The notes under the pieces: model-generated | Seen by the model: only the letters and a program-made list of their open reading frames with translations | Database searches by the model: none | What the model was told of the DNA's origin: nothing | NCBI GenBank assembly: GCA_019186945.1 | Contig: JABAQJ010000007.1 | Location: 434,001 to 498,000 of the forward strand | DNA: 64,000 nucleotides | Direction of reading: 5' to 3' | From: Gemmatimonadaceae bacterium | Lineage (GTDB): Bacteria > Gemmatimonadota > Gemmatimonadetes > Gemmatimonadales > Gemmatimonadaceae | Position numbers and translations under genes: made by a program | Part shown: in pieces, positions 1-64,000 of the stretch | Layout of the letters: the number at the start of each line of letters is the position of its first letter | Numbering within the stretch: the stretch's first letter is position 1

Positions 1-1775
1 GGCAGCCACGTCTTGGCGTTCGCGGCTCCGGCGAAGAAAGTCCGCATGCACAGCCCGCCGCTGACGGCGGCGTTGCAACTGCGGTTGAACGTCCATCCCT
101 GTTTCGGCGGATTGCCGACGGCCCGGATGTTGTAACCGAGGCCGCCGAGGTTCGCGGCCTGAATGAGATCCAGGAAATAGCTGAAGTTCGCGGGCGTCGA
201 AAACGCGCGGTTGAACGTCACCCGGAAGTTCTGCGTCTGGCTGGGCTTGAACACCAGGGCCACGCGCGGCGAGAACTGGCTCCCGTCGATCTGGTCGTTA
301 TTGTCCAGTCGGAGCGCAGCGATGAAGTCCCACATGCTCGACAGCTTCGTCGTGCTCTGGACGTACCCGCCAAGCTCGCGAACGTCGTCGACGTCCTCAT
401 TCCGGCCATTGATGGTATGCGCCGTTCGGGGGTTCGTCTTGATGAAGTCAAAACCGTACACGAAGTCCTGTCGACCGTCGCCGAACGCTATCCCGTGCTG
501 GATCTGGGCAGCGAAGACGCGCGACTTGTCGACGATCGGCTGGCCGCTGCGCAGCAGGTAGGTACCTGACAAGTCGGAGCCATCGGAGTTGCCTGCATCC
601 GACAGATTCGCGAACACCTGCGCAAATAGCCGGCCGATGCGCGCTCGCTGCTGCAGGCTCGTATACGTCCAGTTCTTGATCAGCGCCGTGCCATTGGCGC
701 CTGTGAACTCCATACCGCTCCCGACCCGCGTCATTCCGACCGTGCTGACGAACTCGCTGTTGTCGGTCGGGCGAATGTCGACCCGGGCTTCGCCGGCCAT
801 GCGCTCGAGATCGTAGTTTCGGTTGTTCGGGGTTCCGGCACGACCCGCCGGAGCGGAGGCCGGAAACGTTGGTGGTTCGGCGGGATCCTTGTACTCCCAA
901 TCCGTGGCCGTAAAGTACTCGCCGGAGAACTTGTACCCGACCTTCTGGTTGATCAGACCGGCGTGCCGGAACCCACCCCGAAACAGCGAGCGGGTCCCGC
1001 CATCCACGGTCAACGTGGTTCCCTGCGACGTGAAGGGCGACTTCGTGAGCACGTGCAATACGCCGTGCGATGAGTTCGGTCCGTATAGGGCCGAAGCCGG
1101 GCCGAGCAGTACCTCGACCCGTTCCACGTCCTCGTTCGTCGAAGTGGATAGGAACGGCACATTCACACGCAGTGACGGGACACCCGCGAACCGGTAGTCC
1201 TGCAGCATCAGGATAGAGCCGGAAAACGCATTGTTGAATCCGCGCGCCACGATCGCGTTCGCGGCAACGCCGTTGCGGCTGACGTCTACGCCGGGGAGAC
1301 CCTCAACCTGGTTGGCGACCGTCGTCGCGACCCGTTCCTGGATGTCGCGCACATCGATGACAGCCACGGACGCCGGTGCGTCCAGCGCCTTCTCCTCCCT
1401 TCGCGATGCCGACGTCACCACCGGGTTGAGCTCCGTAACGACCTCGCTCATTTGCACGTCGACCGCTGCCGTTCCACCCGCGGTGACCTGAACGTTCTCC
1501 GTGCGTTTGGCGGCGAAGCCGATTCGCACCACCGCGACGGTGTACGTGCCCGGCGGTACGTTGACCAGCCGATATGTGCCGTCCTCGCGGGAGTTGGTGG
1601 CCGCGACAGTACGGTCAGCGCCTGTCTGCGCCACGACACGTGCCGCTACGATCGGAGCGCCAGATGCCGCGTCCGTGATCTTGCCGGCGATCGTACCGGT
1701 CTGTGCGGCTGCCGGCTGCGCCAGCAAAGTCGCCAATAACGCCGGGGCGAACCACCTGAGGCGAATATCAAACAT
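1..1775 (-). CDS. TonB-dependent outer-membrane receptor (3' end outside window)
   Basis: The first 591 codons are present; the gene runs off the left edge, so most of the barrel is missing. Residues 1-24 form a signal peptide ending in AAAQ. Residues about 28-112 are a carboxypeptidase-regulatory-like beta-sandwich (TGTIAGKITDAASGAPI). From about 122 a plug domain follows (TSASRREE, then DIQERVATTVANQVEGLPGVDVSRNG and the ARGF motif), and then the first barrel strands. This layout is typical of TonB-dependent transporters that bring large ligands such as siderophores, glycans or peptides across the outer membrane. The substrate cannot be read from the sequence. A GAGG ribosome site lies just before the ATG. 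No TonB or ExbBD gene is nearby. The family call is secure; the ligand is unknown. Confidence 0.9.
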   Translation of the reverse strand, partial: MFDIRLRWFAPALLATLLAQPAAAQTGTIAGKITDAASGAPIVAARVVAQTGADRTVAATNSREDGTYRLVNVPPGTYTVAVVRIGFAAKRTENVQVTAGGTAAVDVQMSEVVTELNPVVTSASRREEKALDAPASVAVIDVRDIQERVATTVANQVEGLPGVDVSRNGVAANAIVARGFNNAFSGSILMLQDYRFAGVPSLRVNVPFLSTSTNEDVERVEVLLGPASALYGPNSSHGVLHVLTKSPFTSQGTTLTVDGGTRSLFRGGFRHAGLINQKVGYKFSGEYFTATDWEYKDPAEPPTFPASAPAGRAGTPNNRNYDLERMAGEARVDIRPTDNSEFVSTVGMTRVGSGMEFTGANGTALIKNWTYTSLQQRARIGRLFAQVFANLSDAGNSDGSDLSGTYLLRSGQPIVDKSRVFAAQIQHGIAFGDGRQDFVYGFDFIKTNPRTAHTINGRNEDVDDVRELGGYVQSTTKLSSMWDFIAALRLDNNDQIDGSQFSPRVALVFKPSQTQNFRVTFNRAFSTPANFSYFLDLIQAANLGGLGYNIRAVGNPPKQGWTFNRSCNAAVSGGLCMRTFFAGAANAKTWL

Positions 1776-1879
1776 CGGCACCTCGAACTTGAAGAGGAGG
1801 AAGGAAAGGACGCCAAGGGAGAAATTGTGCCTGCCACAGCAGTTGCGCCATAGATTCCGGGCAGGAGAAAAGCCGTGCT

Positions 1880-2437
1880 ATGTCTAATCGATTCATACCT
1901 GTCGCCACACCGCGCTTTGCCAGGTTTCGACTCGCTGCGTCCATTTTCGCGGCGTCGCACATGCTCGCCACCGACGGCGGTGCGCAGCCGGCTTCCCAGC
2001 CAACGTCGCGCCTCCTGCTGGGAGACGTCGCCGTCGAGATCAGGCCGGCGAGCGATGACAGACTCACGTTCGCCATCGCGGACTCGGTTCGCTCACTGGT
2101 GTTGACCGTGCTGGCGCGCGACGCACGCAGGTGGTCGGACTCGGCGGCTATCCTGCTCCGACCGATGCGCCGGTCGCGCCGTTCCGACGCCGATCGAACC
2201 GTCGTCCTCGAAGAACCCGGTATCGAGGCAGGATCGATCAGCCTCACAAGGCGAGTGACCGATGCAGGTGCGCAATGGAGTCTCTTCGTTGCCGACAGAA
2301 CCTTCGAGACCATCCGGGTGGCGCTGGAAATTACCGATGTTCGCGCGGTGGTTTCCGCGATGCGCCACCGCTCAGGTGCCGACCGGGCCAGGAGCAAGGG
2401 GACGCGAAATCGGCCACCGGTACCGAGACATCGCTGA
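1880..2437 (+). CDS. Small secreted protein of unknown function
   Basis: A 185-residue protein with a plausible signal peptide (about residues 1-36, ending ATDGGAQ) and a beta-rich middle (LLLGDVAVEIRP, DRLTFAIADSVRSLVLTVLARD, QWSLFVADRTFETIRVALEITDV). The C-terminus is short and Arg/Pro rich. I do not recognise the family. It is divergent from the TonB receptor and lies 6 nt upstream of ctlX, so it may be co-transcribed with ctlX. The Shine-Dalgarno sequence AGGAG sits rather far (12 nt) from the ATG. The opposite strand is also open here, but that reading has the Ala/Ser/Arg-rich composition of a shadow frame. Existence is likely; function is not inferable. Confidence 0.6.
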   Translation: MSNRFIPVATPRFARFRLAASIFAASHMLATDGGAQPASQPTSRLLLGDVAVEIRPASDDRLTFAIADSVRSLVLTVLARDARRWSDSAAILLRPMRRSRRSDADRTVVLEEPGIEAGSISLTRRVTDAGAQWSLFVADRTFETIRVALEITDVRAVVSAMRHRSGADRARSKGTRNRPPVPRHR

Positions 2438-2443
2438 CGACAG

Positions 2444-3373
2444 ATGCAGATCGCTTCACTCCAGGCGCCACGCGCCGTCGTGATGGTTCGGCCGCACCGT
2501 TTTCATCCCAACCCTGAGACTGCGGCCGACAATGCCTTCCAGCGAGCGAGCCCTCGTGGGACAGCGCAGGAGATAGCGCGCGCGGCGCGTGACGAGGTGA
2601 GCAACGCGGCTGCGTGCCTGGAGAGCGCTGGCATTCGCGTGCACATCTTCGAGGACCACGGCGAACGGGAAACGCCGGACTCGGTTTTCCCAAACAACTG
2701 GTTTTCCACGCATCCCGGCGGGCACGTGGCGATCTACCCGATGTACTCGCCCAGCCGTCGCCGCGAACGACGCAGCGACGTGATCGAGATGCTCAAGGCG
2801 ACGTACCGTGTGCAGGATGTGATCGACTATTCGGGCCTCGAATACGACAACCTGTTCCTCGAGGGTACTGGGGCGATGGTGCTGGACCACGTGGCGCGCG
2901 TGGCGTATACGGCACGTTCCAATCGCGCCGATCCCGTGGCGCTGGAGCGCTTCTGCACGCATTTCAACTTCGAGCCCATGGCGTTCGCCACCGCCGACCC
3001 ATCCGGCCGGCCGATTTATCACACCAACGTGATGATGTGCATCGCCACCGAGTTCGCGCTGGTGGGGTTCGACCTGATCGCCGACGAGCGCCGCCGCGCC
3101 GACGTACGTGCCCGCCTCGTGGAGGGTGGACGTACCGTCATTGCGCTCGACACTCGGCAGATCGAGGAATTCGCCGGCAATGCGATGGAGCTGACGGGGA
3201 ACGATGGGCGCGTGCTGGCGCTCTCCGAACGGGCGGCCGCGAGCCTCACAGACGCGCAGAAGGAGATCATTGCCCGGTCGGCGCGCCTGCTGCCGCTTGC
3301 CGTGAGGACGATAGAGCTTGCCGGCGGCTCCGTCCGGTGCATGCTGGCGGGCATCCACCTCTCCAAACGGTAA
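2444..3373 (+). CDS. ctlX: Citrulline hydrolase CtlX-like (amidinotransferase/deiminase fold)
   Basis: The 309-residue protein has the full plan of the CtlX/DDAH branch of guanidino-group-modifying enzymes. The N-terminal block reads APRAVVMVRPHRFHPNPETA. It is followed by the FPNNWFSTH block, the acidic segment FLEGTGAMVLDH, the histidine segment PIYHTNVMMC, and a C-terminal nucleophile Cys299 in SVRCMLAGIHL. Members of this fold use Cys, His and acidic residues to hydrolyse arginine-like substrates; CtlX is reported to hydrolyse citrulline to ornithine. Substrate assignment by family only; a dimethylarginine or arginine deiminase role is the alternative. No ornithine carbamoyltransferase or carbamate kinase gene is adjacent. 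Cytosolic: no signal peptide. It converges on the cytochrome gene on the other strand. Confidence 0.8.
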   Translation: MQIASLQAPRAVVMVRPHRFHPNPETAADNAFQRASPRGTAQEIARAARDEVSNAAACLESAGIRVHIFEDHGERETPDSVFPNNWFSTHPGGHVAIYPMYSPSRRRERRSDVIEMLKATYRVQDVIDYSGLEYDNLFLEGTGAMVLDHVARVAYTARSNRADPVALERFCTHFNFEPMAFATADPSGRPIYHTNVMMCIATEFALVGFDLIADERRRADVRARLVEGGRTVIALDTRQIEEFAGNAMELTGNDGRVLALSERAAASLTDAQKEIIARSARLLPLAVRTIELAGGSVRCMLAGIHLSKR

Positions 3374-3406
3374 CGGGCGCGGCGGTCGCGGGAGCGACGC
3401 TCGTGC

Positions 3407-5788
3407 CTAACGCGCTTCGGCTGTCACACGGGTCAGCTGCTCCCGCAGGGCCGTCGCTTCCTCGTTCGACGGATCGAACTGGAGCGTGAGTCGGACTTGC
3501 GTCAACGCTGCCGGCAGGTCGCCTTGCGTTGCCCGGATCCGGGCAAGGTACAAATGGGCGAGCGCGATTGACGGGTCGCTGGCGATCGCGCGCTCGTAGT
3601 ACGTCGCGGCGTTCGCCAGATCCGTCGCCTTCAGGTATACGTTCCCGAGGTTGAAGTTCGCGAGAGGATCGCGCGGATTCATACGGAGCGCCCGGCGATA
3701 CGCATCGATCGCCTCCTCTGCGCGTCCGCCGTCGTCGAGGGCGATGCCAAGGTTCACCAACGCGAGTGGCTGCCGTGCATCGAGTTCGAGCGAGCGGCGG
3801 TATTCGGCGATTGCCGACGCCGCGTCGCCCGTTTGCGCGAATGCGAGGCCCAGGTTGAGGTGCAGCGGTGCGGCAGACGGTTCGACCTCCAGGGCCTTGC
3901 GATAGATCGTAATGGCCGCCGACGGGTTGCCGCCGTTGCGTTGCTTGTCGGCGAGGTAGCCCAGGATCATGCCCCAGCGCGCTCGAAGGTATGACTCCTC
4001 GTTGCCGGCGCCGTCGAGAGCTCGAATAAGGATGCCACGGACATCCCTGTCGTTCCCGCGTGAGAAGTGGAGCGATGCCAGAGCCAAGGCTCGTACGTCG
4101 ATGTCGCCGTGGCTGGCGATACGTTCGAGCCTGGAGACGACATCGCGTTCGATCGATTCCATGTCGGCATCGAGGAACCGCTCGAGGAAATACGCCATTC
4201 CGTCAAATTGCACCGCGGTGTGTTTCTCGTCCGGTACCAGAACGAGTCGTGCGGCAGCGGCGCGGTCGCTCGTCGCGCGCGCCCGAAGGAGGCCATCGAT
4301 CGCACGGGCGTGCGGCTTGATCGTTCCGTACCAGGCAGACAGTTGCGTCTCGAGTGCCGTCTCGCTCCGGTCGGCGTGGCACCCCTTGCAGGCGCTGGTT
4401 ACTCCGGATGTCGAGTCGAACACAGGCCGGGGTATCGGGATAGCATGGTCCGAGCGCGCGAAGCGGATGGCGTTTCCGAGTTCCGGCTCCTGCAGGTACG
4501 GCATGTGGCAGGACGTGCACCGGCTTCCCGCAGAAGACGGCGTGTGATGCGTATGTGCCGTGCTGTTCACCGCCTTGCTGGCGTGGCAACTCGTGCACTG
4601 GCGATCGTCGAACCTTCCCGGGAGCGGTGTGCCGTTCACGTCACGGTAGCCCTGTGAGTGCGGGTCGTGGCATGAGGTGCAGGTCATCCCGCCGTTCACG
4701 TAGCAGTCGCTGTACCAGTGTCCCTGCTGGTAGGCGAACGTACGCACTCGTCCATCCGGCAGGTATGCCTGGTCGCCGAGTTGCGGCGTGCGCAGGGAGT
4801 AGTATGCCGCCAGCGGTTTTCCCGAAACGAAGCCGGGTTGGAGCCGGTCCTTGAGCGCGTGACACTGCCAGCAGACACCTAACGATGAATCCTTTCCGTA
4901 CGTGGCGAGGGCCGTCATCCCGATGTTGCCGGACGCCACGGCAGCCGGATCCTGGACCAGTGCGATGTGACGCTTCCCGGGTCCGTGGCACGACTCGCAG
5001 TTGATCCCAAGGGATGTAAACGACGTACGGTAGCGCGCCGCGGTTGTGTCCAGCGCGACCTGGATCTGGCTCCCGTGGCAGGACATGCAGTTGGAGAAGC
5101 GCGACTCGTCTCCCAGAACGCGTACCGGTGGCCAGTCGACGCAAGCCGCGATCGGGAGCGAATCGGAGATCGGCACCCAGCCCCGGTTTGTCCTGCCGAG
5201 CGTGTTGCAGAACCATTTTCCGTCATGGCGGGAGAAATCGAACGGAACGAACCGATAGGTTCCGTCATCGAGGGCCGTGACGAAGCCCTGGGTTCCGCCG
5301 CCTTCCATGTGCCCGCCGCCGATCACGCCGTCAACGGGGATCACCTGGTCTGGCAGTCCGGCCTGTCTTACTGTGAAGCTGAAGCGTCCATCTCGGGCGA
5401 GCGGGATCACTTGGGCGTCCCGGAAGCGAATCGGCGCACCGTTGAAGCTGGCAATGATCTTCACGGCTGCCGGTACTCCGCCGGCTCGCGCATGCGTCGA
5501 TCCTTTCCAGGCCGCGACCTGCGGGGCGTGGCAGCGGCCGCATGCCTCGGTTCCAGCGAAGTCACCGGCGGCGATTGCGGTATCGCGAAATGTGGCTCGC
5601 GCGGGCGGGAGTGGCGTCGGTGGGCCGGCGACGGGTTTGCGGATGACGAGTACGCCGGCGACGCCTAGTGTCGCCACGGCTGCAAGGAGAGCAAGCAGAC
5701 GTCTCGTCGTGAATCTGGTGGGGATTGGATCCGGAGGCGCTGCTGTTTCGGGTTTCCGCGTCCGTCGCTTCTTCTGCGGCGACATCAT
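3407..5788 (-). CDS. Membrane-anchored octaheme cytochrome c with C-terminal TPR repeats
   Basis: 793 residues. A Lys/Arg-rich N-terminus and one membrane segment (about 30-49) anchor a periplasmic domain containing eight CXXCH haem sites: CGRCH (83-87), CMSCH, CESCH, CWQCH, three CTSCH and CKGCH. Residues from about 600 to 780 form four to five TPR repeats with the usual LG..Y...G...A pattern. This is likely an electron-transfer or redox protein whose TPR tail docks a partner; the reaction cannot be named. The start was set at 5788 because its ATG overlaps the TGA of the upstream diheme cytochrome (ATGA), implying translational coupling; a start at 5809 is possible. The stop TAG lies inside a CGTTAGGC motif. 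Confidence 0.85.
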   Translation of the reverse strand: MMSPQKKRRTRKPETAAPPDPIPTRFTTRRLLALLAAVATLGVAGVLVIRKPVAGPPTPLPPARATFRDTAIAAGDFAGTEACGRCHAPQVAAWKGSTHARAGGVPAAVKIIASFNGAPIRFRDAQVIPLARDGRFSFTVRQAGLPDQVIPVDGVIGGGHMEGGGTQGFVTALDDGTYRFVPFDFSRHDGKWFCNTLGRTNRGWVPISDSLPIAACVDWPPVRVLGDESRFSNCMSCHGSQIQVALDTTAARYRTSFTSLGINCESCHGPGKRHIALVQDPAAVASGNIGMTALATYGKDSSLGVCWQCHALKDRLQPGFVSGKPLAAYYSLRTPQLGDQAYLPDGRVRTFAYQQGHWYSDCYVNGGMTCTSCHDPHSQGYRDVNGTPLPGRFDDRQCTSCHASKAVNSTAHTHHTPSSAGSRCTSCHMPYLQEPELGNAIRFARSDHAIPIPRPVFDSTSGVTSACKGCHADRSETALETQLSAWYGTIKPHARAIDGLLRARATSDRAAAARLVLVPDEKHTAVQFDGMAYFLERFLDADMESIERDVVSRLERIASHGDIDVRALALASLHFSRGNDRDVRGILIRALDGAGNEESYLRARWGMILGYLADKQRNGGNPSAAITIYRKALEVEPSAAPLHLNLGLAFAQTGDAASAIAEYRRSLELDARQPLALVNLGIALDDGGRAEEAIDAYRRALRMNPRDPLANFNLGNVYLKATDLANAATYYERAIASDPSIALAHLYLARIRATQGDLPAALTQVRLTLQFDPSNEEATALREQLTRVTAEAR

Positions 5789-6486
5789 CGGGTGCCGTCC
5801 CGCGACCACTCAGGTCCGCGGCAATTGCACAGCGACCGGATGTGAGCTATCAGTGCGCGAATCTCAGGGTCCGTCAACGTGGCACCGAACGCGGGCATCC
5901 GCGCCGATCGATTCATGATTGCGCCGCCGCCATGGATCGTGTCATAGAGCGCGTCGTCCGAGCGCACTTCCATTGCTTGGCGGGATGCATGTTGCGCGGG
6001 TTTCACCGGCAGGAAGCTGGCGTTGGGACCATCGCCTTTTCCGCCCGCGCCGTGGCAGGATGCACACCATCGCGCGTAGAGCGCAGAACCATCCGTGGCC
6101 GCAGCCGCTGGGGCGGCAGGCGTCGGCGCCGCTGCGTCAGGGGCGGGCGCCGTGGCGGGAAGCTCGTCCAGGAAGCGCACGATCAGGTCGCGTGTCGCCT
6201 CTGGCATAGGCATGCGCGGCATGGCAGATCCGGGGACGACACGCTGCGGATCGGCGATCATGGCGGCGATGTATGCCGTTGACCGGCGTTCGCGAACCGA
6301 CGTCAGGTCGGGCCCGATCCGTCCTCCTTCGTTCTGTAGCGTATGGCAGCCAAGGCAGGGGAGCTGGTGGCGGAGGATCGATTCCGCTTTGGCAGCGCCG
6401 AAGGGCGTGAGAGCGGAGTTCTGGCCATCGAGTTCGCGTGTTCCGAAGCTCAGGGCAAGCACGCCCGCGGTCAGCAGGTGCCGCAT
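5785..6486 (-). CDS. Diheme class I cytochrome c
   Basis: 233 residues with a signal peptide (about 1-21) and two small cytochrome c modules joined by an Ala/Pro-rich linker (about 113-133). The first haem site is CLGCHT, with a following IGPDL and a methionine in PGSAMPRMPMP as likely distal ligand. The second is CASCHG, with Met in ARMPAFG. It is a soluble or loosely bound periplasmic electron carrier. It overlaps the octaheme gene by four bases (ATGA), so the two are almost surely made together and may exchange electrons. C-terminal residues CNCRGPEW are unusual but contain no third haem site. Confidence 0.85.
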   Translation of the reverse strand: MRHLLTAGVLALSFGTRELDGQNSALTPFGAAKAESILRHQLPCLGCHTLQNEGGRIGPDLTSVRERRSTAYIAAMIADPQRVVPGSAMPRMPMPEATRDLIVRFLDELPATAPAPDAAAPTPAAPAAAATDGSALYARWCASCHGAGGKGDGPNASFLPVKPAQHASRQAMEVRSDDALYDTIHGGGAIMNRSARMPAFGATLTDPEIRALIAHIRSLCNCRGPEWSRDGTR

Positions 6487-6557
6487 GCCGTCGTTCTGCG
6501 TCGCATGGCGACGAAGGAATGTCGATCGAGGGTGCTCGGTGTGAGGGCCACGCGCAC

Positions 6558-6587
6558 AGAATACCGTGAGGTTCGCGAGGCGGGCAA
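6558..6587 (-). promoter_or_regulatory. Possible sigma-70-type promoter for the cytochrome c pair
   Basis: Read on the minus strand: TTGCCC, an 18-bp spacer, then TATTCT, about 70 nt before the diheme cytochrome start. The hexamers resemble housekeeping consensus only moderately. Assigned by eye. Confidence 0.3.
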
Positions 6588-6622
6588 TACGGCCAGACGG
6601 GAGGCGCGCGGATGAGACGGTC

Positions 6623-7216
6623 TTACCGCGCGCGCAGTCGTTGGAGGACGAGGTCGTGGATGCGAGCCTCGAGCGCGCCGGTACTTCCGCAAGCGACGAG
6701 ATCGCGTGACGGACCGCTGACGTCTTCGCCGCTCGCCACCAGCGCGCTTCGCAGGCGCGCTTTTCCTTCGCCGAGCGACTCCACGCGGGTCACGATCGCC
6801 AGGTTGATTCGGTACAGATCGGCGTTAGGTCCGGTCATTCCCGAGCCGCACTCGATCAGGCGTGACATGGGTCCGCCGGCCAGGGTACGCGACTTCCGGA
6901 AGCCGGTGTTACCGACGTAGCGTCCGACAGGGTCGTTCATGCGATCCGCGATCGACAGGGCTTCGTACACGCCGGTCACGATTCGGTAGACGTCCGAGGC
7001 TTTGGCGGGCACATCCCGCCAGAGACCTAGCGTATCGAGGAGGATGGGCGTGCCGTATCCGGGTAACTGGATGACCACGCGTCGCGTCGTCTGCGCGCCG
7101 GTTGAGCCCGCGATGGTTGCGAGGAACAGGAACGCGGGAGCTGCGATGCGCAGCCACCGATGCTGGGCGCGGAGCGGCGTTAGTCGCACCGGGTGCGAGT
7201 CCTGTTCGTCGTTCAC
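6623..7216 (-). CDS. Secreted protein of unknown function
   Basis: 197 residues from a GTG start at 7216. An upstream TTG at 7246 lies inside a repeat and is less likely. A positively charged stretch precedes a hydrophobic segment (LRIAAPAFLFLATIAGSTGAQ), a signal peptide with a likely cut after GAQ. The mature part has ILLDTLGLWRDVPAKASDVYRIVTGV and two Cys residues (ECGSG, VACGS) that could form a disulfide. I do not recognise a family. It is the upstream neighbour of the cytochrome pair on the same strand, 136 nt apart, but nothing ties it to them. Confidence 0.6.
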   Translation of the reverse strand: MNDEQDSHPVRLTPLRAQHRWLRIAAPAFLFLATIAGSTGAQTTRRVVIQLPGYGTPILLDTLGLWRDVPAKASDVYRIVTGVYEALSIADRMNDPVGRYVGNTGFRKSRTLAGGPMSRLIECGSGMTGPNADLYRINLAIVTRVESLGEGKARLRSALVASGEDVSGPSRDLVACGSTGALEARIHDLVLQRLRAR

Positions 7217-7230
7217 GAGGCTCGTTGAGC

Positions 7231-7349
7231 AACTGGGGTCGAGCAATTGGGGTCAGACTCCAACCGACGCTCCACCGGGCGTGTCAGCGTCTGTGTCGGC
7301 AATTGGAGTCTGACCCCAATTGAGACTCGGTTGGAGTCTGACCCCAATT
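7231..7349. repeat. Three copies of an inverted 19-bp repeat plus a partial copy
   Basis: The sequence AATTGGGGTCAGACTCCAA occurs at 7245-7263 and, inverted, at 7303-7321 and 7331-7349. A degenerate fragment AACTGGGGTC lies at 7231-7240. The first copy can pair with either inverted copy, giving a long stem with a loop of about 40 or 67 nt. GGGGTCAGACTCC-type repeats recur in intergenic DNA of many bacteria. Here they sit between divergent genes. No transposase is present. Confidence 0.85.
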
Positions 7350-7461
7350 CGGCCGGCAGTGCTTGCCCAGTCAACTGTCAACGGTGTTGCACGAATGCAG
7401 CGGTTGTGTGAAAAGGATCACGGCGTGTGAACTCGCGTCCCGCGAGATTACGCGTGTACTG

Positions 7462-7489
7462 TTGCGTCCGCCAGAGTGGCGGATAGAAT
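7462..7489 (+). promoter_or_regulatory. Sigma-70-type promoter with a palindromic spacer
   Basis: A -35 box TTGCGT (7462-7467), a 16-bp spacer and a -10 box TAGAAT (7484-7489) lie about 45 nt before the Kelch gene. The spacer contains the palindrome CCGCC-AGAGT-GGCGG (7468-7482), which could be an operator. Boxes assigned by eye. Confidence 0.5.
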
Positions 7490-7534
7490 CGCGAGTCGCG
7501 TGATTGCGAGCTCGAACACCTGAGGGGGATTCCT

Positions 7535-9400
7535 GTGACTTTGCTCCATCGTCGTACCATCCTGTTGGTGGCCTCGATGGCCGCCGCCGGTGCCTGTTCG
7601 AGCGACCTTCGGTCGCCGCTGGCACCCTCGCAGTCGCCAGCCGCAACCGACTTCCAGTTGACTGACGACATCGGCGACGTCTCCGTCCAGGCAGCGAATC
7701 AGTGGACGCAACTGGCGAGCCTGCCATTCGCGCGGGCCTATACCGTGAGCGCGGCGTTCAATGGGCGGCTCTACACGATCGGCGGGTCGGACCTGAACGC
7801 CATCTACAACACGGTAACGGAGTACAATCCAGGAACCAACACCTGGACCACGAAGGCCCCGATGCCGAAGAAGCTCAACTCCCAGTTGGGCGCGACGGTA
7901 ATCGGATCGATCGTCTACGTACCCGGAGGATGGAACGGGACATCGTACATGAACGATCTGCTCCTCTACGATCCAGTGGCGAACTCGTGGTCCTCGGGCC
8001 CGCCAATGCCGATCCCGGGAGCCTGCGGCGGGTCTGCCGCTATTTCCGGGATCCTGTACGTGGCGATCGGTTGCGACTTCAGCGGCGTGACCGCGAAGCT
8101 GCTCAGCTTCGATCCGGCGACGAAGCAGTGGACACCTCTGCCTAGCGCGCCAGGATCCCATTCCGCGGGCACCGTCGTGGCGGCCAATGGAAAGCTGTAC
8201 TGGGACAACGGCAGTACCGGTACCGGCACCGACGTCTACGATCCCGTCGCCAACTCATGGTCGCCAGCGCCGACGCACATCACGAAACGGATTTCGGCTG
8301 CGTCGGCAACGCTGGATGGCGTCGTGCTGACTGCCGGCGGATACACGATCGGAACGGTCGTGAACACGACGGAATACCTGGACGAGAAGGGAGCGAAGTG
8401 GCTTCCACGCGCGAATATGGTGGCCGCCACGGGCGCTGCGTCCTCGGCTGTGTTGAACGGCGAATGGTATGTCGTGGGTGGGAACGGGCCGGGTTCGCTC
8501 AACACGATCGCAACCGTGCAGAAGTACACGCCCGGCGACCTCTGGCTGACGGCGAACTCGATGGCGACGCCGCGCGGCCATCTGACGGCGACGACTGTCG
8601 GAACCTCCGTGTACGCGATCGGCGGTCGTGTGCCTTCGAACGTCAGCGGCTTGACCACGAACGAGGTCTACTCTTCCGCGTCCGGGACTTGGCAGACGAA
8701 GTCGCCGCTGCCGGCTGGGCGTTGGGGCGCCGCGTCGGCGGCGGTCGGGGGACGCGTCTTCGTGATCGGCGGTTTCTCGGGCGACAGCCTGACGACCGCA
8801 ACGAACACGGTGTACGCATACACGCCGGCGACGGACACGTGGACGGTGCGGGCGAGCGCTCCGACACCCATCGGCTTCGCGTCAGCGGCCGTCATCGGCG
8901 GCAAGATCTTCGTGCAGCTTGGCACGGATGGGACGACGTTCGACGGCAAGAAGGTCTATCGCTACGATCCCGCTGCCGATGCCTGGTCGGTGATCCAGGA
9001 TTCGCCTGGAGCACATAGCCAAGGCGTTTCTGTCGGCGTCGCCCAGTATTTCGCGTCGATTGGCGGCGGAGGATCCGGGAGCGCTGGCAAGGCAGTTGAC
9101 GGATTCAACATCAACCAGCAGAACTGGCTTTCGAGCACGCCAGCACCGGTGGCGCTCGTCGGCGCGTCGGGCGGCGCCATCGGCACCCGGATCTACATCG
9201 CGTTCGGCAGTCAGTCCGGCACCTATACCGCGGCGACGAACGTCTTTGATGGGGTAACGAAGCTCTGGTCGAGTCGTGGCGCTGCGCCGGAGGCGCTGGC
9301 ATTCGCTGCCGCCGCGGTCACGAACGGCGAGTTGCTGACGGTTGGCGGTTTCAGGCAGAACGCGACCGCGACTGGCGTCGCGCGGCGTTACGTCCCGTAG
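7535..9400 (+). CDS. Kelch-repeat beta-propeller lipoprotein
   Basis: 621 residues from a GTG start preceded by GAGGGGG. The N-terminus is a lipoprotein signal with lipobox AAGAC (Cys about 21). The rest is two successive Kelch propellers. About ten to twelve blades carry the motif with paired glycines, a Tyr/Val and a trailing Trp (for example YTIGGSDLNAIYNTVTEYNPGTNTW and YAIGGRVPSNVSGLTTNEVY). Kelch propellers bind proteins or carbohydrates; no catalytic residues can be claimed. It probably sits on the outer membrane or periplasmic face. It has its own promoter and is followed by a large hairpin, so it is probably a single-gene unit. Confidence 0.85.
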   Translation: MTLLHRRTILLVASMAAAGACSSDLRSPLAPSQSPAATDFQLTDDIGDVSVQAANQWTQLASLPFARAYTVSAAFNGRLYTIGGSDLNAIYNTVTEYNPGTNTWTTKAPMPKKLNSQLGATVIGSIVYVPGGWNGTSYMNDLLLYDPVANSWSSGPPMPIPGACGGSAAISGILYVAIGCDFSGVTAKLLSFDPATKQWTPLPSAPGSHSAGTVVAANGKLYWDNGSTGTGTDVYDPVANSWSPAPTHITKRISAASATLDGVVLTAGGYTIGTVVNTTEYLDEKGAKWLPRANMVAATGAASSAVLNGEWYVVGGNGPGSLNTIATVQKYTPGDLWLTANSMATPRGHLTATTVGTSVYAIGGRVPSNVSGLTTNEVYSSASGTWQTKSPLPAGRWGAASAAVGGRVFVIGGFSGDSLTTATNTVYAYTPATDTWTVRASAPTPIGFASAAVIGGKIFVQLGTDGTTFDGKKVYRYDPAADAWSVIQDSPGAHSQGVSVGVAQYFASIGGGGSGSAGKAVDGFNINQQNWLSSTPAPVALVGASGGAIGTRIYIAFGSQSGTYTAATNVFDGVTKLWSSRGAAPEALAFAAAAVTNGELLTVGGFRQNATATGVARRYVP

Positions 9401-9408
9401 GTTCGGTT

Positions 9409-9454
9409 CACGCACGGTGACGTGACCGCATGCCGGTCGCGTCACCGCTGCGTG
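9409..9454. terminator. Long imperfect stem-loop after the Kelch gene
   Basis: Arms CACGCA + CGGTGACG + GACC pair with GGTC + CGTCACCG + TGCGTG, interrupted by a T/G mismatch and one bulged C, around a 7-nt loop GCATGCC. That gives about 18 base pairs starting 8 nt after the Kelch stop. There is no T tract, so termination may be Rho-assisted or the hairpin may protect the 3' end. Confidence 0.6.
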
Positions 9455-9502
9455 CGCGGGTGCAGTACTCGCAGGAAAGTTGCAATGCGTTAGGTTCCGC
9501 GC

Positions 9503-10771
9503 GTGCCAGATCCTCAGGCAGGCCCAGTCGAGCGATCGCGCCACGAGCCGTACGCCGCGCTCCGCCACGTGAACTTCCGCTGGTTCGTGGCCAGCCTGCT
9601 GACGATGACGATCGCGTCGCAGATCCAGGCTGTCGTGGTGTCATGGCAGTTGTACAGGATCACGCGCGATCCGCTTTCGCTGGGCCTGATCGGTCTCGCC
9701 GAAGTGATCCCGTATGTCTCGGTGGCTCTGCTGGCGGGGCACCTCGTCGATCGCGGCGATCGGCGAAGGATCTCCGCGTGGGCATTGCTGCTCCTGACGG
9801 TGGCGGCGGCCGCGCTGCTGTTCTTCGCCGCCGGGCCTGAGTTGCCGCGTGCCGTCTGGCCGTACTACGCGATCATCGGCATCTGCGGGATCGCGCGTTC
9901 ATTCCTGCAATCCTCACGGTCGGCGCTGATGTCGGAAATCGTGCCGCGTGAAACGTTCGTGAATGCCGCCACGTGGCGCAGTTCGACGTGGCAGCTCGGC
10001 ACAGTGCTCGGGCCGGCGGCCGGCGGGCTGCTGCTCGGGCACCTTGGCGCGACGACGGCCTATTCGTTCAACCTCGCGTTGGCACTCCTGGCGCTGGCAT
10101 CGATGCTGCTCATCCGCTTCGTGCCGATCCCGCGGGCGGATGTCACCGGATCTGTTCGGGAGAGCCTCGCGCAGGGGATCGCCTTTGTCCGGAGCGAACG
10201 CGTGCTGTTCGGTGCGCTCACGCTCGACCTCTTCGCCGTGCTTTTTGGCGGTGCCGTCGCGCTCCTTCCGGTGTTTGCGGCGGAGGTACTCCACGTCGGC
10301 GCACAGGGACTGGGGACGCTCCAGGCCGGCCCAGGCATCGGCGCGGTCTGCATGGCGGTGTACATCGCGCATCGTGGTCAGTTCGAGCGTGCCGGCCGGA
10401 CGCTGCTGGTGACGGTAACTGTCTTCGGTGCGTGCATGATCGGCTTCGCGTTGTCCCGCGTGTTCTGGCTTTCGTTCGCGCTCCTGGTTCTGAGCGGTGC
10501 GGCCGACAACATCAGCGCCGTCATCCGGTCCACACTCATCCAGGTGCTGACCCCCACGGAACTCATGGGCCGCGTGTCGGCGGTCAACGCGGTATTCATT
10601 GGCAGCTCAAACGAACTGGGCGCCTTCGAGTCGGGGGCGATGGCGCGTGTACTCGGCACGGTGCCGTCGGTCGTGTTCGGGGGGACGATGACCCTGGCGG
10701 TCGTCGCCGGCATGACGCGCCGGGTGCCTGAATTGTTGCAGCTGCGGCGTATCGAACGTCGGGTGTCCTGA
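9503..10771 (+). CDS. MFS transporter, EntS-like
   Basis: 422 residues from a GTG start, with about 11-12 hydrophobic segments and the major-facilitator signature between helices 2 and 3 (GHLVDRGDRRR). A proline/glycine-rich segment LGPAAGGLLLGHLG fits helix 5. The sequence resembles the EntS/DUF894 branch: FRWFVASLLTMTIASQIQ, QSSRSALMSEIVPRETFVNAATWRSSTWQ and TPTELMGRVSAVNAVFIGSSNELG. Members export siderophores or drugs by proton antiport; the substrate here is unknown. Inner membrane. No siderophore synthesis gene is nearby. A CGTTAGG motif lies 9 nt before the start. Confidence 0.85.
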   Translation: MPDPQAGPVERSRHEPYAALRHVNFRWFVASLLTMTIASQIQAVVVSWQLYRITRDPLSLGLIGLAEVIPYVSVALLAGHLVDRGDRRRISAWALLLLTVAAAALLFFAAGPELPRAVWPYYAIIGICGIARSFLQSSRSALMSEIVPRETFVNAATWRSSTWQLGTVLGPAAGGLLLGHLGATTAYSFNLALALLALASMLLIRFVPIPRADVTGSVRESLAQGIAFVRSERVLFGALTLDLFAVLFGGAVALLPVFAAEVLHVGAQGLGTLQAGPGIGAVCMAVYIAHRGQFERAGRTLLVTVTVFGACMIGFALSRVFWLSFALLVLSGAADNISAVIRSTLIQVLTPTELMGRVSAVNAVFIGSSNELGAFESGAMARVLGTVPSVVFGGTMTLAVVAGMTRRVPELLQLRRIERRVS

Positions 10772-10775
10772 CGCG

Positions 10776-10791
10776 CGCGCCGAGGGGCGCG
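10776..10791. terminator. Short GC hairpin between convergent genes
   Basis: CGCGCC-GAGG-GGCGCG lies in the 25-nt gap between the MFS gene and the kinase gene. It could act in both directions. It is short and has no T tract. Confidence 0.4.
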
Positions 10792-10796
10792 GGCGT

Positions 10797-12120
10797 TCAG
10801 CGCCTGATGCGCAGGGTTGCAAGTGCGCCCCCGCGATCGCGCCGGTTTTCGAGCGTGACCGTCCCGCCGTGCGCTTCGGCTACCTGGCGAGACAACACCA
10901 GCCCGATTCCGGTGCCGTCCGGCTTCGTCGTATAGAAGGGCACGAACAGGTTGGCTCCGCCGCTGAGGCCAGGTCCATCGTCGGCTACCGTCACCTCGAC
11001 AGCATCCGCGTTCGCGCTCCACGTCACCAGCACGCCTCCCGAGGTTTCCCTGGCGGCGTCGACAGCGTTCCTGATCAGGTTGATCAGTGCCTGTTCGAGC
11101 TGGTCGGAGTCGGCGCGGACCGTCACGTCAGGTCCGGGATCGAGCTTGACGGGTGCGCGCGTCTCGAGCGCGACGACGTGTCGCATCCATGGCCCCACAT
11201 CGAGTTCGCGTCGTTGCGGTGGAGGAAGTTTCGCCAGCCTCGCATACGCCGACATGAAGCGCGCCAGTGCGTCAGCACGTCCCTCGATCACGCCGAGCCC
11301 GTGCCGGAGATCGCGAGTCTCATCGCCGTCCTTCGGCCGGTCGAGGAGCCTGGCGAGACTTCCCGCCAGCGACTTGATCGGCGCCAGTGAGTTGTTGATT
11401 TCGTGGCTGAGCACGCGGACCAGTCGCTGCCACGCCAGCAACTCTTCCTCGCGAAGGGCGCGCGTGACGTCGGTGATGACGACGAGCGTGTGCGGGCGTC
11501 CGTCCTGACGGAAGGTGGTGCGCCGGATCTCCCAGCGCCCGCTCCGTGCGGGAAAGGCGCGGTCCGACACCCGTGGCACCGAACCATCGAGGAACTCCGC
11601 CAGCCCCAACGTCGCGGCGCGCTTTGAGACCAGGCGTTCCGACGGCTGCGCCAGCAGCCGTTCTGCGGCCCGATTGGCCAGTCGCAGCGTCGCATCGCCA
11701 TCGAACGCGAAGATCGCGACGTCGATCTCCTGCATGACGGCTCGAAGAAGTGCCGTCGCCTCCATAGCGCCCAAGCGCTGGTTCCGAAGGGTATCTCCCA
11801 GCAGGTTGATCTCCATCAGCGCCAGGCCCAGCGCGTCGTCGGTGTCGCCGAAGCGGGCTCGAAGCGAGAAATCGCCCTCGCGGAGCGCGGCCAGCATGTT
11901 GGACAGCGTCTGCAATGGGCGGATCACCCGCTCGCGAAGGGCGAAGGCAACCGCGAGCCAGATACCCGCCACCAGCGCCCCGACCGTCCACGCGACCTTC
12001 GACGAGTATCCGCCAAGATTCAAGAGAACGAGCGTTCCCACGACGCCGGGAAGTCCCGCGCACAGCGCGAGCAGGAGTACGCGGCGCTCGTGCGGAACGG
12101 GCACGCGCGTTCGGGGACGT

Positions 12121-12131
<11 letters not shown>
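10797..12131 (-). CDS. Sensor histidine kinase, NtrY/NtrB-like
   Basis: 444 residues. Two membrane segments (about 18-38 and 45-65) with almost no periplasmic loop are followed by a HAMP domain and a PAS-like sensor (VMQEIDVAIFAFDGDATLRLANRAAERLL). The H box is LVRVLSHEINNSLAPIKSL, with a phospho-accepting His typical of the NtrY group. The ATPase domain has an N box (LINLIRNAVDAARE), G1 (VADDGPGLS) and G2 (GTGIGLVLSRQVAEAHGG). The start at 12131 overlaps the end of the regulator gene by 11 nt. The paired regulator is the NtrC-type protein just upstream. With a tiny periplasmic loop it probably senses a membrane or cytosolic cue. Confidence 0.9.
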
Positions 12132-13554
<1,423 letters not shown>

Positions 13555-13638
13555 AGATGGGACGCCTGAAATATGGATCCCGATCGGGTTCCGTGCGCTA
13601 CCGCAGGGCTCGCGGGTGTCGTGAACCGGGATCTGTCC

Positions 13639-14376
13639 CTAACGTGTCGGCTTGTCTTCCACGATCCATCCGTCGCGCAGCGTGACGACGCGGGTTCCGA
13701 ATGCGGCATTGTCTTCGGAGTGGGTGACCTGCACGATCGTAGTGCCGGCAGCGTTCAGCGCCGCGAAGAGTTCCATGATCTCGCGGGCCTGCGACGAATG
13801 CAGGTTGCCCGTCGGTTCATCCGCCAGGAGCAACGCCGGTCGCGCAATTACGGCGCGGGCCACTCCTACCAGTTGCTGTTGCCCGCCGGAAAGCTGGCGG
13901 GGATATAGATCCTTCTTGCCGACGATCTGGAAGCGATCGAGCGTGTCGGCGACGATAGCCGCTCGCTCATCCCGCGGAACGTCGCGATACGAGAGGGGCA
14001 GATCCAGGTTCTCGGCGACGGTCAAGTCGTCCAGCAGGTGGTACTGCTGAAAGACGAAGCCGATGTGACGCCGGCTGAGCGCCAGCCGATCCCGCGGTTT
14101 CATCAGATGCACGGCGTTACCGAGCAAGCGATACTCGCCGGACCACGCCGCGTCGAACATGCCCATGATGCTGAGGAGCGTGGACTTGCCCGCGCCCGAC
14201 GGACCCATGACGGTCACGAACTCTCCCGGGGCGATATCGAAGGCGATTCGCCGAAGCACGTACGAGCGGCCGGCAGCGACGTCGTAGTACTTCTCGACGG
14301 CGCGCATCGAGGTTACCGGTCCGGCGAAGGGTTCGTTCGTCGTTCCCGGCGCGGGGGCAGTTCGGAGCGGCCACAT
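13639..14376 (-). CDS. ABC transporter ATPase, MacB/LolD type
   Basis: 245 residues with Walker A GPSGAGKST, Q loop FVFQQYHLLDDLTVAEN, signature LSGGQQQ, Walker [10 protein letters not shown] and H-loop VTHSE. The stretch after the signature is LVGVARA, where close relatives usually have RVAIARA. It belongs to the LolD/MacB/FtsE ATPases that drive FtsX-type permeases rather than substrate-translocating channels. It lies downstream of the two ADOP permeases and may be an alternative motor for one of them. The stop TAG is within a CGTTAGG motif. Confidence 0.88.
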   Translation of the reverse strand: MWPLRTAPAPGTTNEPFAGPVTSMRAVEKYYDVAAGRSYVLRRIAFDIAPGEFVTVMGPSGAGKSTLLSIMGMFDAAWSGEYRLLGNAVHLMKPRDRLALSRRHIGFVFQQYHLLDDLTVAENLDLPLSYRDVPRDERAAIVADTLDRFQIVGKKDLYPRQLSGGQQQLVGVARAVIARPALLLADEPTGNLHSSQAREIMELFAALNAAGTTIVQVTHSEDNAAFGTRVVTLRDGWIVEDKPTR

Positions 14377-14547
14377 GGTCTCGTCAGATCAAACAGATTG
14401 TCCGTCGTCTTCGGCATTGCCGGGAGGCACGGCTGCGTCCGCGGCAAGCCATGGGATCGGCCACTCGCCAAGGGCACAATGACGCAATCGAAGCCCAGCA
14501 CCGAAGTGTAACGACGGGAACGCGCGACCGTGCGGCGACCATACATC

Positions 14548-16941
14548 CTACTCCAGTCGAAGCGCGGTGACAGGATCGAGGCGCGACGCCCTGCGTGCCG
14601 GGATCGCGCAGGCCAAGGTGGCGAGGCCGAGGATGGCGGCGGTTGCCCAGGCGAACGTGCCGAAGTCGTGAGGTGCCACGCCGTAGAGAAGGGAACCCAG
14701 CATTCGGGTGAGCGTCAGCGCGAGGACGAGTCCGGCGAGAACGCCGACCACCGCTGGCGGCATCCCCTGCCGAAGGACGAGCGAGATCACCTGGCGCCGA
14801 GTGGCACCTAACGCCATCCGGACGCCGAGTTCGCGTGTTCGCTGCGAGACGGCATAAGCGATCAGGCCGTACAATCCGGCGAAGGCGAGACCGGTGGCCA
14901 GGATGGCGAATGCCCCGGCCAGCGACGACGCCGTACGCGGCGCCGACAGGGCGCCAGACAGGCGCTGCGCCATGGTTGCGGCGTCGACGATGGGTACGTC
15001 GGGATCGATCGCCTTGATCTCGTCTCTCGCGGCGGGGAGGATCAGCAACGGGTTGCCGTTCGCGCGAAGCGCCACGCTCATGGTTCGTTGCGGCTGTTGG
15101 GCGAACGCGAGGTAGACAGCCGGGTACACGTCGGCCGTCAGCGATTCCAGTCGCACGTCGGCCGTCACGCCCACGATAGTCCGATAGTTGGTGCCATCGA
15201 ACGTGATCTGCCTCCCGATCGCCGGCTCCTGCGCGAAGTACTTCCTAACGAACGCCTGGTTGACGACCGCAACTCCCGGTGCCGTTGCCAGGTCCGCGCC
15301 CTCGATGCCGCGCCCTTCACGAACCACGATGCCCATCGTGCGAAAATGGTCCGGATCGACGACGATCGGCGTCGCGTCCTGCACGACGTCGTTGGGGATC
15401 GGCGGTCGGCCATGCACGTCGAAGGAACTGAAGTTTCCTCCGCCAGCCAGCGGCAGGTCGCTCGTCAGGCCGACCGATTGCACGCCCGGCATGGAACGGA
15501 ACCGCTCGGCAACCTGACTGAAGAACTGATCGGCATGCGCAAGGTCGCGGTACTTCTCGCGCGGAAGTGGAAGCGCGAAGGTGAGCACACCGTCGCCGTC
15601 GAATCCCGTGGACACGCGTTGCATCTGGCGGAAGCTTCGGACAAGGAGGCCACCACCGACGAGAAGCACACAGGCCATTGCTACCTGAGTGGCCACGAGG
15701 AGCGATCGGGCGCGGGTAGCCGGGCGACCGCCGGCAACACCACGCGAACTCGCGCCAACGGTGACTCGCGAGAGCCGCAGGGCCGGAGCGAGGCCGAACA
15801 GCAATCCCGTGCTCAGAGAAACCGCGATCGCGAACCGCGCCGCGCGTGCGTTGACGCCAACCTCCGCCAGTCGCGGAGTCTCCGCCGGCGCGAACTGCCT
15901 GATCAGTTCAACGCCCCAGACGGAGATGCCCAGTCCCAGCAGTCCGCCGACGATCGCGATCGCCATGCTCTCCATCACCAGCTGCGCGAACAGACGCGCG
16001 CGATCCGCCCCCAGCATACTCCGCACAACCATCTCTCGTTCGCGGGTGACGGCGCGCGCCAACAGCAGATTGGCCACGTTCGCACAAGTCACCGCGAGAA
16101 CGATCGCGACGACGGCCATGAACACGAGCAGCGCACGTCGTGCGCTGCCGACCAGCGTCTCCTGCAGGGATTCCACGAGCGTCGTCCACCCCGTGTTCGT
16201 TCGTGGAAAGTCGGCCTCCAGTCGCTTCGCAATCGCCGACAGGTCGCGTTGCGCGGAGGCTATGGTGGCATCCGGACGAAGGCGACCGATCACGGTCAGG
16301 AAGTCGTTGCGTCTGGACGGCTGGCCCTGCGCAGGATCGAATGCCAGCGGCGTCCAGAGTCTGGCGCCCGGAGGGGCCGATGCATCATGCCGTGCCACCC
16401 CGACTACGGTGTAAGGCGCACCGTTGAGCATGACCGTCGTGCCGATGACACGTGCATCCGACCCGAAGCGATCCCGCCACAGCCCATCGCTGAGGATGAT
16501 GTTGCGATGCGTACCGAAGACGAAGTCATCCGGCCCGAAGTCGCGCCCCAGAGGCACGCTGACGCCCATCGTGGCGAAGAAGTCCGGCATCACCCGCGCG
16601 CTCGTCAATCTTTCCGGATCCCCGCCGGCACGCCCGAGTGTTTCCCGTCCGGCGGTGTAGGCCGTGAGCTTCTCGAACGACGATGCCTGCGCCTTCCAGT
16701 CGTTGAAGTCGGGGACCGAGGCAGTCTCCCGTCCGATCTGTGGCTTGAAGCCCCAGACGCTGACAAGGCGGTCGGAGTTCGGGAAGGAGAGGGGCCGCAG
16801 CAGGATCGCGTCCACGGCGCTGAACGTTGCCGTATTGATCCCGACGCCGAACGCAATCGTGAGGATCAGGGCGATCGAGAATCCAGGCCGGGCCACGATG
16901 GAGCGCCACGCCATGTGCGCGTCGGACAGCAAGTGTGCCAT
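14548..16941 (-). CDS. ADOP-family permease (MacB/FtsX fold, duplicated)
   Basis: 797 residues. After an N-terminal membrane helix (FSIALILTIAFGVGINTATFS) comes a MacB-type periplasmic core domain. Three FtsX helices begin near VFMAVVAIVLAVTCANVANLLLAR, then a second periplasmic domain and a second FtsX triplet (GLIAYAVSQRTRELGVRMALGATRRQVISLV). This duplicated arrangement defines the acidobacterial duplicated orphan permeases, also common in Gemmatimonadota. They are mechanotransmission permeases without a fused ATPase. It probably works with a neighbouring ATPase and the membrane-fusion protein to move lipids, peptides or drugs. Two CGTTAGG motifs lie inside the gene. Confidence 0.88.
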   Translation of the reverse strand: MAHLLSDAHMAWRSIVARPGFSIALILTIAFGVGINTATFSAVDAILLRPLSFPNSDRLVSVWGFKPQIGRETASVPDFNDWKAQASSFEKLTAYTAGRETLGRAGGDPERLTSARVMPDFFATMGVSVPLGRDFGPDDFVFGTHRNIILSDGLWRDRFGSDARVIGTTVMLNGAPYTVVGVARHDASAPPGARLWTPLAFDPAQGQPSRRNDFLTVIGRLRPDATIASAQRDLSAIAKRLEADFPRTNTGWTTLVESLQETLVGSARRALLVFMAVVAIVLAVTCANVANLLLARAVTREREMVVRSMLGADRARLFAQLVMESMAIAIVGGLLGLGISVWGVELIRQFAPAETPRLAEVGVNARAARFAIAVSLSTGLLFGLAPALRLSRVTVGASSRGVAGGRPATRARSLLVATQVAMACVLLVGGGLLVRSFRQMQRVSTGFDGDGVLTFALPLPREKYRDLAHADQFFSQVAERFRSMPGVQSVGLTSDLPLAGGGNFSSFDVHGRPPIPNDVVQDATPIVVDPDHFRTMGIVVREGRGIEGADLATAPGVAVVNQAFVRKYFAQEPAIGRQITFDGTNYRTIVGVTADVRLESLTADVYPAVYLAFAQQPQRTMSVALRANGNPLLILPAARDEIKAIDPDVPIVDAATMAQRLSGALSAPRTASSLAGAFAILATGLAFAGLYGLIAYAVSQRTRELGVRMALGATRRQVISLVLRQGMPPAVVGVLAGLVLALTLTRMLGSLLYGVAPHDFGTFAWATAAILGLATLACAIPARRASRLDPVTALRLE

Positions 16942-16968
16942 GAAGCGGTACTCTGCGTACGTGAATGG

Positions 16969-19392
16969 TCAGTCGGCCCGAAGCGCAACAGCCGGGTCAA
17001 CGCGAGAAGCACGCCGTGCCGGCGCCCAAGCGGCGACAATCGACACGATGACGAGGAAAAGCGGGATTCCGACGAACGTGGTGACGTCGCTCGTCTCCAC
17101 ATGGTACAATGTCCCGCGGAGCAATCGCGCGAGAACGAAGGCCGCAGGGAGACCGAGTGCCACCCCAGCGGCGATCAGCCGCGCACAGTCGGCCACCACC
17201 AGCCGAACTATCGCCTGCTGGCCGGCGCCAAGCGCAATGCGGATGCCCATCTCCTGGATTCGCCGCGCGACAGTGTACGACACCACCCCGTAGAGCCCGA
17301 TGCCCGCCAGGATCAACGCCGCAAGTCCGAATGCAGCGAACATGATCCCGTACACGCGCGGCTCGAACATCCGGTTCCAGATACTGCGTGTCATCGGCTC
17401 GACCTCGGCAAGCGGGAGTTCGCGGTCGACCCGGCGTACGGCAGCTGCCACCTGGTGCACGACAGACGAAGGGTTGCGATCGGAGCGCACGGCGATCGTC
17501 AGAGCCCGATCCGGCTGCTGCGCCAGTGCGAGGAAGATCTCGGTAGTGAGTCGATCCTCGACGATCTTGCGGGGAACGACGTGTCGCACGACGCCCACCA
17601 CGGTGGTCCAGACGCTGTCACCCGGTCTCGTCTTGAAGCGCTGACCGATGGCGGTGGTTGTCGGCCATTCGCGTCGTGCGAGAACCTCGTCGACGAGCGC
17701 TACGGGTTCGGCACGCATGTCGTCCGTGGGAAGAACACCGCGGCCCTCGACGAGCGTCATGCCCGCCGCCTCGACGAAGCCGGGCGAAATGGCGTATCGC
17801 AGCGCGACCGGTCCATCGCTCTGCGGATAATACTTTCCTTCCGGGAAGTAGCTGATGGTCGTGCAGCAGCGCTTGATCGGCAGAACAGTTGTGAAGCCGA
17901 CCGCAGTCACCGACGGGATCGCGCGGAGTTCGCGTTCCATGGCTGCCAGCGTCGACACACGCGTTGCCGCGCTGTCGTACGCTGCGCCGGCCATCGCAAG
18001 GTCCGCAGAAAGCACGCCGTGCGGGCGCACTCCGAGGTCAGCCTGCTGCGTGGCCAGGAACGAGCGCATCATCAGGGACGCACCGACCAATAGCACCAGC
18101 GACAGTGTGAGCTGCATGACGACCAGTGAGGAACGAAGCCGACCAGCGCGTCCGCCGGCAATCACCGATCTTCCTCCGGCCGCCTTCAACGCCTCTCCCA
18201 GTGAGGTCGCCGAGAGCCGCAACGCCGGTGCAAGCCCGAACACGACGCCCGTCATGATCGTCAGCCCTGCGCTCACCAGCAGCACGGTGCGATCGACGTC
18301 AAACTTCATCCAGAACGGTATCGTCGACGGCGCGTTCGTCGCAGTGAACAGCTCGATCGACCAACTCCCGATCAGCAGGCCCAGCGCGCCGCCGGCTGTC
18401 GCCAGAACGAGACTCTCCGTCAGCAACTGCCGCACGATACGAGTTCGTGTGGCCCCCAGCGCGGATCGCAATGCGATCTCCCGCTGCCTTGCAGATCCGC
18501 GAGCCAGGAGGAGGTTCGCAACGTTGGCGCAGGCTATAAGCAGCACGAATGTCACCGCGCCGATCATCACGAGGAAGATCCTTCGCATCTCACCGGCCAC
18601 CTCCTCTTGCAGTGGCTGTACCCATGCCGTGAAGCCACGGTTGGTACTCGGGTACCGTTCGGCGGTCGACGCCATGAAGTCGCCCAGCCAGGCATTGGCC
18701 CTGGCAACCGAAACGCCGTCGGTCAATCGTGCGGTCACCTGCAGGTATCGCCAGTCACGTCCGGTACGCGCAGTGCCCAACTCCAGCGGCAACCACAGGT
18801 CTTCCTGCTCCGGAAATCGTATTCCCTCCTGCATTACGCCGATCACCGTGTACGGCTCGTCGTTCACGCGGACCATTCGGCCGACGATCGCCGAGTCGCC
18901 GCCGAACCTGCGCCGCCACAGTGCGTGGCTCACGACTAGAACCTTCCCGGCGAGTTCCTCTTCCGGCAGAAAGAACCGGCCCAGCGCTGGCCGCAAGCTC
19001 AACAGGGGGAAGAGATCAGCGCCCACCCGCGCGCCGTTCACACGCTCCGGCTCGTGCATCCCGCTCAGGTTCCATGCCCGCGTATACCAGGCCGAGATGC
19101 CGTCGAACACGTCGCGGCGCTGGTTGGCCGCGCGGCTGAGATCGTCGTAATCGGGATAGGAGAACGCCACAGCGCTCCGGCGCTGCTCGTTCATCCGCCA
19201 CATCGACAGCCGCATCACGCGATCGGCTTCGCGATAGGGCAGCGGCCGCATCACCATGGCGTTGAACGGGCTCCAGACGAAAACGTTCGCAGCGATACCG
19301 AGGGCGATGCACGACACGCAGGCCGCCGCGAACAATGGCGTGGTTCGGACGGAGCGCAGCGCGATTCGCAGATCCTGGAGGAAGGTCGGCAT
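16969..19392 (-). CDS. ADOP-family permease (MacB/FtsX fold, duplicated)
   Basis: 807 residues with the same plan as its downstream neighbour: an N-terminal helix (TPLFAAACVSCIALGIAANVFVWSPFNAMV), a MacB core domain, and an FtsX triplet starting at VMIGAVTFVLLIACANVANLLLARGSARQRE. A second core domain and a C-terminal triplet ending in the RRIQEMGIRIALGAG motif follow. The two permeases are 27 nt apart and divergent in sequence, so they are old paralogues rather than a recent duplication. They could act as a heterodimer on one transporter or as two alternative systems sharing one fusion protein. Confidence 0.88.
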   Translation of the reverse strand: MPTFLQDLRIALRSVRTTPLFAAACVSCIALGIAANVFVWSPFNAMVMRPLPYREADRVMRLSMWRMNEQRRSAVAFSYPDYDDLSRAANQRRDVFDGISAWYTRAWNLSGMHEPERVNGARVGADLFPLLSLRPALGRFFLPEEELAGKVLVVSHALWRRRFGGDSAIVGRMVRVNDEPYTVIGVMQEGIRFPEQEDLWLPLELGTARTGRDWRYLQVTARLTDGVSVARANAWLGDFMASTAERYPSTNRGFTAWVQPLQEEVAGEMRRIFLVMIGAVTFVLLIACANVANLLLARGSARQREIALRSALGATRTRIVRQLLTESLVLATAGGALGLLIGSWSIELFTATNAPSTIPFWMKFDVDRTVLLVSAGLTIMTGVVFGLAPALRLSATSLGEALKAAGGRSVIAGGRAGRLRSSLVVMQLTLSLVLLVGASLMMRSFLATQQADLGVRPHGVLSADLAMAGAAYDSAATRVSTLAAMERELRAIPSVTAVGFTTVLPIKRCCTTISYFPEGKYYPQSDGPVALRYAISPGFVEAAGMTLVEGRGVLPTDDMRAEPVALVDEVLARREWPTTTAIGQRFKTRPGDSVWTTVVGVVRHVVPRKIVEDRLTTEIFLALAQQPDRALTIAVRSDRNPSSVVHQVAAAVRRVDRELPLAEVEPMTRSIWNRMFEPRVYGIMFAAFGLAALILAGIGLYGVVSYTVARRIQEMGIRIALGAGQQAIVRLVVADCARLIAAGVALGLPAAFVLARLLRGTLYHVETSDVTTFVGIPLFLVIVSIVAAWAPARRASRVDPAVALRAD

Positions 19393-19470
19393 CGGTCAGT
19401 ACGGGGTGGCAGCGGTGCGAGTCGAGTGCCGGGGAGCAGCCGGCGTCGGTGACGCCCTCCCGTCAAGCGG

Positions 19471-20208
19471 CTACAACTCCGGCGCCGTCGTCTCCTCCAC
19501 GACGCGTCCGTCGAACAGGTGAATGCCGCGGTCCGCGTGCCGGGCGTAGCGCGGGTCGTGCGTAACCATGCAGATGGTCGCACCTCCGCGATGCAGCTCG
19601 CGCAGCAATTCCATCACTGCCTCGCCATTCGTCGAGTCGAGGTTGCCGGTCGGCTCGTCGGCAAGGAGGATTGCCGGATCGCCCGCCACTGCCCGCGCAA
19701 CGGCAACGCGTTGCTGCTGACCGCCCGATAGCTGCGACGGGTAATGTTTCATCCGATGCGACATGCCAACCCGTTCCAGCGCTTCCTGCACGCGCTTGCG
19801 TCGGTCCGCCGAGGACATCCCGCGGTATGTGAGTGGCAACTCGACGTTCTCGTAAACCGTCAGGTCGCCGATCAGGTTGAACGCCTGGAAGATGAAACCG
19901 ATCTGCCGGTTCCGTATCCGTGCCCGATCGCCTGCCGACAGGTTCGACACGTCCTCGCCGCTCAGGATGTATTTCCCTTCCGTGGGCGTGTCCAGCAGCC
20001 CCAGGATCGACAGAAGCGTCGTCTTGCCGCATCCGGAAGGTCCCGCGATCGCGATGTATTCGCCGGGACGAATCTCGAGATGCACGTCGGCGAGCGCATG
20101 CGTTTCTACCTCGTCCGTATAGAAGATCTTCTTGATTCCCTGCATCGAGATCAGCGGTTCGGCAACGGCTGTAGAGCTGTCGGGAGCGAAATCCTTTGGG
20201 CTGGTCAC
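19471..20208 (-). CDS. ABC transporter ATPase, MacB/LolD type
   Basis: 245 residues with Walker [11 protein letters not shown] loop [17 protein letters not shown], canonical signature [14 protein letters not shown], Walker [11 protein letters not shown] loop NLDS and H-loop VTHD. The ATG overlaps the TGA of the membrane-fusion gene by four bases, so the two are translationally coupled. It sits directly ahead of the ADOP permeases and is the most likely motor for them. Its canonical signature contrasts with the second ATPase at 13639-14376. Confidence 0.9.
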
Positions 20209-21452
20209 TGGAGTCTCACCTTGTTGGACGTGTCATAGCGGGACATATCGGAAACGATCACCTTGTCCCCGGCCTGTAGTCCTGAGACAACCACAATGGT
20301 CGTCACGGACGCTCTTCCCAACCGTACGTTCACCCGCGATGCGGTCCTTGCATCCCGGTCCAGCTTGAAGAGCCCGACCGTGCTCTCCGGTTGGCCGTAG
20401 GCGGGTCTGGTCACGAACAGCACCTGGTCCAGACGCTCGATCTCGATCGTGCCGTCGACACTCAGGTCGGGACGCGCACCTTTCGGGAGCTCGCCCTCCA
20501 GGGCGACATCCACTGTAACGGTACCGTTCACGGCTGCTGGATCGGTTCGAATGACGCGCCCCAGTACGATCCCGTTTCGCGTGTCGATCGTTGCCTTCTG
20601 GCCGATCGCCACATCCTTCGCCTGCGTCTCCGGGACACGGAGCACCGCCTTCAGGCGGCCTGGTTGTGCCACGGTCGCCAGCGTTTGCCCGGGGACGACC
20701 CATTGTCCGAGTTCGAGCGTCAGCTGCTGCAACACGCCGTCCAGCCCGGCCGTTACCTGCATCGATCGAACCCGCTCATCCTGAAACCGCGCGATTGCAA
20801 CGAGGCGTTCCAGATTCGCCTTGGCCTTCCCGATCTGCTCGTCCATCGCCGATGTCATGAGGTCGAGCCGCTTCTGTTCCAAGTCGAGTCGCGTGTCGAG
20901 TTCCGCGGCCGTCTCCCGTGCGCGCTTGATGTCGTTTGCCGAGCCCAGACCGCGCTTTTCCAGCGCATCCTGCGTCTCGGCGTCGCGCAGCGCCTGCGCA
21001 CGCTGCGACTTGAGCGTGGCGATCTGTGCAGCCTGGGTCAGTCGTGCGCCTTCCAGATTGGTTCGCAGGGTGACCAGTTCCTGCTCCGCTTGCGTCACCT
21101 GGCGCTGCGCTTCGAGTGCCTGCAGCTGTACCTCAGGATTGCTGAGTTCCAGGATCACGGTTCCGGCCATGACTGTCGCGCCTGGACGCAGCGGCCGGGC
21201 CTCGACGCGTCCCGCCGTGACAGCTGCCACGTACCTGATGTTCTCGGGGATTAGCGTTCCCGGCGCTCGGACCTGGACGGTCATCGTGCCGCGCTGCACG
21301 GAATCGATTACGAGTTCCGCCTCCGGGACGGAAGGCGGTCGCGCCTCCAGTCGTGACAGCGCGAGCGTCAGGATGCCGACAAACGCGACGGCCAACGCGA
21401 TGGCGACGTTGCGCTTGGTCTTCTTGGGCGGCTCTCGTTTGATATCGACCAA
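20205..21452 (-). CDS. Periplasmic membrane-fusion (adaptor) protein, HlyD/RND type
   Basis: 415 residues. An N-terminal anchor helix (about 15-34) is followed by a first biotinyl-lipoyl half, then a long alpha-helical hairpin rich in Gln/Glu/Ala/Arg (about 105-235). The second lipoyl half (MQVTAGLDGVLQQLTLELGQWVVPGQTLATV) and beta-barrel domains complete the protein. It is the adaptor that links inner-membrane MacB-type pumps to an outer-membrane channel; no TolC gene is nearby. It is the first gene of the block: adaptor, ATPase, permease, permease, ATPase, regulator, kinase. Confidence 0.9.
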   Translation of the reverse strand: MVDIKREPPKKTKRNVAIALAVAFVGILTLALSRLEARPPSVPEAELVIDSVQRGTMTVQVRAPGTLIPENIRYVAAVTAGRVEARPLRPGATVMAGTVILELSNPEVQLQALEAQRQVTQAEQELVTLRTNLEGARLTQAAQIATLKSQRAQALRDAETQDALEKRGLGSANDIKRARETAAELDTRLDLEQKRLDLMTSAMDEQIGKAKANLERLVAIARFQDERVRSMQVTAGLDGVLQQLTLELGQWVVPGQTLATVAQPGRLKAVLRVPETQAKDVAIGQKATIDTRNGIVLGRVIRTDPAAVNGTVTVDVALEGELPKGARPDLSVDGTIEIERLDQVLFVTRPAYGQPESTVGLFKLDRDARTASRVNVRLGRASVTTIVVVSGLQAGDKVIVSDMSRYDTSNKVRLQ

Positions 21453-21731
21453 GGTCAGCGATCTCGAAACAGGTTTTCAGGCCCCGCTCACGTCGCGAGT
21501 CGATCCGGCAACCGAGCCTGGGGAAGCCGCGACTCGCTCCTGCCTCTACCGGACTAGTCGACTCAAGGACGGGGGCCGGTGTTCTGGCCTATGGGAATTG
21601 CACCGCGAAGCAATGAAAGCTGTGTGCCAGGACGGCAAGCTTCGCTAAGCTGTTTCTCGATCCCCTGTTACGTGTTGCTCATCGTTGTGAGCCGGGGAGA
21701 AAGCCGGCGCGATACCGGGACCGGTAGTCCC
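21453..21731. other. Intergenic region upstream of the transporter block
   Basis: This stretch has no convincing reading frame. It should hold the promoter of the adaptor gene on the minus strand. A small stem GCTCA-TCGTTG-TGAGC lies near 21675-21690. The only promoter-like feature I can point to is the weak sigma-54-like site annotated separately. Confidence 0.5.
21614..21629 (-). promoter_or_regulatory. Weak sigma-54-like promoter candidate
   Basis: On the minus strand: TGGCAC-ACAGC-TTTCA, with the spacing of a -24/-12 promoter. The strongly conserved GC of the -12 element is TC here, so the match is imperfect. It is considered only because the block encodes an NtrC-type regulator. About 160 nt before the adaptor gene. 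Confidence 0.2.
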
Positions 21732-21758
21732 AAAAACGGACACTGCTGTTCGGCAGTG
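21732..21758 (-). terminator. Rho-independent terminator of the NlpC/P60 gene
   Basis: On the minus strand: CACTGC-CGAACA-GCAGTG followed by TCCG and five T residues, starting 26 nt after the stop codon. It supports a real minus-strand transcript here. Confidence 0.7.
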
Positions 21759-21784
21759 GCTCGGAGCGCTTGGTCGCGCGTCCG

Positions 21785-22423
21785 CTACTTGATCAGAGAG
21801 TCGGCGGGAAAGGGATTCACAACCGCGAGCAGGCTCCGCGCGCCAATCCAGCGCCGTCGGAACCAGCTGTTCTCGCTCTCCATCGAAGACTCAATGACGC
21901 GCCGCTTGCTGGTACTGGCGTGAATGACGCGCCCGTCACCGGCGTAGATGCCAATGTGGGTGACCCGTTTGCCGCGGCCGAATGAAATTATGTCGCCGGG
22001 CCTGAGTGCTCCGGTATCCCTTGATAACAGCGCCCCCACCAGCGACTGCTCGCGAGCAGTCCGCGGGAGGTCCAAGTGCAGTGCTGCCAACACATAGCGT
22101 ACGAGCCCACTGCAATCGAATGCCTTGCCCGGCGACTGCGCGCCTAATCGGTAGGGCGTACCGATTTGTGCTCGTGCGAGCGCGACGATCGAATCGCGCA
22201 GCGCGACCTCGTGATCGATCGACTCTGCCAGGATTGGCGCCCGCGTCGCGGCCGAAAGTCCTTCGACCTTGGCATTCAGGCTATCGCGAAGACGCTGCGC
22301 GGATTCCGAGAACGCCGTGAACGGCTTCTTGCGGACTGCTTTCTCCGATCCCTGTCCTTCCGCCGACGACGGAAGCAGAGCGCAGGAGAGCAGGATAACG
22401 GCGACCGAGCGGTGGAGACGAAT
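21785..22423 (-). CDS. NlpC/P60 cell-wall peptidase, no normal start codon
   Basis: The frame encodes a signal-like segment (LHRSVAVILLSCALLPSSAEG), a charged helical linker (FTAFSESAQRLRDSLNAKVEGL) and a complete NlpC/P60 domain. The domain has ARAQIGTPYRLGAQSP, catalytic Cys in FDCSGLVRYV and His in VTHIGIYAGDGRVIHAS. These enzymes cut D-Glu to diaminopimelate peptide bonds in peptidoglycan. Between the upstream stop at 22622 and 22093 there is no in-frame ATG, GTG or TTG; 22093 lies inside the domain just after the catalytic Cys. I placed the start at an ATT before the signal segment. A one-base shift in the G-rich stretch near 22424-22445 joining a GTG start at 22494 is an equally good explanation. 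Confidence 0.7.
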   Translation of the reverse strand: MRLHRSVAVILLSCALLPSSAEGQGSEKAVRKKPFTAFSESAQRLRDSLNAKVEGLSAATRAPILAESIDHEVALRDSIVALARAQIGTPYRLGAQSPGKAFDCSGLVRYVLAALHLDLPRTAREQSLVGALLSRDTGALRPGDIISFGRGKRVTHIGIYAGDGRVIHASTSKRRVIESSMESENSWFRRRWIGARSLLAVVNPFPADSLIK

Positions 22424-22621
22424 GGGGCGAGGGGCTGGAGGGACGGCAGTGAAGGTAAGCCGGAACGGGAGATGGGGAAGTGGGCGCGCGTCACAATGGC
22501 GCTCGGATTCCGGATGGCGCCGTGCCGTGTTGCCGCAGGAAAAAGCGACGATCCGTGGCCCGGCGATGCGCCGTCGGCCGACTTGCCCCGCGACCAGGCG
22601 TTGTGGGTCGCGGCAGCTCAG

Positions 22622-22981
22622 CTACCCGTGGATGATGCAGCCCGAGCCTTCAGTCTCGGACAACTCGATGGATGTAAGGTCGGGGAGCGACGGCTTGAGG
22701 GCGGTCCAGATCCACGATGCCACTAATTCGCTCGTCGGGTTCTCGAGACCGGGGATCTCGTTCAGGAAGCGATGGTCCAGTTGCTGGCGGACAGGCTCGA
22801 CGGCGCTGGCTATCGTGGCGAAGTCCATGATCCAGCCTGTGACCGGGTCGATGCGGCCGGCGACGGTGATCCTGGCCCGGAAGGAGTGGCCATGCAGTCG
22901 TGCACAGGGATGCACGGCCGGAACGTTAGGCAGCGCGTGGGCCGCCTCGAACCGGAACTCGTAGTAAATCGCGGTCGTCAC
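22622..22981 (-). CDS. queD: 6-carboxy-5,6,7,8-tetrahydropterin synthase
   Basis: 119 residues. Zn-binding and catalytic residues are visible: FEAAHAL near the N-terminus, CARLHGHSF (Cys nucleophile and two Zn histidines), and a C-terminal glutamate in ELSETEGSG. It converts 7,8-dihydroneopterin triphosphate to 6-carboxytetrahydropterin, the first committed step towards queuosine and archaeosine bases. The GTG start at 22981 overlaps the queE stop (GTGA); the longer reading starting at 23023 would overlap queE more. Last gene of queC-queE-queD. A CGTTAGGC motif lies inside. Confidence 0.92.
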   Translation of the reverse strand: MTTAIYYEFRFEAAHALPNVPAVHPCARLHGHSFRARITVAGRIDPVTGWIMDFATIASAVEPVRQQLDHRFLNEIPGLENPTSELVASWIWTALKPSLPDLTSIELSETEGSGCIIHG

Positions 22982-23610
22982 CGGATACCGAGGTGTTTGT
23001 GGGTTTGCAGGGACAACCTCCACTGCGGGTGGGCGAGGCAGTACTGCACGGCGGCAGCGGTGTTGGCAGCCAGGTCAGGACCGTCCATCGGTTGGAGGTA
23101 GAAGCGCGTGAAGTCGAAGTCCCCGAAGCGCTCGGGCATGGCGTCGAGCTGCGGAAACACGAGTTTGAGTTCGTCGCCTTTGCTGAGGATGACAGGGGCT
23201 GAGGATTTCGGGCTCACACATGTCCAGTCGATGTTTGGCGGCGCCGGCCGTGTCCCGTTCGTTTCGATGGCTACCTCGAACCCGGCGGCGTGAAAGGCAT
23301 TCACAAGAGGCGTGTCCATCTGCAGCAGCGGTTCGCCGCCGGTGCACACCACGCAGGGTGTTCCGCCGCCCGCCTTGGGCCACAGCCGTCCGACGGCGGC
23401 GGCGAGCTCGGTCGCCGAGTCAAACCGGCCGCCATCCGGACCGACGCCGACGAAGTCCGTGTCGCAGAACCGGCAGACGGCGGTCGTCCGGTCGCGCTCG
23501 ATCCCTGTCCAGAGGTTGCAGCCGCTGAAGCGGCAGAACACTACGGGCCGCCCGGCCTGCGCGCCCTCGCCCTGCAGCGAGTAGAAGATCTCCTTGACGG
23601 TGTAGGTCAC
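22978..23610 (-). CDS. queE: 7-carboxy-7-deazaguanine synthase
   Basis: 210 residues from a GTG start overlapping the queC stop (GTGA). The radical-SAM cluster is the long QueE form: FSGCNLWTG, then VCRFCDTDF, with an insert between the first and second cysteines as in the Burkholderia-type enzyme. SAM-binding [14 protein letters not shown] and the C-terminal QPMDGP are present. It rearranges 6-carboxytetrahydropterin to 7-carboxy-7-deazaguanine using S-adenosylmethionine and Mg2+. The chain is coupled to both neighbours by 4-nt overlaps. A longer open reading upstream runs through queC in another frame and is a shadow. Confidence 0.92.
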
Positions 23611-24314
23611 GCGGTTGCGTAGCGGATGGGATCCTGCCTGCCGGCTTCGGCGAACCCCTTGAGCCGGAGCAGGCAGGCATCGCACCGGCCGCACGCGATG
23701 CCCGCCGGCAGCGGGTCGTAGCAGCTGGTGGTCAGCGCGTAATCGACGCCTAACGAGATACCCAGCCGGACGATCTCGGCCTTGGACAAGTCGATCAGGG
23801 GCGCGCGGATCGCGATGGAGCGCCCGTTCTCCACGGCGGCCTTCGTCGCAAGGTTCGCCATCCGCTCGAACGCCGCAATGAACTCCGGTCGGCAGTCGGG
23901 ATATCCCGAGTAATCCAGCGCGTTGACGCCAAGGTAGATCGCTCTCGCGTCCAGCACTTCCGCCCAGGCGAGAGCGTACGAAAGAAAAATCGTATTTCGC
24001 GCTGGCACGTACGTGACCGGGATTCCTGCGCGCACCGCGGAAAGATCGCGATCCTTCGGTACGGCCAGATCCGATGTGAGCGCAGATCCACCGAACACGC
24101 GGACGTCGATGTCGCAAACCACGTGTTCGGCGACGCGTGCGTCCGTTGCGACTCGACGTGCGGCGTCCACCTCGACGGCGTGTCGCTGGCCATACTGAAA
24201 CGTGAGCGCGTGTATCGCGAACCCGTCGCGTGCGGCTATCGCAAGGAGCGTCGTGGAGTCGAGGCCGCCACTCAACAGCAGTACGGCTCGGGGCAGGGTA
24301 TCGGGCGGATGCAC
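23607..24314 (-). CDS. queC: 7-cyano-7-deazaguanine (preQ0) synthase
   Basis: 235 residues. The ATP-pyrophosphatase loop is [10 protein letters not shown] (about 13-22). Conserved [15 protein letters not shown] and [17 protein letters not shown] follow. The C-terminal Zn site is TSCYDP with [10 protein letters not shown]. It turns 7-carboxy-7-deazaguanine and ammonia into preQ0 with ATP. First gene of the operon. queF and tgt are not in the window, so whether the end product is queuosine in tRNA or a DNA modification cannot be decided here. A CGTTAGGC motif is inside. Confidence 0.94.
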
Positions 24315-24401
24315 GGCAGCGGCTATCGTGTTATCGTCGGGAAGGTAGCCGCGTCCTCGCTCGCGCGGTATGCACCGAAGCCACCCTCATCCGCTCGATC
24401 C

Positions 24402-25292
24402 ATGCTGGCTCCTCCACGCTCATCGTGGCGCGCGGTCGCATCGTTGGCCTTCGCGATTGCGTGTACCGGTTCCGGAACACGCGCGCCGTCGGTTGCTGTC
24501 GCTCCCACTCCCCCACCGATAGTGGACGGACGAGGCGTGTTGCATGCGATGCACGCGCGCTATGCGGGGAAATGGTTTTCCACTCTCAGTTTTTCGCAGC
24601 GCACGACTACCTACGCGACATCGGGACGTGAAACCAGGGGAATCTGGAACGAATACCTTGCCGTGCCCGGGAGGCTCCGTATCGACTACCTCCCGCTCAG
24701 CGAACAGAGCGGCGTCTTGTACGCGGGAAACCGCATCCACTCGTTCCTGAACGGAAAACCGGCGGCGTCGGAGGATGGATGGAATCCGCTGCTGATTCTC
24801 ATCGCCGATGTCTACGCACAGTCGGTTGACACCTCGGCGTGGCAGCTCGACTCGCTGGGCTTCGACGTCTCACTCGTCAGGCAGGACACAGTCGGCGGGA
24901 AGGCGATGTGGGTGGTCGGCGTGGCGACGGCGGACACGACCGAGCGGCAATTCTGGGTTGATGCTGACAGCCTGCTGGTGCGGCGCGTAATCCAGCGACA
25001 GCGATCGGCCACCCGCCAGTCCGTCACCGACATCCGCCTGGAGCGCTACACGGACGTTGGTGGATATCCCGTCGCCTTCGAGATCCTGTTCCATCGTGAC
25101 GGGCGGCTCTATTTCAAGGAAGAATACTTCGACGTGAAAGCGAACATTCCGCTCGCGCCCGCGATTTTCGATCCGGCGCAGTGGGTCGCCAGTCAGGTGA
25201 GGCCGGAGCCGGCGCCTCAGGACCGGTTAGGCAGTTCGCCGCCGACACGGTTAATGCCTGTGTCGTTTGTCACTCGCCCCGAGGCGCGATAA
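24402..25292 (+). CDS. LolA-fold lipoprotein
   Basis: 296 residues. The start at 24402 gives a clean lipoprotein signal with lipobox AIAC. The mature part fits a LolA-like half-barrel: an opening helix (VLHAMHARYAGKWFSTLSFSQRT), strands ETRGIWNEYLAVPGRLRIDYLP and GVLYAGNRIHSFLNG, then KAMWVVGVATADTTERQFWVDADSLLVRR and GYPVAFEILFHRDGRLYFKEEYFDVKAN. Such proteins carry lipids or lipoproteins between membranes or bind hydrophobic ligands. The last base of its TAA is the first base of the next ATG, so it is coupled to the propeller/amidohydrolase gene. Confidence 0.75.
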   Translation: MLAPPRSSWRAVASLAFAIACTGSGTRAPSVAVAPTPPPIVDGRGVLHAMHARYAGKWFSTLSFSQRTTTYATSGRETRGIWNEYLAVPGRLRIDYLPLSEQSGVLYAGNRIHSFLNGKPAASEDGWNPLLILIADVYAQSVDTSAWQLDSLGFDVSLVRQDTVGGKAMWVVGVATADTTERQFWVDADSLLVRRVIQRQRSATRQSVTDIRLERYTDVGGYPVAFEILFHRDGRLYFKEEYFDVKANIPLAPAIFDPAQWVASQVRPEPAPQDRLGSSPPTRLMPVSFVTRPEAR

Positions 25293-28200
25293 TGTCCCGT
25301 CAACGCCCATCATCGGATTGCATGCCGAACTTCGTCCCGCTCCTCCGCATCGCCGCGTCGCTCGCCGTGCTTCCCCTGTCGATCGAGGCGCAGGGGGCAG
25401 GCGCAGTCACGACGTGGGACGTCACGCAGCCACGCGGTCGCACCCGTGAGATCGCTTTCACCACGACCGAAGGAACATGGATGTCGGTGGACGTTTCGCC
25501 CGACGGCCAATGGCTGGTGTTTGACCTCCTCGGCCATATCTACAGGGTTAGTGCGAGCGGAGGTGAGGCAACGTCGCTCACCCAGTCGAGCGGGATCGCG
25601 ATCAACGCGCACCCACGCATCTCTCCCGATGGATCGCTGATCGCCTTCATCAGCGATCGCCGAGGGCAGAACAACCTGTGGGTGATGAACGCCGACGGCA
25701 GCAACCCGCGTCCTGTCTTCACGGAGAACTACGTTCGTGCCGTGACGCCCGCGTGGAGCGCCGACGGGCAGTTCATTGTTGTACAACGCTCCCAGCTACC
25801 GCAGGGCGGCCAGCCGGGAGGAAGCGGCAGCGGCATCTGGATGTACCACAAGGACGGCGGTTCCGGCGTCGAGTTGCTGCCCAACTCGCGGCAGGCGGGA
25901 AGCTGGCCTTCGCTCTCGCGCGACGGTCGCTATCTCTATTTCCAGGTTACCAACCAGGGCGCGAACCAGGCCGGCTATGGAGGGCGAGGCGATTTCCTCA
26001 GCGGTTCGGTTCAGGTCCGACGAATGGACATTCGCTCCGGTGAGCTCTCGGCTATCTCCTACGGGGAGCAGTCGCAGCAGGTGCAGACGTCGAGCGGAGG
26101 CATGGGCGCTCCGGAAATCTCGCCCGACGGCAAGTGGCTGGCCTTCGTCCGCCGCATTCCTGACGGCACGATCACGTGGAAGGGACATGCCTTCGGTCCG
26201 CGCTCGGCACTCTGGTTACGCAACCTCGAGACAGGCCAGGAGCGACTGGCCATGGATCCCGTCGAGCAGGACATCTTCGAGGGCGGTAAGGTGCTTCGCG
26301 CGTTCCCCGGATACGCCTGGAGCAGGGATGGCGCGGCGATCTACATCTCCCGGGGAGGGAAACTGAATCGACTGGATGTCGCCACTGGTACGGTAACTAA
26401 CATCCCTTTCTCCGCTCGAGTGCAGCGCACGATCTCGGAATTGGCGAACACGCAGACGAGGCAGGCAGACGATCCTTTCCCGGTTCGTTTCACGAGATGG
26501 CAGAGCGCATCGCCGGACGGTCGTCGCCTCGCATTCCAGGCTGTCGGGCGCGTGTGGGTGATGGATTTGCCGAACGGCGCGCCACGTCGCCTGACGCCCG
26601 ATACGTTCGTGCCGTTCGAGTACGCTCCGTCCTGGTCCCCGGACGGACAGTGGATCGCGTTCACGAGCTGGGAAGACACCGTTAGCGGCCACCTGTGGAA
26701 AGTGCGGTCGGAGGGAGGACAGCCCGAGCGCCTGACGAGGCAGTCCGGCGAGTACATCCACCCGTCGTGGAGTCCCGATGGGTCGGAGATCGTGCTGTCG
26801 CGGGGCGCTGGCGAGTCTCGTCACGGGCGTGGCGTCGTCTGGAACCAGTTCTGGGATCTGGTCAGGGTGAGCGCGGCCGGTGGCGAAGCGCAATTCGTCG
26901 TGCGCGTGGCCAATAGTTCCGATGCTGGCGGAGGCAGCACGTTCAACAACGTGCGCAACCAGATCGTGCGCGCCACATACGGTCCCGATGGCCGCATCTT
27001 TTATCCGCACTTGGCGACGTCCGGTCAGGCACTCGAGAGCGTGCTCTATTCGGTGCGCACGGATGGCTCCGATCGACGCTCGCACGTGACGTTCCCCTTC
27101 GCCGACGAGATCACCGTTTCGCCCGACGGAAAATGGGTGGCGTTCCAGGAAGGGGATAACGTCTGGGTGAGCCCGTTCCCGTACACCGGCACCGGCGGCG
27201 CTGCCTTACGGATCGACCGGAATCGCCCCCGTATCCCGACCACACGCCTGACGAGCGAAGGCGGCCTCTTCCCAACATGGCGGAACAGCACGACGCTCGA
27301 CTATGGAAGCGCTGACCGCTTCTATTCGTACTCCGTCACGACAAGACGGGCGGACACGACACACATCGCGCTCGCGGTTCCGCGCGACATTCCGTCGGGG
27401 GCCGTGGCATTCACCAATGCCCGGATCGTCACGCTCAATCGACGAGCGATCGTCAACGGAACGTTGCTGGTGCGCGGCAATCGCATCGCCTGCGTCGGTC
27501 GCTGCGCCATTCCCGGCGGTACGCGCACCTTCAACGCCAGCGGGAAGACGATCATCCCCGGCTTCATTGACGTGCACTCGCACAACTATCGCGAGCACCG
27601 CGGGATCATTCCGCAACAGAACTACGAAGGAGCGATCTTCCTTGCGTATGGCGTTACCACAACGATGGATCCATCGATGTGGTCGCAGAATCTCTTCCCG
27701 ACTGCGGAGATGGTCGAGGCCGGGCTGGTGGTCGGGCCGCGGGTGTACTCGACGGGCGATCCGCTATATGCGGGCGATGGGTCGCGACAGGAGGACTTTA
27801 CCAGCGCCGCTCTCGCCGAATCCGGGATCCTCAAGCTGAAACACTGGGGAGCCGTGTCGCTCAAGCAATACCAGCAGCCGCGCCGGGATCAGCGACAATG
27901 GGTGATGGAAGCGGCCCGCAAGTACGGGTTGCAGGTGACGGCGGAGAACGGCGACCTCGAGTACACCCTGGGGATGATCATGGATGGTCACACGGGGTTC
28001 GAGCACCCGATGTCGTATACGCCCATGTACGGGGACGTCACGACCTTCTTCGGGAAGGCCCAGGCGACGTATTCGCCGACATTCATGGTCGCGGGTCCGG
28101 GGCCATGGAACGAGGAGTACTGGTACCAGGAGAGCGAGGTCTGGAAGGATGCCAAGACCCGGCGCTTCATGCCGTGGGTGACCTACGTGCCCCAGACCAG

Positions 28201-28648
28201 GCGGCGGTACTTGCGCCCGGAAACCGACTACTCGTTCCCCTGGATCGCCCAGGGGATGGCTGACGTGATTGCCGCTGGCGGGTATGGCGCGATTGGCGCG
28301 CACGGACAGCACAACGGCCTCGGTTCGCACTGGGAAACGTGGATGGCAGCATCGGCCACGGGGCCGATGGGTGCGCTCGAGGTGGCGTCGCTGCACGGCG
28401 CCCGCTTCATCGGCAAGGAGCAGGACCTGGGTTCGATCGAAGTGGGCAAGCTGGCGGACTTCATGGTGCTCAACAGCAACCCACTCGACAACATCCGCAA
28501 CACCACGGATATCCGGTACGTGGTGAAGGGCGGTGTAGTCTACGATGACGACACGCTCGACGAGGTGTGGCCCCGGGCGCGGTCGTACGGCACTCCGTAC
28601 TGGCTGATGCCCGACGCCCTCAAGGCGGACGTCAAGGCAGTGCGATAG
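25292..28648 (+). CDS. Exported amidohydrolase fused to TolB-like WD40 propellers
   Basis: 1118 residues. A signal peptide (LLRIAASLAVLPLSIEAQG) is followed by two stacked propellers of PD40/TolB type (SVDVSPDGQWLVFDLLGHIYRVS, ISPDGSLIAFISDRRGQNNLW, WSPDGQWIAFTSWED, VSPDGKWVAFQEGDNVW). A metal-dependent amidohydrolase domain occupies about 710-1118: GFIDVHSHNYREHRG, then His in ENGDLEYTLGMIMDGHTGFEHPM, GAHGQHNGLGSHWE and the C-terminal VASLHGARFIGKEQDLGSIEVGKLADFMVL. The propeller probably gates or positions peptide-like substrates for the hydrolase in the periplasm; the substrate is unknown. An alternative start at 25322 gives a more typical signal peptide. Confidence 0.88.
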   Translation: MSRQRPSSDCMPNFVPLLRIAASLAVLPLSIEAQGAGAVTTWDVTQPRGRTREIAFTTTEGTWMSVDVSPDGQWLVFDLLGHIYRVSASGGEATSLTQSSGIAINAHPRISPDGSLIAFISDRRGQNNLWVMNADGSNPRPVFTENYVRAVTPAWSADGQFIVVQRSQLPQGGQPGGSGSGIWMYHKDGGSGVELLPNSRQAGSWPSLSRDGRYLYFQVTNQGANQAGYGGRGDFLSGSVQVRRMDIRSGELSAISYGEQSQQVQTSSGGMGAPEISPDGKWLAFVRRIPDGTITWKGHAFGPRSALWLRNLETGQERLAMDPVEQDIFEGGKVLRAFPGYAWSRDGAAIYISRGGKLNRLDVATGTVTNIPFSARVQRTISELANTQTRQADDPFPVRFTRWQSASPDGRRLAFQAVGRVWVMDLPNGAPRRLTPDTFVPFEYAPSWSPDGQWIAFTSWEDTVSGHLWKVRSEGGQPERLTRQSGEYIHPSWSPDGSEIVLSRGAGESRHGRGVVWNQFWDLVRVSAAGGEAQFVVRVANSSDAGGGSTFNNVRNQIVRATYGPDGRIFYPHLATSGQALESVLYSVRTDGSDRRSHVTFPFADEITVSPDGKWVAFQEGDNVWVSPFPYTGTGGAALRIDRNRPRIPTTRLTSEGGLFPTWRNSTTLDYGSADRFYSYSVTTRRADTTHIALAVPRDIPSGAVAFTNARIVTLNRRAIVNGTLLVRGNRIACVGRCAIPGGTRTFNASGKTIIPGFIDVHSHNYREHRGIIPQQNYEGAIFLAYGVTTTMDPSMWSQNLFPTAEMVEAGLVVGPRVYSTGDPLYAGDGSRQEDFTSAALAESGILKLKHWGAVSLKQYQQPRRDQRQWVMEAARKYGLQVTAENGDLEYTLGMIMDGHTGFEHPMSYTPMYGDVTTFFGKAQATYSPTFMVAGPGPWNEEYWYQESEVWKDAKTRRFMPWVTYVPQTRRRYLRPETDYSFPWIAQGMADVIAAGGYGAIGAHGQHNGLGSHWETWMAASATGPMGALEVASLHGARFIGKEQDLGSIEVGKLADFMVLNSNPLDNIRNTTDIRYVVKGGVVYDDDTLDEVWPRARSYGTPYWLMPDALKADVKAVR

Positions 28649-28655
28649 GGCGCGG

Positions 28656-30374
28656 TCAGGCCGCGGACTGCAAGCCGCCCACCAGCTCCCGCAGCTGCTC
28701 CGAACCGTGGAGCAGCTGCGTTGATGCTGACGACATCTGCTCGCAGGCCGCGCTCTGTTCCTGCGTGGACGCGCTCACCTGCTGTGCAGCGGCCGCGTGC
28801 CCCTCCGCCGTCCGGGCGATCGATTGCACCCCAGTGGCTGCGCTGCCGACGATCTGCACGTTCCGGTCTGCCTGCGCGGACACGGTTCCGGCAGCCTCGC
28901 GCGTTCGCCTCGCTGCGCTCGTTATTTCGGTCAACGCCCCGTCCAGCCCGTGTGACACCTGCTCGATCTCGGACACGTGGGTAACGCCGCTCTCCATCGC
29001 CCGCGTCGTGCTGGCTACGCGCCCCGTCACCACCTTCGTCAGCTGCACCACGTCTTCGGCAGCCTTCTGCGCCTGCTCGGCAAGCTTCCGCACTTCGTCC
29101 GCGACCACAGCGAAACCGCGACCCGCTGCCCCTGCCCGCGCGGCTTCGATCGCCGCGTTGAGCGCGAGCAGGTCCGTCTGCTCGGCGATGCGACCGACGG
29201 TTGCAACGAACCGGTCGATATCCGCGACCGTTCCGTCCAGTGCCACTACCTCGGCCGCCGCATCCTGCACCGTCCGTCGTACTCGCGTCAGGATATCGAG
29301 CGCGCGCTCGATCTCGCCCCGCTTGGCCTGCGCCGTCTGCTCGATGCCAGCAGCCAGGCTGGTGACCTCGCTTGCTCCCGTCAGCACGTCCTCGGCGCTG
29401 GCGCGAATCGCCCGCAATCCGTCGTCAACCGATCGGAGCTGGCGAACCTGACTCTCCGCACCGGACGAGATCTCCGTCATCGATGCCGCCATCTGGCTCG
29501 CCGACGCCGAGATCTGCTCCGACACGTTGGCCAGTTCCCGCGCCGAGTTCGCGACGTCATCGGCCGTCGTCGTCGTCACGGACACGACGCGCGCCAACGA
29601 TTCGCCGGCGCTGTTCATCGCGTCCGCCAGTTCCTGGAACTCCCCGGGAAGATCACCGGCCGTCCGTGACCCAAACTTCCCGTCACTCAGCGCCCGAGCC
29701 TGTGCGACGAGTTCCCGAAGCGGTCGCGTGATCCAGTTGACCGTGCCGTATACGACGGACAGCCCTAACAGCACAGATCCCAGAATGGCCACCAGCATCC
29801 AGACTCCACGCCGCTCGGCATCGCTCCGCAATCGCGTGGATGCCGCGGCGACTTCGCGTGCCTTCAGCTGTGCCAGCGACTGCAAGTCGGCCGTGAGCTG
29901 ATCGAGATCCTTCTGCGATGCGGCGGCAACTCGCTCCGACTCCGCCTGTCGTCCGATGTCCGCGAGACGATGGGCCAGCGCGTATGCGATTTCCAGTTGA
30001 GATAAGCGGTCGTCGATTCTCGACACGAGTCCGATGCTCGCCAGCGACGCACGGGGCTGCCTGGTCATCGTCCGATGCACCTGGTGCGCTTCAGCGCTGT
30101 TCTGACGGAACTCGCGCTCGGAAAGCGTATCGCGGAACTCGACATATCGCTGGGCCGCCGCAAGTTCGCGGGACACGGTCGCCGACAGACTCGCGGACAA
30201 CTGTGCATCCGCCTGCACTTCACCCAGCGTCTCGGCAACGACATCGGACAGCGCGCCAATGGTGGCGTAACCAACCAAGCCGGCAGCCACGAACAGCGCG
30301 ACCAGCAAGCCGAATCCGTAGATGAGGCGCTGCCGGATGTTCCTGAATGGCCTGAGCCTGAACGGGATGCTCAT
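28656..30374 (-). CDS. Methyl-accepting chemotaxis protein
   Basis: 572 residues. TM1 (about 17-40), a helical periplasmic four-helix-type sensor with no PAS-like elements (about 41-190), TM2 (about 190-212), HAMP ([22 protein letters not shown]) and a long cytoplasmic coiled coil. The conserved tip [18 protein letters not shown]...[15 protein letters not shown] contacts CheA and CheW. There is no C-terminal CheR-docking pentapeptide. The start overlaps the stop of a substrate-binding lipoprotein (ATGA), which suggests that the lipoprotein delivers the ligand to this receptor. No other che genes are in the window. Confidence 0.93.
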
Positions 30375-31465
30375 GACTGTCCGTCCGCAGCGACCGGCGT
30401 GAGTGCACCGGCTCTCACCCGCGTTAGCAGGATGCCCTTGCCGGCCACGTCCCCGCTGGGCAGAAACGAGACCGGGCCACTGGCGCCGGCGAATGCCGAT
30501 TCGGGTCCGAGAGAGGCCAGGTAGTTGCGAATGGCTTCGCGGCCCGTACCGGCGTTCTCGATCGCCCGCGCCAGAAGCATCGTAGCATCGTAGGCGAGCG
30601 CGGCATTCCCGTCAGGGTCAACTCGGTAGCGTTCGCGAAAGGCACGTACGAACTGCTGCGCTTCTGTGCGGCCGTCCCGCGGTGAGAACGGTGCGCCGAC
30701 GTAGACACCCTCGGCGGCCGCGGTGTCGCCCGCGACTCCTGTCCACCCGTCCCCGCCGAGGAAGGTCGTGCGTAGGCTTCGCTGGCGCGCCTCGCGCAAC
30801 ACGGCTCGGCCGGATTGCTCGGTTCCGGCCACGAATACCAGGTCGGGATGCCGCGAAAGCAGATACGCAACGTACGGCTCGAAGTTCGCCTCGCCGTCGG
30901 AGGGAATCGGATCAGACGAGACCAGTGGCGCGCCGTAGGCGCGGGTGAACGCTTCGCTGAGCCCGCGTCCGTACGCCGTGTTCTCGTAAAGGACAGCAAC
31001 TCGTCGGAACCCCTGGCGGCGTGCGAAGCGGGCGAGGTCGATCCCGTTCACGGAGTCACTCGAGATCACGCGGAAGACGAAGGGCGAGATACCGCTCAAG
31101 TCCGGCGAGGATACCGTCGTGGCGACCGCAGGCAGCCCCCTGTCGTACACGCGCGCCGCCATCAGCATCGCTCCGGACGTCACGTGTCCGACGACGGCCG
31201 CGATCTCCGGCCGGTCGATGAACTCGGTGGCGATCGTCGCTGCAAGGACCGGACTGCCCTCGTCGTCGCGCGACACGATCCGGAGCGGCCGACCCTTGAT
31301 CCCACCACGGCGGTTGATTTCCTCGACCGCGAGGTCGACGCCGCGCTTGTTCATCTGGCCGTACGACTGACCCCACGGACCGGCCGCCCCAAGCCAAACC
31401 GGATCGGCATCACGCCCGCATCCCAATGCGCAGCACGCAGCGAACGCGAAGATAAGAGAACGCAC
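30371..31465 (-). CDS. Periplasmic substrate-binding lipoprotein (Peripla_BP_6, Leu/Ile/Val type)
   Basis: 364 residues with a lipobox (ALGC, Cys about 16). The receptor family ligand-binding fold shows the opening [74 protein letters not shown], and [23 protein letters not shown]. Family members bind branched-chain amino acids, amides or aromatic acids. No permease or ATPase genes of that transporter class are present. The gene is translationally coupled to the chemoreceptor, so a sensing role is more likely than transport. Ligand unknown. Confidence 0.88.
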
Positions 31466-31561
31466 AGCAGCAGCTCCAGAGAGGTCCGCACCCGAAACGG
31501 GCTCTCCTACTGACTGCCAAGACGGCGACCGAGCAACGCCGGCGTTGGAAGCCGGCGGAGA

Positions 31562-33247
31562 CTACTTCCCCGGCGGGAGCCCTGCCTTGTCGCGATCGAT
31601 GCGTTCGGACGCGGGGATGTTCCACTCGGCCATGTTGGCCCACCAGTAATCGGGCCGCAGCGGCGGCGTCTTGATCCGTTCGTGCATTGCGGCGATCTGC
31701 CGCGGCTCGAACAGGAACGCCGCGGGGATGTCGTTGACGATGCCCTGGTAAATCTCGCGGTAGATAGCCTTCGCTCTTGCGCGATCGGAGATCAGGCGGA
31801 CCTGCTCCATCAGGGAGTCGAGATGCGGGTTGTCGTATTGCGCCGGATTGGACCGGAAGTTCTGATCGCGCGCGCTCCAGTTCTGGCTGATGGTTGATGG
31901 CGAGGGATCGTAGCCGCTCGCCTGGACAGCGACATCGAACTTTCCGGCCTCCAGGTTCGCGGCGAATACGACCGGGTCCAGCTCCTCGATCGACACGTCG
32001 ACGCCGGCCCGTTTCCACTGGTCCTGAAAGATGATCGCCAGGCGACGGCGCGTGGTGCTGGGTGCGGGAAACGCGAGGCGCAGATGCAACGTCCGGCCAC
32101 CGCGATCGCGAATGCCGTCGCCGTTCGTGTCCTTCCATCCCGACGAATCGAGCATGCGCGCGGCCGCGGCGGTGTCGTAAGGGAAGGAGGTGATGGTCGT
32201 GTCCGATGTCCAGAGCGCCCGAACGAATGGTCCATACGCCGGGTACGCCAGCGTGTCGTACACGCTGCGAACTGCGCCATATCGGTCGAGCGCCATGCTC
32301 AGGGCCAGTCGCATCGCGTGGTCGCCAAGGATCGGATGCGGTCGTGACCGGCTCGTTGGGTCGCGCAGATTATAGAGCAGGTACCCGTTGGTGTAGTTCC
32401 CGTAGGCGGCGAAACGGATCGACGGGTTGCCCTGGAGCGGGCCGACGGTTTCCGCCCGTATTATCTCGACAAGATCGGCCTCGCCAGCAGCAACACGGTT
32501 CGATGCCGTGGGCACGTCACTCGAGTACGCGAAGATGACGCGATCCAGGTGCGGCCTGCCTCGATGGTAGGCCGTGTTGGCGGCGAGTTCGATGATGGAA
32601 CGCGCGTCCCACCGCACGAACCTGAACGGGCCGCTGCCGACGGGCGTCCGCGCGAACGCGGCGGTACGGATCTGCTTGCGATCTACCGAGACGAGCAGAT
32701 GTCGGGGAAGGATCCAGAGGTTCGAGACGAGCTGAAAGAACCGCTCCGGGCTCCTGTTCGCGAACCGGACGCGCACGGACAGCGAGTCAGGTGTCGTGAT
32801 GGAGTCGATCGCTGGAAAGTTGGATCTCACGACAGAGGCAACGACGGGATCCGACGTAAGTTCGTAGCTGAACGCAACATCGGCCGCACGAACGGGCACG
32901 CCGTCGTGGAACGCAGCGTTGGGATTGAGACGGAAGGTGATGGCGGAAGAATCCGGAGACCATTCCCAGCTGTCGGCGGCCTGCGGCAGATAGCCGTCGC
33001 TGCCAACGGTATTCAGGTCAGCCGGCGCCTGAGCCAGGTGATCGAAGATCTGGTCAACAACCTGCTTGGCGGCAAGTGAAATGATGGTTGGCGGCAGAAG
33101 TGTCTCCGCTTCCGCCGGGGCGGCAATGACGATCGTGCCGCCGTCGACGGTCGCGCCAAGCCCGGGAGACTCCCGCCCGCCGCAACCGCTTACGGTACCG
33201 GCAATGACGGCGACGGTCAGGCCGCACCCGATCAGTCGATGGGTCAT
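31562..33247 (-). CDS. Peptide/oligosaccharide-binding lipoprotein, SBP_bac_5 family
   Basis: 561 residues from ATG at 33247, giving a lipoprotein signal with lipobox VSGC. Family-5 features are clear: GGTIVIAAPAEAETLLPP, the WEWSPDSSAITFRLNPNAAFHDGVPVRAADVAFSYE block, GSGPFRFVRWD and ALSMALDRYGAVRSVYDTLAYPAYGPF. A C-terminal stretch around YDPSPSTISQNWSARDQNF follows. These proteins bind oligopeptides, nickel or sugars for Opp-type transporters. No Opp permeases are nearby. It lies 96 nt upstream of the second binding lipoprotein and the chemoreceptor on the same strand, so it may be part of that sensory unit. Confidence 0.87.
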   Translation of the reverse strand: MTHRLIGCGLTVAVIAGTVSGCGGRESPGLGATVDGGTIVIAAPAEAETLLPPTIISLAAKQVVDQIFDHLAQAPADLNTVGSDGYLPQAADSWEWSPDSSAITFRLNPNAAFHDGVPVRAADVAFSYELTSDPVVASVVRSNFPAIDSITTPDSLSVRVRFANRSPERFFQLVSNLWILPRHLLVSVDRKQIRTAAFARTPVGSGPFRFVRWDARSIIELAANTAYHRGRPHLDRVIFAYSSDVPTASNRVAAGEADLVEIIRAETVGPLQGNPSIRFAAYGNYTNGYLLYNLRDPTSRSRPHPILGDHAMRLALSMALDRYGAVRSVYDTLAYPAYGPFVRALWTSDTTITSFPYDTAAAARMLDSSGWKDTNGDGIRDRGGRTLHLRLAFPAPSTTRRRLAIIFQDQWKRAGVDVSIEELDPVVFAANLEAGKFDVAVQASGYDPSPSTISQNWSARDQNFRSNPAQYDNPHLDSLMEQVRLISDRARAKAIYREIYQGIVNDIPAAFLFEPRQIAAMHERIKTPPLRPDYWWANMAEWNIPASERIDRDKAGLPPGK

Positions 33248-33434
33248 GTGACGCAAGGTCGGGGAAGAGGCGAGCAGTGCGACTGCGTTCCGGAACGCAC
33301 CCGGCGTGCGTCCTGATATATGACGAGTCGTCTGGAGCCGCGCCACGTACGTCAGCCGATGGATTCCGGCCACAGGCCGCGCTCGCGGGCCGCGGACGCA
33401 GTCGGCGGCGATGCCGCGGGTTCCCGCGGATGAC

Positions 33435-34511
33435 CTAACGATCCGCTGCCGCGGGTTCCTGCTGCGTCAGACAGTGCAGTGTTCCCAGTCCCCACACGAG
33501 GTCCACGGCGTGGATTCCGACCACGGTGCGATCCCGGAAGAGTCCTCCGAGCGTCTCCAGCGCGACACGGTCGTTGGGGTCGTTGAACGTCGGTACCAGC
33601 ACGCACTCGTTGGCGACATAGAAATTTGCGTAGCTGGCAGGGAGGCGCGTGCCATCCATGGTCACGGGACGCGGATAGGGGAGTTTGACAACCCGGAGCG
33701 GCTCGCCGCCGGCAAGCGCGAGGCGGCGCAGATTGTCAACGGATCGCTCGTGGTTCTCGTCGCATGAGTCCTCCTCGTAGGCCAGTACGACCGTATCCAG
33801 GTCCACGAAGCGCGCGATATCGTCCACGTGCCCATGCGTGTCGTCCCCGACGCAGCCTTCGCCGAGCCAGATGGTGTCACGCACGCCGAGCATGTCGTGA
33901 AACACTCTCTCGTAGCCGTCGCGTCCCAGTCCCGGATTGCGCTCCTGTACGTCGGACAGCAGGCATTCCTCGGTCACCAACAGGCGACCTGCTCCATTGC
34001 CGTCGATCGCTCCGCCTTCCAGCACGACGCGTCCGGCTCCATCCGGGCGCTCAGGCGTAAGGATGGGCAAGCCCAGGATTCTCGACATGGCGTTGGGAAC
34101 CGTCCGATCCTGGTGGAAGTTGTCGTACTTCGCCCAGGCGTTGAACTGCCATTGGACCAGTGCGACGCGTCCGCTCCTGTCGTGCACGGCCGTCGGACCG
34201 GAGTCGCGAAGCCAGACGCGATCGTTGGGAACGAGGTGAAGCCGGTAGCGCGCCGAGTTGCAGCTGTGAGCGTCGAGCTTGGCGCGGGCGTCCTCGCGAA
34301 CACGTTCGTCGTGGCAGACGATCTCGACGATCTCAGATTCATGGAGTGCGCGCACGATCTCCGCGTACACCCATGGAATCGCCTCGAACTTCCCCGGCCA
34401 GTCGGCCTCGAGGTGCGGCCAGCCGATCCATGTCGCGCGATGGCGTTCCCATTCTGCCGGCATCCGGTACGGCGGCCGGCGCGTCAGATCGGCATCGGCA
34501 TCGAGAGTCAT
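33435..34511 (-). CDS. aguA: Agmatine deiminase
   Basis: 358 residues with family landmarks: RMPAEWERHRATWIGWPH, VWLRDSGPTAV, FNAWAKYDN, VLEGGAIDGNGAG, GDDTHGHVDDIARFVD (active-site His/Asp) and nucleophile Cys347 in GLGTLHCLTQQEP. It hydrolyses agmatine to N-carbamoylputrescine and ammonia. The upstream gene on the same strand encodes the next enzyme, so the pair makes putrescine from agmatine. The stop TAG lies within CGTTAGG. No arginine decarboxylase gene is in view. Confidence 0.93.
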   Translation of the reverse strand: MTLDADADLTRRPPYRMPAEWERHRATWIGWPHLEADWPGKFEAIPWVYAEIVRALHESEIVEIVCHDERVREDARAKLDAHSCNSARYRLHLVPNDRVWLRDSGPTAVHDRSGRVALVQWQFNAWAKYDNFHQDRTVPNAMSRILGLPILTPERPDGAGRVVLEGGAIDGNGAGRLLVTEECLLSDVQERNPGLGRDGYERVFHDMLGVRDTIWLGEGCVGDDTHGHVDDIARFVDLDTVVLAYEEDSCDENHERSVDNLRRLALAGGEPLRVVKLPYPRPVTMDGTRLPASYANFYVANECVLVPTFNDPNDRVALETLGGLFRDRTVVGIHAVDLVWGLGTLHCLTQQEPAAADR

Positions 34512-34568
34512 CGCGGCCCTGATCGGTCAGAGGGTGGAATCGGCCGCGGCGGCTGGCGGCACCGTGCG

Positions 34569-35498
34569 TCAGCGGCCAAGGTATCGCGACAGGATTCCCC
34601 CGTACGCGTCCACGCGCCGATCGCGGAGGAACGGCCAGTTGCGTCGAGTTTCCTCGATCAGTGCCGGATCGCAGGTCGCGATCGCGATTGCCGGGTCCGT
34701 CCCGGCCTCCGCGAGAATGCGCCCAAACGGATCGAAGATCACGGAATGGCCGAAGAACTCGAGCCCACGCGTGCCGGGCTCGGATTCGAATCCTGCGCGA
34801 TTCGGTGACGCCACGAAGACGCCGTTGGCGATGGCGTGCGAGCGCTGGATGGTGCGCCAGGCGGTGACCTGATCGGCGCCGAAGGTGGCTTTCTCGTCCG
34901 GGTGCCACGCGATCGCCGTTGGGTAGAACAGGATCTCCGCGCCGAGCAGCGCCGTGATACGCGCGGCTTCCGGAAACCATTGATCCCAGCAAATCAGGAC
35001 GCCGATATCCGCATAACGCGTTCGGAACATGCGGAATCCATCGGATGTCTCTGCCGCGCCGGGCAGGGACGGTGGTACGTCGTCGATGTCGCCTGGCGCG
35101 AAGTAGTATTTCTCCTCGAACAGCGGGTCGTGCGGGATGTGCATCTTGCGATAAACGCCGAGCAGGGATCCGTCGGCGTCCACCACGGCGGCGCTGTTGC
35201 GGTACAGGCCTGCCGCCTGCCGTTCGTAGATCGGGATGACGAGTACCGTCTCCAGTTCGCGCGCCACCTGCTGGAGGCGTTCGACAGTGGGTCCCGGGAT
35301 CGGTTCCGCGATATCGAAGCGATCGATGCGAAGCGCCTTGCAGAAGTACGGAGCGTTGAACAGTTCCTGCAGGCACACGATCCGTGCGCCGCGCGTGTGA
35401 GCCTCGCGAATCCGGGCGATGTGGCGCTCGAGGTTGGCGCTCCGGTCCTCCGACGCCGTTTCCTGGACGATTGCAACGGTAACAGGCGGCTTCGACAT
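34569..35498 (-). CDS. aguB: N-carbamoylputrescine amidase
   Basis: 309 residues, nitrilase superfamily. The catalytic Glu45 lies in CLQELF, a Lys in YRKMHIPHDP and a Cys in IGVLICWDQWFPEAAR. The AguB-type substrate region (EKYYFAPGD, TAIAWHPDEK) and the C-terminal TRRNWPFLRDRRVDAY are typical. It converts N-carbamoylputrescine to putrescine, CO2 and ammonia. It lies 57 nt upstream of aguA and 67 nt downstream of the glycerate kinase gene, all on the minus strand. Confidence 0.94.
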   Translation of the reverse strand: MSKPPVTVAIVQETASEDRSANLERHIARIREAHTRGARIVCLQELFNAPYFCKALRIDRFDIAEPIPGPTVERLQQVARELETVLVIPIYERQAAGLYRNSAAVVDADGSLLGVYRKMHIPHDPLFEEKYYFAPGDIDDVPPSLPGAAETSDGFRMFRTRYADIGVLICWDQWFPEAARITALLGAEILFYPTAIAWHPDEKATFGADQVTAWRTIQRSHAIANGVFVASPNRAGFESEPGTRGLEFFGHSVIFDPFGRILAEAGTDPAIAIATCDPALIEETRRNWPFLRDRRVDAYGGILSRYLGR

Positions 35499-35565
35499 GG
35501 CGGGAAGCTATGGAACCGGGCTGGGGAAGGGAATGGGCGCGAACCTGCCACGGCAGCGGCTCACG

Positions 35566-36951
35566 TTAGGCACCGGCGGCGCGCGTCGGGACCAGCGCGT
35601 CCGCGACAGCCGGACGCACGATCGCCACGATCAGGTCGTTGACATTCGTACCCGTCAGCCCGGTCCGCAGGAGCGCGCCGGCGCTGTCCAGCGCCGTCCA
35701 GGAATCGTGTGCGGCAAGGGCGCGTTCGGGGTCGATTCCCGTCGCGGCAATCTCGCTCCACGTGGTCGCGGTGACGATCGCGCCAGCGGCATCCGTCGGT
35801 CCGTCGCGTCCGTCCGTCCCAGCCGCGAGTAGAGCGATCGAATCCGAGCGGGGCCGAAACCGGTGCAGCTCACGGGCGGCGGCCAGCGCCAGTTCCTGGC
35901 ACCGGCCGCCAAGCCCCGTCGCAGCCGCACCTAACGTGACTGTGGTTTCGCCTCCGGCTACCGTGCACGCCAGCGTGTCGGGCGACTCGCCGGCAGTCGC
36001 CAGCTGCTGGCACCACGCGATCAGTCGCATCGCCAGCTCGGACCCGGCGCGCTGCGCCTCGCCGACGAGCGGTCGCTGTATGATGCGAACCGGGGAGGCA
36101 CCGAGTCGGGTAGCCCCGTCCGCCGCACGTCGAACCGCGTCCGAATTCGAAAGGACAATCCGGGTGCTAACCGTACGAAACAGGGTGCTGCCGGGCTTGG
36201 GCGTCTCCGGCTTTCGCTGGTGATACACATCGTCCAGATACTCCCGAACGGCTGGCGGCAAGGCGTCGAAGAACCCTGCGCGATCGGCCATCCGGCGAAT
36301 CTTGGCGGCGGTAAGCGAGTCCCCGGTGCACGGACCCGACCCGATGGCAGCCGCGTCGTTGGTGAGCACGTCCGATACCAGCAACAGATCGACTGGACGT
36401 GGCGCCAACGCTACTGCAAGCCGCCCGGCGCCGAAGCGGAGGATCCGTTTCCGGATCGCGTTCATCGTCACGATATCCGTACCCGATGCCAGCACCAGCT
36501 CGAACACGCGCACGAGGTCGTCGGCCGGGATGTCGGTTATCGGCGCAGCCATCAGACTTGTGGCGCCCCCCGAGACCAGGACCAGCACACGTTGCTCCGC
36601 GCCAAGGGACGGCAGCCATCGCTCCAACTCGTCGGCGGCGAAGCGCGAGCGACCGCCAGGTACGGGATGATCCCCACGGAGCGCCCGAACACACGGGGGG
36701 AAGTCTGCATAGTCATCAGGACCAACGACGAACGCGGTATCCAGAGACAGATCGCGCTCTCGCAGAGCGTCCATCGCGCCATGCAGCATCGCGTGCGCTC
36801 CCTTGCCGATCGCGATGGCGGCGATACCATCAGGCGATTCCAGCGTCAGTTCGCCGACCGCATCGCGTGTGGCGCGATACGGGTCGACGCCCGCCAGCGT
36901 CTCTCGAAAGATCGACTCGAGCAGACCGCGAGTCATCTCATTCGGAGGCAC
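35566..36951 (-). CDS. Glycerate 2-kinase (GckA/TtuD, MOFRL family)
   Basis: 461 residues. The N-terminal DUF4147 domain carries IAIGKGAHAMLHGAMD, RGDHPVPGGRS, LVSGGATSLM and LLLVSDVLTNDAAAIGSGPC. The C-terminal MOFRL domain has TVAGGETTVTLGAAATGLGGRCQELALAAA and AAGTDGRDGPTDAAGAIV. It phosphorylates D-glycerate at carbon 2 with ATP, feeding lower glycolysis. Cytosolic. The stop codon TAA is formed by a GCCTAACG motif. It lies between the seleno-peroxiredoxin and aguB on the same strand; no functional link is obvious. Confidence 0.9.
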   Translation of the reverse strand: MPPNEMTRGLLESIFRETLAGVDPYRATRDAVGELTLESPDGIAAIAIGKGAHAMLHGAMDALRERDLSLDTAFVVGPDDYADFPPCVRALRGDHPVPGGRSRFAADELERWLPSLGAEQRVLVLVSGGATSLMAAPITDIPADDLVRVFELVLASGTDIVTMNAIRKRILRFGAGRLAVALAPRPVDLLLVSDVLTNDAAAIGSGPCTGDSLTAAKIRRMADRAGFFDALPPAVREYLDDVYHQRKPETPKPGSTLFRTVSTRIVLSNSDAVRRAADGATRLGASPVRIIQRPLVGEAQRAGSELAMRLIAWCQQLATAGESPDTLACTVAGGETTVTLGAAATGLGGRCQELALAAARELHRFRPRSDSIALLAAGTDGRDGPTDAAGAIVTATTWSEIAATGIDPERALAAHDSWTALDSAGALLRTGLTGTNVNDLIVAIVRPAVADALVPTRAAGA

Positions 36952-36998
36952 GTCGCCACGGTCAGGTCATTGCGGGGCGCGCGAGAGCGCTCGAGATC

Positions 36999-37604
36999 TC
37001 AGGACTCTCCCTCGCCGGGCGTGGGAGGCGCGACCTTGTCGACTTCGGCATCCAGTTCCGTGTACGCATCGGCTGCCAGAACCCGGAATGCCGTCTTGTA
37101 CGTGATCTTCCCGCTCTTGTCGATCACGTACAGATGGCGGGCGTCCATCTTGCTGGTCTCGTTGTAAGCCTGATAGAGCCGGCTGATGGCGGCGCTGGTG
37201 TCGGAGACGAATACGATCGGGAACGACGACTGCCTGGACCATGCAATGAGCGTCGAATCGGGATCGATGCTGATGCCAAGGACGGTCACATTGCGTCCGT
37301 TGTTGAAGAGCGTGGCGTACTGATCACGGTACGCCTCCATCTGCACCGTTCAACCCTTGCTCCTGGCCTTGGGGAAGAACGCCAGAACCACCGCCTGCCC
37401 ACGAAGGTCGGAGAGCTTCAGCCGATCCCTGAGTACGCCGAATCTGGTGATGCCCTGGAAGCCGAAGTCCGGCGCCGTTTCGCCGACCGACGGGCCGACG
37501 GCAAGGGCTCCCGGTTGCTGCGCCTCCACGTCACGGGCCTGGGTCATGCTCGCCAGGACCGCGAAGATGGAGAGAAGGGGAAGTAGCCGTCGAGCGTGCG
37601 TCAT
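36999..37604 (-). CDS. Predicted selenocysteine-containing exported peroxiredoxin
   Basis: One AhpC/TSA-type peroxiredoxin is split by a single in-frame TGA at 37350-37352. Reading through it gives 201 residues. A signal or anchor segment (LLPLLSIFAVLASM, about 8-21) is followed by VGETAPDFGFQG and LSDLRGQAVVLAFFPKA. The active-site stretch is FFPKARSKGUTVQMEAYRD, with U at residue 85 exactly where relatives have the peroxidatic Cys (KARTxGCTVQM). ISIDPDSTLIAW and HLYVIDKSGKITYKT complete the fold. No other Cys remains, so it would be a one-Sec enzyme reducing peroxides outside the cytoplasm. A SECIS-like hairpin follows the TGA. A nonsense mutation is the alternative. Confidence 0.8.
37314..37335 (-). 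promoter_or_regulatory. Putative bacterial SECIS element
   Basis: In the mRNA, GGCGUAC pairs perfectly with GUACGCC around the 8-nt loop CGUGAUCA. The stem starts 15 nt after the UGA and the apical loop spans nucleotides 22-29 downstream. The second loop base is G. Position, stem and loop fit the general description of bacterial SECIS elements bound by SelB. Confidence 0.65.
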
Positions 37605-37826
37605 CGCATGTGAAGAGGGGACGCCAAAGGATGAGGGCGCGAGTCGCCCAACGCAACCGTGGGACTCCGAGTCCCGGCGATTGGACAACCCGGTGTCTCG
37701 CCGTGGGACAGCGCCGTGCGGAAGTGCAGGAGCCGCAACGGATGTTGCGCTGGCATCCGCGGTGCCATAGCACGAACGCCCACGGCAGCCCGTGGACCGT
37801 TCTTTCCCATTTTCGCGGGAGCCACA

Positions 37827-38330
37827 ATGCAGTACTTCGTCAGAACGCCGTCACTCGCCTTGGCGATCCTGGTGCCCTTGGCATGTAGTGGCGAGCCAGG
37901 GAGAATGAGTGACGCTCTTCGTCAGGATCTCTCTCTGGCGGCGCAAGCACAGCCGTACATGCCACAGCCCTACGTCTCCGGCATGGAACTGGGCTATGAC
38001 GCGTACGGACGCCCGGTCTACCGGGCAGCACCTTATCGCCTGCCATCGTATCCGACAGGGCCGATCCCGGTGGCTGCCACGCGAGCGCCCGCGGCGGTGC
38101 GCCGCGCACCTGCCCCGGCGGGTTCTGGAGTCAGCTCGGGCGCCAGCGGCCAGATAGAGGAGGTTCGCAACACTCGGCGTGACGCGATCCTTGGTGCGGC
38201 TGCCGGGGCGGCGATCGGGATGGCATCGAGCCGCGATCGACTGAAGGGAGCCGTGATCGGAGCCGCTGCCGGCGGCGTATTGGGTGCGATCTACGGGCAG
38301 AAAGTCGACGTCAACAAGATCCCCCGGTAA
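37827..38330 (+). CDS. Glycine-zipper lipoprotein
   Basis: 167 residues from ATG at 37827. Lipoprotein signal with lipobox PLAC. A Tyr/Pro-rich region (QPYMPQPYVSGMELGYDAYGRPVY) and an Ala/Pro linker precede a C-terminal glycine zipper with two hydrophobic stretches rich in small residues (RDAILGAAAGAAIGMASS and LKGAVIGAAAGGVLGAIYG). Such zippers insert in or associate with the outer membrane, as in SlyB/YMGG-type proteins. Function unknown. It is divergent from the peroxiredoxin and converges on the lipid kinase. Confidence 0.75.
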   Translation: MQYFVRTPSLALAILVPLACSGEPGRMSDALRQDLSLAAQAQPYMPQPYVSGMELGYDAYGRPVYRAAPYRLPSYPTGPIPVAATRAPAAVRRAPAPAGSGVSSGASGQIEEVRNTRRDAILGAAAGAAIGMASSRDRLKGAVIGAAAGGVLGAIYGQKVDVNKIPR

Positions 38331-38403
38331 CCTTCGCATGCGAGCCGCGCGGTCGGCGACCGGACGTCGCAGCCGTCGCCGTGCCGCTCGGCAGTACGCT
38401 TGC

Positions 38404-39300
38404 CTAACGAATTCCGGCGGCCAGTCGGAGTCGGCTTGGAAGCACCCGGACCTCGATGGTGCGGCTGTCGGCCTGAAAGAGGTCGCCGTCGGCATCGAAC
38501 AGGGGCGGGGCGTCGAAGTCGAGACGAGCGCGCAGGGACTTCCGAATGGCGACCTCCTCCAGATGCCCGTGAGAGCCCCGTGTGACGGCGGCCAATAGCC
38601 GGGCGCGGCGCAGAGCGCTGGCGTCGCGAACCGTCACGACCTCGAGGACACCGTCCGATATCGAAGCACCCGGTGAGACTAGAAAACCTCCACCGAAGCG
38701 CGGGCCGTTCGAGACGACGATCGCCAGGATCCTTGATTGGCAAGTCGGCGTCTCGCCGTCGATCGCTGCGGAGGCGACGAGCCCTGGATAAGAGGCGATC
38801 CGCCGTGCAGCGGTGACGAGGTAGACGGCATGGCCTCGCAACCAGCTGACCCGCTGCGACGCCGCCAGCACGTGAGGAGCAAACCCGAAGCTCGCGATGT
38901 TGAGGAACGCGACATCGCCAGCGAGTCCGACGTCGATACGCCGTTCCGTCGGCCCGATGGCTATCTCGACCATGGCCGCTACGTCGCGAGTCGGCAGGCC
39001 GGCGGCAAAGGCGAAGTCGTTGCCGGTGCCGCCGGCGATCAATGCCAGGCGGCAGTCGGCCCCGACGTCGAGGATTCCCCGCGCAACGTTGCTCCACGTA
39101 CCATCGCCGCCTAACGCGACGATCTCCTCCACTCCACTTGCGGCTGCTGCCCGTGCCAGTTCACGTTCGTGTCCCGAGCGCGTCGACAGTGCGGCTTCGC
39201 ACGGACCGCAGGCCGCAAGACGCTCCCGAACCGGGCCGATGAGACGCGCGCCGCGACCGCGGCCCGCGGCCGGGTTCGCGATCAGGTAGCGGCGCGTCAC
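38404..39300 (-). CDS. Diacylglycerol kinase-family lipid kinase
   Basis: 298 residues. The N-terminal catalytic domain has LIANPAAGRGRG, the nucleotide motif VALGGDGTWSNVARG and LIAGGTGNDFAFAAGLP. The C-terminal beta domain includes RFGGGFLVSPGASISDGVLEVV and DFDAPPLFDADGD. It phosphorylates diacylglycerol or a related lipid (DgkB/YegS/sphingosine kinase-like); the exact lipid is open. It lies 3 nt after the aconitase stop on the same strand, so co-translation is likely. The stop TAG is in a CGTTAGGC motif, and a second copy encodes the Leu-Gly of LGGDGT. Confidence 0.9.
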   Translation of the reverse strand: MTRRYLIANPAAGRGRGARLIGPVRERLAACGPCEAALSTRSGHERELARAAAASGVEEIVALGGDGTWSNVARGILDVGADCRLALIAGGTGNDFAFAAGLPTRDVAAMVEIAIGPTERRIDVGLAGDVAFLNIASFGFAPHVLAASQRVSWLRGHAVYLVTAARRIASYPGLVASAAIDGETPTCQSRILAIVVSNGPRFGGGFLVSPGASISDGVLEVVTVRDASALRRARLLAAVTRGSHGHLEEVAIRKSLRARLDFDAPPLFDADGDLFQADSRTIEVRVLPSRLRLAAGIR

Positions 39301-39303
39301 CCG

Positions 39304-42045
39304 TCAGGATTTCGCCAGATGACGCAGCACGTATTGCAGGATGCCGCCGTGTTTGTAGTAGTTCAGTTCCTCGGGTGTGTCGATGCGGGAGACGGCGGCG
39401 AACCGGCGCTCGGTCCCATCGTCGGCACGGGCCACGACCGTGAGGCGCGCGTGCTGTGGCATTTCGTTCGACAGTCCCTCGATCGTGTATCGCTCGAATC
39501 CCGTCAGCCCCAACGACAGGCGTGTCGCCCCGTCGGCGAATTCGAGCGGGAGCACGCCCATCCCGATCAGGTTGGATCGATGGATACGCTCGAACGATTC
39601 CGCCAGCACGGCCTGCACACCGAGCAACGCGGTGCCCTTGGCAGCCCAGTCGCGCGACGAACCCGTCCCGTACTCCCTGCCGGCGATGACGATCTGCCGA
39701 GTTCCTGCCGCCTTCCGCTCCATGGCGACGTCGAAAAGCGCCCGCGGTTCCGCGCCCGGTGAGGTGGCTGTCCACCACCCTTCCTTGCCGCCGGCGAGTT
39801 CGTTCCGCAGCCGGATGTTGGCGAACGTCCCGCGCATCATGACCTCGTGGTTGCCGCGACGCGCTCCGTAGGAGTTGAAGTCCTTCCGCGCCACACCCTG
39901 AGCGAGGAGCCACTGCCCGGCCGGACTCTTCTCCGCGATCGATCCGGCGGGCGAAATGTGGTCGGTGGTGATCGAGTCACCGTACATGCCTAACACGCAT
40001 GCATCAACGATCGGCGACACGCCCGGGGCCTGCCGTGGCATACCGGTGAAGTAGGGAGGGTGCTTCACGTACGTCGAGTCACCGCTCCACGCGTAGCGAT
40101 CGCCAGTCGGCACGGCGAGTTCCTGCCACTGACGATCGCCCGTGAACACGTCCGCGTACTGTTCCTGGAACATCTCGCGCTTCACCGACCGGAGAATCTC
40201 TTCCTCCACCTCGTGTGGCGCCGGCCAGATGTCACGCAGGAACACCGGTCCCTCGGAGCCGATGCCTAACGGCTCTGTTTCCATGTCGATGTCCATGCGG
40301 CCGGCGAGCGCGTACGCGACTACCAGTGGGGGCGAGGCGAGATAGTTGAATCGCGTCTGCGGGTTCACCCGCCCCTCGAAGTTGCGGTTCCCGGACAGCA
40401 CCGCCGCGGCCACCAGCTTTCCCTCGTCGATCGCCTGCGCCACTGGTTCGGGCAGCGGCCCCGAGTTGCCGATGCACGTCGTGCAGCCGTATCCGACGAC
40501 GGCAAAGCCCAATGCCTCGAGGTCGCTCATCACTCCGGCCTTCCTGAAGTACTCCGTCACGACCTTGGATCCCGGAGCCAGCGACGTCTTCACCCACGGC
40601 CTGGAACTGAGGCCTTTCCTGACGGCGTTGCGTGCCAGAAGTCCCGCCGCCAGCATCACCGACGGATTGGACGTGTTGGTGCAGCTGGTGATCGCCGCGA
40701 TCACGACCGAGCCGTGTCTTAGCTGGAATCGATTTCCGTGCAACTCGACAGAGATCGCGGTCTCCGTCGCCGCAGCAGTCGCTGCTGCGACGGCGCCGGG
40801 TGCGGCCACCCTGGCCTCGGCGCCGGACATCCGCTCGAGTTCGGCGGCGAGCGAATCGACGAACATGCGCTTGGCCATCCGCACCGGCACGCGATCCTGC
40901 GGGCGCTTCGGGCCCGCCAGACTCGGCACGACGGTCGACAGATCCAGTTCGATCGAATCCGTGAACACCGGGTCCGGTGACTCATCGGTCCGGAAAAGAC
41001 CCTGGGCCTTCGTGTATGCTTCCACCAACTGGACCTGCGCCTCCGATCGGCCGCTCAACCGCAAGTACTGCAGTGTGACGTGGTCCACCGGGAAGAAGCC
41101 CATCGTCGCTCCGTATTCGGGCGCCATGTTACCGATGGTGGCCCGATCCGCCAGCGAGAGCGAAGACAGCCCCTTCCCATAGAACTCGACGAACTTCCCG
41201 ACGACGCGCTTCTTGCGCAGCATCTCCGTAATCGTCAGCACGAGGTCGGTCGCGGTTGCGCCTGCGGGCAGCCGACCGTGCAGCTTGAACCCGAGTACTT
41301 CCGGGATCAGCATCGTCACCGGCTGGCCCAGCATAGCCGCCTCCGCCTCGATGCCGCCAACGCCCCACCCCATCACGCCAAGGCCGTTGATCATCGTGGT
41401 GTGCGAGTCGGTTCCCACCAGGGAATCTGGGTACGCGCAGGGCTCGCCCTCGATCCGCCCCACGAACACCACCTGCCCAAGGTATTCCAGGTTCACCTGA
41501 TGACAGATGCCCGTGCCCGGCGGCACGACCCGGAAGTTGTCGAACGCAGTCTGACCCCATCGCAGAAACTCGTAGCGTTCCCGATTGCGCTCGAACTCGA
41601 GCTCGGTGTTGATCAGAAGAGCCGCTTCCGTTCCGTACTGATCCACCTGTACCGAGTGGTCTATCACGAGGTCCACCGGCTGCAACGGATTGATGCGCGT
41701 CGGACTGCCGCCCAACGCCACCATCGCATCCCGCATCGCCGCCAGATCCACCACGCACGGGACACCAGTGAAATCCTGGAGCAGCACTCGGCTGGTGCGG
41801 AAAGCGATCTCCCGTTCTGCCCCGGCTTTCACGTCCCAGCATGCCATAGCGCCAATGTCGTCCGCCTTCACGAAAGCGCCATCCTCGCCACGCAGGAGGT
41901 TCTCCAGGAGGATCTTGAGCGAGCAGGGAAGGGTGTCGATGGTGTTGCCGGGAATACCGCGGAGGGCATCCAGACGAAAGACCGTGTAGCGCACGCCGCC
42001 GGCGTCGAGCGCCGCGCGCGCGCCAAACGAATTGGGATGAGGCAT
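39304..42045 (-). CDS. acnA: Aconitate hydratase
   Basis: 913 residues from ATG at 42045; a start 20 codons upstream is possible. AcnA landmarks: YTVFRLDAL, LPCSLKILLENLLR, QDFTGVPCVVDLAAMRDA, VGTDSHTTMINGLGVMGWGVGGIEAEAAMLGQP, and iron-sulfur cysteines in AAITSCTNTSNPSVM and GYGCTTCIGNSGPLP. The swivel domain has DFNSYGARRGNHEVMMRGTFANIRLRN and AGREYGTGSSRDWAAKG. It interconverts citrate and isocitrate in the TCA cycle. A run of Ala (AAPGAVAAATAAATETA) before the iron-sulfur region is an unusual low-complexity insert. Three CGTTAGG or GTTAGGC copies are in the gene. Confidence 0.96.
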   Translation of the reverse strand: MPHPNSFGARAALDAGGVRYTVFRLDALRGIPGNTIDTLPCSLKILLENLLRGEDGAFVKADDIGAMACWDVKAGAEREIAFRTSRVLLQDFTGVPCVVDLAAMRDAMVALGGSPTRINPLQPVDLVIDHSVQVDQYGTEAALLINTELEFERNRERYEFLRWGQTAFDNFRVVPPGTGICHQVNLEYLGQVVFVGRIEGEPCAYPDSLVGTDSHTTMINGLGVMGWGVGGIEAEAAMLGQPVTMLIPEVLGFKLHGRLPAGATATDLVLTITEMLRKKRVVGKFVEFYGKGLSSLSLADRATIGNMAPEYGATMGFFPVDHVTLQYLRLSGRSEAQVQLVEAYTKAQGLFRTDESPDPVFTDSIELDLSTVVPSLAGPKRPQDRVPVRMAKRMFVDSLAAELERMSGAEARVAAPGAVAAATAAATETAISVELHGNRFQLRHGSVVIAAITSCTNTSNPSVMLAAGLLARNAVRKGLSSRPWVKTSLAPGSKVVTEYFRKAGVMSDLEALGFAVVGYGCTTCIGNSGPLPEPVAQAIDEGKLVAAAVLSGNRNFEGRVNPQTRFNYLASPPLVVAYALAGRMDIDMETEPLGIGSEGPVFLRDIWPAPHEVEEEILRSVKREMFQEQYADVFTGDRQWQELAVPTGDRYAWSGDSTYVKHPPYFTGMPRQAPGVSPIVDACVLGMYGDSITTDHISPAGSIAEKSPAGQWLLAQGVARKDFNSYGARRGNHEVMMRGTFANIRLRNELAGGKEGWWTATSPGAEPRALFDVAMERKAAGTRQIVIAGREYGTGSSRDWAAKGTALLGVQAVLAESFERIHRSNLIGMGVLPLEFADGATRLSLGLTGFERYTIEGLSNEMPQHARLTVVARADDGTERRFAAVSRIDTPEELNYYKHGGILQYVLRHLAKS

Positions 42046-42202
42046 CGAGACGTGGCCTGAGTTCGGGTAATCGCCGTTTCGCCAGCGCCAAGGAAGGCGG
42101 GACACACTCCGTTGCCGTACTCGCGCATGCCGTGGCGTACTGGTAATCTAGCATGGAGAACCCGGGGCCCCTGGGTGCCTGGGCCCACCACCACCATGAC
42201 AG

Positions 42203-42475
42203 ATGAGCCGAGCCTTCGTCAGCGAGGATCGCGAGGACTCGTACGGAGGCAAGCGCTTCTCGCTTCCTTCGCCCGACGATCCTGACTTCGATGCCGCGGC
42301 AGCACGAGCGCTCCTCGATGCCGCGCGCGAGGGGATGACTGGCGCCGCGGAGCGTGCAACGGGCTTCTACTGGGGCGAAGAGCGGCTCAAGCCACACGTC
42401 GAGCGATTGCGCGCGGAGGCAGTACGGAACGGCGACGAACGCCTTGCCCAACTCGCTGAGCGCTTTCTGCGCTGA
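42203..42475 (+). CDS. Small conserved-looking protein of unknown function
   Basis: 90 residues, acidic and Ala/Arg rich, with two predicted helices (FDAAAARALLDAAREGMTGAAERATGFYWGEERLKPHVERLRAEAVRNG). There is no signal peptide and no Cys. It is divergent from acnA with a 157-nt gap that must hold both promoters. Codon usage and length argue for a real gene. I do not recognise the family. Confidence 0.6.
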   Translation: MSRAFVSEDREDSYGGKRFSLPSPDDPDFDAAAARALLDAAREGMTGAAERATGFYWGEERLKPHVERLRAEAVRNGDERLAQLAERFLR

Positions 42476-42826
42476 TCGGTTGCAGTCGTCAACCCGGCTT
42501 CGGTCGAACCACGCTACAAGAACCTATCTGGTTTCTTCCAGCGACGTCGTCAGGCACACCTCGTCTGCCTTCGGACGATCGACCTGGTATGCCACGGTTG
42601 CAATGTCGTTGTGGCGGAATCGCGGCAGGCGCCTACCCCTCCCCGCTGCTCGATCGGCCGCCTCACCTGTCGCGACGATTCTCCCAACGTGCGTCGTGTC
42701 TTGAAGTTGCGGCCGCGTGCAAAAACTCTGCTTGCGTTTGCAGTCTTTCGCCGCACAGGCGCACGCGAATTGCCGGAGCATGTCGAGCCGGCACTCCGTG
42801 CCTGGTTGCGATCCGATCCTCCATCC
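42476..42826. other. Intergenic region before the peroxidase gene
   Basis: About 350 nt without a convincing gene. Frames are open through it on both strands but have shadow-like composition. A stretch near 42615 resembles the start of a tRNA-Leu by chance but lacks arms. It probably holds the promoter of the peroxidase gene; I could not place boxes with confidence. Confidence 0.5.
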
Positions 42827-44149
42827 ATGTCCCCAATGCTCGAGTCCATCGTGCACCGCAGACGGCTGCGCACACTGCTGACGCTCTCAGTCGTTGCAAC
42901 TGCAGCGGCATGCTCCAGCGACGACGCGAACCCGCTAGCGGCAACCGCGCCGGTACAGGAAGCGGCGCCTAGCGAGGTAGCCGCCGCTTCCATCATTACC
43001 TTGGGTGACAAGATCTTCGAGGACGAGAACCTTTCCCTGAAGCGCAACCAGTCGTGCTCGTCATGCCACGATAAGGCATGGGGATTCACGTCCCCGAACA
43101 CGACGGTCAATGCTGGCGGCGCGGTGATGTTCGGCTCGATTCGCGATCGCTTTGGCGCGCGCAAGCCACCGAGCGCAGCATACGCGGCGCAGGCTCCGAT
43201 CCTCTACTTCGACTCCGAAGACGGGACGTATGTGGGTGGTAACTTCTGGGATGGCCGCGCAACTGGCGCACGTCTGGGCAATCCGTCCGCCGAGCAGGCG
43301 CTCGGTCCCTTCCTGAATCCCGTAGAGCAGGCGCTCCCGGATAACGCTTGCGTGGTCTACCGTATTCGTTACGGGGCCTACGCCGGCATCTGGGAAGGTG
43401 TATACGGCAACAGCATCTTCAAGATCAATTTTCCGCCCAATACCGATCGCGGTTGTGAGAGCGAGGGCTTCACGGTGCCGCTGTCTCCGGCCGATCGTGC
43501 CAAGGTCGACGCCGAGTACGATCGAGTGGGCATAGCGCTCGCATCCTACGAGCATTCATCCGAGGTCAGCGCGTTTTCGTCCAAGTACGACGCGTACCTG
43601 AACGGCACGGCGACGCTCACACCGGCCGAGCGATTGGGCATGTCCATCTATGAAGGAAAAGCGAACTGCGCGGCGTGTCACCCCAATGCCGGTAAGCGCG
43701 CGCTCATGACCGATTACACGTACGACAACATCGGCACGCCGGCAAATCCGCTGAATCCGGAATTGATTCGCAATCCGTCGTTCAAGGACTTCGGCATTGG
43801 CGGCTTCTTCGGGCAGCCATCGGAGTACGGCAAGCAGAAGGTGCCGACACTGCGCAACCTCGACAAGCGTGGAGTTCCGGGTGGCGCGAAGGCCTACATG
43901 CATAACGGCGTCTTCAAGACGATTCGACAGGTGGTCCACTTCTACAACACTCGAGACGTACTCCCGGATTGCGCGACGCTCCCAGCACCGAAGTTTGGCG
44001 AGAACTGCTGGCCGGCACCCGAGCTGACAGACAACCTCAACACGGACGAACTGGGGAATCTCGGGCTGACGCCGCAGGAGGAGGGTGCGCTCGTGGCGTA
44101 CCTCAAGACGCTGAACGACGGCTACTTCGTTCCGCCGAAGCGTAGGTAG
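42827..44149 (+). CDS. Diheme cytochrome c peroxidase / MauG-family lipoprotein
   Basis: 440 residues from ATG at 42827 (42836 also possible). The lipobox is TAAAC. Two haem sites: CSSCHD (high-potential or peroxidatic domain, followed by GAVMFGSIRDRFGARKPPSAAYAAQAP and NFWDGRA) and CAACHP. The C-terminal region has KVPTLRNLDKRG, a conserved Met-His in AYMHNGVFKT, and LTPQEEGALVAYLKTLNDGY. These proteins reduce hydrogen peroxide with electrons from small cytochromes, or oxidise a protein partner. Located on the periplasmic face as a lipoprotein. It ends at a strong terminator and is probably a single-gene transcript. Confidence 0.9.
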   Translation: MSPMLESIVHRRRLRTLLTLSVVATAAACSSDDANPLAATAPVQEAAPSEVAAASIITLGDKIFEDENLSLKRNQSCSSCHDKAWGFTSPNTTVNAGGAVMFGSIRDRFGARKPPSAAYAAQAPILYFDSEDGTYVGGNFWDGRATGARLGNPSAEQALGPFLNPVEQALPDNACVVYRIRYGAYAGIWEGVYGNSIFKINFPPNTDRGCESEGFTVPLSPADRAKVDAEYDRVGIALASYEHSSEVSAFSSKYDAYLNGTATLTPAERLGMSIYEGKANCAACHPNAGKRALMTDYTYDNIGTPANPLNPELIRNPSFKDFGIGGFFGQPSEYGKQKVPTLRNLDKRGVPGGAKAYMHNGVFKTIRQVVHFYNTRDVLPDCATLPAPKFGENCWPAPELTDNLNTDELGNLGLTPQEEGALVAYLKTLNDGYFVPPKRR

Positions 44150-44171
44150 AACGAGGGACGGGAACGCGTCG

Positions 44172-44200
44172 ACGGGGCGGCCGCTTATTGGCCGCCCCGT
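44172..44200 (+). terminator. Rho-independent terminator after the peroxidase gene
   Basis: An 11-bp stem (ACGGGGCGGCC paired with GGCCGCCCCGT) around the 7-nt loop GCTTATT, 22 nt after the stop. It is followed by TGCGGTTTTC, giving a short T run. Confidence 0.8.
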
Positions 44201-44234
44201 TGCGGTTTTCGGAGCCTGCCTCAACTCTTGTCGA

Positions 44235-45266
44235 ATGTCGATCGCTCATCCCGCCGAACTTGCGTTTCATCTGATGCAGGTCGAGTCCACGAGCGGTCGG
44301 GAGGAAGAGGCGGTGGCGCTCATGGAGCGTCTTCTTGTCGGACGCAATTGGGGCGTTGAGCGAATTCCCGTGAGCGAAGGCAGAGACGCGCTGCTGGCCA
44401 CGATGTCGGAGACGATCGACGTCACTCTCTCGACGCACCTGGACACGGTGCCACCGTACATACCACCGAGCCTGGATGGCGCCGTGCTTCGCGGCCGCGG
44501 GGCTTGCGATGCGAAAGGGATCGCCGCATCGATGATCTGTGCGGCGGACCGGCTTCGTGCTCGCGGGATGCGCGTGGGACTGCTATTCGTCGTCGGTGAG
44601 GAGACGACGCACGACGGAGCGCTGGCCGCCAACGCTCACCCGAACAGGAGCCGGGTGATCGTCAACGGGGAACCGACCGAGAACACGCTCGCTATCGGCA
44701 CCAAGGGAGCGTTGCGGATGCTGGTGCGAGCACACGGGAAGGCTGCGCACTCGGCGTACCCGCATCTGGGATCGTCGGCGATCGCCACGCTGGTCGAGCG
44801 TCTGGCAGCGTTACCTGCCTTGGAGCTGCCGGTGGACCCTGTATTGGGTGAGACGACGGTGAACATCGGGAGCGTAAGCGGCGGAGTGGCGGACAACGTC
44901 GTGTCGCCGTGGGCGGAAGCTCGACTGATGGTGCGGCTCGTCAGCGACGCTGACGAAGCGCTTGAGCTGTTTCGCACCTGGGCAGGCACGGCGGTGGTCG
45001 TGGAGAAAGGTGTCTCCGTCCCGGCAGTCAGACTCGGCGTGCTACCCGGGTTTCCCACGTCGGTGGCGGCGTATGCCACGGACATTCCCGCCCTGTCTGC
45101 ATGGGGCACACCATACCTGTACGGGCCTGGATCGATCCACGTCGCGCACACCATGGACGAGTACGTGCGAATCGCGGATCTGGAACGCGCAGTTGACGAC
45201 TACGAACGGATTGCCATCGCCGCTCTGGCGCTGGAGCGGGCTAGAAGAGATACGGGATCAGCATGA
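44235..45266 (+). CDS. M20-family metallopeptidase, ArgE/DapE/LysK-like
   Basis: 343 residues. Metal-site blocks: STHLDTVPPYI (His and Asp), RGRGACDAKGIAASMICAAD (bridging Asp), FVVGEETTHDGA (catalytic and metal Glu), VNGEPTENTLAIGTKG and a C-terminal His in GPGSIHVAHTMDEYVRIADLE. The inserted dimerisation domain includes HSAYPHLGSSAIATLVERL. Cytosolic, no signal. It resembles LysK (N-acetyl-lysine or LysW-linked lysine deacylase) and ArgE-type deacylases; the exact substrate is not readable. Its 3' end overlaps the convergent gene by 26 nt. Confidence 0.88.
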   Translation: MSIAHPAELAFHLMQVESTSGREEEAVALMERLLVGRNWGVERIPVSEGRDALLATMSETIDVTLSTHLDTVPPYIPPSLDGAVLRGRGACDAKGIAASMICAADRLRARGMRVGLLFVVGEETTHDGALAANAHPNRSRVIVNGEPTENTLAIGTKGALRMLVRAHGKAAHSAYPHLGSSAIATLVERLAALPALELPVDPVLGETTVNIGSVSGGVADNVVSPWAEARLMVRLVSDADEALELFRTWAGTAVVVEKGVSVPAVRLGVLPGFPTSVAAYATDIPALSAWGTPYLYGPGSIHVAHTMDEYVRIADLERAVDDYERIAIAALALERARRDTGSA

Positions 45267-46236
45267 CCTCGCGGCTGACGACAAGGCGCCGATCCTTGCC
45301 CGTCACGTACCCGACCTTGAGTCCACCCCAGGCCACGTACGGGCCAACGCGTGAGTCTCCGCGCCAGGGGTAGCGCAACGCACCGTTCGTCTGTGGCGCC
45401 ACCAGCAGCCCTAACGACCACGTCCCCGGCTTCAGAAACCGTTGCACGACGCCGCCCTCGTCCGCGCCCCATTCCCTGCCGAAGTTGTAGTGCCGTAACC
45501 CGAACTCCGCCGCAGTCACCGCCTGCGGCGAGTACTTCTTGTCGTCACCGGTGATGTCCGTCAGCGTCATGTACGTCGTACGATAGGCGACGACGACCTC
45601 CCATGGGCGCGGCCACCCGGCATCGTCCACGCCAACGAGTCGCTGTCCGGGGATCAGCTGTACCGCGTAGTTCACCAGGACTTCAAGACCGTTCAGCTTG
45701 ACGGAGGAGGGTCCGAACTTCCTCTCGAACATCCGCAACTTCTCGAGTCCCTGGTCGATCCGGACCGCACGTGCCAGGCAATACAGGTCGTCGCGCGCCG
45801 TCAGCAGGTTCATTGCTCCCGCCGCTTCGATCGCCGCCAGCACTGGTGCCAGGTTCGTGGTGTTGAGTGCGCGCTGGAGCAAGCCGTTCATCCCGGGCAT
45901 GGCGTCGATCATCGTGTTGACCGACTGACGGCGCTTCCCGGCCACGCCGTACGAACCGTGCGCCAGGTTCCCTCGCGTGTAGGTGAAACCGGCTGGCAGC
46001 TTGGCGCTCAACGAATCGAGGCGGGCCTCCACCTGGTCGTAGCGAGTGGCCGCCGTGTCCTGAAAGCGAATCGCGCGCAAGGAGCCAAGGAGACTCTTCC
46101 TGACCGAGTCGTATGGCACGGATTCCACGCGACAGGCTGGCGCGCCGAGCGCGGGAGTCGTAACGACCTGGGCACCGGCGGCGTGCGCCGAGCCGGCCGC
46201 AACGAGCAGGACCAACGGCGCTAGACGACGAGCCAT
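45241..46236 (-). CDS. Secreted protein of unknown function
   Basis: 331 residues with a signal peptide (LAPLVLLVAAGSAHAAGAQ). The N-terminal half is helical and mentions no known motif. The second half is rich in aromatic beta segments (PWEVVVAYRTTYMTLTDITG, AAEFGLRHYNFGREWG, GTWSLGLLVAPQTNGALRYPWRG, VGPYVAWGGLKVGYV), suggesting an outer-membrane barrel or lipid-binding domain. The start lies 16 nt inside the end of the alpha/beta hydrolase gene, so the two are coupled. A CGTTAGG motif encodes Leu-Gly inside. Confidence 0.65.
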   Translation of the reverse strand: MARRLAPLVLLVAAGSAHAAGAQVVTTPALGAPACRVESVPYDSVRKSLLGSLRAIRFQDTAATRYDQVEARLDSLSAKLPAGFTYTRGNLAHGSYGVAGKRRQSVNTMIDAMPGMNGLLQRALNTTNLAPVLAAIEAAGAMNLLTARDDLYCLARAVRIDQGLEKLRMFERKFGPSSVKLNGLEVLVNYAVQLIPGQRLVGVDDAGWPRPWEVVVAYRTTYMTLTDITGDDKKYSPQAVTAAEFGLRHYNFGREWGADEGGVVQRFLKPGTWSLGLLVAPQTNGALRYPWRGDSRVGPYVAWGGLKVGYVTGKDRRLVVSREVMLIPYLF

Positions 46237-47162
46237 TCCCGGAGATCCTCCGCGTGTCGGTCGATGTAGGCGGACCAGTCGTGCGGATTCTGCACGGTGA
46301 CCTGCGGTGGCTCCTTCGATCGGAGCGCGGCGAGCAGTACGTCGCGCAGCTGCGCGGCGCTGTCGATGCCCAGCGCCGACTGCTGGTCGATGAACGCCTT
46401 TTGTCCCGGAACATTCATGTAGGCCCAGTCGAGCTTCTGCCGAAGCAGGAAACCCCCGACCGGATCCAGGTCGCCGGCGATCGACACGAAATTGCGCAGA
46501 ACGTACGGCTGCGAGACGTCGTTCATTTCAGCAACGGGCATTCGCAGGGAACGGTTCAATGCCAGGGTGGTGCGTTTCGGAATGAGGGGTCCCATTTCCC
46601 GCACCACCGTCTTGATGAGCTGGACGGGGGATGCCATGAACACGACGTTCTGCAGGTAGACTCCGGCCTGCGGCCCGATCAACGCTGCTGCGTCGTCTAC
46701 TGCGGCATGGATCGCCTCGTAGGTGTGGAAGCATCCCATGCTGTGACACACGACCGAGATCCGCTGAAGGGCGCCATGCGGGCCATCCTGGATCATCTTG
46801 TTCAGCTGCGAAATGAACGCTTCGCGCAGCGCGGCGCGGGCGGACAGGCTCAACACCGGGAAGATGACGTCTCCAGCGAACTCGGCGGCCGTTTCGCCCA
46901 GGGAGTCGTCGCCGAACCGTTTCTTGAGGAGCGCCACCAGCTGCAGGACGAGGGCCGCCGCCTGGGTCTTTTCCTTGAACCAATCGTCGATCCCGTCATA
47001 ACGAAGCTCGTAGATCGCGAACCGATCGGCGTCGTCGCCAAGCGCAGCACGCAGGGCGACGTTCGCTTCGCTCCGTGTACCTGCGGGATCGTTACCGATT
47101 CCGTGGACCAGGAGCACGGCGTCCCTGCCGGGCCAGGTCTGGCTCTGTAGCGTGAATGGCAC
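46221..47162 (-). CDS. Alpha/beta hydrolase, lipase-like
   Basis: 313 residues. The oxyanion region is DAVLLVHGIGND and the nucleophile elbow VCHSMGCFHTYEAI carries the serine; the usual glycines of GxSxG are Cys residues here. A late Asp and the C-terminal His in HAEDLREW may complete the triad, but this is uncertain. There is no signal peptide. The substrate is unknown; esterase or lipase activity is the default expectation. It is followed by an overlapping gene for a secreted protein, so the two probably act together. Confidence 0.75.
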   Translation of the reverse strand: MPFTLQSQTWPGRDAVLLVHGIGNDPAGTRSEANVALRAALGDDADRFAIYELRYDGIDDWFKEKTQAAALVLQLVALLKKRFGDDSLGETAAEFAGDVIFPVLSLSARAALREAFISQLNKMIQDGPHGALQRISVVCHSMGCFHTYEAIHAAVDDAAALIGPQAGVYLQNVVFMASPVQLIKTVVREMGPLIPKRTTLALNRSLRMPVAEMNDVSQPYVLRNFVSIAGDLDPVGGFLLRQKLDWAYMNVPGQKAFIDQQSALGIDSAAQLRDVLLAALRSKEPPQVTVQNPHDWSAYIDRHAEDLREWLVV

Positions 47163-47281
47163 GCGCGACCTCCGGTTTCGCCAAGTGTCTGCATCGAACG
47201 CCTACAACGCTACTGGCCGGTCGGCATCCGTCAACGTGTTGCGGCCGTCCCGCACCCGGCGATGCCGGACGGTGCCTAACG

Positions 47282-47677
47282 CTAACCGGACGGTTGGGCG
47301 AAGGTCACGAAATGCCCGCCGGGTTCCCGCACACCGATCTCATGCATGCCGTAGAAAGTCGTGCGTCGTGGCATGGCGATCGGGTACCCCTCCAAGGCCT
47401 GCTCGATGCCGTCCAGATTCTCGACCTCGACGAATAGCGCCGCGGCCGTTCCCGGGAGGGGCCGGGACGCATCCCCGAAGTCGGCGCGCACGCTCGCTTC
47501 GCTCTGGACCATGACCTCGACGTCGTCCCTCGTGAGGATGGCGAAGCCGATGGTTCCTTCGTGGGGAACCTCGACGGTCCGTGTGAAACCGAGCCGTTTC
47601 TCCCAGAAGTCCAGACTGGGTTCGCACGTCGGCATGACGAGGACCGGAGTGAGTTTCTTCATCGTCGTGGCGGTCAT
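47282..47677 (-). CDS. VOC-family (glyoxalase/bleomycin resistance fold) protein
   Basis: 131 residues with GGAG at good spacing before the ATG. Two beta-alpha-beta-beta-beta modules: KKLTPVLVMPTCEPSLDFWEKRLGFT...IGFAILTRDDVEVMVQSEASV, then AAALFVEVENLDGIEQALEGYPIAM...MHEIGVREPGGHFVTFAQ. Glu in VREPGG is a typical metal ligand, but the other ligands are not obvious. Functions in this family range from drug binding to dioxygenase and isomerase chemistry. A GCCTAACG motif sits directly after the stop. Confidence 0.85.
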   Translation of the reverse strand: MTATTMKKLTPVLVMPTCEPSLDFWEKRLGFTRTVEVPHEGTIGFAILTRDDVEVMVQSEASVRADFGDASRPLPGTAAALFVEVENLDGIEQALEGYPIAMPRRTTFYGMHEIGVREPGGHFVTFAQPSG

Positions 47678-47987
47678 TGGGGATCTCCGGGTGGGCGATG
47701 TTCGAAGGCGATCGTGCCTTCGCCGTTCGGCGGCACTCGATGCCATTGTGAGCCGTAAGACAGCGCCGCCGGCGCGGGACTGCCGCGCCGATCCCGCGGG
47801 CCTCGAGACGTTAGGCCCGGCAGTTGGCGGCCCGGGCACGGAATCTCGTCGCCATTCCGGCTGCTGTCCACCGTGCGACCGGACCGTAGCGCCTCGTCCC
47901 GCCGCCGTAGAATGCTGCCCATGCCATGTCCGTCGGCTCCCGGTATCTTTCGTCACCATCTGCCGGGCGTCCCCCTCCCCGATCCGC
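47678..47987. other. Divergent intergenic region
   Basis: About 310 nt between the VOC gene and the PLP-enzyme gene. It must contain both promoters, but no clear boxes stand out. It holds one CGTTAGGC motif (47809-47816) inside a GC-rich, hairpin-forming stretch. Open frames here are extensions of the flanking genes or shadows. Confidence 0.5.
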
Positions 47988-49178
47988 GTGACCGATCTCC
48001 TGCTCTCCTTTCGCCCCGAGTTCCCCATCCTCGAACGGAGCACGTACCTTGTCTCCAATTCGTTAGGCGCCATGCCTGGGGCCGTTGCGGACCGGCTGGC
48101 CGAGTACGTTGACCTGTGGGCGGAGTTCGGAGTGCGGGCGTGGACGAAAGGATGGTGGGAGATGCCGGTGGAGGTCGGGAACGAGCTCGCGCCATTGATG
48201 GGCGCCAGACCCGGCGAGGTCGTGATGGTTCCCAACGTCACGATCGCTCAGGCGACGATCCTCTCGGCGCTTGCGTATCCGCCAGATCGCAATCGGATCG
48301 TCATGACGGAACTGGATTTTCCATCGGTCCGCTACGTGTTCGATGGACTGGCGGCACGGCTCGGCGCAGAGATCGTGGTTGTCCCGAGCGACGATGGCAT
48401 CACGATCGATGAGGAGCGACTGCTGGCGGCGATCGACGAGCGTACGGCACTGGTGGCGATCTCGCATGTCCTGTTCAGGTCCGCTTACATCATGCACGCT
48501 CAACGGATCTGCGACCATGCACATCGGTTCGGGGCGCTGGTCTCGCTGGATGCGTTTCACGCCGTAGGCGTGGTTCCCGTGGACGTGAAGGCCTGTGGCG
48601 TCGACTTCCTTACGGGGGGTGTGCTGAAGTGGCTGTGTGGAGGACCGGGCGGATGCTTCCTGTACGCGTCGCCAGAGATGACGGCGCGGTATTCACCGTC
48701 GCTTACCGGATGGCAGGCTCACGCCCGCCCCTTCGGCTTCGAGCCGGAGATGGAGTATGCGGACACGGCATTCCGGTGGCTCGGAGGAACGCCGGCGATC
48801 CCGGCCCTGTACGCCGCGACCGAGGGCCCCCGAATCCTGCGTCGCGCCGGGATCGACGCCGTTCGCGCCAAGAGCGTCCGCCAGACGACGCGACTGATCG
48901 AGCTGGCGGACGCCCGCGGCTTTGCGGTGCATGCGCCGCGGGAGGCCGGACGACGGGGCGGGACAGTGGCGTTCGACGTTCCGCATGGCTATGAGGTCGC
49001 GCAGTACCTGTTATCACGCGATATTGTCGTCGATTACCGTCCCGGGGCCGGCATCCGGGTCGCCCCGCATTTCTACACGCGGGACGATGAACTCGAAACC
49101 GCTGTGGGCGCGATCGACGAGGCGCTAACCTCCGGGCAGTGGCGCCAGTTCAGCGGATCGCGAAACGTTGTGACGTGA
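47988..49178 (+). CDS. PLP-dependent aminotransferase class V-fold enzyme, kynureninase-like
   Basis: 396 residues from a GTG start that opens the conserved part (TDLLLSFRPEFPILERSTYLVSNSLGAMP). PLP-binding residues: Asp in LVSLDAFHAVGVVPVDV and Lys in FLTGGVLKWLCGGPGG. The C-terminal small domain contains GWQAHARPFGFEPEMEYADTAFRWLGGTPAIPAL and GAGIRVAPHFYTRDDEL. The order and spacing resemble kynureninase and isopenicillin-N-epimerase-like enzymes. No other tryptophan-degradation gene is nearby, so a cysteine desulfurase-like or epimerase role stays possible. Cytosolic. A CGTTAGGC copy encodes Leu-Gly near residue 26. Confidence 0.85.
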   Translation: MTDLLLSFRPEFPILERSTYLVSNSLGAMPGAVADRLAEYVDLWAEFGVRAWTKGWWEMPVEVGNELAPLMGARPGEVVMVPNVTIAQATILSALAYPPDRNRIVMTELDFPSVRYVFDGLAARLGAEIVVVPSDDGITIDEERLLAAIDERTALVAISHVLFRSAYIMHAQRICDHAHRFGALVSLDAFHAVGVVPVDVKACGVDFLTGGVLKWLCGGPGGCFLYASPEMTARYSPSLTGWQAHARPFGFEPEMEYADTAFRWLGGTPAIPALYAATEGPRILRRAGIDAVRAKSVRQTTRLIELADARGFAVHAPREAGRRGGTVAFDVPHGYEVAQYLLSRDIVVDYRPGAGIRVAPHFYTRDDELETAVGAIDEALTSGQWRQFSGSRNVVT

Positions 49179-49223
49179 CAAGCCGTACCGCATCTCGTTC
49201 TTCACATCCTTCAGAGACCTGCC

Positions 49224-49457
49224 ATGCCGCAACCGATCAAGGTCCGCAAGCAGTACAGCAACACCCAGTACCCGAACGTGCTCCTGCGCTTCGAAGACGG
49301 ACACGAGATCGAGATCCCCAAGGGCGTGACGAAGTCGTTCGACGCATGGGAAGGTGAACGCATCAAGATCCTCGCGATCTGGGATCCGACGTCCTCGGAG
49401 CGTGAGAAGGTGGACACGCTTCGTGCCGAGCAGTTCGAGGACGAGAAGGGCGCCTAG
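49224..49457 (+). CDS. Small conserved-looking protein of unknown function
   Basis: 77 residues, no signal, beta-rich start (IKVRKQYSNTQYPNVLLRFEDGHEIEIPKGVTKSF) and an acidic tail. It looks like a small SH3-like or S1-like domain, but I do not recognise it. It lies 45 nt after the PLP-enzyme gene and 52 nt before psuG on the same strand, so it may be in their transcript. Confidence 0.6.
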   Translation: MPQPIKVRKQYSNTQYPNVLLRFEDGHEIEIPKGVTKSFDAWEGERIKILAIWDPTSSEREKVDTLRAEQFEDEKGA

Positions 49458-49509
49458 ACGGCACTGAGGAATGGCGCGTGGCTGACGCCGTGGCGGCGAG
49501 GGCGTTTCG

Positions 49510-50412
49510 TTGAACGCGTTACGCGTTCTGTCGCCCATCGCTGAGGCGATTTCTGCCGGTCGCGCGGTCGTGGCATTGGAGAGTTCGGTGGTGGCGCAGG
49601 GACTTCCCGTCCCTGCCAATTCCGATGCCGTCCGCCGCATGATGTCGGCAGTCGAGCAGCAAGAGGCGATGCCAGCCATCACGGCCGTGGTGAGCGGTAC
49701 GCCCACGATCGGCCTAACGAGCGACGAAGTCGTTCGCTTTCTGAACCGGTCGGGTGTTTCAAAGGTGTCTTCGCGCGATCTGGGGTCTTTGATGGCGAGC
49801 GGGGGCGACGGGGCTACCACCGTCGCCGCGTCTCTCACACTTTGCCGCGCAGCTGGCGTTCAGGTATTCGCCACCGGCGGGATCGGCGGCGTACATCGCG
49901 ATCCGTTCGACGAATCCGCGGACTTGGTGGAACTCTCGCGATCGCAAGTGGTCGTCGTATGCGCCGGAGCGAAGGCCATCCTCGATATCGCGGCCACTGT
50001 GGAACGTCTGGAATCGCTGGGAGTGTCTGTGGTAGGCTACCGCACCGACGAGTTTCCCGGCTTCTACGCCGCGAGTACGGGGCTCGGCGTGCCGGCGCGC
50101 GCCGACGAGGCACGCCAGATCGCGGACATTTTCCGCGCGCAGCTTGCGGTGGGCCACCCCGGAGCGCTGCTCGTTGTCCAACCGCCGCCGGCGGAGGCGG
50201 CCCTGGCTCGATCCGAAGTCGAGGAAGCGGTGGAGATTGCGCTCGACGCCGCAAGGCGACAGGGCGTTCGTGGAAGCGCCATGACTCCGTTCCTGCTGAG
50301 TGCGGTGGAGCGGGCGACGCACGGGCGCTCGCTCGCGGTCAACCTGGCCCTGCTCGAGGCGAACGCACGCCTCGCAGGCACAATCGCCAGGGAGTTAGTC
50401 GAGTCTCATTGA
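49510..50412 (+). CDS. psuG: Pseudouridine-5'-phosphate glycosidase
   Basis: 300 residues from a TTG start. Landmarks: VVALESSVVAQGLPVPAN with the catalytic Glu, ITAVVSGTPTIGLT, SRDLGSLMASGGDGATTVAASL, VFATGGIGGVHR, VVCAGAKAILDIAATVERLESLGVSVVGYRTDEFPGFYAASTG and the C-terminal GSAMTPFLL. It cleaves pseudouridine 5'-phosphate to uracil and ribose 5-phosphate, with Mn2+ bound by Asp residues. The usual partner kinase PsuK is not adjacent. A GCCTAACG motif encodes part of IGLTSD. Confidence 0.94.
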   Translation: MNALRVLSPIAEAISAGRAVVALESSVVAQGLPVPANSDAVRRMMSAVEQQEAMPAITAVVSGTPTIGLTSDEVVRFLNRSGVSKVSSRDLGSLMASGGDGATTVAASLTLCRAAGVQVFATGGIGGVHRDPFDESADLVELSRSQVVVVCAGAKAILDIAATVERLESLGVSVVGYRTDEFPGFYAASTGLGVPARADEARQIADIFRAQLAVGHPGALLVVQPPPAEAALARSEVEEAVEIALDAARRQGVRGSAMTPFLLSAVERATHGRSLAVNLALLEANARLAGTIARELVESH

Positions 50413-50544
50413 CTGTGCCGAAACGGTCCGGTTGGGCGTCTATCCGCTGGGTGCGCTTGCCGCCTAACCGGCCGATGGGTTGAACTTTGCCTCGCCGTAC
50501 ACGTACTATTGGCACGCACGCTCGAACTGGAGGTTTTTCGAGAG

Positions 50545-51657
50545 ATGCCAGCGCCCTTCATGAGCTCCGAAGAGTATGACGAACGCGCACATCAGCTCTA
50601 CAGCGAAGGGCAGTACGACGACGCTCTGAACGTCTTGAACGAGGGCTTGGCGCTTTATCCACACGCCGTCGAGCTCCACATCGGACTTGGGTACGCGCGA
50701 CTTGCGCGCGAGGAGTACGCGTGGGCGCGCCGCACGTTCGAGGAGGCCCTGATCCTCGATCCAGAGCACGAGGACGCGCTGGCGGGACTTGGCGAGACGC
50801 TCCTGAAGTTCGGTCAGGAAAAAGCGGCACTGAAGTCGTTCCATCGCGTTCTCGAGCTTGGCTACGAGGACGACATCGAGCTGATGCTCCAGATCGGACG
50901 CGCGCTCTTCAGAGACGGGTTGGTTTCCGAAGCTCGGCAGTACTTCGACATCGCCGTACGACGGACGCCGGACTCGGCGGAAGCGGTCGCGCTGGTCGGA
51001 TACGCGATGCACCGGATGGGCGATGACGACGCGGCGATCACGACCCTGCGGCGGGCGTTGCAACTGGATAGCGATCATGCCGAAGCGCGCATCTATCTGG
51101 GAAACATCCTTTACGATCGCGGCGATTACGAAGCCGCGCTGTACCATCTCGACCGCTCGTCGCCCGACGATCACTGGGACGAACTGGGGATCTGGCGGCT
51201 GATCGAACTGAAGAAAACGATCCACCGGTTGGCCGACCACGACCCCGACCTGAAGAAGTGGGAGGAACGGCTGGCGGAACTGGCCGGGGAGCCTGACGAC
51301 ATCGACGAAATGCTCTCCGAGATCGAGCAGCGGGCTGCTGAAGAAGCGCAGAGCGAAGCGCGGAACCAGCTGGAACTGTTCGGCTCGATGCTCAACGGAC
51401 TCGTCGACTCGCGCACCGATCGTACGCGACACCGCGTGATGACGCGCGACGGTCGTCCGTTCGAGGGTACGTGGGAGGATATCGTGCAGAAGATGCGGGA
51501 TTCCAACCTCACTTTTGCCGGCCGGTCGACACAGGATTTCATGCTCAACGAAGCGCGACGCGGCTACTCGCTGACCGGCATTCTCATCCCGACGGGCGAC
51601 GCCGAGAGCTTCATAAAGGGGAGCGCCGACGCTGGCCTGCTTCGCATCCTGAAGTGA
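50545..51657 (+). CDS. Cytosolic TPR-repeat protein
   Basis: 370 residues from ATG at 50545, with GGAGG eleven nt upstream; a TTG at 50509 is also in frame. Residues about 6-215 make six TPR repeats. A charged helical segment (KKWEERLAELAGEPDDIDEMLSEIEQRAAEEAQSEARNQ) follows. The C-terminal domain (about 295-370: RVMTRDGRPFEGTWEDIVQKMRDSNLTFAGRSTQDFMLNEARR) looks like a small globular motif I cannot name. Its stop overlaps the GTG of the next gene (GTGA), and that gene also has TPR repeats, so they likely form a two-part scaffold. Confidence 0.8.
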   Translation: MPAPFMSSEEYDERAHQLYSEGQYDDALNVLNEGLALYPHAVELHIGLGYARLAREEYAWARRTFEEALILDPEHEDALAGLGETLLKFGQEKAALKSFHRVLELGYEDDIELMLQIGRALFRDGLVSEARQYFDIAVRRTPDSAEAVALVGYAMHRMGDDDAAITTLRRALQLDSDHAEARIYLGNILYDRGDYEAALYHLDRSSPDDHWDELGIWRLIELKKTIHRLADHDPDLKKWEERLAELAGEPDDIDEMLSEIEQRAAEEAQSEARNQLELFGSMLNGLVDSRTDRTRHRVMTRDGRPFEGTWEDIVQKMRDSNLTFAGRSTQDFMLNEARRGYSLTGILIPTGDAESFIKGSADAGLLRILK

Positions 51658-52655
51658 CGCAGGAACCGCCGGAGCGCGGGCTGCGCGAGGCGCAGGCGTC
51701 GCTCGACGGCGCACGGTCCGCGGTATCACGGCTCGATAGCTCCCGGCACCTTGAGGATCTGGCGGCCGACCTGCTTGAGACATGGGAAGGCGTCGAGCGC
51801 GCGCTCCGCTCGTTATGTGGTACGCCGACGCTGTCCGGTCAGTCTCTGATCCGCGAAGCCCGCCAGCGACGCATCCTCACGCTCGATCAGGCGCATGTCC
51901 TCGTGGAGTTCAGTGCGTCCAGCGAGAAGTTACGCGAGACGACGTACGCGCCCGTGTGGACGGATATCCGGAACGCCCAGGCTGCGTTCAAGCAGATGGA
52001 GTCCCTGCTTGCTCAGTCGACCGTGCAGACTGCACCGGTGCAAACGCCCGAGTACGCTGACCTGCACGCCGTGCGGACACCGACGCGCGATCTGGCGATG
52101 CCCGTGGAGCGAACGCCGGAACGGCGGAACGTGCTTGGCCTTCTCCTGATGGGCGTGGCGATCCTGGCGCTGTGCGGCGTCGGCGGCTTTTTTGGATGGC
52201 GCTACTTCCTGAGTGCCGACGCTGCTCTGCGCAAAGGTATCGCTGAGTTAGAGGTCGGTCGTCGCTCGGAGGCGGTCCGTCAGTTCGACATCGCGATGGA
52301 ACGCGATTCCCGGCTGGCAATGCCCCACGTATACGCCGGCCGCATCTATCGCGAGGATGGCAACATGGAATCGGCGATGATCGAGCTACGCAAGGCAATC
52401 GAGCTGGAACCCGGAAACGCGCTCGCTCTTCGCGAAATGGGGTCGTACCTTCTGGCCACCGGGAACTTCGATCTGGCTCGCGCATTCTATGTCCGGGCGC
52501 TGACAGCGGATACCAGCGATCGCGTGGCGATGGGGTACCTTGCCTGTGCTCTGGCTCGGTTGAACCGTCTGGACGAGGCGCAGCGGTTCCTCGATCGTGC
52601 CGGACCCGGCTCGTGGTCAGCGTGCGCGTCGGCGCCGGCTCCATTGCCACGTTAG
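51654..52655 (+). CDS. Single-pass membrane protein with TPR domain
   Basis: 333 residues from a GTG overlapping the previous stop. The cytosolic N-terminal half is helical. One membrane segment (about 165-185: VLGLLLMGVAILALCGVGGFFGW) is followed by three to four TPR repeats (AALRKGIAELEVGRRSEAVRQFDIAME and so on) on the outer side. The paired TPR protein is cytosolic, so the two may bridge the inner membrane. The stop TAG is formed by CGTTAGGC. Confidence 0.75.
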   Translation: MTQEPPERGLREAQASLDGARSAVSRLDSSRHLEDLAADLLETWEGVERALRSLCGTPTLSGQSLIREARQRRILTLDQAHVLVEFSASSEKLRETTYAPVWTDIRNAQAAFKQMESLLAQSTVQTAPVQTPEYADLHAVRTPTRDLAMPVERTPERRNVLGLLLMGVAILALCGVGGFFGWRYFLSADAALRKGIAELEVGRRSEAVRQFDIAMERDSRLAMPHVYAGRIYREDGNMESAMIELRKAIELEPGNALALREMGSYLLATGNFDLARAFYVRALTADTSDRVAMGYLACALARLNRLDEAQRFLDRAGPGSWSACASAPAPLPR

Positions 52656-52671
52656 GCGCTGGCCCGCGGCC

Positions 52672-55275
52672 TTGCTTCGCGACGTCATCCGCCATCGGCT
52701 GGCGAACGGGCTGACTGTCCTGGTGCGCCGCGATCGGTTCGCCCCGGTTGCGGCAGTGGTGACGCATGTGCGGGCAGGGTACTTCGACGAAACGGACGAC
52801 ATCGTCGGCATCGCCCACGTCCTCGAGCACATGTTCTTCAAGGGGACACCGACGCGCGGCGTCGGCGAGATTGCGAAGGCGACCAAGGCCCAAGGCGGTT
52901 ACCTCAACGCACATACGATCTACGACCACACCGCGTACTACGCCGTTGTGCCGTCTGCCGGATTTTCGACGGCGCTGGAGATCCAGGCCGACGCGTTCGC
53001 CAATTCCAGCATCGACGCCGACGAACTCTCGCGCGAGCTGGAAGTGATAATCGAGGAGGCGAAACGCAAGGCGGACTCTCCGGAGGCCGTGACGACGGAG
53101 ACATTGTTCGAGACGTTGCACGACGCGCACCGCATCCGGCGATGGCGCATCGGTCGCGAGGACGGGTTGCGGCGGTTGACGCGCGACGATGTGGTCCGGT
53201 TCTATCGGACCTTCTACCTGCCATCCGAAACGGTCGTGGCCATCGTCGGCGACGTGGCGCCTGACGCGGTTCTCCGTGACGTCGAGCGTCTGTACGGATC
53301 TCTCCCCGGGCAGCGTCTGACGCGGCAGGCTGGGCCGGTCGAACGCACCAGGCCAGGATTCCGTTACCGCGAGCTCACGAGCGACGTCGCGCAATCCGAA
53401 ATCGCGTTCGGATGGCGCACGCCGGGCACACTGCACGCGGACACCGCGTCGCTGGACATGGCGGCAATCGTTCTCGGATCGGGTCGCGCGTCGCGACTCT
53501 ATCGCGCGGTGCGCGAGCGCGAACTTGGATCCTCGGTTTCGGCCAGCAACTATACCCCCACGGAACTGGGTGTCTTTGTCGTTCAGGCCGAAGGCGACCC
53601 GGACCGCGCGCGAGCGGCGGCGCAGGCAATGTGGAACGAAGTCCTGCGACTGCGGGATGAGCCGGTGGCGCCGGAGGAACTCGATCGCGCTCGCCGAGTC
53701 CATGAGTCGCGCTGGCTGAGGCGCTTGGAGACAATGGATGGCCAGGCGTCGCTGCTGGCGGAATGGGAAACGTTAGGTGGCTGGGAGCTCGCCGACGACT
53801 ACTCGGCGCGTTGCCTTGGCGTTACCGGCTCTCAGGTCCACGCCGCCTGCGTCCAGTACTTCGATCCCGCGCAGGCCTCCATGGTCGTGCATCGGCCGGC
53901 TACCGGCGATGCGTTCGCCGCGGACGAGTGCGAAGCGCGTGCCTTCCTCCCGGTTGCCGCCGTCCGGCCCGCGACCGGGTGGAGTCTCAGCATAGACGCA
54001 CCGGCTGTACAGGTGTCGCCGCGTCGTCCGGAACGCATCGTCGGTCCCGTCCGCGTCTACCGGCATGACCCCACCGGGCTCACGCTCCTGCTCAGGATCA
54101 AGCCCGACGCGTCAGTTTCGCACGTGGGGGTGTTTGCAGCTGGCGGGGCAGCGCAGGAGCCCGATCGCGTCTGCGGCATCAGCGCGATAGCGGGGCGCGC
54201 CGCGCTGAAGGGAACGGATCGTCGCAGTGCCGCGCAGGTCGCCGAAGCCTCGGAGATGCTGGGTGGCGGGATCGTCCCCTCGGTTTCGAGCGATGGGCTC
54301 GGATTCGCGCTCTCGGTACCCACACCGCGCCTGACGGCGGCGATTGAGCTACTGGCGGACGTCGTCCTGCACCCAGCGCTGGAGGAGCGGGATATCGACA
54401 CGGAGCGGGCGGTGCTCCTGTCCCAATTGGCTCAGCTGCGGGATGACATGTACCGGTACCCGATGCGGCTGACCACGCGGGCAGCGTTCGGCGACCATCC
54501 CTACGCCAGGGGAACGATGGGGCGGGAGGAGACTGTACGAGCCATTACCGCGGCCGACGCCCGGGACTGGCTCCACAACCGTGCCGCGCCCTGGGTCGTG
54601 GCCGTGGTGGCCGACGGAGAGCCGGACGCGATCGCCGCCGAGGCGCTCGAACGCTTCGCGGAGTTGAAGCTGGCGGAGGAACCGCCGCTGGCTACGCCGG
54701 AATGGCCGGAATCCACGGTGGTCAGGGCGGAAACGCGCGACAAGGCACAAACGGCGATGGCGCTGGCGTTCAGCGGACCGTCGTTCCGCGACCGCGATCG
54801 GCACGTCGCACGCTTGATCGCCGCGGTGGCGAGTGGTTTGGGCGGGCGTTTCTTCGACGAACTGCGAGACAAGCAGTCGCTGTGCTACACGGTGCACGCT
54901 GCCCCGAGCGAACGGGCAAGGGCCGGGCTGTTCACGGCGTACATCGCCACATCGCCGGAGAAGGAGGAAGCGGCGCGAGCCGGTCTCTTGCGCGAGTTCG
55001 CGCGTCTGGTGGACGAGCCGATCTCAGCCGACGAGCTGGTGCGGGCACAGCGGTATGCCGTCGGAATCCATGCCATCGCGCAGCAGCACACGGGGACCCT
55101 GCTCGCGGAAATGGTCGATGCATGGCTGTTCGGAGAGGGGCTGGACGAATTGGAGGTATATGCCGACCGAATCCGGGCGGTTACTCCCGGTGACTTGCTG
55201 CGCTTGGCCCGGGAGCACTTCGATCCGGACCGCCGTGTCGAGGGCATTGTGCGCGGGACAGGCCGGCGGGTCTGA
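52672..55275 (+). CDS. Tandem M16-family zinc peptidase
   Basis: 867 residues from a TTG start. The N-terminal half is an active M16 domain: inverted Zn motif HVLEHMFFKGTPTRG (His-x-x-Glu-His) and a downstream glutamate region (ELSRELEVIIEEAKRKADSPE). The C-terminal half (from about 450) repeats the fold but has no HxxEH (GISAIAGRAALKGTD), as expected for the inactive partner domain. The FYLPSETVVAIVGDV and ATSPEKEEAARAGLLREFARLVDEPISADEL blocks are typical. It degrades peptides. No signal peptide is visible from this start. A CGTTAGG lies 17 nt upstream and another inside. Confidence 0.88.
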   Translation: MLRDVIRHRLANGLTVLVRRDRFAPVAAVVTHVRAGYFDETDDIVGIAHVLEHMFFKGTPTRGVGEIAKATKAQGGYLNAHTIYDHTAYYAVVPSAGFSTALEIQADAFANSSIDADELSRELEVIIEEAKRKADSPEAVTTETLFETLHDAHRIRRWRIGREDGLRRLTRDDVVRFYRTFYLPSETVVAIVGDVAPDAVLRDVERLYGSLPGQRLTRQAGPVERTRPGFRYRELTSDVAQSEIAFGWRTPGTLHADTASLDMAAIVLGSGRASRLYRAVRERELGSSVSASNYTPTELGVFVVQAEGDPDRARAAAQAMWNEVLRLRDEPVAPEELDRARRVHESRWLRRLETMDGQASLLAEWETLGGWELADDYSARCLGVTGSQVHAACVQYFDPAQASMVVHRPATGDAFAADECEARAFLPVAAVRPATGWSLSIDAPAVQVSPRRPERIVGPVRVYRHDPTGLTLLLRIKPDASVSHVGVFAAGGAAQEPDRVCGISAIAGRAALKGTDRRSAAQVAEASEMLGGGIVPSVSSDGLGFALSVPTPRLTAAIELLADVVLHPALEERDIDTERAVLLSQLAQLRDDMYRYPMRLTTRAAFGDHPYARGTMGREETVRAITAADARDWLHNRAAPWVVAVVADGEPDAIAAEALERFAELKLAEEPPLATPEWPESTVVRAETRDKAQTAMALAFSGPSFRDRDRHVARLIAAVASGLGGRFFDELRDKQSLCYTVHAAPSERARAGLFTAYIATSPEKEEAARAGLLREFARLVDEPISADELVRAQRYAVGIHAIAQQHTGTLLAEMVDAWLFGEGLDELEVYADRIRAVTPGDLLRLAREHFDPDRRVEGIVRGTGRRV

Positions 55276-55411
55276 ACCGACGTGCCGGTCGCTGCCAGGG
55301 AGTCGTGACCAAGGCATGCGGCAGCGCGCTCCAGTGCGACTCCGCCTTGTGCCAGCGCAGCCATCGATCCATCGTAACGCGCGAGTTCGGCGGAGACTCC
55401 TGGGTGCGTTC

Positions 55412-56623
55412 ATGAAGCGTGGTGCCCTTGTCGCTGTGTGCTGCCTTGGTTTGAGCGGAAGCCTCGCGGGACAGGCCGCGCCAAAGGCCCCTGCAGAACC
55501 GCGAATGTCCGTACTTCTGGAGACAGACGCGATCGGTGCAAATGCTGTCGTACCCACGCACGCCTGGATCGAGAACCCTGATACAATACCGCTGTCGTCA
55601 GCTACCACGCTCCGCTGGGTCGGCCCCTCGTTTCTTCACCTTGGAACGATGACCGGTTCGGCCTGCGTGTGGTCGACGCGGCCTCTGGAGATCCCCGTGG
55701 TGCCGGCCAGGAGTGCGGCATCGCTGGATCTCTGCATCAGCTCTGACCGCGTCGTGGTCGAAGGCACGTTCTCCATCGGTTTCGTGCTGCTGTATGGTCG
55801 GGGGGAAGCTGCGCCGACGTCGTATCTCCTTGTCGAAAAGACGCTGCGCGTGGGACTTCTCGGGAGCGATACCGTGGCCGGCGTTTCGTTGAGGCTGGCT
55901 TCATTCGTCGTTCCCGGCCTTCTGTTCTTCTTTCTGCTTCAGCTTCGCGGAGTGCTGGCGCCCAGTGCGCTCGATGCCCTGCGGCTTGCGACGTTCAGCG
56001 TCGTGTACTCGATCCTGTTGAGCGGGATCGCGGCTTGGCTATACCCGCCACTGCAGGTGCGCGGGACGAGCGTCACCCGCTTCATCGTTCTCTGCGCAGC
56101 GGGTGCGGCGAGTGCACTGGCGCTGTCCTCTATCAGGCAGAGAGCAATGGCTGCCGCGACACGGCGCAAAGTAGGATTGGCGGATAGCGAGCTAACCGCG
56201 CTAGGCAAGGCATTGAGGTCGGCGAAGCCTCGGAATGGCCCCTTCACGTTGACGCTGACGAGCGGACGGGAGTTGATCGGCGCGACTGCTGCGCCGCGCG
56301 TGGAAGGGGGTACCGCGCTCCTGGGCTGGTTCGAGATCGAGCTCCCGGCAGGCCACTCGGCACACCCCGAACTCGGCAGCTTGAAGAAGCTGCAGGCAGA
56401 AGGAGACTACTGTCGCCTTCTCGAGCGGGCGCACGGGCTCGGCCTGACGCCAGTGCCCGTCAATGGGCTTCTTGAACGCGTAGACGGGAAGCTTCGGAAT
56501 GTGTCCGGATCACCGCAGATCGAACGCTTCGCGGCTGCGGATGTCCAGGCCCTCGTGCAGGGCGCTATTCAGGACATTGGGCAGGCCGGCATCACGCAGC
56601 AGGGTCCAATCAGGGTGCAGTAA
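55412..56623 (+). CDS. Membrane protein with signal peptide, unknown function
   Basis: 403 residues from ATG at 55412. A signal peptide (LVAVCCLGLSGSLAGQ), an extracytoplasmic beta-rich domain (about 25-150, with two Cys), then three membrane segments (VVPGLLFFFLLQLRGVL, TFSVVYSILLSGIAAWLY, FIVLCAAGAASALALS). A cytosolic C-terminal part about 170 residues long includes FTLTLTSGRELIGATAAPRVEGGTALLGWFEIELP, which may bind a ligand. I do not recognise the family. A hairpin follows 5 nt after the stop. Confidence 0.7.
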   Translation: MKRGALVAVCCLGLSGSLAGQAAPKAPAEPRMSVLLETDAIGANAVVPTHAWIENPDTIPLSSATTLRWVGPSFLHLGTMTGSACVWSTRPLEIPVVPARSAASLDLCISSDRVVVEGTFSIGFVLLYGRGEAAPTSYLLVEKTLRVGLLGSDTVAGVSLRLASFVVPGLLFFFLLQLRGVLAPSALDALRLATFSVVYSILLSGIAAWLYPPLQVRGTSVTRFIVLCAAGAASALALSSIRQRAMAAATRRKVGLADSELTALGKALRSAKPRNGPFTLTLTSGRELIGATAAPRVEGGTALLGWFEIELPAGHSAHPELGSLKKLQAEGDYCRLLERAHGLGLTPVPVNGLLERVDGKLRNVSGSPQIERFAAADVQALVQGAIQDIGQAGITQQGPIRVQ

Positions 56624-56628
56624 GAAAG

Positions 56629-56657
56629 ACGTGTGCCGACCGGAGGCCGGCACACGT
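56629..56657. terminator. Perfect 10-bp stem-loop after the membrane-protein gene
   Basis: ACGTGTGCCG pairs with CGGCACACGT around a 9-nt loop. It starts 5 nt after the stop. No T run follows, so termination strength is unclear. Confidence 0.6.
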
Positions 56658-56827
56658 AACTCAAGCTTGTGGTCGTAAGCCTTTGTTGGCTCTGACCTCG
56701 CATCGCGACTGCTCACGCAACCGCTCTGCCGCTCGCATTGGGTGCGTACACCCGCCGACTCCCCCGTAGGGAAGGGGTGATAGGATATTCCACGACTGGG
56801 TCGCCGACGTCAAGAGGACGCACTCCC

Positions 56828-57928
56828 ATGAACATCCAGCCGGGCATCGCTCGCCTTTGCTTCTTCGACTTTCATTTCGCTCCGGCGCCACTTCGGGCAC
56901 CACGCCTGTTTCAGCCCGCCGTGACATTCCTGGGAACGCCTGCGGACTACGACGGTCGTCACTCACGAACATGGCAGGTCGATACCTCTCGCTTCCGACT
57001 TCGGCCATTGAGGGCCGCATTCCAGCACAGCCATTTCTGGAAAGCGCTGAGTGCCCTGTGCGATCGGGAGGGAAGCAACGAGCTGAACCCGCGTTATCAC
57101 ATTCCCGTCGAAGCACGGCTCAGGGACACCGTTGCCTTTGCGCTGCTGCCGTCGCCGTTCGATCGCGTGAAAGTGCGTACGTGGCTCCTGATCTGGCCGT
57201 ACGGCTGGTCGACGCGGCTCGAGCTGACGCTGCCCGGGCCTGCTGGCCTGTCGGCGCTCGTGGATGCGAGCCGGATGTTGCACGACGATCCGGTGTTCGA
57301 CGTCCAATCCGAATCGGGCGCCGCAATTCTCACGTCAGTACTCATGACCGACGTGTTGCGGAAGGTGACAGCCTGGATCCAGGCGGATCTGTTCACGGGC
57401 ATGGTGCCCGACAAGCGTCCCGTCAGCCGCAAATGCGTGATGAGCCTCAGCCGGTTCGCCAACCAGACAGAACCCTTCACCTACAACCCCGACGTTCACC
57501 CGGAACTGCCTGGGCTGCCAACAGCGGATCGCGCACGACTCCATGGCGTTCTCCTGGGGCGCACCGTTCCCAATCGCGAGGTGCTTCAGCGCGAAACCGA
57601 GGGGCGCTTTCTGCTTACGCCTCTAAGGGCGACCGGATTCGCGCTGACCGACTTCGGCAGGGGCTCGCTCCTGGTGTTGCAGGATGCGGCACCTCGTGTG
57701 GGAACGGACACGACCGCAGTGCGCTGCCTGTGGCGGAACACGGCGGCCATGCTGACTACGATGGATGCGCTCCTGAGCGTCGATCGTGACGCACGCGCGA
57801 CCCCGCCCGACTGGTTGAATACGAGTGCCGACTGGGCAGTCCGCATCCTGGGGCACCTCCCCACGTACTACGACAACCTGATCTGTCATCGCGTTCTGGA
57901 GACCCACAGCGCGACCAGGGCGCGCTAG
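56828..57928 (+). CDS. Cytosolic protein of unknown function
   Basis: 366 residues from ATG at 56828, no signal peptide. It has well-mixed composition and many aromatic residues (RLCFFDFHFAPAPL, QHSHFWKALSALCD, KVRTWLLIWPYGWSTRLELTLPGPAGL, TGFALTDFGRGSLLVLQD). I see no known catalytic motif. It stands alone between a hairpin and a convergent gene. Upstream DNA 56658-56827 includes an AT-richer GATAGGATATTCC stretch that could be promoter. It could belong to a defence or accessory system, but nothing in it shows this. Confidence 0.65.
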   Translation: MNIQPGIARLCFFDFHFAPAPLRAPRLFQPAVTFLGTPADYDGRHSRTWQVDTSRFRLRPLRAAFQHSHFWKALSALCDREGSNELNPRYHIPVEARLRDTVAFALLPSPFDRVKVRTWLLIWPYGWSTRLELTLPGPAGLSALVDASRMLHDDPVFDVQSESGAAILTSVLMTDVLRKVTAWIQADLFTGMVPDKRPVSRKCVMSLSRFANQTEPFTYNPDVHPELPGLPTADRARLHGVLLGRTVPNREVLQRETEGRFLLTPLRATGFALTDFGRGSLLVLQDAAPRVGTDTTAVRCLWRNTAAMLTTMDALLSVDRDARATPPDWLNTSADWAVRILGHLPTYYDNLICHRVLETHSATRAR

Positions 57929-58018
57929 GCCAGTCGGCAGCGTGGCGTAGTCGCTCACGGCAAGCCGTTTCGTATCCCGGGTCGTCGACGCACCGTTCGC
58001 CTGAGGGTGTCGGCACCC

Positions 58019-58762
58019 CTAACGACGGTGCAGCGGAGGGTACCCGAGAGCATCGTTGAGCCAGCGCACGAAGGGCAACAGAAGCCGGAAATCGCGCTCG
58101 ACGCGATCGGCCAGATTCGCGGTGACCACGTCGGAATCCGACAGGCGTGCGCTCACGGTGAAGGAGACGTGCCGCAAGAGAGGACCGGCCGGGTGGCGAG
58201 GGTCGACACCGCGGGGCATCCTCTTCAGCATCCCTTCTTCGCTCAACGCGGAGAAGCGGCGTTTGAACGCCGTTCTCCCGAGCGCGCTAACCAGCGAGGA
58301 GTGGTCGTCGAGCAGAGCTTCGCGGATCAAGGCCAGCCGATCGCGCGGCGGCATCCAGATGCCGCCAGCAACCAGCGACTCACCGGGCTCGAGATGGAAG
58401 TAATAGCCCGCACCGGCGCCGTGCGTTTCGCTGCCCACGCCGTGACCGGCGTTCCGGTGCGTCATCCAGAACGAGGCGTGAGTCTTGAACGGCGACTTAT
58501 CCTTCGAGAACCTGATATCCCGGTAGATACGGAAAATTGAGCGCTGGGGAAACCCGACTATCTCCGGTGCAAAGGACGCGCAGCGCACGTCCATCTCCTC
58601 AACGAACCTCCGTAGCGGTTGCAGCAGCTCGCGTTCGTACGTGTGCCGGTTGGCGGCGAACCACTCCCGATCGTTGTGTCGTTTCAGCTGGCGGAGGAAC
58701 GCCAATGCTTGTCGGCGGAATACAGGAGCGGTCATCCGGGGCTCCATCGTTGCCGGTATCAC
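58019..58762 (-). CDS. TIGR02453/DUF2461 family protein
   Basis: 247 residues. Family landmarks: ALAFLRQLKRHNDREWFAANRHTYERELLQPLRRFVEEM, SIFRIYRDIRFSKDKSPFKTHASFWM, GAGYYFHLEPGESLVAGGIWMPPRDRLALIREA. This is a widespread cytosolic family of unknown function. The ATG overlaps the stop of the upstream membrane-protein gene (ATGA). The stop TAG lies in CGTTAGG. Confidence 0.9.
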   Translation of the reverse strand: MIPATMEPRMTAPVFRRQALAFLRQLKRHNDREWFAANRHTYERELLQPLRRFVEEMDVRCASFAPEIVGFPQRSIFRIYRDIRFSKDKSPFKTHASFWMTHRNAGHGVGSETHGAGAGYYFHLEPGESLVAGGIWMPPRDRLALIREALLDDHSSLVSALGRTAFKRRFSALSEEGMLKRMPRGVDPRHPAGPLLRHVSFTVSARLSDSDVVTANLADRVERDFRLLLPFVRWLNDALGYPPLHRR

Positions 58763-60288
58763 GGTTGACCGGACGCGGCTTCGGCGAGCACTCGCTCGGC
58801 GCGTTCGAACGTCGTGACGATGTCGCGCAGTCGTCCGCCCGGGGCGCGCATGCCCACCAGTTCATCGTAGTCTCCGGCGCCGTCGACAATGAGTCCACGC
58901 ATGCGCGGCTGACTCGTTGCCCAGGCAAGGACGCCCCAGGTCGCGCGTTCCTGCGCGGCCACGCCGAACACCCGCGGATTCAGACCGACCGCGAATACCC
59001 AGAGCGGACGCTGGCCCGACCTCGACCATTGCCCCGCCACGCGCAGTCGCGCGGCCAGGGACGCCCCGCCGCCGTACGAAGGCAACAGCGTAAAACCGGC
59101 GACATCCAGCGGACTCTGCGGCCCCGACGCCCATGCGAACAGGGCGCTGTCGAACGGCGTGTAGGCGGATGCGGCCAGGCCCACCCGTGTCCGGGGCCGC
59201 AATTCGTGTGCGAGGTCCGCGGCCGCAGAAAAAAAGCGCGTCCACCACGAGAGCGCGACACTGCCTAACGCGCGCATTCCCGCGTCGGCGGGATCGCGCG
59301 CAGGGATCAGCAGGTCCGGCCGCAGGCGGCGAACCACACGATCGATGGCTCGCAACCTGAGCGTGGCGTAGCCCTCGGGATTCCGCAGCATCAGTCTCCG
59401 GTCTCCCGGGTCGTAGCCGAGGGAGACCACGAGGAGTGTGCTATCCCGCCGGATGTCCTCCAGCGCACGCGCCACCGAATCCAGAACCGTCCCGCGCGTA
59501 CCCGAGGGCGTCACGAACACTTCGACGACGGACGCGTTCAGGGTATCGACCAGAGCAAGATCGTAACGCAACGCGAGCGGTGGCGGTGGTGCTACGATCT
59601 CCGGCAGCACCCGTACGCCGAGTGCGAAGTCGCCCCTGGGTCGCTCCTGCAAGCGCTCTGCGGAGAATGGCTGGAACGTTTCCAGGGCGCGGACGCCGCG
59701 AGGATACTCCGCTGCGTAGAGGAGCGCCGCCACGGTGGCCATGACGGCGATGCCGGCCTTGACCGCACGGCCGCTGCGCCGGCGGGCGGGGATCACGGGC
59801 GTCAGCACCGGCACAGACAGCGCCCACGGCGAGACGAGGGCGGCGTGTCCGAACACGAAGCCTAACGATGTCGCCTCGGCGACGCCGAGCGCACCGATCG
59901 TGGCGGGGAGCGTCACTCCGGCGCCGTTGGCGAAACGCACCAGCGCGCTCGCGCCAACCGTGAGGTTGAACGCCAGCACCGGCAGCCCGATCGAAAGGCG
60001 CGCTGAGCCTTCGGACACGGCCCTGACCGACTGGAGCACGAACAGCGCTGCCGTCATCGGCCAGACCCAGGCGACGACGTGCGTCGTCCGGCCGTTGATC
60101 GCACTCGCCGACGTCACGGCTATCGTCAGCGCCGGCACGAGGAGCAGCCCGCAAAGCGCCGTCAGCCAGCGCATGAACGCGCTTCCCCTGCGCAACTGCA
60201 CGGCCCGCCCGGCGTGCAACACATTCCAGCACAGGACGAGGACGACGACGATCGCGTAGACGATCGCCGGCCAGCGAGTCGGTGTCAC
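58759..60288 (-). CDS. Multi-pass membrane protein with large extracytoplasmic domain
   Basis: 509 residues from a GTG at 60288. The reading is open 34 codons further upstream, but that part looks spurious. About six membrane helices occupy residues 1-225 (WPAIVYAIVVVLVLCWNV through KAGIAVMATVAALLYAAEY). The C-terminal 280 residues have TIM-barrel-like alternation (YDLALVDTLNASVVEVFVTPSG, LLVVSLGYDPGD, DLLIPARDPADAG, VGLAASAYTPFDSALFAWASGPQSPLDVAGFTLLPSYGG, MRGLIVDGAGDYDELVG), reminiscent of a glycoside-hydrolase or polysaccharide-processing fold. I cannot name it. It is coupled to the TIGR02453 gene. Two CGTTAGGC copies lie inside. Confidence 0.7.
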   Translation of the reverse strand: MTPTRWPAIVYAIVVVLVLCWNVLHAGRAVQLRRGSAFMRWLTALCGLLLVPALTIAVTSASAINGRTTHVVAWVWPMTAALFVLQSVRAVSEGSARLSIGLPVLAFNLTVGASALVRFANGAGVTLPATIGALGVAEATSLGFVFGHAALVSPWALSVPVLTPVIPARRRSGRAVKAGIAVMATVAALLYAAEYPRGVRALETFQPFSAERLQERPRGDFALGVRVLPEIVAPPPPLALRYDLALVDTLNASVVEVFVTPSGTRGTVLDSVARALEDIRRDSTLLVVSLGYDPGDRRLMLRNPEGYATLRLRAIDRVVRRLRPDLLIPARDPADAGMRALGSVALSWWTRFFSAAADLAHELRPRTRVGLAASAYTPFDSALFAWASGPQSPLDVAGFTLLPSYGGGASLAARLRVAGQWSRSGQRPLWVFAVGLNPRVFGVAAQERATWGVLAWATSQPRMRGLIVDGAGDYDELVGMRAPGGRLRDIVTTFERAERVLAEAASGQP

Positions 60289-60432
60289 GTACGGCGTTTC
60301 ACGCGCGCCGGCGTCGGAAGGAAGCGGGACAATGCATGGTGCGATTGACGAAAGAAGGTGCCCGCGGGAGCGCGGCAGGGCAACGGACACGACCTGCTGG
60401 CCGGTGGCGATACCCTATCGTTAGCTTGGCGT

Positions 60433-60960
60433 ATGCAGCGCGGGCGCCTCCTGAGTCTTCCGAACGTGATCTCGATGTCGCGACTTGTCCTGGCGGCGGC
60501 GTTCGTGTTCGTCGGGGACGCACGCGCTCGTCTCGGCCTCATCGGCGCCGCATCGCTCACCGATTTTCTCGATGGCTGGATCGCGCGGCGGCAGCAGACG
60601 ACGAGCAACCTCGGTGCGCTCATCGACCCCCTTGCCGATCGCGCGTTCGTATTCACAGCCGTATGCGTCTATCTCGTGAACGGTTTGATCGGCACGGTTC
60701 AGTACTTCGTCCTCATTTCGCGAGACCTGATGACCGCCATCGGATTCATCGTTGCGCGAAGCGTCCGCATGCTGCGTCCGATCCCATTCCGGGCGCGCCC
60801 GTCAGGAAAAACGGTGACCGTACTACAGTTGATCACGCTGGTAGCCGTTCTAGCGATTCCGGAGGCGGTGTCCCCGCTCGTCTGGTTCGTCGGCGTCGCG
60901 TCGGCCATTGCCATCGCCGATTATACGCTGGCGCTATGGAATCAGCGCGTTCGCACATAG
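60433..60960 (+). CDS. CDP-alcohol phosphatidyltransferase (PgsA-like)
   Basis: 175 residues from ATG at 60433. The full CDP-alcohol signature DG-x2-AR-x8-G-x3-D-x3-D is present as DGWIARRQQTTSNLGALIDPLADR (split: DG, AR, G, D, D). About five membrane helices. It opens with LLSLPNVISMSRLVLA, typical of phosphatidylglycerophosphate synthase. It attaches glycerol phosphate, inositol phosphate or a second lipid to CDP-diacylglycerol; PgsA is the most likely activity. The next gene starts 25 nt before its stop. Confidence 0.85.
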   Translation: MQRGRLLSLPNVISMSRLVLAAAFVFVGDARARLGLIGAASLTDFLDGWIARRQQTTSNLGALIDPLADRAFVFTAVCVYLVNGLIGTVQYFVLISRDLMTAIGFIVARSVRMLRPIPFRARPSGKTVTVLQLITLVAVLAIPEAVSPLVWFVGVASAIAIADYTLALWNQRVRT

Positions 60961-61421
60961 CTCGATTCGTTCTTCCGGCCGTACTGTGGGCGATGCCGCT
61001 GCCGGCGCAGCGACCGGCGATCGTTCGTCCAGAACTCCGGTTGGATGTCATCGCCGCTCCGGCGACGACCGTCGAGACAGGGATCGGACTCGCGCGCGCC
61101 TTCGCGACGTACACGCGTCTCGTCGGAATCGTCGCCGCCGGCACGGCGACGCGGAACGGATCGACCGTCGCTGCCTATCGAGCGGAACTGGCCGCTCGCT
61201 TCGTGCTCGATCCATTCTGGCAGAGCCGCTGGTCCCTGTACGGTGTTGGCGGCATCAGCGCCATGTACGATGCGTTCGACGACTGGCGCCCAATAGTGAC
61301 GGTCGCGGTCGGCCTCGAGGGACCACGGAAGGGAAGCATATCGCCAGCGTTTGAGCTGGGCGTGGGGGGCGGCTTCCGGTTCGCCGGCGTACTTCGATTC
61401 GCCCGCGGCGATCTGCGCTGA
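60936..61421 (+). CDS. Small secreted or outer-membrane protein
   Basis: 161 residues from ATG at 60936. A signal peptide (FVLPAVLWAMPLPAQ) is followed by alternating strands (LRLDVIAAPATTVETGIGLARAFATYTRLVGIVAAGTAT, AAYRAELAARFVLDPFWQSRWSLYGVGGISAMYD, PIVTVAVGLEGPRKGSISPAFELGVGGGFRFAGVLRFARG). It looks like an 8-strand outer-membrane beta barrel. It overlaps the phosphatidyltransferase gene by 25 nt in another frame, implying coupling. Confidence 0.7.
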   Translation: MESARSHIARFVLPAVLWAMPLPAQRPAIVRPELRLDVIAAPATTVETGIGLARAFATYTRLVGIVAAGTATRNGSTVAAYRAELAARFVLDPFWQSRWSLYGVGGISAMYDAFDDWRPIVTVAVGLEGPRKGSISPAFELGVGGGFRFAGVLRFARGDLR

Positions 61422-61436
61422 CGATGCAAGCAAATG

Positions 61437-61461
61437 CGCCCCACACTCACGGTGAGGGGCG
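61437..61461. terminator. Bidirectional hairpin between convergent genes
   Basis: CGCCC pairs with GGGCG and, after a short asymmetric bulge, CTCAC pairs with GTGAG around a single G or small loop. It lies in the 51-nt gap between convergent stops. There is no long T run. Confidence 0.5.
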
Positions 61462-61472
61462 ACAGGGCTGCC

Positions 61473-61763
61473 TCAGCCTACCGTGACTCCACTGGAAGCT
61501 TGCGCCGTGGCCTTGGGCGGCTGCACAAAGCGCTCGCCCAGCACGCGCAGTTCGCTCAGTTGACGCTCGGACAATTCGTAATATCGACCGGCGATGTAAC
61601 CCATCGTGTCGTCGAACCACTCGGTCACATGCTCAGGTTCCGAACCGATCACGCCACATCGCATGATGTGTTGAAACAGCTCGTCGCGTGCCTCATCGAA
61701 CGGCGTCGGCACTGCGGCTTCTCTGGTCGTCCTTCGGGTTCGGTTTTTCCCCATGCAAGTCAT
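61473..61763 (-). CDS. Small acidic protein of unknown function
   Basis: 96 residues from ATG at 61763 (61754 also in frame). A basic N-terminus (GKNRTRRTTRE) leads into a helical core (FDEARDELFQHIMRCGVIGSEPEHVTEWFDDTMGYIAGRYYELSERQLSELRVLGERFVQ) and a Ser/Thr tail. No signal. It is not in an operon: the next genes on this strand are far. I do not recognise it. Confidence 0.6.
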   Translation of the reverse strand: MTCMGKNRTRRTTREAAVPTPFDEARDELFQHIMRCGVIGSEPEHVTEWFDDTMGYIAGRYYELSERQLSELRVLGERFVQPPKATAQASSGVTVG

Positions 61764-61945
61764 TGAGTGAAGGGTTATGGCGCTGCAAACTAACGGACGT
61801 GGCCCGCCCGGAATAGTTACGCGACAGTCGGAAAAACGTTCGGCCAGTCGGGCGCGCAACATGATGCAGGGTATTCGGTTGAATCGCCCGATCGCTCGGC
61901 CGCTTCCAACGCCCGAAATGCCGTCGCGATCCATGGACAGAACCG

Positions 61946-62812
61946 CTATACCGCGACCGGTGCCGGGCGCTGACTCGGCAATCCCGGGACGCCCGCTAGC
62001 AATAGCTGCGCCAACACTACTGGTGCCTCCTCGGGCACCAGGCGTCCCGCTTCCGGGATCTCGGTAACCGCACCACCTGGTAGCGATGTCCTCAGGGCAA
62101 CGGCCGCCGCAGCATCGAAAAACCGGTCGCGCGTCCCCCTGATGATCAAAGCGGGCTGTCGCACTTCGCTCAGGACGAGGTCGTCCAGATCGTCATCCTC
62201 GATCGCGCGAGCGAGCGTCTGCAAATGGTCCAGACCGTCCCTCCCTATGTAGGGAGCGAGATACCGACCGACGAGCGCTGGCGCCACGTGGTTCCGCTGA
62301 CCGACCTGCGCCGCAAGGAAATCCCGAAACAGGGGATACGCGCCAAGGAGCGAGCGGTTGAGCCGGAGCGCATACTTCGCGGACGAACGCTGCAACTCAC
62401 GGATCTCCGGCCCGGGGAGATCCTGCAACGAGGATGGACTGATCAGGACCAACCTCTCGACTCTCTCTGGGCGATCGTATGCCAGACGAAGCGCCGCGAC
62501 GGCGCCGATATCCACGCCGACGACTGTCGCCTTTCGCACGCGTAGGGCGGTAAGAGCAAGCTCGAGGTACTCGGCTTGTGCTGTGACCCCAAAGTCCGCC
62601 GCGAACGGTCGGTCGGACTCTCCGTACCCGAGGAGATCAGCAGCGAATGCCGTGCACCTGCCCAAGGCAAGCGAAGGCGCCACGTGTCGCCAGAGAAACG
62701 CGGATGTACCGAATCCGTGAAGCAACAGAAAAGCGGGGCCGCCGTAACCGTAGCGCTCAACGTGCAGCGTGCCAGCTCCCACCGGAACCCTGAAGTTGTC
62801 GGCGTCGTTCAT
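61946..62812 (-). CDS. Alpha/beta hydrolase with Asp nucleophile position and no catalytic His
   Basis: 288 residues. The oxyanion region LLLHGFGTSAFLWR and the cap-entry stretch AADLLGYGESDRP are typical of haloalkane dehalogenase/epoxide hydrolase relatives. The nucleophile elbow reads VVGVDIGAVAALRLAY, with Asp where most hydrolases have Ser. The acid region is PALIIRGTRDRFF. The place of the catalytic His reads PEAGRLVPEEAP, with Arg (codon CGC) where relatives have GHxxPEEAP. It may be inactive, or act as a binding protein or a non-hydrolytic enzyme. No signal. Confidence 0.8.
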   Translation of the reverse strand: MNDADNFRVPVGAGTLHVERYGYGGPAFLLLHGFGTSAFLWRHVAPSLALGRCTAFAADLLGYGESDRPFAADFGVTAQAEYLELALTALRVRKATVVGVDIGAVAALRLAYDRPERVERLVLISPSSLQDLPGPEIRELQRSSAKYALRLNRSLLGAYPLFRDFLAAQVGQRNHVAPALVGRYLAPYIGRDGLDHLQTLARAIEDDDLDDLVLSEVRQPALIIRGTRDRFFDAAAAVALRTSLPGGAVTEIPEAGRLVPEEAPVVLAQLLLAGVPGLPSQRPAPVAV

Positions 62813-62963
62813 GGCAACACGATACACTCCGGTCGTAACGGTCAAGAGGACGTGACACGTGCAGCTCGGCCCCTTCTGAGCCTCGATACGACATTCTAAG
62901 TTGTGGAGCGCTGCCAACCAGGCGAAAATCGCCGCGGCGAACGCGGACAAAGAGAGAGGAAGA

Positions 62964-63782
62964 ATGGCCAAGGAACGCAAGGAAACCGGCAAGTCGGGCA
63001 AGAGCGCTGGGAGCGACCGTCCGAAGGGTTCGGCTCGGGCCACTCCTGTTCCGGCGGGGAAACCGCCGGCCGCCAAGCCATCGAAGCAGAACACCCAGCG
63101 GTTTTATGGATCGCTTGGCTTGGTTGCGCTCGTGGGCGCCGTCTTCATTGCCTACCAGATGAACCGGCCCAAGGCGGGGCCCACGACGATCGATCCGAAC
63201 ACCCCTCTCCCGAAAGCCGAGGGCTACGTGGTTGGGAATCCGGCCGCGCCGGTCCAGGTAATCGAGTTCGCCGACTTCGAGTGTCCGGCTTGTGCGAACT
63301 TCGTGACGATTACGGAGCCGGATGTTCGCAAGCGACTGGTGGAGACGGGCCAGATCTCGCTTCGGTTCATCGACTTTCCTCTCCCGATCCACCGTAATAC
63401 CTGGGAAGCCTCGAATGCGGCGGCATGCGCCAACGAGCAGGGCAAGTTTTGGGAAATGCACGACGCGATCTTCGCCAATCAGGATCGCTGGAGTGGGGTG
63501 ACCACCACGCGTCCCAAGCCTGAACTCCAGCGGTTGGCGAAGGAAGTGGGGCTGGACGAGGGGAAATGGGAGGACTGCTACGATGAGAAGAAGTACAACC
63601 TGAACATCGTTGCGAACCAGAAGGAAGGCGAGCGCCGTCTGGTGAGCCAGACGCCGACCTTCATTATCGGGTCGAAGATGCTTCCTGGCAGCCTGTCGTA
63701 CGACACCTTCAAGGCGTATGTGGACACCGCACTTGCTGCGGTCAAACCCGCGGCCGACAGTGCACAGCCCGCTTCCAAGTGA
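62964..63782 (+). CDS. Membrane-anchored DsbA-like thiol-disulfide oxidoreductase
   Basis: 272 residues with AGAGAGGAAGA before the ATG. A Lys/Gly/Ser-rich cytosolic tail (about 1-45) precedes one membrane anchor (YGSLGLVALVGAVFIAYQM). The thioredoxin-like domain opens with GYVVGNPAAPVQVIEFADFECPACANF, carrying the redox-active CPAC. The helical insertion and cis-Pro in SQTPTFIIGSKMLPG fit the Thioredoxin_4/DsbA group found with VKOR in Gram-positive and some Gram-negative bacteria. It introduces disulfides into exported proteins. The VKOR gene follows 49 nt downstream. Confidence 0.9.
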   Translation: MAKERKETGKSGKSAGSDRPKGSARATPVPAGKPPAAKPSKQNTQRFYGSLGLVALVGAVFIAYQMNRPKAGPTTIDPNTPLPKAEGYVVGNPAAPVQVIEFADFECPACANFVTITEPDVRKRLVETGQISLRFIDFPLPIHRNTWEASNAAACANEQGKFWEMHDAIFANQDRWSGVTTTRPKPELQRLAKEVGLDEGKWEDCYDEKKYNLNIVANQKEGERRLVSQTPTFIIGSKMLPGSLSYDTFKAYVDTALAAVKPAADSAQPASK

Positions 63783-63831
63783 CGTCATCCGCTGAGGGAA
63801 CTGGCGTTCAGTCGTTCGCAGGGGAGTGTTT

Positions 63832-64000
63832 GTGACCAAGCGGATGCTGCTCGCTCTCCTGGCGATGGCGGGCGTTGCGATCGCGGCCTACCTGACCTTA
63901 TACAAGACAGGCGCGATTGGCGAACTGGCGTGCACGGTGGGTTCCTGCGAGACCGTTAACACCAGCAAGTGGTCGATGCTCGCGGGCATGCCGGTCGCAG
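63832..64000 (+). CDS. Vitamin K epoxide reductase (VKOR) family protein, 5' part
   Basis: The first 56 codons from a GTG start preceded by AGGGGAG. A membrane helix (MLLALLAMAGVAIAAYLTLY) is followed by the loop LACTVGSCETVNTSKWSMLAGMPVA, with the paired cysteines and the conserved Ser of VKOR proteins. The gene continues past the right edge. Bacterial VKOR reoxidises DsbA-like proteins and passes electrons to quinone, replacing DsbB. Directly after the DsbA-like gene, it forms a complete disulfide-forming pair. Confidence 0.85.
   Translation, partial: MTKRMLLALLAMAGVAIAAYLTLYKTGAIGELACTVGSCETVNTSKWSMLAGMPVA

Follow-up and report, generated by a model that had tools for sequence, protein, structure and literature searches.

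The Gemmatimonadaceae genome analysed here encodes a peroxiredoxin in which a TGA at the peroxidatic position is very probably decoded as selenocysteine (Sec). The gene lies in the window, a stretch of 64,000 nucleotides (contig JABAQJ010000007.1, positions 434,001 to 498,000), where the first-pass annotation had joined two minus-strand frames across the TGA at 37350-37352; frame, ATG (37604) and stop (36999-37001) are exactly as it gave them. With the TGA read through, the product is a 201-residue protein; called mechanically, the gene falls into two separate ORFs, one on each side of the TGA. The features of the gene are as follows:

36999..37604, minus strand: Sec-peroxiredoxin gene, 201 codons plus stop, one TGA read through
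37350..37352, minus strand: TGA codon, read as Sec85 at the peroxidatic position (P78-K-A-R-S82-K-G-U85) by homologue comparison
37314..37335, minus strand: bacterial SECIS hairpin, 7-bp stem GGCGUAC/GUACGCC, 8-nt loop CGUGAUCA, 21 nt from UGA to loop
37371..37373, minus strand: Pro78, the peroxiredoxin motif proline (position -7), shared with all 21 Cys homologues but with a minority of Sec homologues
37137..37139, minus strand: Arg156, an arginine invariant in all 48 aligned sequences
37521..37604, minus strand: probable signal peptide, about residues 1-28 (VEA-QQP), by sequence inspection

In a profile search, the AhpC-TSA domain (PF00578) matches residues 40-169 straight across the TGA (E 5.9e-26; 91.3 bits, above the gathering score of 26). 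The codon, in the context FFPKARSKG-TGA-TVQMEAYRD, coincides with the peroxidatic Cys of the peroxiredoxin motif PxxxT/SxxC, giving a PxxxT/SxxU motif (PKARSKGU), and homologues have Cys there, which bears out the earlier placement of the TGA at the catalytic residue of an AhpC/TSA peroxiredoxin. The translation contains no Cys, in agreement with the one-Sec protein that had been proposed.

The genome (3.95 Mb in 20 contigs, estimated completeness 100%) has the full Sec pathway that such a gene had been taken to imply, all four of selA, selB, selC and selD being found: a tRNA-Sec with anticodon TCA (70.5 bits), selA (508 bits), selB (350 bits) and selD (373 bits). All lie on contig C6, with selC adjoining selD; the window is on C2. 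The selD gene itself carries a TGA at its active-site codon, which brings the selenoprotein genes of this genome to two or more:

L017:1402-2421 (own genome, contig C6), minus strand: selD with in-frame TGA at the active-site codon (FARCAGUAAK), beside the tRNA-Sec gene

Matches to the formate dehydrogenase alpha subunit, sought as a further selenoprotein, contain no in-frame stop. Four haem-copper oxidase (COX1) genes are present, on contigs C3, C5 and C10. Judged by its gene content, this bacterium is a Sec user equipped for aerobic respiration.

The hairpin behind the TGA was described in the first pass as SECIS-like, with a perfect 7-bp stem and an 8-nt loop 15 to 36 nt after the TGA; its coordinates and letters are confirmed (in DNA letters, stem GGCGTAC/GTACGCC and loop CGTGATCA, 15-36 nt past the TGA). 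It falls within every limit of the bSECIS model, which specifies a loop of 3-9 nt, a stem of 4-16 bp, a G at loop position 1 or 2, a distance of 16-37 nt from the UGA and a minimum free energy (MFE) of -7.5 or below (PMC13188914): the loop is 8 nt, the stem 7 bp, the distance 21 nt and the MFE -11.8 kcal/mol, and the second and third loop letters are G and U. Of 5000 synonymous resamplings, 280 (5.6%) reach an equal or better fold; taken singly, the hairpin is mildly unusual and is not proof on its own. It goes beyond chance because it is conserved in 115 relatives. Across 115 non-redundant Sec genes, the residues AYRDQY past the TGA are encoded almost without variation (GCG in 114, TAC in 115, CGT in 111, GAT in 113, CAG in 114 and TAC in 113), whereas the 21 Cys homologues mostly use CGC for Arg (17) and GAC for Asp (14); this near-frozen synonymous stretch is the hairpin itself, and it is frozen in the Sec genes only. 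The inner six stem pairs are kept in 115 of 115 Sec genes, and the outermost pair covaries, its 3' letter falling on a third codon position where changes are synonymous: it is GC in 74, CG in 17, TA in 9 and AT in 1, hence paired in 101 of 115 genes against a mean of 55 and a maximum of 70 in 20,000 shuffles. The hairpin is not kept in the Cys homologues, and mean MFE is -11.0 for Sec genes and -5.2 for Cys genes (p 3e-12). With both conservation and covariation in hand, the SECIS reading is upheld.

The codon at residue 85 follows the Sec machinery among relatives. The comparison covered 99 related, mostly metagenome-assembled genomes from the same family and order; in 64 of them the orthologue carries TGA at precisely residue 85, as read in the DNA of each. 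SelA and/or tRNA-Sec score above the cut-off in 63 of the 64, and the last one, G050, shows a 57.5-bit selA fragment where a contig ends. Both genes are missing from 14 of the 15 genomes with Cys-only orthologues, so that machinery is present in 63/64 TGA genomes against 1/15 Cys-only genomes (Fisher p 1.8e-13, with related genomes treated as independent). For ten of the 15 the residue-85 codon itself was read, and five (G008, G035, G049, G058, G079) are classed by the lack of a stop in the match; the association test leaves out G014, G037 and G072, which are without a proper orthologue, and genomes whose best match is a more distant peroxiredoxin (30-39% identity). Two candidates for TGA without machinery, G017 and G023, were rejected on their DNA, which has Cys at residue 85 and TGA elsewhere.

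Whether homologues carry Cys or Sec at residue 85, a question raised in the first pass, is answered by both: among non-redundant Gemmatimonadota genes the codon is TGA in 115 and TGC or TGT in 21. Copies with in-frame TGA, counted at any position, are spread over many of the class's families in a 200-genome sample of the phylum, and on the tree the Sec/Cys state requires six changes compared with 28 in shuffles. The 80 loci fetched from GTDB contigs are all from Gemmatimonadota, except for two records titled only 'uncultured bacterium'. Across the genomes compared, the Sec form thus appears as the rule in the class and is no oddity of the window's genome. Seven loci (L088, L090, L097, L098, L100, L103, L107) have a Cys paralogue directly upstream of the Sec gene, near 2.4-4.1 kb (0.5-1.6 kb in L103), placing both forms in one genome.

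By inspection, the N-terminus is hydrophobic and, like that of almost every homologue, closes with a cleavage-like A-Q site; a few homologues show a lipobox-like Cys. In the predicted structure (mean pLDDT 87, confident save at the termini) the N-terminus is disordered and of low confidence. From these N-terminal features we infer that the protein is exported. The mature part is free of Cys in 112 of 115 Sec proteins, the three exceptions having a Cys at the extreme C-terminus, and a second Cys is absent from 21 of 21 Cys homologues. Since the mature protein has no Cys, it would be a one-Sec enzyme.

These data suggest a mechanism in several steps: decoding of UGA 37350-37352 by SelB with Sec-tRNA-Sec, directed by the hairpin at 37314-37335; export; reduction of peroxide by the Sec85 selenolate, held by Ser82 and Arg156, with formation of a selenenic acid; and reduction of the oxidized Sec by a second molecule, for which an exported thioredoxin-like protein with a CxxC motif, supplied with electrons through CcdA, is the likeliest candidate. 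Reduction by another molecule would be needed because the mature protein has neither Cys nor a second Sec, and the chain would run from cytosolic thioredoxin to CcdA, to the exported thioredoxin and to the Sec-peroxiredoxin. The scheme is built from sequence, namely the Sec codon, the SECIS element, the full pathway, the peroxiredoxin fold and motif, and the thioredoxin/CcdA neighbours in relatives; of its steps, incorporation of Sec into the protein almost certainly takes place.

The proposed donor comes from gene neighbourhoods. In 29 of the 80 loci, the Sec gene faces, tail-to-tail, a gene for an exported thioredoxin-like protein whose CxxC motif is mostly WCPNC, together with a CcdA/DsbD_TM gene; the window's genome has a counterpart of this pair on the same contig as the Sec gene:

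L059:3608-4874, minus strand: thioredoxin-like and CcdA pair, example from one of the 29 loci
L202:980-2187, minus strand (C2:75-76 kb): thioredoxin-like and CcdA pair of the window's genome, 68% and 53% identical

The CcdA part of the pair scores 170 bits against the model of the selenoprotein TsoB, below the cut-off of 805. The immediate neighbours of the Sec gene in the window (a glycine-zipper protein, a MOFRL-type (DUF4147) glycerate-kinase-like gene, a diacylglycerol kinase, a nitrilase, an agmatine deiminase and an aconitase) include no redox partner; the arrangement with the first two is also found in other relatives. We give an even chance to the exported CxxC thioredoxin-like protein, fed via CcdA, as electron donor. 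That the enzyme is a Sec-peroxiredoxin with some other reductant, for example low-molecular-weight thiols or another periplasmic disulfide reductase, is only somewhat less probable: the pair adjoins the Sec gene in no more than those 29 loci, is convergent with it and shares no operon, and in the window's genome lies about 395 kb away. Against this, both partners are kept in the window's genome, and the adjacency recurs beside highly diverged Sec genes of the phylum, one of them on a Longimicrobiales contig.

The active site has a bearing on the chemistry. Foldseek matches the predicted structure to peroxiredoxins in the PDB (E about 1e-14), and residue 85 lies at a helix start, as in peroxiredoxins. 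T or S stands at position -3 in all 115 Sec proteins, and the invariant Arg156 is likely to be the catalytic peroxiredoxin Arg; from such features we infer peroxidase activity. The motif proline at -7 is kept in the window protein and in 21 of 21 Cys homologues but in only 28 of 115 Sec homologues, the other 87 having mostly Phe or Tyr, which suggests relaxed or altered active-site needs with selenium. With three quarters of the Sec homologues thus lacking the motif proline, substrate or chemistry may differ from those of classical peroxiredoxins. The loss of this peroxide-site residue in 87 of 115 Sec and none of 21 Cys homologues also fits an exported Sec redoxin that is no peroxidase and serves, for example, in a redox relay or in methionine-sulfoxide or metal/electrophile chemistry; the T/S at -3, the invariant Arg, the peroxiredoxin fold and the proline kept in the window protein make this unlikely. 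A TGA that is a true stop, in a pseudogene or through a sequencing or assembly error for TGC or TGT (this last being an objection that the first-pass annotation raised against itself), is consistent with the separate mechanical ORFs on either side and has a negligible probability, given TGA at the same residue in about 115 non-redundant homologues (115 genes with frames intact on both sides), its tracking of the Sec machinery and the RNA-level constraint on the codons past it.

Taking decoding as Sec, it is conceivable, if somewhat doubtful, that an old exported single-Sec subfamily of the peroxiredoxin fold, its active site altered (Pro to Phe/Tyr in most) and its electrons supplied through CcdA and a TlpA-like thioredoxin, serves this largely aerobic class as a core defence of the envelope. 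If so, selenium would be a standard cofactor of soil Gemmatimonadota and no anaerobe's relic. Aerobic bacteria seldom retain selenoproteins, according to a 2026 review (PMC13188914); in contrast, a genome with four haem-copper oxidase genes here keeps the whole Sec pathway, and places Sec, as do most relatives, in an apparently exported enzyme of oxidant defence. Automatic annotation is likely to break the gene at the TGA, and therefore a class-wide envelope selenoenzyme can be missed; the near-frozen SECIS may aid the finding of further selenoprotein genes in the Gemmatimonadota genomes compared. Sec and Cys homologues occur here as a natural series, with tandem pairs in some genomes, on which the advantage of Sec over Cys outside the cytoplasm can be tested directly.

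Sec-containing peroxiredoxins (PF00578, T/SxxU) are an established family, as the first pass had stated (PMC1794560, PMC2398784, PMC13188914). In the literature on Gemmatimonadota selenoproteins, as covered by titles and abstracts with few subscription journals, no description of a Sec-peroxiredoxin was found. The window protein resembles the known Sec-peroxiredoxins in its AhpC/TSA domain, peroxidatic Sec, T/SxxU motif, Cys homologues and bacterial SECIS right behind the UGA. It is set apart from them by a signal-peptide-like N-terminus and a mature part without Cys, and its clade by loss of the motif proline in most members and by its spread through one mostly uncultured phylum, all of which Sec-peroxiredoxins of other phyla may share. 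PrxU (NCBIfam NF040737) belongs to the same peroxiredoxin family and aligns over residues 36-179, but the window protein scores 48.1 bits against its cut-off of 270 and falls outside the equivalog. Cys-type PrxQ/Bcp-like peroxiredoxins (e.g. PDB 2ywn, 3hjp) have the same fold and active-site layout. They differ in having Cys for Sec, and identity to them is distant only. We know of no export signal in that group. The exported Cys paralogue of Gemmatimonadota is closer (about 40-50% identical), with an export-signal-like N-terminus, one Cys and sometimes a tandem position with the Sec gene; unlike the Sec form, it has TGC or TGT at residue 85, no SECIS hairpin and always the motif proline. What is new is a class-wide, apparently exported Sec-peroxiredoxin of an already known type with features of its own clade, and these features (export signal, lone Sec, mostly lost proline and thioredoxin/CcdA link) could justify ranking it as a variant after comparison with Sec-peroxiredoxins of other phyla.
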